Source: Candidatus Woesearchaeota archaeon (lineage in GTDB: Archaea > Nanobdellota > Nanobdellia > SCGC-AAA011-G17 > UBA489). From it: 46,413 nucleotides of DNA. How positions within the stretch are numbered: the first letter of the stretch is position 1; each line of letters opens with the position of its first letter. The translations under genes were made by a program, and so were the position numbers. The notes below the pieces were generated by a model. The model had not been told where the DNA came from, ran no database searches, and worked only from the letters and a program-made list of their open reading frames with translations. The stretch covers positions 65,323-111,735 of the forward strand of contig JABIKK010000011.1 in NCBI GenBank assembly GCA_018655015.1, given 5' to 3'. Below, in pieces: positions 1-46,413 of this stretch.

Positions 1-364
1 CTTTAAGTATAACCCAGTAAATAATATTTACTCCTTCAACAACAACCCCTATTAGATCGCTAGGTATTTTTAAGTCAAATGTCTCGAAGGATTTTAGATC
101 CATAACGCTTGCGGAATCCCCTGAAACTGAAATAACTTGAGCTGTTTCTTTTTCTATTATTGGACTATCCATCTTGTCATGGCTAGGTTTGATAAATATC
201 TTCTTTTGACCGTCAATTATGCCCACTGCCTCTATTCTAGATTTAGCATGGCCATGTTTTCCTGGTCTTGAAATTTGAATGCTTTTTACTGTGCAAGCTA
301 CACCATCAACAACAACATAACTTCCAACCTTTAAACTTCCAACATCTACTGGTTTTGTGCTCAT
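1..364 (-). CDS. eif5a: Translation initiation factor aIF5A (C-terminus cut by window edge)
   Basis: Reverse-strand translation from ATG at 364: MSTKPVDVGSLKVGSYVVVDGVACTVKSIQISRPGKHGHAKSRIEAVGII..., containing the PGKHGHAK hypusine-loop motif; runs off position 1. Confidence 0.93.
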   Translation of the reverse strand, partial: MSTKPVDVGSLKVGSYVVVDGVACTVKSIQISRPGKHGHAKSRIEAVGIIDGQKKIFIKPSHDKMDSPIIEKETAQVISVSGDSASVMDLKSFETFDLKIPSDLIGVVVEGVNIIYWVILK

Positions 365-384
365 TCTGAAAATGTCTCTGGAGG

Positions 385-395
385 CATTTATAAGT
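385..395 (-). promoter_or_regulatory. Putative TATA box for aIF5A
   Basis: ACTTATAAATG on minus strand ~21-31 nt upstream of the start codon, implying a nearly leaderless transcript. Confidence 0.5.
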
Positions 396-419
396 ATTTT
401 GATTGGTATGGCCAATAAG

Positions 420-428
420 TTTATAAAA
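420..428 (+). promoter_or_regulatory. Putative TATA box for FKBP gene
   Basis: TTTATAAAA ~23-31 nt upstream of ATG 451. Confidence 0.5.
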
Positions 429-450
429 AAGCAATGAAGGTTTCTTTAAA

Positions 451-1119
451 ATGATTAAGAAAGGCGATTTTATCGAGATTGATTTTATTGGAAAGATTAA
501 AGATAGCGGGGCTATTTTTGACCTAACTAAGAAAGATGTAGCTGAAAAAGAAAAAGTTGCCAATAAAAGTGCTGATTACACTCCAAGGATAATTTGTGTA
601 GGTAATGGAGATGTTGTAAAGGGATTGGATGATTTTTTTGTAGGAAAGGCTGTTGGAAAGAGCTATGAAATTGATTTAAATGTCGGAGAAGCTTTTGGTA
701 GAAAAGATGTTAAATTAATCAAAATGTTGCCATTGAGCACATTCAAGAAACAGGATATGAAACCTTTCCCAGGGTTACAAGTTAATATCGATGGAACGTT
801 TGGAATAATAAGAACTGTTTCTGGTGGCAGAGTTTTGGTAGATTTTAATCACCCTATTGCTGGAAAAGAAATCCATTATGATTTAGATATAAGGAAAGAA
901 ATTAAAGATGATACTGTAAAAGTTAAAAGTATTCTTAAAGGATTGCTCTCGAGAGATTTTGAGTGCTCTGTAACTGATGGGGTTGCTAATGTTGAGATGG
1001 ATATGCCCGAACAATTTCAGAAAGTTTTAGAAGAGAAAATCTGTGGATTAGTTAAAGATATTAAAAAAGTTAATTTTGGAAAACCCTCTGAGAAAAAAGA
1101 GGTTAAAAAGAAGAAGTAA
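451..1119 (+). CDS. FKBP-type peptidyl-prolyl cis-trans isomerase (SlyD-like)
   Basis: KKGDFIEIDFIGKIKDSGAIFD...VGNGDVVKGLDDFFVGKAVGKSYEIDLNVGEAFGRKD; FKBP domain with insert and lysine-rich tail. Confidence 0.92.
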   Translation: MIKKGDFIEIDFIGKIKDSGAIFDLTKKDVAEKEKVANKSADYTPRIICVGNGDVVKGLDDFFVGKAVGKSYEIDLNVGEAFGRKDVKLIKMLPLSTFKKQDMKPFPGLQVNIDGTFGIIRTVSGGRVLVDFNHPIAGKEIHYDLDIRKEIKDDTVKVKSILKGLLSRDFECSVTDGVANVEMDMPEQFQKVLEEKICGLVKDIKKVNFGKPSEKKEVKKKK

Positions 1120-1138
1120 CTACTAAAAGATAATTAAG

Positions 1139-1148
1139 TTTATATACC
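1139..1148 (+). promoter_or_regulatory. Putative TATA box for ftsZ
   Basis: TTTATATACC 45 nt before the ATG at 1194. Confidence 0.5.
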
Positions 1149-1193
1149 GATTTCTTTATGGTTTAATCAATGTTCTAAAAGAAGTGAACTACC

Positions 1194-2315
1194 ATGGAAA
1201 GTATGATTCAGAGCGCAAAAATGGCAGGAGCAAATCCTGAGTACTCACAAAAATCTCGTAGTTCGTTTGATGAAGAACTAGAGAATTTAGTAAAAAATCA
1301 ATGTGCTAGAATTAAAGTCATTGGACTTGGTGGTGCAGGAAACAACACTATTAATCGGATTAAAGAGGTTGGAATTGCTGGAACTGAAATAATTGCAGCT
1401 AATACTGATGCTCAAGATTTACTTTATGCTGTAGCAGATTCTAAGATATTACTTGGGAGAGATAGTACACTAGGTCTTGGAGCTGGAGGAAAACCTACAG
1501 TTGGAGAGGAAGCGGCAAGAGAAAGTGAGCACGAAATAAAAAATAAATTACAAGGTGCAGACATGGTTTTCATTACTTGTGGACTTGGTGGTGGAACTGG
1601 GACTGGAAGTGCTCCCGTTGTTGCTGAACAAGCAAGAAAAATTGGTGCTTTAACAATTGCAATTGTAACAATTCCATTTCAGATGGAAGGCCAAAATAGA
1701 TATGAAAATGCAATGAGTGGATTAGAAAAGCTGGAGAAAAATGTTGATACTTTAATTGTTATTCCAAATGATAAATTACTAGAGTTGGCTCCAGACTTAC
1801 CTTTACAAACTGCCTTTAGAGTTGCAGATGAAATACTAACAAATTCAGTAAAGGGTATTGCTGAATTAATTACTAGAACGGGGTTAGTTAACTTGGACTT
1901 TGCAGATATTAAAACTGTTATGGGTCAAGGAGGGGTTGCTATGATCGGTGTTGGAGAAAGTGATTCTGAAAATAGGGCTATTGAAAGTGTTGGAAAAGCA
2001 TTGACAAACCCATTATTAGATATTGATATTAGTGGTGCAAACGGAGCATTAGTAAATGTCTCTGGGGGACCCGATATGACTCTGGATGAAGCAAAGACTG
2101 TTGTTGAATCTGTCTCAAAGCAATTAAGTGATGATGCTAAGATTATATGGGGTGCTCAAGTCTCAGATGATTTGTCTAAAACCATTAGAACAATGCTGAT
2201 TGTAACGGGTGTAGACAGCACACAAATAAGTGGAAGAACCAGTGATGCTTCGAAGAAGGCCAAGCAAGCTATTGAACAGGAACTAGGTATAGACTTTCTA
2301 GATGATATGAGATAG
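1194..2315 (+). CDS. ftsZ: Cell division protein FtsZ
   Basis: [36 protein letters not shown] (tubulin signature), [11 protein letters not shown]. Confidence 0.97.
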
Positions 2316-2359
2316 GGAGGCTCTCTATAGGATATTATCAAAAACTTTAAAAAGCAAGA

Positions 2360-2545
2360 TTGGGTGAAAAGCGAGTGGTATCGAAGGTAAAAACTTTCTT
2401 CAGGGAAATGATAAGGGTCTTTAAAGTGACCAAGAAGCCATCCATGGAAGAGTTTAAGGTTATAGTAAAAGTAAGTGGGATAGGAATACTTATAATAGGC
2501 ATAATTGGATTTTTTATTCAGATTGTGTGGCAAATGTTTAGTTAG
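2360..2545 (+). CDS. secE: Protein translocase SecE/Sec61 gamma subunit
   Basis: 61 aa with conserved FFREMIRVFKVTKKPSMEEF followed by a single TM; located between ftsZ and spt5 as in many archaea; TTG start. Confidence 0.85.
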   Translation: MGEKRVVSKVKTFFREMIRVFKVTKKPSMEEFKVIVKVSGIGILIIGIIGFFIQIVWQMFS

Positions 2546-2556
2546 AAGGAGATAAT

Positions 2557-3189
2557 ATGCCAATTTTTGCATTAAGAACGACATCAAACAGGGAAGATCA
2601 AGTATTTGACTTTGTCAAGGTAAACGTAGATCGGAAAGGTCTTAGAGTTTACAGTGTGATAAAGGCTCATGGACTTAGAGGATACATTTTTTTAGAAGCT
2701 GAAAATAGAGAAGATGCTGAAGAATCTTACCAAAAAGTTCCTTATGCGAGAGGACTTTTACCTGCAGCTATAGACTATAAGGAAATTGAACATATGCTTG
2801 AACAAGTTAAAGTTCAGGTTAACATTATTCAAGGCGATGTTGTAGAAATTATTAGTGGACCTTTCAAGAGAGAAGAAGCAAAGGTTACAAGAATAGATCA
2901 TGCTAAAGATGAAGTAGTTGTTGAATTATTGGAAGCGGCCGTTCCAATTCCAATAACTGTTAAAATGGATTCCGTTAAAGTTATCCGAAGAGATGAAACT
3001 AAAGCTGAGAAGGTAATGAATAGGGAAAATGTACCTGAAGAAAGAGTGGAAGTTAAGGAATCTGTTGAAGAGGTTATGAACGAAGGAAATGATGAGGAAA
3101 GCCCTAAAAAGAAGAAGAAGAAGGATAAGAGGGTTGTTGATGAAGTGGATATGACCATGGATGATGATGACTTTAATATTAACTTGTAA
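2557..3189 (+). CDS. spt5: Transcription elongation factor Spt5 (NusG-like) with acidic C-terminal extension
   Basis: NGN domain (FALRTTSNREDQVFDFV...RGYIFLEAENREDAEESYQKVPYARGLL) and KOW (GDVVEIISGPFKREEAKVTRID). Confidence 0.93.
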   Translation: MPIFALRTTSNREDQVFDFVKVNVDRKGLRVYSVIKAHGLRGYIFLEAENREDAEESYQKVPYARGLLPAAIDYKEIEHMLEQVKVQVNIIQGDVVEIISGPFKREEAKVTRIDHAKDEVVVELLEAAVPIPITVKMDSVKVIRRDETKAEKVMNRENVPEERVEVKESVEEVMNEGNDEESPKKKKKKDKRVVDEVDMTMDDDDFNINL

Positions 3190-3191
3190 AA

Positions 3192-3866
3192 ATGGTAAAA
3201 ATAAAATTAATGATTGAAGGTGGGAAGGCTAGTACTTCTCCTGCAATGGCGCAAACACTAGGTCCGTTAAAAATGGACATGCAAGGTATTCTTAAAGATA
3301 TTAATGAGAAAACTGAAACTTACAAAGGATTGAAAGTTCCTGTTGAATTAGATGTTAATGAGAAAGATAAAACTTATGATATTACTGTAAAAAGTCCACC
3401 CGCATCAGAATTAATTAAGAGTGAACTAAAAATCAAGAAAGGTAGTGGTGAACCTGAAAAGAAAAAAGTTGGAAACATTTCAATTGAACAATTATTGAAA
3501 GTTGCTAAAATGAAATCCGAGAGTTTATTTACAACAAATATAAAATCTGCAATTAAGGCTGTTGCCGGAACATGTAATAGTTTAGGTGTTTTAGTTGAAG
3601 GTGTTACGTCCAATGTATTCAACGGATTGTTAGAAGAAGGTAAATTTGATGATACTATTAAGTCTGGAAATACGGAACTAGACCCTGAAAAAGCCAAAGC
3701 TTTAAAGGAGCAGTTGGATGCTGTTCAATCAGAGATGGATAAGGCTTTCGCTAAGAAGAAGGCTAAGGGCGCTAAGGAAGCAAAGCCTGTAAAAGAAGAA
3801 GCTCCTGCCGGGGAAGGCGAAGAAGCTAAGGCTGAAGAAGAGAAGAAGGTGGAAGAGAAAAAATAA
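3192..3866 (+). CDS. rpl11: 50S ribosomal protein L11 (uL11) with charged C-terminal tail
   Basis: IKLMIEGGKASTSPAMAQTLGPLKMD...; follows Spt5. Confidence 0.95.
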   Translation: MVKIKLMIEGGKASTSPAMAQTLGPLKMDMQGILKDINEKTETYKGLKVPVELDVNEKDKTYDITVKSPPASELIKSELKIKKGSGEPEKKKVGNISIEQLLKVAKMKSESLFTTNIKSAIKAVAGTCNSLGVLVEGVTSNVFNGLLEEGKFDDTIKSGNTELDPEKAKALKEQLDAVQSEMDKAFAKKKAKGAKEAKPVKEEAPAGEGEEAKAEEEKKVEEKK

Positions 3867-3881
3867 TCTAGTGCTCCCAAA

Positions 3882-3955
3882 GAGGCTGTGGGGTAACTTG
3901 GTTAGCCTTCCAGGTTTGGGACCTGGGGATCACGGTTCAAATCCGTGCAGCCTCA
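3882..3955 (+). tRNA. tRNA-Pro (anticodon TGG)
   Basis: GAGGCTG/CAGCCTC acceptor stem, CCAGG-TT-TGG-GA-CCTGG anticodon arm, CACGG-TTCAAAT-CCGTG T-arm; CCA not encoded. Confidence 0.95.
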
Positions 3956-3965
3956 TTAATTTAAA

Positions 3966-4172
3966 ATGGCAAATACAAAAGGGCCGGCTGGTAGGTTCGG
4001 TGCAAGATATGGAATTAAGATTCGAAGAAAGATAAATCGTGTTGAATCTAGACAGAAATCTAAGCATAAATGCCCTTATTGTGATGAGATAAAAGTGAAA
4101 AGAGTTTCATTAGGTATTTACCAATGTAGAAAATGTGATAGTAAATTTACTGGAGGGGCGTATTCACCATGA
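3966..4172 (+). CDS. rpl37ae: 50S ribosomal protein L37Ae (eL43)
   Basis: GPAGRFGARYGIKIRRKI...CPYCDEIKVKRVSLGIYQCRKCDSKFTGGAYSP. Confidence 0.95.
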   Translation: MANTKGPAGRFGARYGIKIRRKINRVESRQKSKHKCPYCDEIKVKRVSLGIYQCRKCDSKFTGGAYSP

Positions 4173-4306
4173 CTTCATACAAATGCTTTAATTGTAGCAA
4201 ACACGTGAAACAAGATTATGTTAAAAAGAAGATAAGATGCCCTTATTGTGGGTACAAAGTTCTTTACAAGGAAAGAGTTGCAAGTGTAAAACTCAAGGCG
4301 GTTTAA
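4169..4306 (+). CDS. rpo12: DNA-directed RNA polymerase subunit P (Rpo12)
   Basis: 45-aa ORF absent from the ORF track: MTSYKCFNCSKHVKQDYVKKKIRCPYCGYKVLYKERVASVKLKAV; 4-nt overlap with eL43. Confidence 0.9.
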   Translation: MTSYKCFNCSKHVKQDYVKKKIRCPYCGYKVLYKERVASVKLKAV

Positions 4307-4307
4307 T

Positions 4308-4655
4308 ATGACTGAAAAAATAAATATTGAAGCAGAAATCTCAAGACTCCAAGTTCTTGAACAGAGTTTGAAAGGGATGGAAATGCAAAAGCAAAATGTT
4401 CAATTACAATTATTTGAATCTGAAAATTCTTTAAAAGAGCTCGATGGTTATGAAGGAAAACCTTTCAAGATTGTAGGTCCTGTAATGATTGAGTCCAAAA
4501 AAGATGATTTAGTTAAGGATTTGAAAGACAAAATTGAATTGTTAAAAGTTAGATCTGAAAGTATGAATAAACAAGAGAGTAGCTTGAAAAAACAATTTGA
4601 AGAGATACAGGCTAAAATTATGGAAAATATAAACCAGAGTCAGAAGAACAATTAA
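4308..4655 (+). CDS. pfdB: Prefoldin subunit beta
   Basis: 115-aa coiled-coil protein with YKIVGPVMIE-like hairpin (FKIVGPVMIESKKDDLVKDLKDKIELLKVR); follows eL43-Rpo12. Confidence 0.88.
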   Translation: MTEKINIEAEISRLQVLEQSLKGMEMQKQNVQLQLFESENSLKELDGYEGKPFKIVGPVMIESKKDDLVKDLKDKIELLKVRSESMNKQESSLKKQFEEIQAKIMENINQSQKNN

Positions 4656-4709
4656 TTTTTTAAACTAATCGCCTGTAGAAGTACCACAGATATTCGCGGA
4701 GAAATAAAA

Positions 4710-4955
4710 ATGGAAAATATGGGCAACGTTCTGGAGCTATTATCTTCAATTCAAGAAGACAATACTGTTCCAAGGAATGTTAGGTTCAAGGTTACTGAGA
4801 CTATTTCTTGTTTAAAAGACGAGGGTGATTCTTCAGTGGAAGTGATTATTGATAGAGCAATCCAATGCTTGGATGAATTATCAAATGATCCGAACATCCC
4901 CATGTTTACTCGAACTCAGCTTTGGAGCATTATAAGTGCACTGGAAAGTAAGTAG
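4710..4955 (+). CDS. UPF0147 family protein
   Basis: VLELLSSIQEDNTVPRNVRFKVTETISCLKDEGDSSVEVIIDRAIQCLDELSNDPNIPMFTRTQLWSIISALESK. Confidence 0.85.
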   Translation: MENMGNVLELLSSIQEDNTVPRNVRFKVTETISCLKDEGDSSVEVIIDRAIQCLDELSNDPNIPMFTRTQLWSIISALESK

Positions 4956-4970
4956 TGATTCACAGAAATT

Positions 4971-4980
4971 TTTATATACC
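4971..4980 (+). promoter_or_regulatory. Putative TATA box for sepF
   Basis: TTTATATACC 34 nt before ATG 5015; same 10-mer as the ftsZ box. Confidence 0.5.
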
Positions 4981-5014
4981 ACTCCCGACTAGTAATCATT
5001 GAACGGATAAAAAA

Positions 5015-5413
5015 ATGGCAATAATTTCAAGAATAAGAAGCTCTTTGGGCATTGGAAGCAAGGCAGACGAATTCGACGATATGTATGGAGAAGACGAATT
5101 TGTTGAAATTGATTCTACTAAACATGTTGGAAATCGTTCTAAAATCATGGTTAAATCTTTTGTAATTCAAAGCTTTGATGATATTAAAGAAACATTGAAT
5201 GTTCTAAGAGAAGGGTATACTATTGCCTTGATTAATATCAGACCTTTGAAAGATAAGGACATTGTTGAGTTAAAAAGAACTATTAACAAGTTGAAGAAAA
5301 CCTGTGATGCAATCGAAGGAGATATTGCTGGAATATCTGAAGATTGGATTGTTGTTACTCCTTCTTTCGCTAGAGTCCATAGGGACAGAGCAACTGAAGA
5401 AGTTAAAGGATAA
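5015..5413 (+). CDS. sepF: Archaeal cell division protein SepF
   Basis: N-terminal amphipathic segment (MAIISRIRSSLGIG), C-terminal SepF domain (MVKSFVIQSFDDIKETLNVLREGYTIALINIRPLKDKDIVELKRTINKLKKTCDAIEGDIAGISEDWIVVTP). Confidence 0.9.
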   Translation: MAIISRIRSSLGIGSKADEFDDMYGEDEFVEIDSTKHVGNRSKIMVKSFVIQSFDDIKETLNVLREGYTIALINIRPLKDKDIVELKRTINKLKKTCDAIEGDIAGISEDWIVVTPSFARVHRDRATEEVKG

Positions 5414-5432
5414 TCTTTTTAAGTTCTAATAT

Positions 5433-5978
5433 TTGGTTAATTCTATGGAAGAACTAAAAGGTCAAAAATGTATTTTCTGTGGTAAGAAGACTCTTACTTT
5501 GATGCAAGATGAATTAGATATTCCTTTTTTTGGGAAAGTATTTGCTTTTTCAATGAAGTGTGTTAACACTGAATGTAATTATTTTAAATCTGATGTTGAA
5601 GCTGCTGAAATAAAAGATCCTTGTAAAGTTACATTTGAAGTTAAAGATAAAAAAGATTTATCTGTTAGAGTTATAAGAAGTTCTACCTCTAGTGTTAAAA
5701 TACCTGCTTTGAAGTTAGACTTAAGACCTGGTCCTGCTGCTGAAGGATATGTTTCAAATATTGAAGGTGTTTTAGAGAGATATAAAAAAATTTTAGAAAG
5801 CCGTAGAGATACAACAGATGATGATTCTGAAAGGAAATCTATTAAGAATTTGTTGAAAAAGTTATGGAAAGTTCAATGTGGAGACATTCCAATAAAAATC
5901 ATAATTGAAGACCCTACAGGAAATAGCGGAATTATATCCGACAAGGCTGTAGTTGAGAAGCTAAAAGTTAAGAAGTGA
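5433..5978 (+). CDS. ZPR1-type zinc finger protein
   Basis: CIFCGKKTLTLMQDELDIPFFGKVFAFSMKCVNTECNYFKSDVEAAE...LRPGPAAEGYVSNIEGVLERY. Confidence 0.9.
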   Translation: MVNSMEELKGQKCIFCGKKTLTLMQDELDIPFFGKVFAFSMKCVNTECNYFKSDVEAAEIKDPCKVTFEVKDKKDLSVRVIRSSTSSVKIPALKLDLRPGPAAEGYVSNIEGVLERYKKILESRRDTTDDDSERKSIKNLLKKLWKVQCGDIPIKIIIEDPTGNSGIISDKAVVEKLKVKK

Positions 5979-6009
5979 GTTTTAAATACCAGTTGATTGT
6001 TATTCTTTT

Positions 6010-7155
6010 ATGCATCACCTTAATTTTCATATAGACAAGATTGTTCATTTAAAGGATAAGCTTGGATTGATCTATAAGCACCTAATCCTACAGGTTTTTG
6101 CCTTGTCAATGATTGGGATTTTTATTCCAATTTATTTGTTAACCATCGGATTTAGTTTGACACAAGTTCTTGTTTTGTTCTTAGTGGAGTGGACTGTATT
6201 TGGGTTATTTGCTCCATTGTATGCTTTGATCATCTCTAAAGTAGGATTAAAGGAAATAATTATTTTGAGAACTGTGCTTTTACCGGTTTTGTTGTTTTTG
6301 TTACATCTTCTTAAGTATAATGAATTTCTTCAAAAATATGTTTATTTGATAGTTATTCCTCTTGCGATTACTGCAGCACTTCACACAATGTCAATACAAT
6401 CCTTGTTTGGAAAACACATGGGGACTAAAAAACATGGGACTAAAACTGCAAAACTCGTGGCCTTGCCAGGTTTGTTTTCGATTCTTGCTCCAGTTATTGG
6501 AGGGTTAGTTGCAGGGATATTTGGTTTCGGAGCGCTCTTCTTTTTAGCTAGTGTAATGTTGATTGTTTCCCTCATTCCGATATTGGTCTTCAAGGAGAAT
6601 GTTGATCATCCAAGTTTTAATTTTTTAGTTTTTCATAAACTTAAGAAATATGTAAAAGAAATGTTTATGATAGGAGTTATTGGTTTTTCTGGATTTGTGT
6701 TTATGGGAATATTGCCCATTGCATTGTACTTGACAATTGGAGACGTTAGTAGTTTAGGTTTATTGTTTGGTTTATTTTCTTTGGTTAGTGCTTTGTTAAT
6801 TATATTTACAGGTAAGCTCTCAGATAAAATTGGGATCCGTAAGGTGTTTAGAATTGGTGTTTTGGGAGTTGGTTTAGTGTTATGTTTAATGGGCTACTAT
6901 TTTGGAACAATGATTTTTGTGGGATTGGCAATTGTTAGTGGATTTTTTGCACCATTTAGAGGTGTTCCTTTTGAAACCCATTTATACAATGTAGCTAGGA
7001 AAAATAAATCCGTACTGGAATTTTTGGCTTTCAAAGAGTTTTCTTTCTTTATCGGGAGGGCTTTGTTTTTAGTAGTGATTATTCTATTAGGAAGTAGATT
7101 GGATCTAGCTTATTATATCGGAGGGATATCTTCCCTACTCTTATTTGTGTTCTAA
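6010..7155 (+). CDS. MFS-type membrane transporter
   Basis: Multi-TM protein with MFS loop motif GKLSDKIGIRKVFRIGVLGVG. Confidence 0.78.
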   Translation: MHHLNFHIDKIVHLKDKLGLIYKHLILQVFALSMIGIFIPIYLLTIGFSLTQVLVLFLVEWTVFGLFAPLYALIISKVGLKEIIILRTVLLPVLLFLLHLLKYNEFLQKYVYLIVIPLAITAALHTMSIQSLFGKHMGTKKHGTKTAKLVALPGLFSILAPVIGGLVAGIFGFGALFFLASVMLIVSLIPILVFKENVDHPSFNFLVFHKLKKYVKEMFMIGVIGFSGFVFMGILPIALYLTIGDVSSLGLLFGLFSLVSALLIIFTGKLSDKIGIRKVFRIGVLGVGLVLCLMGYYFGTMIFVGLAIVSGFFAPFRGVPFETHLYNVARKNKSVLEFLAFKEFSFFIGRALFLVVIILLGSRLDLAYYIGGISSLLLFVF

Positions 7156-8138
7156 AGAAATCCTTTTTCTAATAAATCTTCCCAAGTTAATTCGCCTGTG
7201 AGTACTGCAAATTCTCTCGCAGTTAAAATTGGTTTTGAAAATAATCCGGCTGCATCAATTGCTATTCTTGGGCAGGCTAATTCAACGAATGCATCAATGT
7301 CATATAAATTAATCAATTTGTCTTCCGTTATTTCACTCATGGAGATTAATGCAAATTGTTTTTCCATTTTCTTTAACTTTTCTTTAATATGATCAAATGA
7401 ACCGAATTTCTGTCCAATTTTTGTTCCAATTATTATCCCTATTTTATTTGCTTCTCTTGTAGTTTCTATTGCCGTAGCCCTTTGTTTAATTATATCTTTT
7501 TTGAAATCTTCCATGTTGGAGATTTTTTCATTAAAAGGGTCTAGTAAAATAACTGGTTTAGATATACTCATTGCTACCCCTAATGAATGGAATTTGTTTG
7601 CTATGATAAATACTGCATCCACATCTTTTGCAATTAGTTTAAATGAATTATATTCACATCCAAGAACTTGTCCGTCGTAGAAGGCATGGCCTTTCGCTTG
7701 TGGAACTGTGACATTAATTCCCTTTGATTCAAAAAATTCCTTTACTTTTGGGACTTGGTGAATATGTTGGACTGATGTTGCAATTGCTATTTTTTTAAAA
7801 TCTTTTAATGAATCATATGATTTTTCTAATAAGTTAGAGATATCTTTTTCATATCTTGCTTCTAAATATAAAACTGGGAAATCAACCGTCGTAAATGGTG
7901 CATGGCCGTAGATTATTATCATATCGCAACCAAGTGATTTGGCCTCATTAATTGCTACATCACAAGCCCCCCATAACGGTTCTCCAGAAATTATTACTTC
8001 AGATTTAGTCTTAGATGTAATTAGTTCTGAGATTCTTAGCCCTTCTTTCTTTAGACCTTCAGGTAGTTGTAAGAGAATTCTCTTAGGTTGTTTCTCATTA
8101 ATATTTTCTATTAGCTTCTCTTCTTCAAATTTGTACAT
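7152..8138 (-). CDS. dph2: Diphthamide biosynthesis protein Dph2 (3-amino-3-carboxypropyltransferase)
   Basis: RILLQLPEGLK...GEPLWGACDVA...YGHAPF...QVLGCEY...ELACPRIAID; three conserved Cys of the noncanonical radical-SAM enzyme. Confidence 0.93.
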   Translation of the reverse strand: MYKFEEEKLIENINEKQPKRILLQLPEGLKKEGLRISELITSKTKSEVIISGEPLWGACDVAINEAKSLGCDMIIIYGHAPFTTVDFPVLYLEARYEKDISNLLEKSYDSLKDFKKIAIATSVQHIHQVPKVKEFFESKGINVTVPQAKGHAFYDGQVLGCEYNSFKLIAKDVDAVFIIANKFHSLGVAMSISKPVILLDPFNEKISNMEDFKKDIIKQRATAIETTREANKIGIIIGTKIGQKFGSFDHIKEKLKKMEKQFALISMSEITEDKLINLYDIDAFVELACPRIAIDAAGLFSKPILTAREFAVLTGELTWEDLLEKGFL

Positions 8139-8191
8139 TTTAAGCTAAATCTAGAGGAAAACATTATAAAGCTTACCCATATGGCTTAATC

Positions 8192-9727
8192 ATGCCTAGC
8201 AAACCAGTTAAGGTAGATGCCAAAAAGAGAGAGAAGTTCTTAGTGGATTTGACTTCATTTATGCAGAGCAAGGGCTTTGTTTGGGGGCCTTTTCCAGAGA
8301 TTTATGGCGGTGTAGCTGGATTTTACTCATATGGTCCATTAGGTAAGTTATTGAAAGAAAAAGTTGAAAAGATTGTAAAAAGGACTTTTCAGAGTAATGG
8401 TTTTTGGGAAGTTGAATGTCCAATTGTTTTACCTGATGTTGTTTGGAAAGCTTCGGGACATTTAGATACTTTTTCTGATAGAACTATTAAATGTTCAAAA
8501 TGTAAATCTGTTTTTAGGGCAGATAAACTAATTGAAGAAAGTCACGACGTTTCTGCTGATGCTTATTCGGATGTGGAGCTGTTAGATTTTATTAATAAAA
8601 ATAAAATAAATTGTCCATCTTGTAAGGGCGGACTTGAACAGGAAATTAATGAACAAAGTTTAATGATGAAAACTAAGGTTGCAGGAGTTGAATCTTCATT
8701 GAGACCTGAAACTGCAACAGTTACATATATTCCATTTAAGAGATATTATGAGTTTTTTAGAAGAAGATTGCCTTTAGGAGTTTTTCAAATTGGAAAGGCC
8801 TTTAGGAATGAAATAAGTCCAAGACAGAATGTTCTTAGGAGTAGGGAATTTACACAGGCTGAAGGGCAAATGTTTATTGATCCAAGTGAAAAGAATAATT
8901 GGGAAAGATATGATGAAGTTAAGAAAGATAAATTGCCAATATGGGATTACAAAAGTCAAAAATCTGAGAGTAAACATTCAATGCTTAGTGTTGCTGACTG
9001 TTTTAAGAAGAAATTTTTTAGATCTAAGGCTTATTCGTGGTGTGTTTGGTTAGCATATCAGCAGTTTTTGAATTTAGGTGTGCCTGAAGAAAGAATTAGA
9101 ATAAGACAGCACCACCCTGATGAAAAGGCGTTCTATGCTGATGATGCGTGGGATATTGAGGTTAAATTGAATAGCTTTGGATGGACTGAAGTTTGTGGAA
9201 TCCATGATAGGACTGATTACGATTTATTGCAACATTCTAAATTTTCAAAACAGAATTTGACTGCAAAGGATGCAAATAATAAGGATATTACACCACATGT
9301 CTTAGAAATAGCATTTGGAATTGATAGGCCTGTGTTTGCATTGTTGGATATATTCTATTCTAAAATTGGTAAGGAAGATGGCAAGACAATGTTTAAGTTG
9401 CCTTATCACTTAGCTCCTGTTGACGTTGCAATATTTCCTTTAATGAAGAAAGAAGGGATGCCCGAGAAGGCTAAAGAAGTTAAAAAAGTATTAGAGGATG
9501 AACTTATTGTTGAGTATGATCAATCTGGTAGCATCGGTAAAAGATATTTACGCGCAGCTGAATCTGGAACTGCTTATTGTGTGACTGTTGACCATGATAC
9601 TTTGAAAGATAATACTGTTACACTGAGAGATAGAGATTCTGAGAAACAGAAAAGGGTTGCTATAGATGAGTTAAATGTCACAATAAGAAGCCTTATTAGT
9701 GGTAAACTTAATTTTGAGAAGTTATAG
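8192..9727 (+). CDS. glyS: Glycyl-tRNA synthetase
   Basis: GFVWGPFPEIYGGVAGFYSYGPLG...SLRPETATVTYIPFKRYYEFFRRRLPLGVFQIGKAFRNEISPRQNVLRSREFTQAEGQMF; class II motifs. Confidence 0.97.
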   Translation: MPSKPVKVDAKKREKFLVDLTSFMQSKGFVWGPFPEIYGGVAGFYSYGPLGKLLKEKVEKIVKRTFQSNGFWEVECPIVLPDVVWKASGHLDTFSDRTIKCSKCKSVFRADKLIEESHDVSADAYSDVELLDFINKNKINCPSCKGGLEQEINEQSLMMKTKVAGVESSLRPETATVTYIPFKRYYEFFRRRLPLGVFQIGKAFRNEISPRQNVLRSREFTQAEGQMFIDPSEKNNWERYDEVKKDKLPIWDYKSQKSESKHSMLSVADCFKKKFFRSKAYSWCVWLAYQQFLNLGVPEERIRIRQHHPDEKAFYADDAWDIEVKLNSFGWTEVCGIHDRTDYDLLQHSKFSKQNLTAKDANNKDITPHVLEIAFGIDRPVFALLDIFYSKIGKEDGKTMFKLPYHLAPVDVAIFPLMKKEGMPEKAKEVKKVLEDELIVEYDQSGSIGKRYLRAAESGTAYCVTVDHDTLKDNTVTLRDRDSEKQKRVAIDELNVTIRSLISGKLNFEKL

Positions 9728-9800
9728 GGCTCGTGGTTAAATCTGGTATAACGCTCGGCTGGCAGCCGAGAGGCTCCGGGTTCAAATCCCGGCGGGTCCA
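9727..9800 (+). tRNA. tRNA-Ala (anticodon GGC)
   Basis: GGGCTCG/CGGGTCC acceptor with G3-U70, CTCGG-CT-GGC-AG-CCGAG, CCGGG-TTCAAAT-CCCGG. Confidence 0.96.
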
Positions 9801-9848
9801 TTTATATTAATCGTAACATTCTTATAACCCCATTTAAACTGTGATGGT

Positions 9849-10091
9849 ATGGGAAGAAAAACTAAAAGCAGAAGAATTTTGAATTCCGGCAAGAGACGGA
9901 TGAAAAAGGTAAAGGGAAAGTTTAGAGAAGCTAAAAAATATACTTCTATTAAGAAAAAAATAGTAAAGCGAAAAGTTAGTATTACTAGGAAGGTTAAGTT
10001 AACAAAGCCAAAAGTTGATAGAACTAAGAAAAAAAGCTTGATAAAAAACTTAAGGGATTTAGCTAAAGCTTGGGAAAAAGAAAATGAGTGA
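9849..10091 (+). CDS. Small Lys/Arg-rich basic protein, unknown function
   Basis: 80 aa ORF, coding-like start after TATA-like cttataa/tttaaa; overlaps HIT start by 8 nt. Confidence 0.7.
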   Translation: MGRKTKSRRILNSGKRRMKKVKGKFREAKKYTSIKKKIVKRKVSITRKVKLTKPKVDRTKKKSLIKNLRDLAKAWEKENE

Positions 10092-10488
10092 TTGCATTTT
10101 TTGTAAAATAATTAGTAAAGAAATTCCTGCGGAAATAATTTATGAGGATGACAATACTCTTGCATTTTTAGATATAAATCCTATTAATGTTGGACATACA
10201 TTGGTTATACCTAAGGCCCATCATGAAAATATATTTGACATGCCCGAGGATATTTTGAGCAAAGCTGTTTTAGTCCTTAGAAAAGTGGCAAAATCCTTGG
10301 ATAAGATTTCTGACGGAATAAATATTGGACAAAATAATCGTTTGGCAGCAAATCAATTAGTTAATCATTTCCACTTTCATGTGATTCCAAGGTTTGAGAA
10401 TGATGGTCTAAAACATTGGCCTGGGAAGATATACAATGAAAGCGAAGGTAAGAGCGTTGCTGAGAAGATTAGGGAAAACCTAGAATAA
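10084..10488 (+). CDS. HIT family nucleotide hydrolase
   Basis: CIFCKIISKEIPAEIIYEDDNTLAFLDINPINVGHTLVIPKAHHENIFDMP...NHFHFHVIPRF (HxHxHxx triad). Confidence 0.96.
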   Translation: MSDCIFCKIISKEIPAEIIYEDDNTLAFLDINPINVGHTLVIPKAHHENIFDMPEDILSKAVLVLRKVAKSLDKISDGINIGQNNRLAANQLVNHFHFHVIPRFENDGLKHWPGKIYNESEGKSVAEKIRENLE

Positions 10489-10532
10489 CACCATAAGTCT
10501 TTTAAATTCTGTTCAGAAGCTTTTAACTCTAA

Positions 10533-10605
10533 GCCTCTGTAGCTCAGTTGGTAGAGCGCCAGTCTCATAAGCTGGAGGTCGAGGGTTCAAATCCCCCTGG
10601 AGGCA
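10533..10605 (+). tRNA. tRNA-Met, probably elongator (anticodon CAT)
   Basis: GCCTCTG/TGGAGGC acceptor, CCAGT-CT-CAT-AA-GCTGG; lacks the initiator GGG/CCC anticodon stem; tRNA-Ile2(CAT) not excluded. Confidence 0.85.
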
Positions 10606-10607
10606 TA

Positions 10608-11039
10608 CTATCTCTTTCTGTTGAGCCATGCAAAAAAGGACATTGCTCTTGAATCAAAGTGCTTCTTTTTGTAAAGGTCATTGAAATCTATTGCTAAATG
10701 CATTGCCATCCCTAAGAATGTTATTGTGAACATGTAATAAAAAAACTTCAGTCCTGCTAAATGAGATCCAATTGCACCCGCAACAATTACAACCCAAAAT
10801 TCCCATGTGTGGAATATGTGTAACAAGTCTCTTTCATAATTTTCATTATTGTGCCTTCCAAAATGTGCTTTGTATGCTTTTTTGATTGACAAACTTCTTG
10901 TAGCGTATAGCGACCAGAGGTAATGGTCAGAATCTATTAGATATCCTCCGACGAATGCCCATAGTGAATACCAACCTACAAAAAAGTACATTACAACTGT
11001 TAATATTATTGAAGTAAAAAAATGTTCCTTGAGATTCAT
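10608..11039 (-). CDS. Multi-TM membrane protein of unknown function, possibly distantly YdjM/metal-dependent-hydrolase-like
   Basis: His/Asp-bearing TM segments (GGYLIDSDHYLW, AHFGRHNNEN, MAMHLAIDFNDL). Confidence 0.6.
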   Translation of the reverse strand: MNLKEHFFTSIILTVVMYFFVGWYSLWAFVGGYLIDSDHYLWSLYATRSLSIKKAYKAHFGRHNNENYERDLLHIFHTWEFWVVIVAGAIGSHLAGLKFFYYMFTITFLGMAMHLAIDFNDLYKKKHFDSRAMSFFAWLNRKR

Positions 11040-11040
11040 T

Positions 11041-12768
11041 TTAATCTTTTATTTTTTGTCCGAATCTTTCCATAAAAAGTATGTGCTCGATACTATCATT
11101 TCTTATTTTTTCTATCTTTCTTCTGCCCCTCAATAAATCTCTTATCATTGTTGAAGCTTTTTCGCCCGAAACAATATGGGGGATTATAACATAATCTGCC
11201 CCTGCATCGTATAGATCCAATGCTTGATGCACATGTTCTGCAACTACGATTATTTTTGCTTGATATTTATGTTCTTTTAGATAATTAATTAGGTACAGGT
11301 TGTCTTCTACGATTCTTATTGTTGAGACTACAAACTCTGTATTGCTCAATCCAGCGCCCTTTAGAACTTCTTCATTTGCAATGTCCCCATATAAACAATT
11401 AACTTTTATTCTTTCTAGGTTTTTTATTGTTACAGGGTTGTGATCTACTACTAGAACTTTTTTTCTTGCTTTTTTGAATGCATTTAGGAAGATTGTACCC
11501 ATTCTATGGCACCCGAAAAGAACGATGTCTTTTTTTCTCGGAGCAACTTTCTTTTGTACTTTCATCCTTGGAACAAACCTTGCAATAAATGTGAAGAACC
11601 CTGATAGTGCAGTGTAAATTTTAGTTTCTACATTCATAATATATGTTGTGGCTACTATTGAACCTGCAACTAGAAGAACTGTTATTGAGAATATTTCTTG
11701 TCCAATGAATCCATTGCTTAATGCAACTGCTGCAACAATTAAGGAGAACTCACTTACTTGCCCCAATGAAAATCCAGTGATTGATGCAGATCTTTTTTCA
11801 TATCCAAACATTAAAGCTATTGTGGCTATTAGTAATGGCTTTACTAAAATAACTAGTAAAAATAATGAGATGAATAAATAAGTTAGCTCTCCGAGAGATG
11901 TAAATTGCAATTGAAGTCCCAATGAAACGAAAAATATTGTTGCAAAGAAGTCTTTCAGTGGACCTATCATTCCCTGAATGTTTAAACTGTATTTCAATGG
12001 TGCTATACTAATACCTGCAATAAATGCACCTACCGCTATTGAGAACCCAAAGTAGGCAGCCATTGTAGAAAATAGGAAGCACGTTGTTAACGCCATTAAT
12101 AGCGTTAATTCTTGGAATTTTGCTGCGGCTGTAAATAAACGAGGGAATACTTTTGATGAGAGCACCAATGCTATTACGAATAATGTGATTCCCTTGAAGA
12201 AAGAAGTTACAAGACTTGCTGCAGTTATTCCTCCCGAATTAGATAATGCTGAAAGTAAGAAAATAACAATTATATCTTGCATTAATAATAGTCCTAATGC
12301 CAGGCGACCGTGTAATGTATCTATTTGATCTTTATCTGAGAATATTTTTACAACAACTGAAGTGCTACTAAATGCTACAATAAAACCGAGTATTGTTGCA
12401 GTCGTGTTATCTATCCCAAATTTAAGTCCGATAAACAACGCTAAGAAGAATGTAATTGCTATTTGTATAATTGTACCTAATGATGAAAAGAATCCTACTT
12501 CTTTGAGTTTCTTTAGATCCATTTCTAGACCTACAAAGAATAGTAAGAATGCTATTCCAATTTCTGATAACGCGAAAATAATCTCTTGGTTTTGAATTAA
12601 TTGTAATAGGTTTGGTCCGAGAACAACTCCTGCTAAGATGTAACCTAGAATTAATGGTTGTTTGAATAGCCTTACGATGAATGCAATTATTGTAGCAAAC
12701 ACAATTATAACTGCTAAGTCAAATAGCAGGTTTACTTGTAAGTTTGAGAATAGCTCTAATGACATCAT
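11041..12768 (-). CDS. Cation:proton antiporter (CPA2/KefB-like) with C-terminal TrkA-N domain
   Basis: PLILGYILAGVVLGPNLL...FLLFFVGLEMDLKKLK...VAFSSTSVVVK...; Rossmann domain IVLFGCHRMGTIFLNAFKKARKKVLVVDHNP. Confidence 0.92.
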   Translation of the reverse strand: MMSLELFSNLQVNLLFDLAVIIVFATIIAFIVRLFKQPLILGYILAGVVLGPNLLQLIQNQEIIFALSEIGIAFLLFFVGLEMDLKKLKEVGFFSSLGTIIQIAITFFLALFIGLKFGIDNTTATILGFIVAFSSTSVVVKIFSDKDQIDTLHGRLALGLLLMQDIIVIFLLSALSNSGGITAASLVTSFFKGITLFVIALVLSSKVFPRLFTAAAKFQELTLLMALTTCFLFSTMAAYFGFSIAVGAFIAGISIAPLKYSLNIQGMIGPLKDFFATIFFVSLGLQLQFTSLGELTYLFISLFLLVILVKPLLIATIALMFGYEKRSASITGFSLGQVSEFSLIVAAVALSNGFIGQEIFSITVLLVAGSIVATTYIMNVETKIYTALSGFFTFIARFVPRMKVQKKVAPRKKDIVLFGCHRMGTIFLNAFKKARKKVLVVDHNPVTIKNLERIKVNCLYGDIANEEVLKGAGLSNTEFVVSTIRIVEDNLYLINYLKEHKYQAKIIVVAEHVHQALDLYDAGADYVIIPHIVSGEKASTMIRDLLRGRRKIEKIRNDSIEHILFMERFGQKIKD

Positions 12769-12818
12769 ATCCCTCTTTTTATTTAATTTTAGTTTCTGTA
12801 TTTATTAAATGTTCGAAA

Positions 12819-13142
12819 CTACTTTTTTGCAAGTGTTAATTCAATAGTAGATACTCTCACGTCTTTGCCTTCTTTATTTTGAAATTCTTCACTGTTAATA
12901 GAGATGTTTTTTATGTTAACCTCTCCCTCTAGAAATCTCTTCGTGGCAACTTCTGCAATGTCTACCGCCTTACTAATGAACTTTCCTCTGGCCTTTATTA
13001 CAGATTCTTTTGCACTTTGAGTTGTAAATTGCATTACTACCCCAGTAACATAGTTCATAAAAGGCTTATCACCAACAAAAACAACATGGTCGTCTTGAGC
13101 CTCACTTGTTTCAGTCTTCGTTTCGGATTTTTCCTTTGTCAT
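12819..13142 (-). CDS. albA: DNA/RNA-binding protein Alba
   Basis: VVFVGDKPFMNYVTGVVMQF...SVIKARGKFISKAVDIAEVATKRFL...VSTIELTLAK. Confidence 0.92.
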   Translation of the reverse strand: MTKEKSETKTETSEAQDDHVVFVGDKPFMNYVTGVVMQFTTQSAKESVIKARGKFISKAVDIAEVATKRFLEGEVNIKNISINSEEFQNKEGKDVRVSTIELTLAKK

Positions 13143-13174
13143 CGACAGTCAACCCCTTTCAGTTGTTATCAGAA

Positions 13175-13369
13175 TTAAAGCTCTTTTTCGTTTTTAACAA
13201 GTCTTGTAGCATATCCGGCTATAACATTTCTTAGCTTTTTAGTTGGAGCTGTTAGCATGTTTGAAACTACTTTTTTATTTTCACCAAAGTCTTTAGTAAA
13301 AGACTCTTTATGGGCTGCTAATAGCTTTAGAGTAGTTCTTTTGATTAGTTGTGTTTTGATTCTTCCCAT
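13175..13369 (-). CDS. rps17e: 30S ribosomal protein S17e (eS17)
   Basis: MGRIKTQLIKRTTLKLL...FTKDFGENKKVVSNMLTAPTKKLRNVIAGYATRLVK. Confidence 0.9.
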   Translation of the reverse strand: MGRIKTQLIKRTTLKLLAAHKESFTKDFGENKKVVSNMLTAPTKKLRNVIAGYATRLVKNEKEL

Positions 13370-13390
13370 GGTTTAGTCCTTGATAACTGC

Positions 13391-14509
13391 TTATTTAAGC
13401 TTTTCTAATATGTATATTTTACGCCTTATTTTACTGCCCCTAAGGACATAATCTAGAGGTATAAGGTTGTTATTTAGAGGTTGGTGGATTTTGAAACGAT
13501 GAAGTCTTAACATGTTTTGAAAGCCAATTCTGATAGTTTTAGAATCCCTTGTTTTGAATGAGGGCACAATTACTGCCATCTTTGAACCAGTTCTGAGTAT
13601 CTTTGAGGATTCTTTTAGGAAGTTGTTGTAAAGTCTTGAAATATCTTTGGCTATTTCTCTTGCTTCCATTTCTGTTGGAAGTTTCTTTATGTATGGTCCT
13701 AAGTACGGTTCGGTTGCGATACAACTTGCAGATCTTACTTTTTTAGATAATTGAGATATGTCCGAGACAAGAGTCTTGGGAGATTTCTTTACTTTAAATT
13801 GTTTTTTGGCCCAATCAAGATTGGCCTTACACCGATTTACTGTTTGAGGATTATTATCTGAGCCAATAGAATCAATATCCATTAATGAAGCTTCTTGTAA
13901 TATTGTACCAAGTCCTGCAAATGGATCTAAGAGAGTATCATTCTTCTTAGGTTGTGCTAAATTAATTAATATTTTTGATAATCTTACAGATATTACTTTT
14001 AGTGGATCAAAGTAAGGTCTTTTTTCATCCCTTAGTGCATAGGATTTAGGATCTGACGCTGCAATAACTGCGTAAACTTTGTTTTTGAATAAAGTTAACT
14101 CTAGATCTAAATTCTGTGATTTTGAGGGAGGAATTTCTCTTTCCTTGGAGTGTTTATGGAGTGCCTTTATTTTTTCTTTTTTGCAGAAGGACTTAACTAA
14201 ATTGGCTAATTCTTGAAAACTTTTTGTGGAGGATTCTAATGAGTTGATCCCATAATGGATTCTCTTGGAATTTATGGAGAATATTTTCTTTTGGATTGCC
14301 TTTTCTGGATCATCTAGTTCGAGAGATATCTTGATTGTCCCACCTAAGTTTTTTATTGTTTCATTGTTATCTAGCTTTGCAATATCTAGGAGTAATGCTT
14401 TCTTTGTTATTTTAAGAATTTTATATTTTTTTTGAATTCTTTCTAGGTAAGAAATTACTTCTAAAGTACTTAATTCTGCATCCCTTCCAAGGTGAAATAT
14501 GTATTTCAT
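13391..14509 (-). CDS. tRNA (guanine-N2)-methyltransferase (Trm-G10/Trm11-like)
   Basis: THUMP-like N-terminus plus Rossmann methylase: DTLLDPFAGLGTILQEASLMDIDSIGSDNNPQTVNRCKANLDWA, motif IV as ATEPYLGP. Confidence 0.82.
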   Translation of the reverse strand: MKYIFHLGRDAELSTLEVISYLERIQKKYKILKITKKALLLDIAKLDNNETIKNLGGTIKISLELDDPEKAIQKKIFSINSKRIHYGINSLESSTKSFQELANLVKSFCKKEKIKALHKHSKEREIPPSKSQNLDLELTLFKNKVYAVIAASDPKSYALRDEKRPYFDPLKVISVRLSKILINLAQPKKNDTLLDPFAGLGTILQEASLMDIDSIGSDNNPQTVNRCKANLDWAKKQFKVKKSPKTLVSDISQLSKKVRSASCIATEPYLGPYIKKLPTEMEAREIAKDISRLYNNFLKESSKILRTGSKMAVIVPSFKTRDSKTIRIGFQNMLRLHRFKIHQPLNNNLIPLDYVLRGSKIRRKIYILEKLK

Positions 14510-16059
14510 TTAACACCATTCAGAAGTTCTGAAATTCTTTTTTGACCTAATGCTAGTATAAAATTAGCTAGTTTTGGACCTCTTTTCTTACCAATTATAG
14601 CAAGGTATGCCCCTTCAAAAAACTCTTTGTTTTTTATTCCATTTTTTTCAAATATGCTGTAAAATTCTTCAAAAAGCTCTTTATCCTTGAAAGTTTTTTT
14701 ATTTAATGATTCTCTGAGATCTTTCAATGAAGATTTTTGTTTGTCTGTTAAATGTTCATTTATCTCATCAGTTATTTCTTTGTGAACACTAAATTTGAAG
14801 TCTTCTGGCGCATATTTTTCTAGCCAGTTTAAAGCACATTTTGCTCTTTCATTTACTCTTGACGAAACTATCCCTTCGGTTGCTTTCTTTATATCTCCTT
14901 CATAAATTTGTAAGAGGGTAGTTAAATGTCTAAATGTTGGTTGATCTCCCATCTTAGAAGGTATTTTTTTACAAGATAATTCATACACTCTTTTCATTTT
15001 TTCTTTTTCTTTTTCAGAAGCATCTTCATTACCAAAATAAATTCTTTCCACCTTGTCAAAATCTTCATAGACTTTCAAAACATCTAAGTCAAAACTTATA
15101 CTAAATGGTTTATTTGGTTGTGTGCCTGTGAAAAGATAAATCATAACATCTGGTTCGTAAATTTCAAGAACTTCTTTTGGAAGTGTTACAACTCCTGCAG
15201 AACTAGAAAATTCAGCACCACCTTTAGCTGAAATCCATTCATAGGCTACATATGAAGGAGCTTTGCTTTCCCAAATTGAATGGATAATTTCTTTTCCAGT
15301 ATCAAATGATCCGCCGTTAGTTGAATGGTCTCGCCCTCCTGGCTCAAAATCTACTTTTTCGTATTCCCATCTCATTGGCCAGTCTGCACGCCACAAAAGT
15401 TTTACATTTCCAACTTTTCTAAAATCAATCTTATTTGAGTGTCCACATTTACATTCATAGTGAACTTCGTAACTCCCATCATAGTTTAAGATGTTCGTTG
15501 TATTCTTCCAGCATTCCTCACAAAAAACTTCAAGAGGAATCCATTCGTCTGGATAGTGTTCTTTTCTAAATTTATTAAGGATATCTCTTACTTTGTTTTT
15601 ATTATTGAGTACTTCTTTAATTTTATCTGCATATTTACATGCTTGATACATTTCACCTTGATGAATGTATTCTATTCCAAGATCAAGATGTTGGATTGAT
15701 TCTTCTAATTCTTTTTTAAAATGTTCAGCATAGCTTTTATGACATCCTTTTGGATCGGGCACCCTACACAAAGGCATACCTAGATATTTTGAGAACTCTT
15801 CAGGAAAATCTTTTGGCACCTTTCTAAATGCATCGAAATCGTCCCATGAATAAATGAATCTTACCTTCTTGCCCTGAGATTTTAGGGATTTAACTACTAA
15901 CGCAGTTGTGATTATTTCTCTAAAGTTACCTATATGAATATGTCCAGAGGGACTTATTCCCGAAGCGCAAACGTATAAGTCTTTGTCTCCTTTTTCTCTA
16001 ATTACCTTGTTTCTTGCATTATCTGCCCAATTGAAGATTTCGGTGCTGTCCATTTTCAA
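14506..16059 (-). CDS. lysS: Class I lysyl-tRNA synthetase
   Basis: SGISPSGHIHIGNFREIITTALV, RFIYSWDDFDAFRKVPK, RADWPMRWEYEKVDFEPGGRDHSTNGGSFD; archaeal class I LysRS. Confidence 0.96.
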   Translation of the reverse strand: MKMDSTEIFNWADNARNKVIREKGDKDLYVCASGISPSGHIHIGNFREIITTALVVKSLKSQGKKVRFIYSWDDFDAFRKVPKDFPEEFSKYLGMPLCRVPDPKGCHKSYAEHFKKELEESIQHLDLGIEYIHQGEMYQACKYADKIKEVLNNKNKVRDILNKFRKEHYPDEWIPLEVFCEECWKNTTNILNYDGSYEVHYECKCGHSNKIDFRKVGNVKLLWRADWPMRWEYEKVDFEPGGRDHSTNGGSFDTGKEIIHSIWESKAPSYVAYEWISAKGGAEFSSSAGVVTLPKEVLEIYEPDVMIYLFTGTQPNKPFSISFDLDVLKVYEDFDKVERIYFGNEDASEKEKEKMKRVYELSCKKIPSKMGDQPTFRHLTTLLQIYEGDIKKATEGIVSSRVNERAKCALNWLEKYAPEDFKFSVHKEITDEINEHLTDKQKSSLKDLRESLNKKTFKDKELFEEFYSIFEKNGIKNKEFFEGAYLAIIGKKRGPKLANFILALGQKRISELLNGVK

Positions 16060-16074
16060 TTTAAGCCCAGTCTT

Positions 16075-16085
16075 AAGTTATAAAC
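16075..16085 (-). promoter_or_regulatory. Putative TATA box for lysS
   Basis: GTTTATAACTT on minus strand ~16-26 nt upstream of the start codon. Confidence 0.45.
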
Positions 16086-16221
16086 GTTATTCTTTTGGAA
16101 AGATGCTGACTTGCTAGTTTAAAGGGGTCTGGTAAGGATTTTTAAGAGAAATGATATTAACTAGGTGATTCATTAGATATCAAAACGTTTATAAAAAAAG
16201 TTAGGTCATTTATAAACCAAG

Positions 16222-19200
16222 GTGATTGAACTTAAAAACTTACTAATTTTGTGTTTAGTTTTTTTATCTAGTGTACTTCTTGTCAGTGCTATTTCAGATG
16301 CCAGTGACGTAACTAGTACATCCGACGATTCTTTTGTTGAATGTAAAACTGTTTGGCATGATGAAGAAAGTAGGTGGTTGACTCTTTGTGGAGAAGATAT
16401 TAAAAAAATTGATGAGTACAAAAGAAGCAAAGTTGCCGAGGTTGGGATTACCGATTCAATAGTTGATGGGGCTTCTGTTGATGATACCCAACATTCAATT
16501 GTTGAAGAAATATTTAATGATGTTGAAGAAGGATTTGGAATTGTTCCCGAAGATAAAACAATTCTTAAAGATGTGGCACCGATTAAGAAAGTTCAACTAG
16601 AAAATAAGATTCCTAAAAAAGTAGTGGTTAGAAAAGAGCCAACTCTTATTGACGTTATTGTGGAAAGAATAGACGATTTTATTAGTTCTCCGTTTAGATT
16701 TTTTGGTTTTGGAAGAGAAGAAAATGTTATAGAAGAGTCTTATGAAACTGAGAGTTGGACGTTAGATTCTGGAAGTCACTCTGCAGATGTTCCTCAAGAA
16801 TTTTTAGATATGCTTGAGTTTGAACCTGAAAGAATATATTACATTGCTCAATCTGAACAAGGAGCAAGCGATGACAATAATTGTTTGTACCCCCAGCATA
16901 TTAGTGGTTTTGATGGTCCATGTGAAACATTAAACGCCATGAAGAAATATGAGTTAATTGCGGGTGAGGCCATTGCTGTTGGAAAAGGAACTTATGTGTT
17001 GGGTGAAAATGGCATTTCTGTAAAATTCCCTGGAACAGCAGATAAACCAATTAGGATCTTTGCTTATGATGGAGAAGAGGTTATTTTAGAGTCTAGAAAT
17101 CCTAATGGAAAAATATACTTTGGTGGGAGTTATACTACTTTGGAAGGGTTTGATATAAGATGTTACATTCCAGTATGTATGACAGTTTGGGATGCAAATA
17201 TTGCAAATAATCTAATTGTTTATAATAATAAAATAAGTGAAGCTTATGAAGATGGGATAAAAACAACAACTGAATCAGAAAATGTTTTGATTTATAGAAA
17301 CGAATTCTTTAATATTGCTGGTGAAGGTGAATCTATTGATGCGTTTGGTGTTAGTGGTGCATGGATAATTCAGAATGAATTCTATGATGATGTTTTTAAT
17401 GTTCGTGACTCTGGTGCGGTATCTTGGTCAAAGGGCGGGGCAAGTGATATTTATTATGTTGACAATTACTTCCATGATTTAAACGTGAGAAATCATGCGT
17501 TAATACTTGGAGGTTGCTGTTGGAATAACTGGGATGGTGTTGCAGGTGTTGATCCTGTTGCAACTAATGTTCACGCAATAAGAAATGTTTTTGAGAGAAT
17601 TACAATTGATGGAGATTATAGGTACAAGGGTGCAATTGGTGTAGAAGGATGTCATAATTGTGAAGTTATAGATAATAGTTTAATTGATGTAGATGTTGCG
17701 ATTGGAGTTCATGCAACTATTGATGGGAACGAAAGGGTTGGTTCTAAAAATACCTTAATTAGTGGTAATTTTGAAGAAAATGTTGTTTCTGAAAGGGTTC
17801 TTAATTTACATGAAGATTCAAAAGAAGGTTTAGTTATTGATGGGAATGAGTATTGTGTTGAAAATCCTACAGTTCATTATACAGAAGATATGACGTTGGA
17901 AGAGTTCCAGATTTATGGATTTGAAGCAAGTTATGAGCCTTGTGAAGGTTCTAATACAATAGGAATAACTCCTGCAGAAGAAAGGGAATTCATTGAAAAA
18001 GAGACTCTTGGAGATAAAGAATTTGAGATGAATGTTTATACGGATCAAATTGTTAAAGATGTTCAAGGGCTTACACAAGGATTTGGAGCTGTAACACATT
18101 CATGGTTACACCCTAAATTTTTAGACGCTTATATTAATGAAGTTGGTGCTGAAGGAACTACAATTAGAATTGGACATTCATTTGAACAGAATGGGAGAGG
18201 ATTCCCACAAACAAGAGTACATAGAGAACTTTTGAAAAATGGTGCCAAGGTGATGGTTACCATAAAAGGCATTCCTGCAGAAGAAGGAATAGCTTATTGT
18301 TCTGAATATTCTGGATCAGATTGTATTTTGTATGAACATAGTGGGCCTGCAAAAAACATACAGGGTTGGAAAGATTATGTTAAAGATGTTACAACTTTCT
18401 ACAATTCAAAAGGTGTTAAGTACTTTATAATTTGGAATGAACCAAACTACGAAGTTAAGAACTGGAAGGAAGTTTGTAGATCACCTAATGATTGTTGGGA
18501 TCCAACGATGGAAGAATTTGTAGACTTAACCGTTGCGGGTGTTGAAGCAGTTTATGAGGTCGATCCTACAAATGAAGTGGGTGTTGATGCAACTTCTTCA
18601 TTCTTTGGTAAGTTGTACTTTGAGAATGGATCTGAAGCCTATGTTCCAATTGAAATTTTTGAAGCACTCGAAGCAAATGGTCTTGAGGCAAACCATCACT
18701 TCCACCACTATAATCCTGACCCGTTCACTATGACTTATGGAGATGAGACTGAGCAAGCTATCGAGTATTGGAGAGCAAATACTGATGCTTATGTAGGTTC
18801 AAACTTGGATGAATTTAGCGATGGACTCCCAGGAAGGGGATCAATAAATGGAGATGGAATATATGCTGTTTCTAGTACAATGGCATTAATTGCAAACACA
18901 GTTAATTATGATATCGATCATATGGGGTGGTTCCAAATTTATAGTAATGTTCATGAACCCGGAACTATACAAGGAAGATTTCTAGAATGGAATGAAAATA
19001 TGATTGATAAAAGTGGAATCTACAAACCAGTTTTCTGGTTGTCTAAGTTATTACATGAGGCACCAGGAACATTATTAGTTGAAGATGATCTAGACGAAAG
19101 TGATACTGTTCGTGCATTTACAGTGAGAAATCAGGAAGGAACTGGTTATTGCTGGTATGGTGTTAACTTTGATATGGACAAACAAGAAAGTGTAACAATA

Positions 19201-19545
19201 AAATTAACGGCAAAAAATCTTCCAACAAATGTTAATCATTGGTTATATACAACCTATAAGATTGGAAGGGAAGATGGAAACCCTTACCATGATGATGTTG
19301 AACCTGAAATAGAGTTGTTGTTACAACCAATGATTGATGAGATCAAGGGAACATCTGGAGCAACATGGAATGATTACATTGATGAGGCGTGGCCAATAAT
19401 ATCAGAAATAAACTCTTGGGAAAGTGTTAGGCCCACTAAAGAGGAAAGGGTGATTTCTGGAAATAAGGCGGAATTATCCACACAAGTTACACTCGAGCAT
19501 GAAGAAGTTAGAGTTATTTGTCTTGAAAAGACTGAACTAGCTTAA
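16222..19545 (+). CDS. Large secreted protein: right-handed beta-helix (pectate-lyase-like) domain plus clan GH-A (GH39-like) glycosidase domain
   Basis: GTG start, signal peptide (LLILCLVFLSSVLLVSA); asparagine/valine beta-helix rungs (YNNKISEAYEDGIKTT..NVLIYRNEFFNIA); KYFIIWNEPNYE NEP motif and later LDEFSDG. Confidence 0.8.
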   Translation: MIELKNLLILCLVFLSSVLLVSAISDASDVTSTSDDSFVECKTVWHDEESRWLTLCGEDIKKIDEYKRSKVAEVGITDSIVDGASVDDTQHSIVEEIFNDVEEGFGIVPEDKTILKDVAPIKKVQLENKIPKKVVVRKEPTLIDVIVERIDDFISSPFRFFGFGREENVIEESYETESWTLDSGSHSADVPQEFLDMLEFEPERIYYIAQSEQGASDDNNCLYPQHISGFDGPCETLNAMKKYELIAGEAIAVGKGTYVLGENGISVKFPGTADKPIRIFAYDGEEVILESRNPNGKIYFGGSYTTLEGFDIRCYIPVCMTVWDANIANNLIVYNNKISEAYEDGIKTTTESENVLIYRNEFFNIAGEGESIDAFGVSGAWIIQNEFYDDVFNVRDSGAVSWSKGGASDIYYVDNYFHDLNVRNHALILGGCCWNNWDGVAGVDPVATNVHAIRNVFERITIDGDYRYKGAIGVEGCHNCEVIDNSLIDVDVAIGVHATIDGNERVGSKNTLISGNFEENVVSERVLNLHEDSKEGLVIDGNEYCVENPTVHYTEDMTLEEFQIYGFEASYEPCEGSNTIGITPAEEREFIEKETLGDKEFEMNVYTDQIVKDVQGLTQGFGAVTHSWLHPKFLDAYINEVGAEGTTIRIGHSFEQNGRGFPQTRVHRELLKNGAKVMVTIKGIPAEEGIAYCSEYSGSDCILYEHSGPAKNIQGWKDYVKDVTTFYNSKGVKYFIIWNEPNYEVKNWKEVCRSPNDCWDPTMEEFVDLTVAGVEAVYEVDPTNEVGVDATSSFFGKLYFENGSEAYVPIEIFEALEANGLEANHHFHHYNPDPFTMTYGDETEQAIEYWRANTDAYVGSNLDEFSDGLPGRGSINGDGIYAVSSTMALIANTVNYDIDHMGWFQIYSNVHEPGTIQGRFLEWNENMIDKSGIYKPVFWLSKLLHEAPGTLLVEDDLDESDTVRAFTVRNQEGTGYCWYGVNFDMDKQESVTIKLTAKNLPTNVNHWLYTTYKIGREDGNPYHDDVEPEIELLLQPMIDEIKGTSGATWNDYIDEAWPIISEINSWESVRPTKEERVISGNKAELSTQVTLEHEEVRVICLEKTELA

Positions 19546-19707
19546 ATTACTATTTTAAGGGGTTTTTAGGGCTGGAGGGGCATATTTAATGGAAATTGTG
19601 GGGCCTTGATTAAAGGAAAGAATTCAGTCTAAAACCTTGATAAACAGCAAATAGAGGCTGTATTAACGAAATGTTTAAATACTAATTAGAACTCATTTTA
19701 TTGAAAA

Positions 19708-19740
19708 CATGAGATAGAAGGTCTGTAAGGCCTTTTCATG
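19708..19740 (+). promoter_or_regulatory. Predicted stem-loop in 5' leader of short histone-like gene
   Basis: CATGA-(gata)-GAAGG-tctgtaagg-CCTTTTCATG; downstream of TATA-like gtttaaata (~19670). Confidence 0.4.
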
Positions 19741-19776
19741 GATATCAAAATAAAACAAACGAGGTGCATGATAAAA

Positions 19777-19947
19777 ATGGCAGAAATATTAGTAGTAAGA
19801 AGCAAAGTTAAAGATGCTGCAAAAGGCATGAACGTTGCAGGTGATTTCGCTGACGCTCTTAGCGTACAAGTTCAAAGTCTAGTTAATGACGCTTGTAGAA
19901 GAGCTAAAGAGAACGGAAGATCCACAGTTAAAGCAAGAGACCTTTAA
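19777..19947 (+). CDS. Short histone-fold (alpha3-truncated, DUF1931/histone-like) DNA-binding protein
   Basis: MAEILVVRSKVKDAAKGMNVAGDFADALSVQVQSLVNDACRRAKENGRSTVKARDL; start placed at ATG 19777 within the longer track ORF (19738). Confidence 0.75.
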   Translation: MAEILVVRSKVKDAAKGMNVAGDFADALSVQVQSLVNDACRRAKENGRSTVKARDL

Positions 19948-19949
19948 GT

Positions 19950-19981
19950 CTCTTCTTTTTTCTTTTTTTAATTATTTTTTT
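19950..19981 (+). terminator. Poly-T termination region after histone-like gene
   Basis: tcttcttttttctttttttaattatttttt immediately after the stop codon; archaeal oligo-U-type terminator. Confidence 0.5.
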
Positions 19982-20033
19982 ACAAAACTTATTAAATGTA
20001 CTACATTACTTTGAACTGTAAAGAGGTTGGTTT

Positions 20034-20363
20034 ATGAACACAAGAACTAAAGGTAGACTGTTGGAAATAAAAGCTGAAAAAGAACTTATTGCAGAGGGAT
20101 GGATTACATATCGCGTTAAAGGAACTACAAGGTTTAATCGTAATGTGGATATTTTTGGAGAGTTTGATCTTCTTGCGGTAAAGAATGGAGTTCATAAATA
20201 TATTCAAGTCAAGGCTAATCAAAAGCCAGCACCTAAAGACCTTACAAGGTTGAGGAACTTGCATAGTGAATTTTTTGGAGCAAAAACTATTTTTGAGTGG
20301 TGGGTTTATTGGAACCGTGGCAAAAGAAAAACTAAACAAGGATGGGAAAAATTAACCATTTAA
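20034..20363 (+). CDS. PD-(D/E)xK-like nuclease-fold protein
   Basis: GRLLEIKAEKELIAEGWITYRVKG...VDIFGEFDLLAVKNGVHKYIQVKANQKPAPKD; E...D...QxK arrangement. Confidence 0.65.
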   Translation: MNTRTKGRLLEIKAEKELIAEGWITYRVKGTTRFNRNVDIFGEFDLLAVKNGVHKYIQVKANQKPAPKDLTRLRNLHSEFFGAKTIFEWWVYWNRGKRKTKQGWEKLTI

Positions 20364-20443
20364 TTCTTATTTTGAGAAAGTTATCGGATAGTTTGCAATT
20401 AATCTTTAGTTCATTTATTTAAGCTAGTTTTTTTGAATGTTTT

Positions 20444-21487
20444 ATGTTTAGAGTGCTTTATCTTTTAGTGTTCGTTCTTTGTTCTACATTTGTTAATGCA
20501 GAAATAACTGAAATTATGTATAATCCTCCTGGAAGTGATAATAATAAGGAGTACGTGGAGATCATATTTACTGAAGAAACCTTAATTGATGGATGGACTG
20601 TTGAGGATTCTGCAAGTCAAGACATAATATTGTTGATAAATGGAAGTGGAAATAGTAAAATAAACTTAATTGTCGAGGAAGGGTATTCTGCAGATTATTT
20701 TGAAGGCATAGATTTGGAAGTTGTTAGTGTTTACTCTGCAGGAAAAACTATTGGTGGAGGTTTAAGCAATACTGAAGATATTGTTGTTCTTTATAATTTG
20801 AACATGGACTTAGTTGACAGTAGAAGTTATGATGGATTGATTGGGAATGGTGATGGTAATGCCATCTGTTATGATAATGAAGAATATTCTTGTTTACCGA
20901 GTCCTGGAGAAATAAATGATGGTCCAAGTAATGAGAGTGGGGGAAATGAGACTAGCGAAGATAATGAAACAAAAGAAGTAATAGATGAGGTCTTAAATGA
21001 GGAGAGTGGATATATTCACATAGAGGGCGTTGATAATAATTCTCCAGATATTTGTGGTAACATCAAAGTTAGGGTTGCCCTATGGAATAACAGAGATAAA
21101 ACTGAAAAGATTAAAGCATATTTAATGGGCGTCGATATAGTCAGTAGTTTTAGGATTGAGGCCCATGAAGGGCAGGTTGTAGAGTTTCCTGTTGCAGTTT
21201 GTAACAACTCTGCCTATCCTAAGGAAGGGGAATATGTACTTGTTGTTGAAGGGCTTAGGGAGAAAGATATGCGAGTTCTTTGGATTGAAGGTCAGAAGGT
21301 ACTTGAGAAAGAAGATAGAACTCTTTTGAAAGGAGGGACAATCGAAAGGGATATAAATGCTGTAAATGAGGTTAATCCAGACGCCAGAGTCGCTGTTAAA
21401 GAAAGGGAATGGTGGGATGGAATTGTATTTTATCTCATATATCTCATTGGTGGATTGGGCGTTTATTATGTATTATTCAGGATGTAA
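20444..21487 (+). CDS. Secreted/anchored lamin-tail-domain (LTD) protein
   Basis: Signal peptide, LTD signature EITEIMYNPPGSDNNKEYVEI, C-terminal TM GIVFYLIYLIGGLGVYYVLF. Confidence 0.8.
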   Translation: MFRVLYLLVFVLCSTFVNAEITEIMYNPPGSDNNKEYVEIIFTEETLIDGWTVEDSASQDIILLINGSGNSKINLIVEEGYSADYFEGIDLEVVSVYSAGKTIGGGLSNTEDIVVLYNLNMDLVDSRSYDGLIGNGDGNAICYDNEEYSCLPSPGEINDGPSNESGGNETSEDNETKEVIDEVLNEESGYIHIEGVDNNSPDICGNIKVRVALWNNRDKTEKIKAYLMGVDIVSSFRIEAHEGQVVEFPVAVCNNSAYPKEGEYVLVVEGLREKDMRVLWIEGQKVLEKEDRTLLKGGTIERDINAVNEVNPDARVAVKEREWWDGIVFYLIYLIGGLGVYYVLFRM

Positions 21488-21489
21488 GA

Positions 21490-21915
21490 ATGGAAAAACC
21501 AGCTGTAACAATCAATGCGATCATGGAGTTAATGGGTTCACCAGAAGAACATGTTAACAAGACAATGGATATGATCCTTGTTAAACTTAAGGAATCTAAA
21601 GATATAGAAGTTCTTTCTGAAAAGGTTTCTGAGACAACTAGTATTGAAGATAGGCCTTTTTGGAGTAAATTTGTTGAAGTTGAATTGGGCTTTAAGAATA
21701 TGGATGATGTTACTGGATTCTGCTTTGATTTTATGCCTAGTTCAATAGAGGTTATTGATCCAGGAAGCTTTAATTTTAAGAAAAATGTTATGGATAATCT
21801 TTGGAATGATTTAATTGCAAGATTGCACCAATATGATATGTTGTTGAAAAATCTTCATGCAGAAAATAAAGTTATGAAGAAAAAGCTTGGTGCTGTTGAA
21901 GAACCTAAGGAGTAA
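21490..21915 (+). CDS. Conserved-looking cytosolic protein with C-terminal coiled coil, unknown function
   Basis: ATG 21490 three nt after the LTD gene: MEKPAVTINAIMELMGSPEEHVNKTMDMILVKLKESKDIEVL...; track ORF start at 21409 overlaps the LTD gene and is less likely. Confidence 0.75.
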   Translation: MEKPAVTINAIMELMGSPEEHVNKTMDMILVKLKESKDIEVLSEKVSETTSIEDRPFWSKFVEVELGFKNMDDVTGFCFDFMPSSIEVIDPGSFNFKKNVMDNLWNDLIARLHQYDMLLKNLHAENKVMKKKLGAVEEPKE

Positions 21916-23199
21916 TCACTTCTTTTGATTTTCCGATACTAATTCTTTAAATGTTTTCTTTTTAGTTGTTTTTTTACCTGATAACAAGAAAATTATGACT
22001 GCTATTACTATGAAGATTATAATTAAATACATGAAGGGATTTGCCGCTGCTTTTGATTCTTCTTCGTAACCTTCGGAAAGGTCCCAGGGGATAAATTCTT
22101 CTATTGGAGCTGTTGTTTCTTCTGGAGTCTCTTTTGTAGTTTCAAACGTTTCTGATTCTTCTACTGTTTCCTTTACTGTTCCTGTTGCTTCAACTATGAT
22201 CGTTATTTTGAGTTTTGAATTGTATAATTCATTTGATAGGATAAATTCTCCTGAATATGTGCCTTCAATTGCATCTTTTTGTGTGTTTATGCTCATGTAG
22301 GTTGTAAAGTTTGAGGAAGCGGGTATTTCCTGGACAGGATTGATAGTTATTATTTCTTTTAGGTTGCCAGTCAATGTTGAAGACATGCCCCTTATTGAAG
22401 TGTTTAAGCTATTTGCCATGTAAAGATTTCCTTCAATTGCCTGATCTGATTTTATTGTTTTCTCTAAGTGATTGTTATCTACTAAAAATGTTATTGGATT
22501 TGTTTGTTGGTTTTGTGTTGTGTTTTCTTGATTATTATTTTCAATTTGGCCTTCGATTAGTATTGGTATTTTATACTGCTTTGATCCTGAGTTGATTATT
22601 AATTCTGAAGAGGTTGCATTTGATGTGTCGTAACTGAATGTAAAAGTTCTTGGCACATTAGGATTTATAGATTGTTCAGTTATATAGGGGTGTGTAACGT
22701 ACTCGGGTGTTAGAAAGAAGATGTTAGTTTGGATGTCTTTTGATTCAGTAATTATGCTTAACTCTCCTGTTTTTCCTGCAGACAATAAGAAGTACCCTGG
22801 CGTTACTGTTACTGCTGGTGGTGATTTAGTGATTGTAATGTCTTCTATTCCTTCAAATTGTTGAAGCACGCCATTCACTAAGAATGATTGATCTTGGATT
22901 CTTAGTTGATAGGTTCCATCTTCAATGTTGTAAGGAATTTCAAAGAACAAAAAATAGTGATTAATTCCTAACTCATTCAAAAAGGGTGATACAGGGATAG
23001 TATTATTTTCTGAAGAGTATAGTTTAATATTTGTCTTTTTTAATTCTGTTAATGGGTTGTTTAATGTTATGTCTGTTTGGAAGACTTCTCCTTGAGATAG
23101 CTCTGTGTTTTGAGAAGTTATTTCAATTAAGTCTAATTCTGCAAACACTATTGGAATAAGAAGTAGAAGTAAAAAATATTTTATTTTGAAGGCCACCAT
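21916..23199 (-). CDS. Surface-anchored protein (signal peptide, beta-rich ectodomain, C-terminal TM)
   Basis: FLLLLLIPIVFA signal; NxT/S-rich ectodomain; PFMYLIIIFIVIAVIIFLLSGKKTTKKK anchor. Confidence 0.78.
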   Translation of the reverse strand: MVAFKIKYFLLLLLIPIVFAELDLIEITSQNTELSQGEVFQTDITLNNPLTELKKTNIKLYSSENNTIPVSPFLNELGINHYFLFFEIPYNIEDGTYQLRIQDQSFLVNGVLQQFEGIEDITITKSPPAVTVTPGYFLLSAGKTGELSIITESKDIQTNIFFLTPEYVTHPYITEQSINPNVPRTFTFSYDTSNATSSELIINSGSKQYKIPILIEGQIENNNQENTTQNQQTNPITFLVDNNHLEKTIKSDQAIEGNLYMANSLNTSIRGMSSTLTGNLKEIITINPVQEIPASSNFTTYMSINTQKDAIEGTYSGEFILSNELYNSKLKITIIVEATGTVKETVEESETFETTKETPEETTAPIEEFIPWDLSEGYEEESKAAANPFMYLIIIFIVIAVIIFLLSGKKTTKKKTFKELVSENQKK

Positions 23200-23205
23200 A
23201 ACCTC

Positions 23206-24942
23206 CTATCTGCCCAACAATCTCTTGGCTTCGCCCAATGATTTTTCTAATTCTAATTCTGCTTTTGTTTTCTTTCCGCTTATTGGTCTTATTGATCTTG
23301 GTGGTGCCCTAGGTTTTGGCTTAGAACCTCCGAATCCTCCAACTGAAGGATTAAATGTGGGTTTGTTTGAATATGTATTCTTTGGTTTTTTCTTTTTGGA
23401 GAAATAATGGTTGTAAGCTAAATAAGCTGCTAGTATTAAGAAAATAACGATTATCAACATTATTAACCATTTTGATCCGCCTTCATCTTCAATTTGGATT
23501 GGAGGTTGTGGGACTTCCGGAGGAAGAGTTGGTGCTATTGCGCCACAATCTAATTCACAAAATCCATTTTCTGTGGAGTCACAAATTCCATCTCCACAGT
23601 AGCAATCAATAGGGCAATTGTTTGAGTTTTCATTAAATTGAACTTCACACTTATTGTTTTCTACACAATCTGAGTTTCCTAATGATGGACAATCTTTTGG
23701 ACAAGTGTTATAGTCTTCAAATTGTGGATCACAGTAGTTATCTCCGCAAACTGCTGGAGGTGGTTGTGATCCTGAAGGTGCTGGACCTAATGGTGGTAAA
23801 TCTATTGATGCGCCTGTAAATGCAGAATAAAGTGCTAATGCGGTTGTTAATTCATCCCCGTCCCATGAACCTTCTGATCTTACGGAGCTTTCTAAGTACT
23901 CAATTGCAGAGTTTAATTCATCTGTTGACCCAGAAGCTGTTAATGCAAGAATTGCTGTAGCCGTTTCTAGATTGTTTTTGTTAAAACTACCATCTAACCT
24001 TTGAAGATCTATTAGTTCTGTAAGCAATGTACCTTTTCTATTTGTGTCTGTGGTCGTTAAGTAAAGTAATGATGTATCAATTGGGTCAAGAGAATCATGT
24101 AATGTGAGTAAAAACAATCCTGTGTCTATATCTGAGTTTTTACTATCCAATATCCAGTTAGTCCAAAGGGATGTATCTTGGTTACATGTTCCAGATTTTG
24201 AATGGCAGGCATTTTGTACTTGGGTTTGGTACTTTGATGTTGTTGCTTGCTCTGTTAAGTAAAATGAGGATCCAGTGTTGTATACTATTGAAATTATTGT
24301 TCCTTGCCCTATAGCCGAACAATCAATTGTTAATTCTAATGAGGGATTTGAATTCACTAAGTTATTTTCAATACATTCGTTTAGGTCAAAAAATGTTTCT
24401 GGTTGCCCTGCGTTACATTCTGGGAATGTTCCTTGATCAACTAAAACATCAACCTGTTCTTGTGCCCCATCCTTAGGGTAACCAATTGTGCAATATTGAT
24501 CTTGTGCAGTTGTAACAATTTCTAACCACCAGTTATCTGTTAAGCCCACATCCAATTCGTCCCTTATGTAATCTTCAATACCTGCAGTATCTTCTCCATA
24601 TTCAGCTAAAGCCCAGTAGGCCATTGCTGTTTCTTTAATATTACATCCGCCTACAGGAAAACAAGAATCAGAATCTCTTTCTGCCTGAATATGCTTTATT
24701 GCTTGCATTCCGTAAGTATTTCCATAACCAGAACGTTTCATTGCTACTGAGTAGAAAGCAGTTGCAGATAGATCATCATCACAATTACCTGCTTCACATT
24801 GATCAATAAGCCATAAATAGCTGTCTGTTGGGTCAAATTCTCCCGAAGAAGTATGATTATCTGCGCTAACTGTTAACGATAGAACTAACGTGAGAGATAT
24901 TAATATTAGAACCTTTGTAATTAATTTTAACCTCATTAACAC
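23206..24942 (-). CDS. Surface-anchored alpha/alpha-toroid (prenyltransferase/terpene-cyclase-like repeat) protein with Cys-rich triplet and TM
   Basis: Signal peptide; repeats such as NNLETATAILALTASGSTDELNSAIEYLESSVRSEGSWDGDELTTALALYSAF; CGDNYCDPQFEDYNTCPKDC / CVENNKCEVQFNENSNNCPIDC / CGDGICDSTENGFCELDC; TM WLIMLIIVIFLILAAYLAY. Confidence 0.72.
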   Translation of the reverse strand: MLMRLKLITKVLILISLTLVLSLTVSADNHTSSGEFDPTDSYLWLIDQCEAGNCDDDLSATAFYSVAMKRSGYGNTYGMQAIKHIQAERDSDSCFPVGGCNIKETAMAYWALAEYGEDTAGIEDYIRDELDVGLTDNWWLEIVTTAQDQYCTIGYPKDGAQEQVDVLVDQGTFPECNAGQPETFFDLNECIENNLVNSNPSLELTIDCSAIGQGTIISIVYNTGSSFYLTEQATTSKYQTQVQNACHSKSGTCNQDTSLWTNWILDSKNSDIDTGLFLLTLHDSLDPIDTSLLYLTTTDTNRKGTLLTELIDLQRLDGSFNKNNLETATAILALTASGSTDELNSAIEYLESSVRSEGSWDGDELTTALALYSAFTGASIDLPPLGPAPSGSQPPPAVCGDNYCDPQFEDYNTCPKDCPSLGNSDCVENNKCEVQFNENSNNCPIDCYCGDGICDSTENGFCELDCGAIAPTLPPEVPQPPIQIEDEGGSKWLIMLIIVIFLILAAYLAYNHYFSKKKKPKNTYSNKPTFNPSVGGFGGSKPKPRAPPRSIRPISGKKTKAELELEKSLGEAKRLLGR

Positions 24943-25015
24943 GACCCCTTTATTCTTTATCCGATGGGGAGAGTATTTAAATAACTTTCTATAGGATGGG
25001 TTTATAGGCTCTTAA

Positions 25016-25585
25016 ATGGCGGAAAATAAGTCTTTTGAAAAAATAATTGGTAAGGGTAAAAGAGGAATAGTTAGACTTGGAGAGTATCGCGGAAAGAGGT
25101 GTGCAGTTAAAATTCCTAACCCTAAAAGTGATGCAATTAATAGACTGGAAACTGAAAGTTACTGGTTGAAATTGTTGAATGAACGAGGAATTGGTCCTAA
25201 GCTGTATTCTTCAGATGAAAATTCTATTTCCATGGAATATTTAGATGGTATGCATTTATGTGATTACTTAATTGAAGGTTCTAAGATTGAATCCGTGTTA
25301 AGAGAAATATTAAAACAGTGTCGAGTCATGGATAAGTTAAAAGTCAATAAGTTTGAGATGCATAGAATTACTAAGAATGTTATTGTTGTTAAAGATAAAC
25401 CTGTGTTAATTGATTTTGAGAGATGTAAGAGAGTTTTGGTTCCAAAGAATGTTACTCAATTTGCACAGTTTTTGTTGAAGAGGGGACTTTGTAAAGATGG
25501 TACTAAATTAGTTAAAAGTTTACAAAATTATAAGAAAGATATGAGTGAAGCTAATTATAAGAAATTATTTCTTTTGTTTTTTTGA
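25016..25585 (+). CDS. Predicted atypical Ser/Thr protein kinase (COG2112-like)
   Basis: IIGKGKRGIVRLGEYRGKRCAVKIPNP...ISMEYLDGMHLCDYL...MHRITKNVIVVKDKPVLIDFERC. Confidence 0.82.
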   Translation: MAENKSFEKIIGKGKRGIVRLGEYRGKRCAVKIPNPKSDAINRLETESYWLKLLNERGIGPKLYSSDENSISMEYLDGMHLCDYLIEGSKIESVLREILKQCRVMDKLKVNKFEMHRITKNVIVVKDKPVLIDFERCKRVLVPKNVTQFAQFLLKRGLCKDGTKLVKSLQNYKKDMSEANYKKLFLLFF

Positions 25586-26974
25586 TGGTTTTTTCTTTGG
25601 AGTCTTCTTTACTACTTTCTTCTTTGTTTTTCTTCTTTTTTTGTTTTGTTTTTCAAGCCACATTCTCTTAGTAGTATATTGCAAGGGATTCTTTATTTTT
25701 TGGCAGAAATTGTCTGGCTTGCAAACTCTCAAAGAAGAGTAGTATGCATCATTCTTGCAATTTGGAGGCATTAAATTTGAACTTCTCATTAAAGAATTTA
25801 GTTGAGATATTACGTATCCTTCCCTTAAGGGCTCGTAATTCTTTTTATTCCAATCATCTATTTTCTCCTTAATTGCTGCTTGTGAAAAATTAAGTCCTTT
25901 AAAAAAATTCATTAATATGAAAAGGGATCTCTTTCTTCCATCTTCTGCAGTACCATTTAGGAGTGCTTTAATGCAAGGGGGGAAATATTCATCTTTTACG
26001 AGGGTGTTGTCTATATCTTCTGGTTTGAATTCTTTCTTTTTTGATTCCTCTCCGAAGTAATCTTTCCCTTCTACGACAATTGTGGATTTTTTTCCTTCTA
26101 TGAATTGTCCTCTAGATTTATCAAAGGCCTGTATGATTAATGTTCTTGCTTCATCTTTTTCTGGTTTTTTTAGAAATTTAATATCTGTTTTTACATTTTC
26201 AAACTTTGCATCCCTTAGTTTAAACTCTCTTATTTTTTCTGGATCAATTGGAACGCTGACTAACCAAGACTTTTCATTAATTGAATAAACTGAGCGGAAT
26301 AAATGTCTTGATGAGATCAATATTGTGTCAATATCTACAATTGAGAAAGGATTGAATTTTCCATTAGAGTCAGTTATTTCTTCAATTGGCTTTTTTGTTA
26401 GTTTTACTATATCTTCTAATTTTTGATCTTTTAAAATCATTTCAGAAAGCTTTTCATAGATCTTTTCTCCTAAAAAGTCTGCAATCATTCTTGGACCTTC
26501 GGGAAACATAGTTTCAATGGGCTTTCCATCAATTTCTTTTGGAAATGCTCCAAAGGGAATTATTATATGGAATCCTTTTCTTCCAGAGAATTTAATCCCG
26601 AATGATTTTAGTCCATAAAGTTTTAATGCTTCGATTAGTAAGTAAGCAGTTATTTGGGAGTATTCTACGTAAGAAGAATCAATGTCTAAAACACAGTCCC
26701 ATCCAATTCTTATTTGGTCTAATTCTTTTCTTGACATACCAGTTCTTATTTCTAAAGGATTGGACCATCTTTCTTCTGAAACATGGAATGAAGTAATTCC
26801 TTTTCTTGCTAGTTCGAAAACATCGGATTTGTATTGTAGAATATCGGGACGCTTACCGAATGCTTTCATATTATAAGAACCTGTAACTTCTCTGTCTTCT
26901 GCAAGTTCTATAATAGCTTCTTGAATATCCGTTCTTGCATAGAATCTTAGAAGTGCATCGAAGTCTTGAGCCAT
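25565..26974 (-). CDS. priS: DNA primase: PriS catalytic domain fused to a PriL-CTD-like 4Fe-4S domain
   Basis: WDCVLDIDSS, KFSGRKGFHI, ILISSRHLFRSVYS (PriS); C-terminal PPCIKALL...MPPNCKNDAYYSSLRVCKPDNFCQKIKNPLQY (PriL-CTD four Cys). Confidence 0.88.
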   Translation of the reverse strand: MAQDFDALLRFYARTDIQEAIIELAEDREVTGSYNMKAFGKRPDILQYKSDVFELARKGITSFHVSEERWSNPLEIRTGMSRKELDQIRIGWDCVLDIDSSYVEYSQITAYLLIEALKLYGLKSFGIKFSGRKGFHIIIPFGAFPKEIDGKPIETMFPEGPRMIADFLGEKIYEKLSEMILKDQKLEDIVKLTKKPIEEITDSNGKFNPFSIVDIDTILISSRHLFRSVYSINEKSWLVSVPIDPEKIREFKLRDAKFENVKTDIKFLKKPEKDEARTLIIQAFDKSRGQFIEGKKSTIVVEGKDYFGEESKKKEFKPEDIDNTLVKDEYFPPCIKALLNGTAEDGRKRSLFILMNFFKGLNFSQAAIKEKIDDWNKKNYEPLREGYVISQLNSLMRSSNLMPPNCKNDAYYSSLRVCKPDNFCQKIKNPLQYTTKRMWLEKQNKKRRKTKKKVVKKTPKKKPSKKQKK

Positions 26975-27030
26975 GGAGATAAGACTCTAAGGCGGTTTAA
27001 ATAGATTATGCGTTTAGAATTGAAATGCTT

Positions 27031-27471
27031 TTAATGCTTGCAGTTTGGACCGTGGACGTGGTCTTTTTGAGATAAACTTGCTAATTCTGCGCTTAGTTCA
27101 TTCCCTTTTTGAAGTCCATCACTTATTTCTTTTTCTAGTTTTGAGATAATGTCTTTTAGTTCAGACATTTGTTTATCGATCAATTTCTTTGAATCTTCTA
27201 TTGAACGTTCAATTGCAATATTTGATCCGATGTTAACTAAGACGTTTTTTGTGTCTTTTACTTCTGATTTTATGAATACTCCTGAACCTAGTGGAGAATA
27301 CATTGGACTATTATTTTCTGATTTTTTTAATCCGTCTAAGCTTTCTTGAAGAGCTAAGAATTCATTCATTTGGTTTTCAATTGTAGCCTTTCTCTGGTTA
27401 AGTTGTGCTAGAGATTGCTCTAACATTTGAAATTCCATGTATTTTTCCTTTAGCTTATTTTCGTCTGACAT
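27031..27471 (-). CDS. pfdA: Prefoldin subunit alpha
   Basis: Coiled-coil with YSPLGSGVFIKSEVKDTKNVLVNIGSNIAIERSIEDSKKLI; usual neighbourhood with ribosomal proteins. Confidence 0.88.
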   Translation of the reverse strand: MSDENKLKEKYMEFQMLEQSLAQLNQRKATIENQMNEFLALQESLDGLKKSENNSPMYSPLGSGVFIKSEVKDTKNVLVNIGSNIAIERSIEDSKKLIDKQMSELKDIISKLEKEISDGLQKGNELSAELASLSQKDHVHGPNCKH

Positions 27472-27478
27472 CTTAGAA

Positions 27479-27874
27479 TTATTTCTTAGTTACTTTTTTA
27501 ACAACTTTCTTTACTTTTTTAACTTCTTTTGGTTTTACTTCTTTCACAGTTTTGGTTGCTTTTGGTTTTACTTCTTTCTTTTGTTTTAAAGATGATTTTC
27601 TAACTTTCTTTAATCTATCTTTTGCTTTCTTTGGTTTTGTTTCCTTTAAAATTATTTTTATTTTTTTGAATGCGGCTGCAACATCTTTATGTGATGCACC
27701 TTTCTTTATTGCTAACATAACTTCTGTTGGCTCTAAGTGTGAAATTGAACATTTTCTTCTTCTAGTCTGTCCATCAATTAATACAAATTTAGCATCTATA
27801 TTTTCAACTACAACTGCTCTTTGACCTGCATCTCTTCCAGATGTCTTGTAACATAATCTTCCAACTTCAAGCAT
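27479..27874 (-). CDS. rpl14e: 50S ribosomal protein L14e (eL14) with Lys-rich tail
   Basis: MLEVGRLCYKTSGRDAGQRAVVVENIDAKFVLIDGQTRRRKCSISHLEPT. Confidence 0.92.
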   Translation of the reverse strand: MLEVGRLCYKTSGRDAGQRAVVVENIDAKFVLIDGQTRRRKCSISHLEPTEVMLAIKKGASHKDVAAAFKKIKIILKETKPKKAKDRLKKVRKSSLKQKKEVKPKATKTVKEVKPKEVKKVKKVVKKVTKK

Positions 27875-28142
27875 TTTCTTCCCTCGCTTTTTTTATGAAC
27901 ATTGCTTTTGTTACGCTTGGATTTAAAACTCCGCCATATGGCCTATTTGGAGCTCTTTTTGATTTTTCTACTCTGTTTACTGCTGAGCTTCTAACCATTG
28001 GAACACCTTGTAGAGGTTTCCCTGTTACTGCGCATCTTAATCTAGATCTTTTTTTACCTGAAACTTTGGTCTTTAATCTTCCGCCTGGAAGCCTCTGGAC
28101 GTTCTTTCTTAGAGATTTAGATTGTAGTGATCTTCCTGTCAT
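27867..28142 (-). CDS. rpl34e: 50S ribosomal protein L34e (eL34)
   Basis: MTGRSLQSKSLRKNVQRLPGGR...RCAVTGKPLQGVPMVRSSAVNRVEKSKRAPNRPYGGVLNPSVTKAMFI; start placed at 28142, not 28280. Confidence 0.92.
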   Translation of the reverse strand: MTGRSLQSKSLRKNVQRLPGGRLKTKVSGKKRSRLRCAVTGKPLQGVPMVRSSAVNRVEKSKRAPNRPYGGVLNPSVTKAMFIKKAREENA

Positions 28143-28218
28143 TGTAATGGTTATTCCTAGAATTTTATTTAAAAGGTTTTTGGGTAGGATAATGGCTGTC
28201 TTTAAACAGTATATAGAC

Positions 28219-28722
28219 TTATTTGGGCATATTCTCTGGGATCCTTGTATAAAGTCTAATTTCTGAAGGTGCCCATGCAAACTCGTGGCCAGTGTCTAGC
28301 ATTCTTGAGAATAAAAAGGGCTCTGTGTTCATCCAAGGTTCGGCAACCTTACGAGATGAATGATTTGGATTTTTTAAAGGGTTTACTAGTTCCCACGGTG
28401 ACCGAGTAGCAAAAGTGTATGGCTCTTTTCCAACGGGATGTTCTTGGGAGAGTGAATTTAAATTTAATTCGAAAAATGAATATGTTCTTTGTTGATTTGC
28501 CGCACCAAGAGGAATATCTTTTAATTTTAGTCTAATATCTCCATATTCTATCTGAGTGTGATCTGGATTACCACCAAGTGTATGTTCATATGATACCGCC
28601 CCTTGGAAAATTACTTCTGGATCTGCAAGTCCATTTGAGCTAAACTCCTCCATAACTCCTGCTCTTCCTAATCTTAATGTCCTTTCTAGGTCTTGTAAAT
28701 TAAAAACTCTGATTTCAGTCAT
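28219..28722 (-). CDS. Hypothetical protein (orphan paralog A)
   Basis: 167 aa, ends EIRLYTRIPENMPK; overlaps upstream gene by 4 nt; resembles paralog B at both ends. Confidence 0.7.
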   Translation of the reverse strand: MTEIRVFNLQDLERTLRLGRAGVMEEFSSNGLADPEVIFQGAVSYEHTLGGNPDHTQIEYGDIRLKLKDIPLGAANQQRTYSFFELNLNSLSQEHPVGKEPYTFATRSPWELVNPLKNPNHSSRKVAEPWMNTEPFLFSRMLDTGHEFAWAPSEIRLYTRIPENMPK

Positions 28723-29246
28723 TGTATTCCGTCAGGTATCTCCGTATAAATTCTTATCTCGCCAGCATTTGCAAAATATTTCCCATCATTAGTGCTTGTT
28801 CTACTTTCTAACGGCATCACTCTTTCTATAACGTGTGCCCAAACGAAAGGTGCGCTCTCAAATCCATCGTCACTAGGTACAAATAAAGATGAAGCTATTT
28901 GATCCCCTGCATCACAATGGTATAATTTCCAATGCTTTTTTAGGAAGAATCTATGACTAAATTTTCCTGCAGGTGTTAAATTTCCAGATATTTCTTGATG
29001 ATAAGGCTTGTCCGTTAATTGATTAGGATCATAATCTCCCATGAAAGTTAGATCTAATTCTCCAGATGTTTTAAAGCTAGTGCTCAAAATATTGTCTCCA
29101 AGAGATTGTGCAGTCCTACCATTACTAATAACAGGCGACCTTCTATGAATAAATGTTCCCATGAAACTTATTGTCTCGCCACGCTTATGGGAGAGACCTA
29201 ATTCATTTGCTAGTGTTCCGATATCTGTAATGTGATTTGTTACCAT
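28719..29246 (-). CDS. Hypothetical protein (orphan paralog B)
   Basis: 175 aa, ends EIRIYTEIPDGIQ; TATA-like tttttaaatc just upstream. Confidence 0.7.
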   Translation of the reverse strand: MVTNHITDIGTLANELGLSHKRGETISFMGTFIHRRSPVISNGRTAQSLGDNILSTSFKTSGELDLTFMGDYDPNQLTDKPYHQEISGNLTPAGKFSHRFFLKKHWKLYHCDAGDQIASSLFVPSDDGFESAPFVWAHVIERVMPLESRTSTNDGKYFANAGEIRIYTEIPDGIQ

Positions 29247-29305
29247 AGAAAAGAAAATTATTAATTGATTTAAAAAATCATACCACTCAGAATTAGAGAC
29301 GAAAA

Positions 29306-29773
29306 TTAATGTATTTTCATGATCTTTCTAATAACTATACTGAAGATTATTGCTGAAAAGAAATAAGTTCCCAACCATCCAAGACCAGTTCCAAACATTG
29401 GCACGTTTGCAGACCAAGAAATAATATCTCCTGCTTCAGCGAAGGTTGATCTTAACCATCCAAAAATAATGATTAATGGAATAAATGTAATTAATGTTGG
29501 CTTCATACTATGTTTCATATAAATTAAATTTTTAGCCATAGCTTCTTTTTGAACTTTTAAGAATCTTTCAGGATTATCTTTAAGAGTTTTCATCTCTTTT
29601 TGTAATGATTTTAATTCGGATTTTAATTCTTTCATCACTTCTTGATCTGTAAATAGTTTGTAGAATATATTGATAAATATTGTAAGTAATAATGAAATTA
29701 GAATAACTCCCCATGCATCGCCAAACCGCATTAGCGGTGCAAATAACCAATCGAATAAACTTTCTAACACCAT
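29306..29773 (-). CDS. EMC3/TMCO1/YidC-Oxa1 superfamily membrane insertase (DUF106)
   Basis: TM plus coiled coil (LKSELKSLQKEMKTLKDNPERFLKVQKEAMAKNLIYMKHSMKPTLITFIPLIIIFGWLR); downstream of secY. Confidence 0.9.
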   Translation of the reverse strand: MVLESLFDWLFAPLMRFGDAWGVILISLLLTIFINIFYKLFTDQEVMKELKSELKSLQKEMKTLKDNPERFLKVQKEAMAKNLIYMKHSMKPTLITFIPLIIIFGWLRSTFAEAGDIISWSANVPMFGTGLGWLGTYFFSAIIFSIVIRKIMKIH

Positions 29774-29774
29774 C

Positions 29775-31181
29775 TTATTTTTCCATCATTTTTCTTAATG
29801 CTGGATGCATATCCATCATATGTTGTTGTGCAACTTCTTCATATAACTTGTAAATGATCATAACTGCCAACAATATACCTGTACCGTTTGCAAGAGCGCC
29901 CATTAAGTCTGCCGATGCGGCCAGCACTCCTATTGCAATACCACCAAGTATTGTTAATGAAGGAATATACCTATTTAAGATTGCCTCAAGTACTCTTGGG
30001 TCTCTTCTAAATCCTGGGATTTGTAATCCAGAAGACATCATTTGCTTTGCTTGTGCTGCAGCATCCATTCCTGAAGTTTGTACCCAGAAAATGGAGAAAA
30101 TTACTGCTCCGCCAACCATTAGCAATATGTAAACTGCTGCATGTGCAAAGTCTATGGCACTAATTGAACTAGTGATGAGACCCTGTACAAGATTTGGGGG
30201 GAACACCCATAGGACAAAACCTGATGCAGGCGTGTTTCCAACAAAGGTACCTAATATAGGCTTACCCCAGTTTTCTAACAATCTCGCCCATAATTGAATA
30301 TTTGCAAGTAATGCTGCTGTTAAGATAACTGGAATATTTGAAGTGTATAGGAATTTTAATGGCCAACGTATTCCATGTCCCCTTACACGTCCGAAAGATA
30401 GAGGTATCTCTATTTTCATTGCTTGTGCGTAAACTGAAAATGCAAATACAAAGATTGTTGCAAGTATTGCGGCCAATGCAAGTCCCGCACCTAATGGATT
30501 TCTATTCATCAATGATTGGAAGAATACCCATACTTGCCCAATCGGAGCTTGACCTGAACCAAATGCCCATGTCCCAACACTGTTTAGTGGAGAGAATGCT
30601 CTTACAAAGATTGAACTTGATACTCCTGCTGCAATGAATAAGGATACACCTGAACCAAATCCGTATTTGTTAATAACCTGATCCATGTATAGAACCATCA
30701 TTCCACCTAAAATTAGTTGGAAAACTAACATTAGTTGCATCATAGGATATGCTGAGGTTCCTAGTAAGTCTGCAGCTGGTGCTAAACCGCCCAAGAATAC
30801 GTAAATGAATGCTTCGAATACAATGAAGAAGATAGTCATTACCTTTTGTAAACCTTGGAAAAAAGATTTACCTTCGGGAGTCGTGGTATCTATTTTTAGT
30901 ATACCTGAACCAGTTAATAATTGAAGTACGATGGATGCTGTTACGATTGGTCCGATACCTAGGGACATAATTGAACCGAAACTAGCTCCTAAAATAATGG
31001 ATAATGATTCGAATTGAGATAATGCATTTTGTCCTAACCCATATAATGGAATAACTGAAAGAACGAAGAATGCAACTAGAATTAAGAGTGTCCACTTAAG
31101 CTTAGTCTTAAACCCAAGTCTCTTTTCGGAAGGACCTCGAACTTCAGGGAGTATGTTTGCTACTTTTTCAAAAAAACCCAT
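29775..31181 (-). CDS. secY: Protein translocase subunit SecY
   Basis: Multi-TM; LGIGPIVTASIVLQLLTGSGIL plug region; end of spc operon. Confidence 0.96.
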   Translation of the reverse strand: MGFFEKVANILPEVRGPSEKRLGFKTKLKWTLLILVAFFVLSVIPLYGLGQNALSQFESLSIILGASFGSIMSLGIGPIVTASIVLQLLTGSGILKIDTTTPEGKSFFQGLQKVMTIFFIVFEAFIYVFLGGLAPAADLLGTSAYPMMQLMLVFQLILGGMMVLYMDQVINKYGFGSGVSLFIAAGVSSSIFVRAFSPLNSVGTWAFGSGQAPIGQVWVFFQSLMNRNPLGAGLALAAILATIFVFAFSVYAQAMKIEIPLSFGRVRGHGIRWPLKFLYTSNIPVILTAALLANIQLWARLLENWGKPILGTFVGNTPASGFVLWVFPPNLVQGLITSSISAIDFAHAAVYILLMVGGAVIFSIFWVQTSGMDAAAQAKQMMSSGLQIPGFRRDPRVLEAILNRYIPSLTILGGIAIGVLAASADLMGALANGTGILLAVMIIYKLYEEVAQQHMMDMHPALRKMMEK

Positions 31182-31215
31182 AGTGATTCACTAATTTTTT
31201 TATTTTTAATATCTA

Positions 31216-31641
31216 CTATTGCTCTTTTGGCTCTTCTGCAGGAGATAAAATATTAATCTTTCCTCCACTTTTTTCTATTTTTGTTTTGGCCTTTTCCGAG
31301 CAAGTATCAACTGTGATTTCATATTTAATTTTTGGAGTTCCCTTCCCCAATAATTTATTGTATCCTAATTCTGCTAGGTTTACTTTTGGGGTTTCTGGCA
31401 AGTCAGAAATGTTAATTGCCTTAACTTCTACAGATGTTTTTCTGTGGAATCCTGTTTTCCCTAAATATGAAAGTCCAAATTTCTTTAGAATTGTGAATTT
31501 TCTATGGTCTGCCCTCTTACCTGTACCAGCATTACCATATCCTCCACGGTTACCTGAACCACGTCTCTTCTTATGTGATCCTCCTCCGTGAGTGTTACTG
31601 CCCCTATACTTCTTATCCTTCTTTTGCCTTTTAATAGTCAT
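31216..31641 (-). CDS. rpl15: 50S ribosomal protein L15 (uL15)
   Basis: KYRGSNTHGGGSHKKRRGSGNRGGYGNAGTGKRADHRK. Confidence 0.93.
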   Translation of the reverse strand: MTIKRQKKDKKYRGSNTHGGGSHKKRRGSGNRGGYGNAGTGKRADHRKFTILKKFGLSYLGKTGFHRKTSVEVKAINISDLPETPKVNLAELGYNKLLGKGTPKIKYEITVDTCSEKAKTKIEKSGGKINILSPAEEPKEQ

Positions 31642-32121
31642 TTAGAGCATCCTCGTTAATAGATCATTAATCTTATTCATCCTATAACCAAGAACTCCGC
31701 CTTGAGCGAATGGAACCTTTATTCCTTTTCTTTCAAATCCTTTTCTTGGAGGGTTTAATCTAAAGAAATTCTTTAGCCCCGGTACATCTTTGAATTCTTT
31801 TTTGAATGTCATAAAATCTTTTGAAAAACTAGCAATATCTGATTTGGTTTTTGTTTTAATATACTCATCAGTTAGTGGTTTGTTTCCAGGGAGTTTTCCC
31901 CTCTTTGCAAGTAATTCTGCACAGGTTTTTTCATCAAGTTCTCCCCAAGTAGCATCGTTCTTTATTTTTTCAAGCATACCTATGAATGAAGGAGTGTTTG
32001 GAATTATTACACATGTGTTTTTGTTATACAGTCTTAACTTTTCGAAAGTAGACTTAACATCATGTTTCATTCCAGGTTTACCCTTAATCCTGATTACTGC
32101 AATTCTTTTGGTTTCTGCCAT
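31642..32121 (-). CDS. rpl30: 50S ribosomal protein L30 (uL30)
   Basis: IAVIRIKGKPGMKHDVKSTFEKLRLYNKNTCVIIPNTPSFIGMLEKIKN. Confidence 0.95.
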   Translation of the reverse strand: MAETKRIAVIRIKGKPGMKHDVKSTFEKLRLYNKNTCVIIPNTPSFIGMLEKIKNDATWGELDEKTCAELLAKRGKLPGNKPLTDEYIKTKTKSDIASFSKDFMTFKKEFKDVPGLKNFFRLNPPRKGFERKGIKVPFAQGGVLGYRMNKINDLLTRML

Positions 32122-32122
32122 C

Positions 32123-32947
32123 TTAAAGTTTTGAACCTTCCACGATACCTAATTGTTTTTTGTGTTGGTTTTGAATTTTAACTTTGGATAATTGTTTAAG
32201 CGCGTCAAAACATGCTCGGAGTAAGTTAATTTTTGTACCTACGTGTCCAGATGTTTTTGAATAAATGTCTTGTATTCCTGCCATAGCAAGTATTCTTTTA
32301 CATTCTTTTTCAATAACTAATCCTTTTCCTTGTGGTGCAGGCATTAATTTCATCTTAACTGAACCGCATTTACCTTCGACTGCGAATGGAATTGAGTTTG
32401 ATTTAGGTTCTGCTGATTCCCATGATCCTGACCCTCTTCTGATTTTGATTATGTTTAGTTTAGCTTGTCTAGTTGCTTTTTCCCTTGCAGGAACTGTTTC
32501 TCTAGCCTTCCCCATGCCAATTCCAACGTATCCATCGCCATTACCGACAACCGAGAATGCTGAAAAACTAGGTTTGTTTCCTTCCCTTGTTTTCTTTTGT
32601 GTTTGTCTCCAAATACTTTTCTTACCGCCGCCAAACTTACCTTTTGACTGACCGATTGAAAGTAGATCTGACCTTAGTGTAGGTAATAATGCCTCTGCAA
32701 TTTCAGCTTCTAAAATTGTTAAACCTTGATCCAATATTTCGTCTATATCCGTTATTTTTCCTGCCTTGACAAGTTTGCCTATCTTTGTAACAGGTCTCCA
32801 ATTCTCAACATCAAATGACCTTTCTCTTGATACTCCACGGGGCATGTTTGACTCTGCTTTGTTTGCCACTGGTGCTGCCACTGGTGCTGCTGGAGCTTTT
32901 TCAGTCGGTGCTTCTTTTGCTTTTTCCGTCGGTTTTGTTTCAGTCAT
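32123..32947 (-). CDS. rps5: 30S ribosomal protein S5 (uS5)
   Basis: FSAFSVVGNGDGYVGIGMGKARETVPAREKATRQAKLNIIKIRRG; Ala/Pro/Lys-rich N-terminal extension. Confidence 0.96.
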   Translation of the reverse strand: MTETKPTEKAKEAPTEKAPAAPVAAPVANKAESNMPRGVSRERSFDVENWRPVTKIGKLVKAGKITDIDEILDQGLTILEAEIAEALLPTLRSDLLSIGQSKGKFGGGKKSIWRQTQKKTREGNKPSFSAFSVVGNGDGYVGIGMGKARETVPAREKATRQAKLNIIKIRRGSGSWESAEPKSNSIPFAVEGKCGSVKMKLMPAPQGKGLVIEKECKRILAMAGIQDIYSKTSGHVGTKINLLRACFDALKQLSKVKIQNQHKKQLGIVEGSKL

Positions 32948-33453
32948 TTTATTATTTTGTTTTTTATTGCCTCGTAATCGTTTTTTACTTTAACATGATC
33001 TCCCTTTAATCTTTCTTCTGAAGGGAAAACAGATTTTTCATCTGAATCTGCTTTATGTGAAATCTTTATTCCTGAGTCAATCATTCCTTTTAACGCTGCA
33101 AAGATTGCTCCACCAGTATGAGGTTTTCTGATTCCTAAATCAGGAACAACTTCTGTGATCTTTAGTTTTGCTGCTTTCTTGCCTGCAAGTAACCCTGTTA
33201 AGTATGCAACGGGTATGTTTTTTAATGACCCCTTTACACCGTATGCCTTTGTTAACTCTTTTGAAGATGTAGATGAGATTATCTTATCTCCGTCGGGATT
33301 AAATTCTACGAATTGTACTATGATGTTTTTTAGAGATCTTCTTACAACTAGCCTTGGTTTACCTGATTTCAATAGGCCTAGCCTTGCTAAGTAGTCCGTT
33401 CTTCCTTCAATCTTCCTTCTGTAGGGCATTCCCCTCTTGACTAAATTTTTCAT
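32944..33453 (-). CDS. rpl18: 50S ribosomal protein L18 (uL18)
   Basis: PYRRKIEGRTDYLARLGLLKSGKPRLVVRRSLKNIIVQFVEF...AYLTGLLAGKKA. Confidence 0.95.
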   Translation of the reverse strand: MKNLVKRGMPYRRKIEGRTDYLARLGLLKSGKPRLVVRRSLKNIIVQFVEFNPDGDKIISSTSSKELTKAYGVKGSLKNIPVAYLTGLLAGKKAAKLKITEVVPDLGIRKPHTGGAIFAALKGMIDSGIKISHKADSDEKSVFPSEERLKGDHVKVKNDYEAIKNKIIK

Positions 33454-33899
33454 TTTTTAGCTAAATTTTGCTCCTCAATATATAATTTAATGTGTCTTCT
33501 GCTTCTGAAGTATCCACCTTTTGCTTTTCTATAAAGTAACCTGTATGCTTTTGCATCAATTACTTCTTTAGTTCTTAAGGTTTTTAGTAGGTCTCTGATT
33601 GCCCTTATCTTATTCATCCATTCTCTCTTCTTTGGCAATCTTGCTTTGTGAGTTCCGCTCCTTCTTCCTTGGCCGGATCTTCTTCCTTTCCTTTTTTGTT
33701 TTAATGTTTTTCTTGCTCTTGAACGTGAAACACCAGTATCTGGTTTTTTCTTAATTATTTTGTCTTTTACCAATGCACGAATATCTGATTTTGTAATTGC
33801 TTCCTTGATGGATTGTAAACTAGTAATGTCAAACTTAACTTTGTGAGTACCGCACTTCATAACTTGTGATGCAATTCTTTTCTTGCTTGATAAGTTCAT
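33450..33899 (-). CDS. rpl19e: 50S ribosomal protein L19e (eL19)
   Basis: LSSKKRIASQVMKCGTHKVKFD...RSRARKTLKQKRKGRRSGQGRRSGTHKARLPKKREWMNKIRAIRD. Confidence 0.95.
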   Translation of the reverse strand: MNLSSKKRIASQVMKCGTHKVKFDITSLQSIKEAITKSDIRALVKDKIIKKKPDTGVSRSRARKTLKQKRKGRRSGQGRRSGTHKARLPKKREWMNKIRAIRDLLKTLRTKEVIDAKAYRLLYRKAKGGYFRSRRHIKLYIEEQNLAKK

Positions 33900-33905
33900 T
33901 TTTTA

Positions 33906-34496
33906 CTAATTTTTCTTCTCCAATATTTTTTTCTTTTCTTCGTTAGTTTTTTTCGTATCTTCTACAGTTACTTCTTTCTTATCTGATTCTTTCTTGTCTG
34001 ATTCTTTTTTCTTTTCTTTTGATTCTTTTTCTTTTTTCTTCTCTTCTTCTTTCTTTGCTCTCTTGTCGTGTCTTTTCTTCAGTTCATCTTTCTTTTTCTT
34101 CATTGCGTCTTCGATATTTTTTGTGTAAGCATTAACATCTTTGATGTTGAGAACTTCAATTTTGTTCTCATTACATTTCTTTATAATTTCAACTCTCTTC
34201 CTATTACCAACTGAACTTCCAATTACAACTGGAGTCTTTATTCCTTCAAGTTCTGAAATATTGTGAACTACGATTAATTCATGTCCATCTCTAGTTAGGC
34301 CCCTTACAGCCTTAGGAGATGAAAATCCCATTGAAGGTTGTCTTCTATAGCTTCTAAGTTTTTTTCTTATTTTGGAGTGTTGACCTTTTGGTTGTCTCCA
34401 TTGGATACTTAGCTTTGCTAAACGGTGAGCATCCTGTTTAAGGAATGTTGGCTTCTTTGCCTTTGCAGCGTTCCTTATTTTTAGTAATTCTTTCAT
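33906..34496 (-). CDS. rpl32e: 50S ribosomal protein L32e (eL32) with long KE-rich C-terminal extension
   Basis: KKPTFLKQDAHRLAKLSIQWRQPKGQHSKIRKKLRSYRRQPSMGFSSPKAVRGL; start placed at 34496. Confidence 0.92.
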   Translation of the reverse strand: MKELLKIRNAAKAKKPTFLKQDAHRLAKLSIQWRQPKGQHSKIRKKLRSYRRQPSMGFSSPKAVRGLTRDGHELIVVHNISELEGIKTPVVIGSSVGNRKRVEIIKKCNENKIEVLNIKDVNAYTKNIEDAMKKKKDELKKRHDKRAKKEEEKKKEKESKEKKKESDKKESDKKEVTVEDTKKTNEEKKKILEKKN

Positions 34497-35044
34497 TTTT
34501 GTTGTGGTTTTGAAATTATATAGCATCCATCTTGGAAAACACGCCTATCCCTTTTCTTAATGAATGTTGCATGTTCTAAATTTGCTGCAGTTTGACCTGC
34601 ATTTTCGATGGATTGTGATTTAACTGTGATTGCGTCTCCCTTAATTTCAAGATCTACGCCTTCGATTATTTTTGATCTTCTGGGTATTTTTTCTCCAAGG
34701 AAGTTTGAAATTACAACTTCATTTCCTTCTTTTTTTACTGTCATTGGAAAGTGTCCAGAACAGATCTTTAATTCATAAGTGAATCCTTCCTTAGCTCCTT
34801 GAATCATGTTATTAATGTGCGCCACTGTGGTGTAAAGCACTCTTGCAAATTTTCTTTTTGAGGACTTTGTTGAAAGTTCTATTTCGCCATTAGTTAGTTT
34901 AATGCTTACTAATGGGTTAAGGAAGTCTCTAGTTGTTTCTCCATTTGAACCTTTGAAAGTTAGGATGGTTTCATCTAATGTCCCCGTTACACCTTCAGGT
35001 ATGGAGATCTTGATACTAACTTTCTTGTCCTTTTTATTTTCCAT
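34493..35044 (-). CDS. rpl6: 50S ribosomal protein L6 (uL6)
   Basis: SIPEGVTGTLDETILTFKGSNGETTRDF...ICSGHFPMTVKKEGNEVVISNFLGEKIPRRSKI. Confidence 0.95.
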   Translation of the reverse strand: MENKKDKKVSIKISIPEGVTGTLDETILTFKGSNGETTRDFLNPLVSIKLTNGEIELSTKSSKRKFARVLYTTVAHINNMIQGAKEGFTYELKICSGHFPMTVKKEGNEVVISNFLGEKIPRRSKIIEGVDLEIKGDAITVKSQSIENAGQTAANLEHATFIKKRDRRVFQDGCYIISKPQQK

Positions 35045-35046
35045 TT

Positions 35047-35436
35047 TTAGTAAACAAATGCTAGGAGTTTTCCTCCTAATTTTTTGTCCTTTGCCTCATT
35101 GTGAACCATTATGCCTTGTGAAGTGGATACAATCATGAATCCAAAATCCTTTGCTGGAAGGTATCTTTTCTCAAATTTTTCGAAGTCATCTAATTTTACT
35201 GGGAAACGTGGTTTGATTACACCGCATTTGTTTAATGCTCCGATGAGATTTACCTTGATTAAACCGGCTTTTTTATCATCAACAATTTCAAAGCTTCCAA
35301 TATACTTGTTGTCTTGAAGTATCTGTAACACTTTTGTGATTATTTTTGATACAGGTTTAACTATACATTCTGGCTTTCCTGCTATTGAAGCCATGTTCAT
35401 ATCATTCAATACATTTGCTAGTGGGTCGTTTAACAT
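35047..35436 (-). CDS. rps8: 30S ribosomal protein S8 (uS8)
   Basis: [46 protein letters not shown]...[17 protein letters not shown]. Confidence 0.95.
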
Positions 35437-35445
35437 TTTATTTCC

Positions 35446-35676
35446 TCAACTATATTTTTTGAAACCGATTGATTTTGCAATATCTCTGAAGCAACGCCTA
35501 CAAAGTTTTAGGTTATACTTCTGAATGTGTCCTGCAGTTGAACCGCAACGCCTACATTTCTTTAAGTTTTGTCCGCATGAACGCAACTTAGGAGAGTTAT
35601 GCTTTTTGTATTTAGCTAACTTAGCAGGTTTACTCTTCAATTGTTTGAACATCTTCGTGAAACTACTTTTTGTCAT
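35446..35676 (-). CDS. rps14: 30S ribosomal protein S14 (uS14), zinc-binding
   Basis: CRRCGSTAGHIQKYNLKLCRRCFRDIAKSIGFKKYS. Confidence 0.94.
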   Translation of the reverse strand: MTKSSFTKMFKQLKSKPAKLAKYKKHNSPKLRSCGQNLKKCRRCGSTAGHIQKYNLKLCRRCFRDIAKSIGFKKYS

Positions 35677-36208
35677 TTTTTACTATCTCGGCTCCATATT
35701 TCTTTTCCATAAAGTTTATTGCATCTTCTTTGTTTATTTTATGTTTTGCAGGAATGCTCCGTTTTCTAAGTGATCTTCTCCTTATTCTGAAGCCTTTTCT
35801 TGCGAGTGTGATTGCTAGTTCAAAACCAATAATTCCAATGTCTGCATCATATTCTATTCCAGGGATATCCAAATATTCATGAATTCCAAATGCAAAGTTA
35901 CCGTTATTATCAAAGGATGATTCTTTTAGTCTGTTTTTCTTAGCACTCATGAATAGCTTCAATAGCTCTTCTGCCTTCTTTCCACGAGTAGTTACTCTAC
36001 ACCCAAGTTCAAGACCAGGACGAACACCCCATGTAGGGATTCTTGTATTTGGACCTGCCTTTGTACTAACTGGTTTCATACCAGATAATTTTGCTAATAG
36101 TTTCAGAGATTTCTCTAACTTATCTCCAGGTCCTCCTGTTCCGCAGTTAAGAGTAACCTTCTCTACAAAGATTTCTCTCATTTTGTTTTCTTGAACTGTT
36201 TCTTGCAT
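35663..36208 (-). CDS. rpl5: 50S ribosomal protein L5 (uL5)
   Basis: IFVEKVTLNCGTGGPGDKLEKSLKLLAKLSGMKPVSTKA...FGIHEYLDIPGIEYDADIGIIGFELAITLARKGFRI. Confidence 0.96.
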   Translation of the reverse strand: MQETVQENKMREIFVEKVTLNCGTGGPGDKLEKSLKLLAKLSGMKPVSTKAGPNTRIPTWGVRPGLELGCRVTTRGKKAEELLKLFMSAKKNRLKESSFDNNGNFAFGIHEYLDIPGIEYDADIGIIGFELAITLARKGFRIRRRSLRKRSIPAKHKINKEDAINFMEKKYGAEIVKNDKK

Positions 36209-36885
36209 TATAATTCTCCGTCAACAACGTATGCACATTCTCTTGAAGTTTCAAATATGCCTTCTTTTGTTTTAACTAAGATTTTTTTAGGTTGTGACCA
36301 TGATTCGTTCTTTTTTATTTCTTCAATTATCCCGTTGTGTCCAACATGTTTTCCTGAAGTTAGGAACACTTTTGCACCCTTTTCAAATTTCATATGTTTT
36401 ACAACTTTGTTCTTTTCAACAATAATACTATCTCCAACCTTGAATTCCTTAGTTTTATCTAGTAAAATATTTTTTCCAGTATGTAAATTAACTTGAGTTT
36501 TTCCTTTAGGTAATGTTTTTTTACCAATGACCTTCATTGCCTTGGGGTAATCTTTTTCTTGTTTTTTTAGTTCTAATTTACCTAAGGTGTTGTAAACTAC
36601 AATGAACTTGTCCTTTGAAATTGTGAATGTTAGTTCATCTAGGAACCCTATTGGGAATTTATGATCTTTTATTGCAACCCCATTTACAAGAATTAATCCT
36701 GCATTGAGGGATTTTTTTACTTCTCTTCCTGTTTCTACCAGGCTCAGTATATCTCTGACTACGACGTTTAAAGGCATGGATTCTGCCTTTCTGTGAGGTC
36801 CTGGTGACTGGCAAGAGATGAATGTAGTTCCCTTTCTAGCCAAAGGCGCTCTTCTTGTTGAACTTGTTCTTTTTTGATGACTCAT
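36208..36885 (-). CDS. rps4e: 30S ribosomal protein S4e (eS4)
   Basis: RKGTTFISCQSPGPHRKAESMPLNVVVRDIL...GRHVGHNG-like KOW. Confidence 0.94.
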   Translation of the reverse strand: MSHQKRTSSTRRAPLARKGTTFISCQSPGPHRKAESMPLNVVVRDILSLVETGREVKKSLNAGLILVNGVAIKDHKFPIGFLDELTFTISKDKFIVVYNTLGKLELKKQEKDYPKAMKVIGKKTLPKGKTQVNLHTGKNILLDKTKEFKVGDSIIVEKNKVVKHMKFEKGAKVFLTSGKHVGHNGIIEEIKKNESWSQPKKILVKTKEGIFETSRECAYVVDGEL

Positions 36886-37316
36886 TTTTTATCCTTAGTT
36901 TCCTTTGTTTCCTTAGTTTTTGATAATGATTCTAATTTTTTGTTTCTTTTCCTATCATCCATGTTTAATTCTTGTATTTGAAGATTTGATGGGTGAACTG
37001 GATAAAATGATTTTGAACCGTCTCTTTTCAATGTGAATAAAGTTTCGATGTTGACTCTTGTGTTTTTTACATCAACCTTTGCGATGGCTCCTGATTTCCC
37101 TTTGTGTTGTCCGGTTGTGATTTTTACTTTATCTCCTTTCCTTATTCTTATGGACCTTAATCCATGCTTTTTTGAAAGGGTTTTTGATAATTGAGTATTA
37201 AGGAAACTTCCTCTCAAGTGTAATGGTGCATTGGCTATGAATTTTCTTTGTTTTCTTCTATTCTTACTTGCTCTCCATTCAGTTGAAAAATCTTGTTTCA
37301 TTTTATAGTACGACAC
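36882..37316 (-). CDS. rpl24: 50S ribosomal protein L24 (uL24)
   Basis: RKQRKFIANAPLHLRGSFLNTQLSKTLSKKHGLRSIRIRKGDKVKITTGQHKGKSGAIAKVD. Confidence 0.95.
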   Translation of the reverse strand: MSYYKMKQDFSTEWRASKNRRKQRKFIANAPLHLRGSFLNTQLSKTLSKKHGLRSIRIRKGDKVKITTGQHKGKSGAIAKVDVKNTRVNIETLFTLKRDGSKSFYPVHPSNLQIQELNMDDRKRNKKLESLSKTKETKETKDKK

Positions 37317-37704
37317 TAGCTACTTTTGAAATTCTTGTCCATCTTGTAGCTGCCTCCTTTGCAATAGGCCCTTTGAATATTGTTCCTTTAGGCGTTCCTT
37401 TTTCATCTTTTAATATTACTGCAGCATTACTTTCAAAACAAACCCTTGTTCCGTCAGGTCTTTTGTAAGGCATTTTTTGTCTAACAATTATTGCTGGAAC
37501 AACTTGTTTTCTCATTGCCGGTGTTCCTTTGATTACAGATGCTAATACTAGGTCTCCTACTCCTGCAGCAGGTTTACGACCCTTTACGGTCTTTGCACCT
37601 TTTACAGAGATTATTCTGATTATTTTTGCACCTGAGTTGTCACATGCCATAACCTTTGCTCTGTGAGGTAATGACTTTGGAATATTTGCATTTAGAGCTT
37701 TCAT
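37303..37704 (-). CDS. rpl14: 50S ribosomal protein L14 (uL14)
   Basis: VMACDNSGAKIIRIISVKGAK...GDLVLASVIKGTPAMRKQVVPAIIVRQKMPYKRPDGTRVCFE. Confidence 0.96.
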   Translation of the reverse strand: MKALNANIPKSLPHRAKVMACDNSGAKIIRIISVKGAKTVKGRKPAAGVGDLVLASVIKGTPAMRKQVVPAIIVRQKMPYKRPDGTRVCFESNAAVILKDEKGTPKGTIFKGPIAKEAATRWTRISKVASVVL

Positions 37705-37970
37705 TTTTTAACAACCTCCACTGCGAGGAAATTCTTTGTTTTTGAAATAGGCCTAGTTTCTATGATCTTGATGAAATCCCCTATTTTTATTTCTAAATTT
37801 TCTGGAACATGAACTTTAATTCTGGTTCTTCTTTTTTGGAACCGTTCATACTTTGCGTTGTATACCTGTCTTGGGAATTCAATTGTTGTTGTTTTATGGA
37901 AAACATTAGAGATAACTCTACCTGTAAAAACTCTTCCATGTGTTCTCAAATTATTTTTTCCTTGTTTCAT
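37701..37970 (-). CDS. rps17: 30S ribosomal protein S17 (uS17)
   Basis: LRTHGRVFTGRVISNVFHKTTTIEFPRQVYNAKYERFQKRRTRIKVHVPE. Confidence 0.94.
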   Translation of the reverse strand: MKQGKNNLRTHGRVFTGRVISNVFHKTTTIEFPRQVYNAKYERFQKRRTRIKVHVPENLEIKIGDFIKIIETRPISKTKNFLAVEVVKK

Positions 37971-37971
37971 T

Positions 37972-38244
37972 TTATATCCTTATTTTCTTTTTGAGCCGTT
38001 CTTCGGGTCTGCCCTGGAGAACTTCTCCTTCGATCGTGATTGTTTTTCCTTCGATTTTTGTTTTTATTGTAACTTGTTTTTTGACAAGTTTTTTTGTTTC
38101 ATTGTTTGTTTCTATGATCAGCATGTTTTTGGTTTCATCGATGACTTTTCCCTTGATCCCTATTAGGGTGGGATTGTCAGCGTCGATTACTTCCAACTCC
38201 TTGCCGATGAGCTCAAGTCTTGGTATATCCCTTGTTTTTTGCAT
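37972..38244 (-). CDS. rnp1: Ribonuclease P protein component 1 (Rpp29/Pop4)
   Basis: ELIGKELEVIDADNPTLIGIKGKVIDETKNMLIIET; conserved position between SUI1 and uS17. Confidence 0.88.
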   Translation of the reverse strand: MQKTRDIPRLELIGKELEVIDADNPTLIGIKGKVIDETKNMLIIETNNETKKLVKKQVTIKTKIEGKTITIEGEVLQGRPEERLKKKIRI

Positions 38245-38246
38245 GT

Positions 38247-38549
38247 TTAGTCTATGGATCCTTTGTCAAATCCCATGTTAACGAGTTCTTCTTTTACCCG
38301 TCTTTTGTGATCTCCTTGAAGTTCGACCTTGTCTTTCTTCACGGTCCCACCACATGCAAGCTTTGATTTGAGCTTTTTTGCAACGTCTTTGATATCGATT
38401 GATTTGATGTCAAAACCGCTTATGACTGTGATCATTTTTCCGAACTTCCTTTTCTCAAGAACAATTTTTATTCTTTGTTCTCCCTTGGCAATGTTTTCCC
38501 AAACATCAAGTTCTTTTGGAAGCCCAGTTATCGGGTCTCTTTCAATCAT
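38247..38549 (-). CDS. Translation initiation factor aIF1 (SUI1)
   Basis: [43 protein letters not shown]...[27 protein letters not shown]. Confidence 0.95.
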
Positions 38550-38815
38550 TATTTTTTCTTTTTTTCCTCCTTTTTGATTGTTTTCGAATTTGATTTTTTA
38601 ACAACTTCTTTTGGTTGATTTTTCTTTTGTGTTTTGAAAGTATGAATCCTTGCTATTGCTTTTCTTGTTGCCTTAACTAATCCTGGATTTTCAGGAGGAG
38701 TTCCACTTGATTTTTGCATGTTTAATTTCATTAGTTCTTTTCTTAAATCGGTGTATTGTTTGTCTAACTGCTCTATTGTCATCTTTGCAAGTTCCTTTTT
38801 TTTTGCAAGAGCCAT
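38549..38815 (-). CDS. rpl29: 50S ribosomal protein L29 (uL29)
   Basis: [51 protein letters not shown]. Confidence 0.92.
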
Positions 38816-38816
38816 C

Positions 38817-39701
38817 TTATTTTTTATCCTCTACTTCTTCTTTAGGAGCTTCTTCTTTTGGTTGCTCTTTAACTTCTTCCTTAACTTCAGCTACAGGTTT
38901 TGGTTCTTCCTTAACTGGTTCTGGTTTGGGCTCTGCTTTTGGAGCTTCATTTACTACTTTTTTAGTTGTCTTTTTAACAACTTTTTTTGTAGGCTCTTCT
39001 GTTTTCTCTATTACTTCTACACCATCAACTGAAGAAACTTTTACAGTCTCATCTGCTATAACTTCATTGAATTCTCCTTCTTCCACTTGCGGTTTCTTGA
39101 ATTCTTCTTTTATCTCAAGTTGTTTATCTAATAGTACAATGTCTGGAGTCATAATTCTAACCATGATTCCTACAGTGCCCATTTTAGTTGTGAAATTAAC
39201 ACTCTTCTTGCTAATCTTGGATTCGTTGATATCTCCTGATTTCTTCAAATAACCAGCTGAGAATCTCCACGATCTAGCCCTTGCACTTGGAATTTTGCCT
39301 GAAAGTACTACTTCAGCCCCAATTGCCCCGGAGTCCATAATATCTTGTAATACTCTGTAACCAATTGACTTGAATCTCTTTTGACCAAATCTTTCAATGC
39401 TTGCAGCAATTCTATCTGCAACATAATGAACATCTAACATCGGAGTAGGTATTTCTCCAATTTCTAGTTGCGGATTTTCTAATTTGTATTTGTTTTTTAG
39501 TAATAATGTTAATTTCTTTATGTTCTCGCCTTTTTTACCAACAACGATTCCAGGACGTGTTGTGTAAACAATAACGTTTTCTCCGAGAGGTGTTCTTCTT
39601 ATCTCAATATGGGAATATCCAGTCCTATTGAAAATTCTACCAATGTGTTCCTGAATTTGGAACTCCTTCAATTTTTGATTTACAAATTGTCTTTCAATCA
39701 T
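38817..39701 (-). CDS. rps3: 30S ribosomal protein S3 (uS3) with KEP-rich C-terminal tail
   Basis: KH domain GENVIVYTTRPGIVVGKKGENIKKLT...; long EAPKAEPKPEPVKEEPKPV tail. Confidence 0.95.
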   Translation of the reverse strand: MIERQFVNQKLKEFQIQEHIGRIFNRTGYSHIEIRRTPLGENVIVYTTRPGIVVGKKGENIKKLTLLLKNKYKLENPQLEIGEIPTPMLDVHYVADRIAASIERFGQKRFKSIGYRVLQDIMDSGAIGAEVVLSGKIPSARARSWRFSAGYLKKSGDINESKISKKSVNFTTKMGTVGIMVRIMTPDIVLLDKQLEIKEEFKKPQVEEGEFNEVIADETVKVSSVDGVEVIEKTEEPTKKVVKKTTKKVVNEAPKAEPKPEPVKEEPKPVAEVKEEVKEQPKEEAPKEEVEDKK

Positions 39702-40243
39702 TGTTTAACCTCTGGTTTAGTTTCTTGTTTGGGCTCTGCTTTTGGAGCTTCCTTTATTTCTGCCTTTGGAGCTTCTATTTTTGGAGCTTCTTTTTTAGCA
39801 GGTGCTTTCTTTTTTTCATTAATTTTTTCTTCGAGTGTAATTTCTAAATGTGTTCTCTTGGTTTTTGTTCTTCTTTGTCTTCCGTAATGCCAAGGTCTTG
39901 AAGCAAGATTTGGGATTATTGAAGAGATGATTAATGCATCTGTGTCTAATCCTTTGTTTTGTGCATTAGCTTCTGCGGAATTTAATAACTTGATTACTTC
40001 TTTTGTTGCATTTATTGGATATCTTCCTGAGGAAAGATCTCCTTTTCTGTGCCCAATTTTCTTGTTATGCACTGTGAATGGAACTGCAACCTCGAACTCT
40101 AGCACTTTTGCTAGTTTTTCTTTAGCCCAGCTAAGCTTTTTTCCTCTAATGTACTTGCTTATTACAATTGCATGCTTTGTCGAAATAGCTATGTTCCTTC
40201 CAACAACCTTTGCACTGTGCATATCTGTTTTCATTTTAATCAT
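39698..40243 (-). CDS. rpl22: 50S ribosomal protein L22 (uL22) with KEAPKAE tail
   Basis: KHAIVISKYIRGKKLSWAKEKLAKVLE...NATKEVIKLLNSAEANAQNKGLDTDALII...RPWHYGRQRRTKTKRTHLEI. Confidence 0.94.
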   Translation of the reverse strand: MIKMKTDMHSAKVVGRNIAISTKHAIVISKYIRGKKLSWAKEKLAKVLEFEVAVPFTVHNKKIGHRKGDLSSGRYPINATKEVIKLLNSAEANAQNKGLDTDALIISSIIPNLASRPWHYGRQRRTKTKRTHLEITLEEKINEKKKAPAKKEAPKIEAPKAEIKEAPKAEPKQETKPEVKQ

Positions 40244-40644
40244 TTAGCCTTTGAAGCTGAAGCTGTACTCGATTTAGTTGCTCCTACTCCTGCTGATCCA
40301 TGCGATAGTCTCTTTCTTGTTTGAGATAATTCTCCAAGGAATAAACCAAGCATTTCTTCAGTAATTACTATTTCATGGAACTCTTTTCCATTGTGAACAC
40401 CAATCTTTAGTCCAACCATTTGTGGTAGAACTGGAATAACTCTTAGGTGTGTTTTGATAGGCTTCTTTCTTTTGCCTTCATTTGTTAATCTTATTTTTTC
40501 AAGTAAGGGTTCTGCACTCTTCAAGACATCTCTAGATATTGTTCTTCTCTTTCTGGAAGTTAGTAACTTTGCAAATTCCTTTACGTCCATCTGCTTTAGT
40601 TCTGCTAAAGTTTTACCCTTGAATCTAAATTCGTCATCATCCAT
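40240..40644 (-). CDS. rps19: 30S ribosomal protein S19 (uS19)
   Basis: IKTHLRVIPVLPQMVGLKIGVHNGKEFHEIVITEEMLGLFLGELSQTRKRLSHGSAGVGATKSS. Confidence 0.95.
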   Translation of the reverse strand: MDDDEFRFKGKTLAELKQMDVKEFAKLLTSRKRRTISRDVLKSAEPLLEKIRLTNEGKRKKPIKTHLRVIPVLPQMVGLKIGVHNGKEFHEIVITEEMLGLFLGELSQTRKRLSHGSAGVGATKSSTASASKAK

Positions 40645-40645
40645 T

Positions 40646-41371
40646 TTATCTCTTCTTACCCGTCCTTCTTGCTTTTATTTTACCTACGTTTCTACCCGGT
40701 GGAGCGAATCTTGGTGCTGTAAGAGGTTTACCTGCATGACGACCACGTCCTGATCCGAATGGATGGTCTACAGCGTTCATTGCTACACCTGATGTACGAG
40801 GATAAAGTTTACCACGTGCTTTCATTATGTGGAATTTTGTACCTGCTTTAACTAGTGGTTTTTCTTTCTTACCTGCCCCTGCAATTCTTCCAATTGTTGC
40901 ACGACATTGAGGGTTGAATGTTTTCTTCTTCTTTGAAGGCAGGATTACTACAACGCCTTTTTCTGAAATTGTTAATAGTTTTGCGCCTGCTCCTGAAGCC
41001 CTAACCATTGAGCCACCATCTGCTGGCTTTGATTCGATATTTGAAATCATTGTTCCTTCTGGAATGCTTCCTAATGGAAGTGTACTTCCTAATGTAGGTT
41101 GACCTTTAGCTCCGGAGTAGACCGTGTCTCCAACTTTCATTCCATTTGGTGCGAATACGTAATTGTATTCTCCATTATCGTATTTTATGATTGCAATTGG
41201 TGCAGTGTGACCTTTACAATGTGTTAAGTCTTTTACTACCCCTGTTAATGTTCCTTCTTTTTCTGTTGAATCGTAAGTTCTATGTTTAATTTGAATGTTC
41301 CATCTGTGAGAGTGAGCACTATATGTGGAAGTTCCTCTTCCCCGTCTTTGTGAAATTAATCTCTTACCCAT
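40646..41371 (-). CDS. rpl2: 50S ribosomal protein L2 (uL2)
   Basis: LISQRRGRGTSTYSAHSHRW...GVAMNAVDHPFGSGRGRHAGKP. Confidence 0.96.
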   Translation of the reverse strand: MGKRLISQRRGRGTSTYSAHSHRWNIQIKHRTYDSTEKEGTLTGVVKDLTHCKGHTAPIAIIKYDNGEYNYVFAPNGMKVGDTVYSGAKGQPTLGSTLPLGSIPEGTMISNIESKPADGGSMVRASGAGAKLLTISEKGVVVILPSKKKKTFNPQCRATIGRIAGAGKKEKPLVKAGTKFHIMKARGKLYPRTSGVAMNAVDHPFGSGRGRHAGKPLTAPRFAPPGRNVGKIKARRTGKKR

Positions 41372-41372
41372 C

Positions 41373-41636
41373 TTATAACATTCCCATTTGTGTTGCGATA
41401 TCTATTGCCGGAGTTTCCGGTGATAGTTTAACATAAGCTTTTTTCTTTCCCGTAGGCATAATAGTTGTGTTTACTGCCTCAACTTTAATACTAAATATTT
41501 TTTCAAGTGATTCTTTTATTTCTTTCTTTGTTGCTGACTTTGCAACTGAAAAGACTAGCTTGTTTTCTGATTCCATAAGTCTAACTGCTTTTTCCGTGGA
41601 TTTCGGGAAATTGATTATGCTGTATGGATCTTTCAT
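41373..41636 (-). CDS. rpl23: 50S ribosomal protein L23 (uL23)
   Basis: INFPKSTEKAVRLMESENKLVFSVAKSATKKEIKESLEKIFSIKVEAVNTTIMPTGKKKAYVKL. Confidence 0.94.
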   Translation of the reverse strand: MKDPYSIINFPKSTEKAVRLMESENKLVFSVAKSATKKEIKESLEKIFSIKVEAVNTTIMPTGKKKAYVKLSPETPAIDIATQMGML

Positions 41637-42490
41637 TTCTTAATCTCCTTCTTCTTAACTTCTTTCTTTGGTTTTTCTTTGATTGATTTAAAAAATAATT
41701 TGTTTTTTTCCATTTGGTTAATTGCTTCTTCTGAAAAGATAGTCATTCTTCCTGGTTGTCCTCCAGGTGCTAGTAAGTTAACATTTAGGTTCCTTACTTC
41801 ACAAACATCAACGCCTTGAATATTTATTGCTGAATCAGTTAGTGGACAGTTTTTGGACACTACAAATAGTGGACCTTTTTTTGTCCTGTACTTTCTGTTT
41901 CTCATTTTACCTCTTCCAGGCCTTACTTTTCTAACTGAAACTCTGCTTAACTCATCTTTAAGGCTTAGTTTTAGTAAGAATGATTTTACATCCTTAGTTT
42001 TGTTTAGTGATTCAACTTTAGAATCAACTACAGATACTAGTTCCTTGAATCTGTGCCCTCTTGCTTGAACTAAATCTGGAATTATTGTTGAAGAAATTGC
42101 TGATCTGATTGCAAGTCTCCTTTCATTTTTGTTAATATCTTTTGAACGATCTTGATCTGCTTTAGGTGGATGTGCACGTCTTCCTGAAACTGTTCCAGGT
42201 GCAAATGCTCCGGTGTAACCGAATTGTGTACCTCTTCTCCATGAATGTTTTCTTGGAACTCTAGACATACCATGTCCGTATGAACCTTTGAAAGCTTTAC
42301 GTCTTCTAGACATTTCAGCTGCAGCCCTAATACCTGCTCCAGGATATGCCCCGTAAGGTTGTTGTAAATTAGCTTCAACTACTTCGTTAGCTTTCTTTAT
42401 TAGATCTGGTCTAATTGATTCAGAGAATTGCTTTGGTAAGTTTACACTCTTAGATTTCTTTCCATCCATACCATAAATGTCTGCTTTCAT
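41633..42490 (-). CDS. rpl4: 50S ribosomal protein L4 (uL4)
   Basis: GAYPGAGIRAAAEMSRRRKAFKGSYGHGMSRVPRKHSWRRGTQFGYTGAFAPGTVSGRRAHPPK. Confidence 0.95.
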   Translation of the reverse strand: MKADIYGMDGKKSKSVNLPKQFSESIRPDLIKKANEVVEANLQQPYGAYPGAGIRAAAEMSRRRKAFKGSYGHGMSRVPRKHSWRRGTQFGYTGAFAPGTVSGRRAHPPKADQDRSKDINKNERRLAIRSAISSTIIPDLVQARGHRFKELVSVVDSKVESLNKTKDVKSFLLKLSLKDELSRVSVRKVRPGRGKMRNRKYRTKKGPLFVVSKNCPLTDSAINIQGVDVCEVRNLNVNLLAPGGQPGRMTIFSEEAINQMEKNKLFFKSIKEKPKKEVKKKEIKK

Positions 42491-43440
42491 TGTTTATTCT
42501 CCGTACTTATCTTTACAACTTCGTAAACTTGAGGTTTCTTTTTTACTCTTTCTGGAAATGTAAGAACAATTGGTCTTTTTGCAGAACCTGCAATTGAACC
42601 TTTGATTAATAATGCGTCGTTCTTTACTAAACCATAATGTTTAATTCCGCCATTTTGGTTTACTTCTTCTGCTTTTGCGATTTTGATTAGTAACTTATTG
42701 TATTCTGTTCTTTGATGGTAACCCATTTTACCCGCATGTGCAATCTGTCCTGCTGCAACTCTCTTAGGAGTCCATGCTCCAAGGTTTCCAGGTCCACGTT
42801 TTGTTTTCTCTGATTTGTGTTGTCTTATTTTAACTCCAAATCTCTTAACAGGTCCTTGGTATCCTTTTCCTTTTGTTAAGGAGTGAACATCGAGTAATTG
42901 CCCTTCATCAAATATTTCTGAAACAGGGAATGATTCTTTTTTTAGAAGTTCTTGAGCTATTGTTAATTTTTCTTCGGAATTTTTACCTCCAAGACACATT
43001 TCAAAAATGTCTGGAGTTTTTTTAGAAGTGGAAGTTTTTTTAGTTTCGGTGTAAATTGTTAGTCTGATGTCGTCGTAAGCTTCTGGTATTTTTCCAGACT
43101 TACCATGTTTGATTTGTTTGCTAACTTTGTCTGAAAATATTTCTGATAAAAGTTTGGTTTGAGTTGTTGTTTTTTTGTAAAATCTTAAAGAAAGAGGTTT
43201 TATCGGTGGACAATCTATAATTGTCGCTGGAACGGTAATGATCTGTGATTTTGTTAATGATGCTGGATTATTATCCCTTACTTGGATGTGAGTCATTCCT
43301 GCTTTGTATCCTAAAAATGCTAAAGGTTTGATGTCATTTAATTTAGCAAAATTTCTAACTCTTGCTACTGCTTTTTTAGCCCTCTTTCTAGGCCAAAACT
43401 GCTTACTTCCTCTCCTCGGATTATTATGTACTTTTCCCAT
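42487..43440 (-). CDS. rpl3: 50S ribosomal protein L3 (uL3)
   Basis: RRGSKQFWPRKRAKKAVARVRNF...LGYKAGMTHI...VHSLTKGKGYQGPVKRFGVKIRQHKSEKTKRGPGNLGAWTPKRV. Confidence 0.96.
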   Translation of the reverse strand: MGKVHNNPRRGSKQFWPRKRAKKAVARVRNFAKLNDIKPLAFLGYKAGMTHIQVRDNNPASLTKSQIITVPATIIDCPPIKPLSLRFYKKTTTQTKLLSEIFSDKVSKQIKHGKSGKIPEAYDDIRLTIYTETKKTSTSKKTPDIFEMCLGGKNSEEKLTIAQELLKKESFPVSEIFDEGQLLDVHSLTKGKGYQGPVKRFGVKIRQHKSEKTKRGPGNLGAWTPKRVAAGQIAHAGKMGYHQRTEYNKLLIKIAKAEEVNQNGGIKHYGLVKNDALLIKGSIAGSAKRPIVLTFPERVKKKPQVYEVVKISTENKQ

Positions 43441-43482
43441 TTTTTTGTGTTAATTTTTTCGATTTTCGCTTTTTAATGTTTG

Positions 43483-43491
43483 TGGTACTGT
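43483..43491 (-). promoter_or_regulatory. Predicted alternative pairing partner in uL3 leader
   Basis: Minus strand ACAGTACCA is complementary to TGGTA(AA)CTGT at 43531-43541, which also forms half of the upstream hairpin. Confidence 0.35.
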
Positions 43492-43534
43492 CTAATAATC
43501 CTCTCTAGAATCAGCGACTTACTTAGGCTTACAG

Positions 43535-43552
43535 TTTACCATTTCTGGTAAA
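43535..43552 (-). promoter_or_regulatory. Perfect hairpin/palindrome in uL3 superoperon leader (GAAA loop on RNA)
   Basis: Minus strand TTTACCA-GAAA-TGGTAAA, 7-bp stem. Confidence 0.6.
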
Positions 43553-43554
43553 AT

Positions 43555-43570
43555 TTGTCATTTCTGACAA
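43555..43570 (-). promoter_or_regulatory. Second tandem hairpin/palindrome in uL3 superoperon leader (GAAA loop on RNA)
   Basis: Minus strand TTGTCA-GAAA-TGACAA, 6-bp stem, 2 nt from the next hairpin. Confidence 0.6.
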
Positions 43571-43615
43571 TAACGGTTTTTTTCTCAGTAGGGTATGTGA
43601 AAGGCGAAATCGGGG

Positions 43616-43623
43616 TTTTTAAA
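43616..43623 (-). promoter_or_regulatory. Putative TATA box of the uL3 superoperon
   Basis: Minus strand TTTAAAAA (context CCTTTAAAAACCCC); predicted TSS ~43592 puts both hairpins in the transcript. Confidence 0.4.
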
Positions 43624-43646
43624 GGTTGTTGTTTGAGAAAGCAAAG

Positions 43647-43655
43647 CTTATAAAT
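43647..43655 (+). promoter_or_regulatory. Putative TATA box of the histone gene
   Basis: CTTATAAAT 42 nt before ATG 43698. Confidence 0.45.
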
Positions 43656-43697
43656 CCCTTTATTTCTAAAAATAAGAGTAAATTGGAGGTTATTTCA

Positions 43698-43907
43698 ATG
43701 TCAAGATCTATTTTACCATTGGCTGCTATGGAGAAGCTCTTAAGAAAGGCTGGAGCTCCTAGAGTGAGTGAGGATGCTAAAGAGGCTTTAAGAGATATTT
43801 TAGAAGCTTATTCTTATGAACTCGGTCAGAAAGCAACTAAATTTTCAGTTCATTCTGGAAGAAAAACTGTGAAGGCTACGGATGTAAGGCTAGCACACAC
43901 TCATTAG
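43698..43907 (+). CDS. Archaeal histone
   Basis: MSRSILPLAAMEKLLRKAGAPRVSEDAKEALRDILEAYSYELGQKATKFSVHSGRKTVKATDVRLAHTH; start chosen at 43698 after ggaggt. Confidence 0.95.
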   Translation: MSRSILPLAAMEKLLRKAGAPRVSEDAKEALRDILEAYSYELGQKATKFSVHSGRKTVKATDVRLAHTH

Positions 43908-43940
43908 GGTAATCTTTTTAAACCCAATTTTTTAGGACTG

Positions 43941-43956
43941 TATACTTTGAAGTATA
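43941..43956. repeat. Perfect inverted repeat near the predicted TSS of the 43968 gene
   Basis: TATACTT-TG-AAGTATA, 18-28 nt downstream of ctttttaaac. Confidence 0.5.
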
Positions 43957-43967
43957 TTTTATAGAAA

Positions 43968-44489
43968 ATGGTAAAAATAAAAGATAGATTTGCAAGAACC
44001 CTGCCAATGATTCTCCAAGATGGTGTAACGCTTGCTGATGGAAGCAATAGCTCAGTGTTAGTTGATGTTCTTAAAGCTGATGAAATCTATAGTCGATCTG
44101 TAGAAACAGTTATGGGCCATGGGGAAGTTTTTGTTAATGGCCGGTGGGTACCACTAAAAAAGAACTTGGAAGGTAAAACAAGGTACGTTGAGGCAAAACA
44201 ACATGTAAGGTCTGTTGAAGGTCTTTCTGATCCGATTGTTAATGCAGTGGTTCACTTAAAGGATCATCACTACGATATTCTAAGAATGAATTCTGATTCT
44301 ATATCTTTGGGCAGAGATTATAGGCGTACAATAGGGTTACTTCAAGAATCAGGAGTGGTAAGGCCCTTTGAACATGTAAAGGGTTTAGGTGCAGAAGATA
44401 CTGCAGATGTGATGGGTCATCTTGCAATAGAAAACGCCATTGTTGGAGCGATTGCATTAAAACTAAAATATGACAAAGCCGTTGATTAA
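43968..44489 (+). CDS. Hypothetical soluble protein, unknown family
   Basis: 173-aa ORF with TATA-like element upstream; convergent 4-nt overlap with the next gene. Confidence 0.75.
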   Translation: MVKIKDRFARTLPMILQDGVTLADGSNSSVLVDVLKADEIYSRSVETVMGHGEVFVNGRWVPLKKNLEGKTRYVEAKQHVRSVEGLSDPIVNAVVHLKDHHYDILRMNSDSISLGRDYRRTIGLLQESGVVRPFEHVKGLGAEDTADVMGHLAIENAIVGAIALKLKYDKAVD

Positions 44490-44908
44490 AGCCCTTTCAT
44501 TTTTTTAGTAACGTTAATTTTTGCCTTGCATTTTTTACATTCGAACTGTAATGCTTTAGCATAAACCTTTTTTCCTGTTTTTTCATTGATGATTGGAACA
44601 TTCTTTCTTTTGTAAGGAATTTCTATTTCATCTTTGTGTGAACATTCTGGACAGGTGTAAATAATGCATGCAGTTAATGTTTCTTCGTGTGCTTTCTTTT
44701 CTTCTGAATGTTTGCATGAAGGACAGACATACTCTGTTGCACGTATTTTTGGCTTTCCAGTCTTTGGATCTCTGGGTTTGCCCATTTTGTCATTTTTACA
44801 TTCCGGACACTTTGCTTTGAAAACCCAAGATTTAACTTTTCCAGAACCCATTGTTCTGTTTGTAAAATAAATACATTCGTCCATAGAATTTGGTTGTTTT
44901 ATTGCCAT
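44486..44908 (-). CDS. Multi-zinc-ribbon protein
   Basis: Four paired Cys knuckles: CPECKNDK, CPSCKHSE, CPECSHKD, CKKCKAKI. Confidence 0.75.
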   Translation of the reverse strand: MAIKQPNSMDECIYFTNRTMGSGKVKSWVFKAKCPECKNDKMGKPRDPKTGKPKIRATEYVCPSCKHSEEKKAHEETLTACIIYTCPECSHKDEIEIPYKRKNVPIINEKTGKKVYAKALQFECKKCKAKINVTKKMKGL

Positions 44909-44971
44909 CTTACCTCTCTTAATGAATTGCTTTTTGTTTAGTATTTAATTATTTGTGTATTGTAGAGTTAT

Positions 44972-45508
44972 TTATGCAACTAACGATTCGGGTAAGACTT
45001 TTCTCAACTTTTTTCTTATTCTGTAGCCCACTTGTTTAGCTGCCTGTGTTTTCAAACCACGGGAATTACCAATTGTTTCATAGGACATATATCTGAAATA
45101 GTGATCTTGGATTAAAGTCCTATCTTCTAATGTTAGTACGTCTAATGCAGAGTTTAGCATCTCACTAGCTTCGGCTTCTTCAGGAGTAATGTTTGGTTCA
45201 CTTGTATCTTGAAACCATTCTGGATTATTTAATGAGGGGGTTCTTTTGAGAATACCTCTTTTCATATATGCTACAAAAGTATTTCTTGCAGTGGTAACTA
45301 CATAACCACTTATTCTTTCTCTGAATAAATCTCTTTTTTTACTAATATTCAAAACTCGCAATACTGTTTCTTGGACAATGTCATCAATTACATTTCGATC
45401 TTTATATCCCTTTGACCTCACATAGAATTCAACAGTGGTTGTTAATTTTTTTAATGTACTCACGAGATAATCTTCAACTTCTCCTTGAGACATAGGGGAT
45501 CTTTTCAC
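44972..45508 (-). CDS. Sigma-70 (ECF-like) family protein, divergent
   Basis: Region 2-like NVIDDIVQETVLRVLN...ISGYVVTTARNTFVAYMKR; region 4-like ALDVLTLEDRTLIQDHYFRYMSYETIGNSRGLKTQAAKQVGYRIRKKLRK; GTG 45508 or ATG 45493 start. Confidence 0.78.
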   Translation of the reverse strand: MKRSPMSQGEVEDYLVSTLKKLTTTVEFYVRSKGYKDRNVIDDIVQETVLRVLNISKKRDLFRERISGYVVTTARNTFVAYMKRGILKRTPSLNNPEWFQDTSEPNITPEEAEASEMLNSALDVLTLEDRTLIQDHYFRYMSYETIGNSRGLKTQAAKQVGYRIRKKLRKVLPESLVA

Positions 45509-45532
45509 TAGTTTATTCTGATTCGATGTCTT

Positions 45533-46027
45533 TTAAACTTTTTCAAAATTACCTCGAATTTCGAGATATCTTTCCCTTAAACGGTTTTTTGCACGATGAA
45601 GTCTTTGTCTAGTGTTTGGAATTGAGAGGTTTAGTTTTTTTGCAATTTCTGATTGAGGAATTCCTTGGTTGAAGTATAGGTCTATAATTACACCATAATC
45701 TTTGGGCAATCTTTCAAAGCTTTTGTTAATTAGTTCGGATTCCTGAAGATTTATTCCCTGAGAGATATCTGGAGCACATAATCCCTCTAACGAAGAACCA
45801 TGTAATCTTTTTGTCCTATGCCAATCTACTAGGGCATTGGATGTAATTCTTGCTACCCAGTTTTCCGGATTTTTTACTTGAATACCTTGTGCCAATGAAC
45901 TGTAAACTTTTAAAAAAACATTTTGGAAAACATCATCTGCGTCAAAAGGAGATCCCAGCCTACTGACTATTCTTGCGTAGGTGTTGTCTTTATGATTGTG
46001 ATATACTTCCTCAAATGATAAACTCAT
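45533..46027 (-). CDS. Sigma-70 (ECF) family RNA polymerase sigma factor-like protein
   Basis: Region 2 FDADDVFQNVFLKVYSSL...NPENWVARITSNALVDWHR; region 4 FERLPKDYGVIIDLYFNQGIPQSEIAKKLNLSIPNTRQRLHRAKNRLRE. Confidence 0.9.
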   Translation of the reverse strand: MSLSFEEVYHNHKDNTYARIVSRLGSPFDADDVFQNVFLKVYSSLAQGIQVKNPENWVARITSNALVDWHRTKRLHGSSLEGLCAPDISQGINLQESELINKSFERLPKDYGVIIDLYFNQGIPQSEIAKKLNLSIPNTRQRLHRAKNRLRERYLEIRGNFEKV

Positions 46028-46095
46028 AATTGAGAATCATCTTTAAATTTAAAACAAGTTATTTAGAAAAAGCTGAAATGTTTATGGAAAAGAAG

Positions 46096-46170
46096 CGCTC
46101 CCTCTGGGATTTGAACCCAGGTTCATGCCGTGAGAGGGCATAGTGATTGACCGGACTACACTAAAGGAGC
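46096..46170 (-). tRNA. tRNA-Glu (anticodon CTC)
   Basis: Reverse complement GCTCCTT...ATGCC-CT-CTC-AC-GGCAT...CTGGG-TTCAAAT-CCCAG...AGGGAGC-G. Confidence 0.95.
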
Positions 46171-46205
46171 GTATTTCTGAGATTTATTTTATGTTTTTAA
46201 GTGTA

Positions 46206-46278
46206 TAGCCCTGCCAGGATTTGAACCTGGGTCCCGAGGCCCAGAACCTCGTATGCTTGACCACTACACTACAGGGCT
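46206..46278 (-). tRNA. tRNA-Gln (anticodon CTG)
   Basis: Reverse complement AGCCCTG...CGAGG-TT-CTG-GG-CCTCG...CCAGG-TTCAAAT-CCTGG...CAGGGCT-A. Confidence 0.95.
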
Positions 46279-46358
46279 ATGTTTCTATTTGGCGGGAGAT
46301 CCATTTTTAATGTTTACTTTTAGAAAGATTAATAATACATCAATTAAGAATAGAGATT

Positions 46359-46413
46359 ATGACAAAAAATACATTTTATGTGACTACAGCAATAGACTAC
46401 GTGAATGCTGAGC
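46359..46413 (+). CDS. metG: Methionyl-tRNA synthetase, N-terminal fragment (cut by window edge)
   Basis: MTKNTFYVTTAIDYVNAE matches the MetRS N-terminus that precedes the HIGH motif. Confidence 0.75.
   Translation, partial: MTKNTFYVTTAIDYVNAE

Follow-up and report, generated by a model that had tools for sequence, protein, structure and literature searches.

A candidate ribosomal protein leader upstream of the uL3 superoperon in an order of Nanoarchaeia, and the place of tandem GAAA hairpins within it

Introduction

What is the role of two GAAA-capped hairpins that stand side by side in front of the uL3 ribosomal protein operon of a Candidatus Woesearchaeota archaeon? The window, meaning the whole stretch of 46,413 nucleotides analysed here, reads TTGTCA-GAAA-TGACAA, AT, TTTACCA-GAAA-TGGTAAA on its minus strand from 43570 to 43535, forming two perfect hairpins 2 nt apart; this sequence, reported in a preliminary description of the locus, was confirmed. 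The same description offered two readings of the pair, as part of a ribosomal protein leader RNA or as a double-stranded operator. Little is known of how archaea balance their ribosomal proteins against rRNA, and both readings were examined by comparison with related genomes.

Genomic context of the hairpins

The uL3 operon diverges from an archaeal histone gene, identified by Pfam. In relatives, the region ahead of uL3 comprises, from 5' to 3', ACCCUACUGA (block A), a variable hairpin arm (P1) and AGYCGCUGAUUCUAGA (block B). The corresponding features of the window are listed below.

43616..43623, minus strand: TATA-like box TTTAAAAA of the uL3-operon promoter, assigned from the TTTATA spacing in relatives
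43585..43594, minus strand: block A, ACCCTACTGA, where transcription is predicted to begin; conserved in the 28-sequence alignment A2 and represented in model R1
43571..43584, minus strand: A-rich linker and CCGTTA before the P1 arm, conserved within the genus
43555..43570, minus strand: P1 hairpin copy 1, TTGTCA-GAAA-TGACAA, with an A-U to C-G compensatory change in G001 and G002
43535..43552, minus strand: P1 hairpin copy 2, TTTACCA-GAAA-TGGTAAA, with three pairs changed on both sides within the genus
43520..43534, minus strand: linker with GTAAGCCTAAGTA from P1 to block B; GTAAGCCTA is kept in 5/5 genus members
43501..43519, minus strand: block B, AGTCGCTGATTCTAGAGAG, which shows the strongest conservation in the leader, assigned from matches to the 13-mer CGCTGATTCTAGA in relatives
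43470..43477, minus strand: possible weak proximal TATA-like box ATTAAAAA, 37 nt before the uL3 start, tentatively assigned
42487..43440, minus strand: uL3 (rplC), the first gene of the operon (Pfam PF00297)
37972..42490, minus strand: remainder of the operon, with uL4, uL23, uL2, uS19, uL22, uS3, uL29, SUI1 and RNase P p29 (Pfam)

We infer a transcription start near 43594; on that basis the hairpins would span about +24 to +59, 95 nt before the uL3 ATG (43440), in agreement with the earlier positioning of the pair in a leader that follows the TATA box. The interval 43594-43441 (minus strand) is best explained as the untranslated 5' leader with which the uL3-uL4-uL23-uL2 ribosomal superoperon begins. 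The fold of the 152-nt window leader contains both hairpins, with a z value of -1.9.

Elsewhere in the window, a 173-aa open reading frame at 43968-44489 (plus strand) adjoins the histone gene and has no Pfam or NCBIfam match. Two neighbouring genes at 45533-46027 and 44972-45508 (both minus strand) encode bacterial-type ECF sigma-70-like proteins in this archaeal genome (TIGR02937, E 2.8e-21 and 8.3e-15, respectively). A relative of the first, at 32-35% identity, occurs in 2/4 other genus members and in none elsewhere among 61 genomes.

Conservation and distribution of the leader

Among the 61 genomes searched, uL3 was found in 57. In relatives, 30-33 nt separate a TTTATA element from the C of CCCTACTG downstream of it, indicating a fixed spacing between TATA box and leader, and 20 of 22 genome-wide matches to the combined arrangement of TTTATA and block A are uL3 leaders. 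The block B 13-mer gave 17 matches in the 61 genomes and 0 in the control. Of the 17, 16 immediately precede uL3; the remaining one, in G040, was rejected as a leader because it falls by chance within the coding sequence of an unrelated gene. The spacer between blocks A and B ranges from 4 to 75 nt. The distance from the end of block B to the uL3 start codon is as short as 10-20 nt in some species, which would suit control of initiation. Because blocks A and B are near-invariant across families, covariation cannot test pairing there. The fold of the window leader suggested that block B might pair further downstream, but a test on leaders lacking the P3 hairpin described below gave no support for such pairing (p = 0.98).

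Two models were used to trace the leader more widely: R1, comprising the sequence of blocks A and B only, and R2, a covariance model of P3. The leader was found in at least 71 of the 103 genomes of the order, comprising 48 by R1 (E <= 0.01, one noise match dropped) and 23 more by R2 (E < 1e-4). The several hundred other genomes of the class that were scanned yielded noise only, with best E values, per genome, of 5e-4 for R2 and 3e-3 for R1. All 30 loci fetched in the order-wide R1 search have uL3 downstream on the same strand, and so do the loci fetched with R2 (L166 by reading the frame). Wherever the fetched sequence extends far enough, uL4 directly follows uL3 in essentially every locus. 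No other gene context occurs among the model matches, the leader being seen before the uL3 operon only. Public contigs of the same genus are Candidatus Woesearchaeota MAGs; the leader was not found in more distant, named public genomes labelled Woesearchaeota, so its range is a single order, not the Woesearchaeota as a whole.

We are highly confident that a conserved RNA leader lies upstream of uL3 in this one order of Nanoarchaeia (DPANN). Its conservation and position, the pairing of P1, the covariation of P3 and the strict association with the uL3 operon are direct observations.

The P1 arm and the tandem hairpins of the window

The hairpin pair is unusual in its own surroundings: nowhere else in the window do two perfect hairpins (stem of at least 6, loop of 4) lie 6 nt or less apart, against 0.03 adjacent pairs, or 0.017 with identical loops, expected under a first-order Markov null. 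The GAAA loops belong to the GNRA tetraloop type and cap stems in both window copies as well as in G001, G002 and G004. G004 carries two near-identical hairpin copies in its spacer, which look like a tandem duplication, whereas the arm of G001 and G002 reads GTCC-GAAA-GGAU/C instead of the window stem sequences. G003 has neither hairpin, yet it keeps the leader and the flanks CCGTTA and GTAAGCC. Within the window genus the GAAA loops are kept in both hairpins while four stem pairs are changed on both sides, a comparison of five sequences only and hence of modest weight; the hairpins are absent from G003 and differ in sequence in G001 and G002.

In other families a hairpin whose sequence is unrelated occupies the P1 position, frequently with UUUAAUAAG after it, and in most families hairpins lie at the same place in the spacer. 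P1 arms pair with their own partners over 6.6 bp, compared with 4.4 bp with the arms of other genera, a difference reached in 0/100,000 permutations. Spacer folding across genera also exceeds that of shuffles overall, with a combined p-value that is too small since some genera were counted twice. From these comparisons the tandem GAAA hairpins are read as the window genus's local form of the conserved arm P1, which is itself variable and dispensable. The proposal of a ribosomal protein leader is accordingly retained in modified form: a covarying RNA does precede uL3 throughout the order, but its conserved parts in the window lie at 43585-43594 and 43501-43519, and the hairpins are not its core.

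These comparisons bear on two further explanations. Hairpins that arose by chance and have no function might be looked for in an AT-rich window, and none occur in G003; this explanation is nevertheless extremely improbable given the 0.03 pairs expected, the compensatory changes within the genus, the recurrence of hairpins at the same position in most families and the outcome of the cross-genus arm-pairing test. The other explanation is an operator lying between the diverging promoters of uL3 and the histone gene, with a dimeric regulator bound at the palindromes; it draws on the perfection of the palindromes and on their shared core, TTnnCATTTCTGnnAA, whose two copies are 19 bp apart. Such an operator needs a sequence-conserved palindrome and further sites in the genome, and neither was found, leading to its rejection. 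Scanning of the 0.70-Mb genome for the exact core, as the preliminary description had suggested, returned just 2 copies, both at the hairpin sites; G003 keeps the leader without palindromes, G001 and G002 carry GTCC-GAAA-GGAC, and the leader is also retained at loci without a divergent histone gene. The operator is therefore very improbable, if slightly less so than chance.

The P3 hairpin

Many families have GGCGA and then a hairpin, P3, with the conserved loop NGANGUCUNUA, directly after block B or after a shortened version of the block that ends in UUCU. The stems differ greatly among leaders, including GCAGUUU/AAACUGC, GCAAGUU/AACUUGC, GCAACC/GGUUGC, GCGAAAC/GUUUCGC, GCAGGUU/AACCUGC and GCAUC/GAUGC. 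In alignment A3, 91% of P3 stem cells are paired, compared with 18-36% in slid controls, and 32 cells carry double changes against 11.6 when shuffled; the covariation score is 0.747 versus 0.321 for shuffles (0/500). A short stem of GYY with the GGC of GGCGA is possible, with standard or wobble pairs, in 23 of the 28 leaders examined. P3 is the part of the leader with the strongest evidence for an RNA, yet it is absent from the window's own leader and from the window genus.

Other hairpins were observed near P3. Family f4 leaders (L167-L169, L174, L175 and L179) have an extra single-bulge hairpin upstream of GGCGA, at the place expected for block B, in the form GUUCACAC..GUGUCGAAC or GGUUCGCAAC..GUUUGUAGAACC. 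Many leaders, among them L125, L134, L040, L025 and L058, have a further predicted hairpin of variable sequence right after P3, for example UACUUCUCGAAAGAGAAGUA.

Proximal promoters and two leader architectures

A TATA-like box lies 26-40 nt before the start codon in 18 of 35 leaders classed as lacking P3, against 1.3 expected from shuffles, and in 1 of 19 leaders with P3; about three leaders classed as lacking P3 actually have it, making the true contrast stronger. The class with proximal boxes takes in the weak ATTAAAAA/GTTAAAAA boxes of the window genus. Individual proximal TATA-like boxes, 30-38 nt before the uL3 ATG, were seen in L144 (G028), L052 (G050), L037 (G033), L138 (G079) and others. 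Their spacing suggests that transcription starting from a proximal box would give a leaderless or near-leaderless uL3 mRNA.

One speculative extension of these observations is a two-part, order-wide sensor in which the mRNA 5' end, ACCCUACUGA, would form half of the binding site, and in which lineages losing P3 would have swapped P3 control for a proximal promoter, producing a leaderless uL3 mRNA that escapes the sensor. This scenario is considered unlikely. The two architectures, with P3 or with a second promoter, nevertheless offer a natural experiment on the rewiring of such control.

Proposed mechanism and candidate ligands

The leader probably lets the cell adjust its production of ribosomal proteins. 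In the proposed mechanism it would be transcribed together with uL3, and P1 would bring together two conserved, largely single-stranded segments, namely the 5'-terminal block A and block B. An operon protein present in excess, most likely uL4 or uL3, would bind these blocks, plus P3 where present, and the bound protein would lower uL3 translation initiation or destabilise the mRNA. The role of P1 would be that of a structural spacer, clamp or stabiliser and not of a binding site, which would explain its free sequence, duplication and loss. The account as a whole, a conserved cis-acting leader RNA of the uL3 operon that is bound by an operon protein and represses, is judged reasonably probable, and autoregulation by a ribosomal protein, taken by itself, is favoured somewhat more cautiously. 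The most likely candidate ligand is uL4, by bacterial analogy, or uL3, as the product of the first gene; uL3 and uL4 are adjacent in all loci, and split operons cannot separate the two candidates.

Resemblance to rRNA, a frequent trait of such leaders, was sought in several ways. Blocks A and B and P3, compared by fuzzy matching with the 16S and 23S regions of relatives, gave nothing consistent, the P3 model run unfiltered on rRNA loci reached a best E of 0.88, and antisense pairing between the blocks and rRNA extended over 9-12 bp including G-U pairs, about the level of chance. No 23S of the window genome itself could be located in the assembly.

This lack of detectable rRNA mimicry would fit a leader that is riboswitch-like or the target of a trans-acting factor (a metabolite, an Lsm/Hfq-like protein or a small RNA) in place of an operon ribosomal protein, and near-invariant single-stranded blocks combined with a variable arm are also the appearance of a small-ligand sensor. 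That reading is held to be rather unlikely, as the confinement of the leader to the uL3 operon is the classic distribution of a ribosomal protein leader. About equally unlikely is a constitutive 5'-UTR element that stabilises the mRNA or enhances translation without sensing. GAAA-capped hairpins near a 5' end are typical stabilisers and the sequence of P1 varies freely, as such an element would allow, but blocks A and B and the P3 loop are nearly invariant from family to family, which speaks for a specific partner.

Relation to known leaders and significance

Ribosomal protein leaders are recognised by a consistent 5' location before a ribosomal protein gene and by covarying structure. Here every strong match checked lies upstream of uL3, and covariation occurs in P3 and P1 of relatives and in the P1 copies of the window genus (five sequences). 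Similarity to an rRNA site, which is common but not required, was not found. A scan of the window leader and eight relatives' loci against Rfam gave no credible match, and the open-access literature searched contained no description of this leader or of any leader from Woesearchaeota or DPANN. By position and structure, the element is a new, previously uncatalogued r-leader candidate with a putative ligand.

Eckert and Weinberg (2020) reported 20 r-leader candidates, four of them novel archaeal ones (PMC7247131). Their Archaeoglobi L4 candidate, rated borderline by its authors and alone among the four in standing at this operon, is likewise an archaeal RNA located before uL3-uL4 (rplC-rplD) and derived from comparative genomics, but it belongs to another archaeal lineage (PMC7247131). 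It is the sole archaeal uL3-operon leader described in the literature searched, and comparison by its description gave no evidence of homology. The archaeal S15 and eL15 r-leaders are also covarying leaders of ribosomal protein mRNAs; they involve other genes and ligands and are described as potentially similar to the rRNA binding site (PMC7247131). In the present leader no such similarity was found. The bacterial S10 leader (E. coli and Firmicutes) also precedes an operon containing uL3, uL4, uL23 and uL2, and its proposed feedback by uL4 resembles that considered here. Its first gene is uS10, compared with uL3 in the present case, and the likeness lies in the operon only, with no Rfam match.

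A well-supported leader of the largest ribosomal protein operon in DPANN archaea with tiny genomes would provide a concrete RNA together with a short list of candidate protein ligands. It would also show that such control has been kept despite genome reduction.

Follow-up and report, generated by a model that had tools for sequence, protein, structure and literature searches.

What do two genes for ECF-type sigma factor-like proteins do in an archaeon that possesses an archaeal RNA polymerase? Transcription initiation is generally regarded as having been solved twice, separately, once with sigma and once with TBP/TFB; a sigma protein that functioned on an archaeal RNA polymerase would mean that the two systems can mix, which would bear on their divergence. 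The question is raised by a 46,413-nucleotide stretch of DNA (the window) from a Candidatus Woesearchaeota archaeon, in which the first-pass annotation had reported two ECF sigma-like proteins at 44972-46027. Both open reading frames, P0002 and the downstream P0001, were found at exactly these positions, arranged head to tail on the minus strand with a spacer of 24 bp (Table 1).

That sigma genes occur in archaea is not new by itself, as had already been suspected. The first archaeal sigma factors are attributed to Rinke et al. 2013 in PMC6126073, and a report from 2021 (PMC8204110) describes, in the portion available, sigma-70 genes (fam00359) in DPANN archaea, prevalent in Woesearchaeota and with no anti-sigma factors seen. 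Functional work on archaeal sigma genes was not found in a literature search with limited coverage of subscription journals. Known already are the sigma genes in this group. New are a probable two-lineage pair, a cassette between tRNA-Glu and Zn-ribbon genes that abut in sigma-less sisters, TATA-like boxes at the usual -30/-27 position, and an Rpo1 that lacks R275, E295 and A302 regardless of sigma.

Table 1 Features of the sigma cassette and its borders, in positions of the window
Feature	Position	Strand	Basis
P0002, ECF sigma-like, 164 aa, upstream gene of the pair	45533..46027	-	TIGR02937, Pfam, PDB sequence matches, AlphaFold, Foldseek
P0001, ECF sigma-like, 178 aa, GTG start, downstream gene of the pair	44972..45508	-	TIGR02937, AlphaFold, Foldseek
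Region 2.2 core of P0002, residues 29-40 DADDVFQNVFLK, RNA-polymerase-facing D-x-x-Q	45908..45943	-	residue conservation
Region 4 helix-turn-helix of P0002, residues 102-152	45572..45724	-	Pfam Sigma70_r4_2
Region 2 of P0001, residues 35-84, D43 and Q46 retained	45257..45406	-	Pfam r2 slightly below cut-off; alignment
Region 4 of P0001, residues 121-170	44999..45148	-	Pfam r4 slightly below cut-off
Conserved upstream block, tRNA-Glu to P0002	46028..46094	-	G004 alignment
TATA-like box TTTTAAA, -27 from P0002 start, same position in G004	46048..46054	-	
TATA-like box TTTAAA, -29 from P0001 GTG start, overlaps P0002 stop codon	45532..45537	-	
tRNA-Glu(CTC), cassette border	46095..46170	-	ARAGORN
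Zn-ribbon protein, 140 aa, other cassette border	44486..44908	-	homologues in relatives

Two ECF-type proteins in an archaeal genome

P0001 and P0002 are full-length, two-domain ECF-type sigma-70-like proteins. Against TIGR02937, the full-length model of the sigma70-ECF superfamily with a cut-off of 42.9 bits, P0002 reached 75.9 bits and P0001 54.8 bits. The Pfam check on regions 2 and 4 was positive for P0002 (Sigma70_r2, 34.1 bits; Sigma70_r4_2, 36.5 bits; both above cut-off), but P0001 stayed slightly below for both (r2, 21.7 bits; r4, 22.6 bits). Since Sigma70_r4 also gives 22.2 bits for the archaeon's TFB, about as much as for P0001, the r4 score of the latter is not decisive, and its membership in the ECF family is settled by the full-length score. 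The search of the archaeon's own genome returned these two proteins and no other sigma matches. None of the equivalog cut-offs was reached (SigZ model, 75 bits versus 168.7 bits needed).

The PDB sequence matches were solved ECF factors, SigE, SigW and SigH in the case of P0002. AlphaFold models of both proteins (mean pLDDT 89.5 for P0002 and 84 for P0001) predict the same ECF layout: region 2 with three helices and region 4 with four, connected by a disordered linker of low confidence (residues 80-91 in P0002, 91-102 in P0001), and no region 3. Foldseek returned sigma factors as top matches of P0002 (ECF sigma chains, E 5e-7) and M. tuberculosis SigL at rank 1 for P0001 (E 7e-5); the whole-chain TM values are low (0.34-0.47) because the domain orientation differs between structures. 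Over a short aligned stretch, region 4 of P0002 matched the crystal structure of sigmaE region 4 with -35 DNA at a target-normalised TM of 0.79-0.83. The layout of region 2 and region 4 originally proposed for both proteins is thus borne out by TIGR02937, with which AlphaFold and Foldseek agree.

The host genome (700 kb, 92.5% complete, 0.6% contaminated) carries the window within a 177-kb contig that is archaeal on both sides of the pair: the left flank comprises a histone gene and the uL3 operon, the right flank tRNAs, MetRS and TFB. Archaeal genes continue outside the window, TBP is encoded on the same contig, and the GC content is unchanged. The histone gene lies about 1.1 kb and uL3 1.5-2.6 kb from the pair, in agreement with the distances first given. 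A single archaeal Rpo1 accounts for the RNA polymerase large-subunit matches in the genome.

The Zn-ribbon protein at the border of the cassette has abundant Cys-x-x-Cys pairs, reaches the cut-off of no curated family and adjoins the histone gene throughout the family. As its homologues (53-86% identical in seven of the eight genus/family genomes searched) are conserved in sigma-less genomes as well, it does not qualify as a partner specific to sigma. Between the histone and Zn-ribbon genes lies an orphan of 173 aa (43968-44489, plus strand) with no Pfam or NCBIfam match; its counterparts at the same place, of 146 aa in G004, a second MAG of the genus (30% identical), and of 122 aa in the genus members G001 and G002, show it to be fast-evolving at a fixed position. 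The MetRS by the sigma cassette (L036 2682-4115) is common to G004 (85%) and to G005 and G006 (46-47%), with only about 33% in G001 and G002; judging by these identities, a MetRS replacement within the genus is possible.

Relatives, origin and constraint

An orthologue of P0002 with 35% identity was found at the equivalent locus of G004, where a single contig holds the Zn-ribbon gene on one side and tRNA-Glu, tRNA-Gln and metG on the other; P0001 is absent from this locus, and about 47 bp separate the sigma gene from the Zn-ribbon gene. A third P0002-like copy, in G003, is located between TFB and a ribosomal-protein gene (read as S8e). G001 (98% complete) and G002 (95%) contain no sigma gene above cut-off, and there the Zn-ribbon gene directly follows tRNA-Glu. 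Judged by this junction, the cassette appears to have been inserted at, or cleanly lost from, the 3' flank of tRNA-Glu. An integrative element was rejected, since a search of the tRNA site for an att-like repeat found none.

In the phylogenetic tree, P0002 grouped with the copies of G004 and G003 (support 97/86) and P0001 with ECF proteins of G005 and G007 from the same family (96/86), and a BLAST comparison of P0001 with P0002 gave no match. These groupings and the absent match suggest that the pair probably joins two separate ECF lineages already present in the family; a recent tandem duplication was rejected on the same grounds. As the branches are long, a common origin of the pair (P0001 and P0002 together, p-AU 0.12) and a single origin of all archaeal ECF rows (p-AU 0.16) are still tenable, neither having been rejected in topology tests. 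A viral origin was rejected, since viral contigs held no relatives of either protein and phage records none of P0001. Plasmid matches were rhizobial ECF-like genes of about 28-30% identity, and no close relative of the pair was found within any particular bacterial lineage.

Between the host and G004, the Zn-ribbon, histone and uL3 proteins are mostly 85-94% identical, compared with the 35% of the sigma proteins. The coding DNA of P0002 is 53% identical, with 58% at codon positions 1 and 2 and 41% at position 3, which indicates that the protein was kept as third positions drifted. In the upstream block, 51 of the 69 aligned columns are identical (about 68 bp, 74%), and this block reaches past the TATA-like box. 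Given the codon-position contrast and the upstream identity, both the protein and its regulatory DNA look constrained. The core upstream motif has a single exact copy (0 mismatches) in the host genome and one in G004; as the motif search found no further copy in the host genome, no regulon is seen, and its uniqueness hints at self-regulation or a simple promoter and not at a large regulon. An ECF-like -10 was not noticed in the upstream region by eye. Across 73 open reading frames on this contig, upstream TATA-like hexamers are most frequent at -30 to -27, a pattern also seen in leaderless archaeal genes. The boxes of the sigma genes lie at this usual position, from which we infer that these genes are themselves read by TBP/TFB.

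Within the order, Sigma70_r2 matches occur in 50 of 103 genomes, and TIGR02937 exceeded its cut-off in 134 of the 371 genomes of a phylum sample, with all archaeal control genomes below. Many sigma proteins of the phylum are larger (about 270-450 aa) and carry near-canonical DLIQEGNLGL and TRERIRQIE motifs. Besides P0001/P0002, the phylum sample contains seven side-by-side sigma pairs less than 1 kb apart; the open reading frames of such pairs were read directly in G254, G149, G184, G102 and G031. Adjacent pairs (L069, L061, L065, L025, L010) are mostly of the larger type, and in them one partner could modulate the other. Clustering of neighbours across the order revealed no widely common partner gene beside sigma genes. 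A cyclophilin-type peptidyl-prolyl isomerase, as judged by sequence, lies beside or near sigma in three genomes of different families (L042 7252-8720, L045 7880-9024, L011 2719-3210). In genus g2 (L040 6426-8270, L041 6872-8722), sigma is followed about 90 bp on, on the same strand, by a conserved protein of about 400 aa whose N-terminus contains a hydrophobic segment and which matches no Pfam family, possibly as a sigma/surface-protein operon.

The RNA polymerase side and modes of action

Region 2.2 is the best-conserved part of P0002. Among three archaeal orthologues, 8 of the 12 residues of its core are invariant, compared with only about a quarter of region 4, and D29, A30, D32, F34 and Q35 do not vary in 41 archaeal and bacterial sequences. 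The Asn aligned with N80 of E. coli RpoE, the residue that reads the -10 element, is retained as N64 in P0002 and N76 in P0001.

In the beta' coiled-coil of E. coli, the changes R275Q, E295K and A302D lead to deficient holoenzyme formation (PMC8321222). The equivalents of R275, E295 and A302 are I, L and H in the Rpo1 of the host and of the relatives aligned, so that none of these three bacterial sigma-docking residues is present, and the coiled-coil is nearly identical in genomes with and without sigma genes. A co-adaptation of Rpo1 to sigma was therefore rejected, as the polymerase shows no visible adaptation. For the earlier suggestion that the proteins bind the Rpo1 clamp coiled-coil, the evidence is mixed: the D-x-x-Q of region 2.2 is the best-conserved part on the sigma side, but on the polymerase side Rpo1 is without the three essential bacterial residues and unvarying. 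The sigma proteins either dock via other contacts or act as DNA-binding regulators without docking. In our judgement, though this is no proof, the strong conservation of region 2.2 favours docking. A search for anti-sigma factors of the zf-HC2 type gave no match in the genome; some ECF factors are without an anti-sigma factor.

Our tentative explanation is that the archaeon has retained the pair as transcription factors derived from sigma, which act with the cell's archaeal RNA polymerase by way of a changed interface. The genes have been inherited within the archaeon's lineage, their products probably still working with its archaeal transcription machinery. This explanation starts from two-domain ECF-type proteins, a positional orthologue of P0002 and a host with TBP, TFB and a solely archaeal RNA polymerase. 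We favour it because of the family match and fold, the G004 and G003 copies, the codon-position constraint, the conservation of region 2.2, the retained Asn, the presence of TBP, TFB and Rpo1, and the TATA-like boxes at -27/-29. P0001 and P0002 would be transcribed from ordinary TBP/TFB promoters, and region 4 together with region 2.3-2.4 would still bind DNA. Region 2.2 would still dock on RNA polymerase, with the Rpo1 clamp helices as its most likely site and an interface unlike the bacterial one, and at a few promoters the pair may serve as initiation factors, either auxiliary or alternative. The I, L and H of Rpo1 without co-adaptation, the unique upstream motif and the missing zf-HC2 anti-sigma factor count against this explanation.

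A close rival, and a possible one, is that the proteins were repurposed as DNA-binding regulators, whose region 4 binds DNA and modulates TBP/TFB promoters, perhaps their own, with no docking on RNA polymerase. An Rpo1 without the bacterial docking residues, invariant with respect to sigma presence, would agree with this, as would the retained helix-turn-helix and an upstream block that reaches past the TATA-like box and is confined to the sigma locus, as for a self-regulated gene; yet the polymerase-binding face in region 2.2 is conserved more than the helix-turn-helix. Without polymerase contact, sigma factors would have become ordinary regulators in DPANN archaea. We regard it as rather unlikely that the proteins are true sigma factors, serving as alternative initiation factors for the archaeal RNA polymerase beside TBP/TFB, with a re-engineered clamp interface, in about one third of the phylum; archaea would then have a second, bacterial-style initiation system. 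As the sigma side is conserved and the polymerase side unchanged, the question can be reduced to one concrete binding experiment.

It is improbable that the genes are passengers, i.e. bacterial sigma genes that arrived by horizontal transfer beside a tRNA and have, expressed or not, no selected function. Their patchy distribution in the order, with none above cut-off in two near-complete genomes of the genus, the lack of a P0001 equivalent at the G004 locus, the position at the tRNA 3' flank and the fast change of the orthologues relative to their neighbours would suit such an origin; the intact frames, the functional residues and upstream DNA conserved across a long divergence, and the site without an att-like repeat speak against it. 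Very improbable is a role in a bacterial partner, whose RNA polymerase the proteins would reach by export or cell fusion; for the first-pass idea of an action on a partner's RNA polymerase no support was found. The proteins resemble bacterial ECF factors and their D-x-x-Q fits the bacterial beta' subunit, but neither has an N-terminal hydrophobic segment evident by eye, no secretion genes were recognised adjoining the pair, and a close relative in a particular bacterial lineage is lacking. Finally, bacterial-type genes in an archaeal genome are a classic sign of mis-binning, but an assembly or binning chimera is refuted for practical purposes by the identical gene order (Zn-ribbon, sigma, tRNAs and metG) on one contig of the independent MAG G004, and the contig, archaeal on both flanks, unchanged in GC and without a breakpoint, is genuinely archaeal as had been supposed.

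Comparison with known systems

With ECF sigma factors (group 4 sigma-70; SigZ, SigW, SigE, RpoE), the pair shares the length, the order of region 2, linker and region 4, the D-x-x-Q of region 2.2, the Asn aligned with RpoE N80, the helix-turn-helix, and full-length profile and structure matches. It differs in that P0001 and P0002 stay below every equivalog cut-off, the sole RNA polymerase of the host genome is archaeal, and no zf-HC2 anti-sigma factor was found. The DPANN sigma-70 genes (PMC8204110) are, as far as the available portion of that report goes, of the same gene kind, from the same archaeal group and likewise without an anti-sigma factor seen, whereas the locus, the pairing, the common upstream block and the Rpo1 side are not treated in that portion. 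Archaeal TFB (PF00382) shares a weak Sigma70_r4-like score (22.2 bits). TFB binds promoter DNA and RNA polymerase. Unlike the sigma-like pair, it consists of TFIIB cyclin repeats and a Zn ribbon and has a gene of its own, at a distance of about 7 kb (L036 9468-10400).
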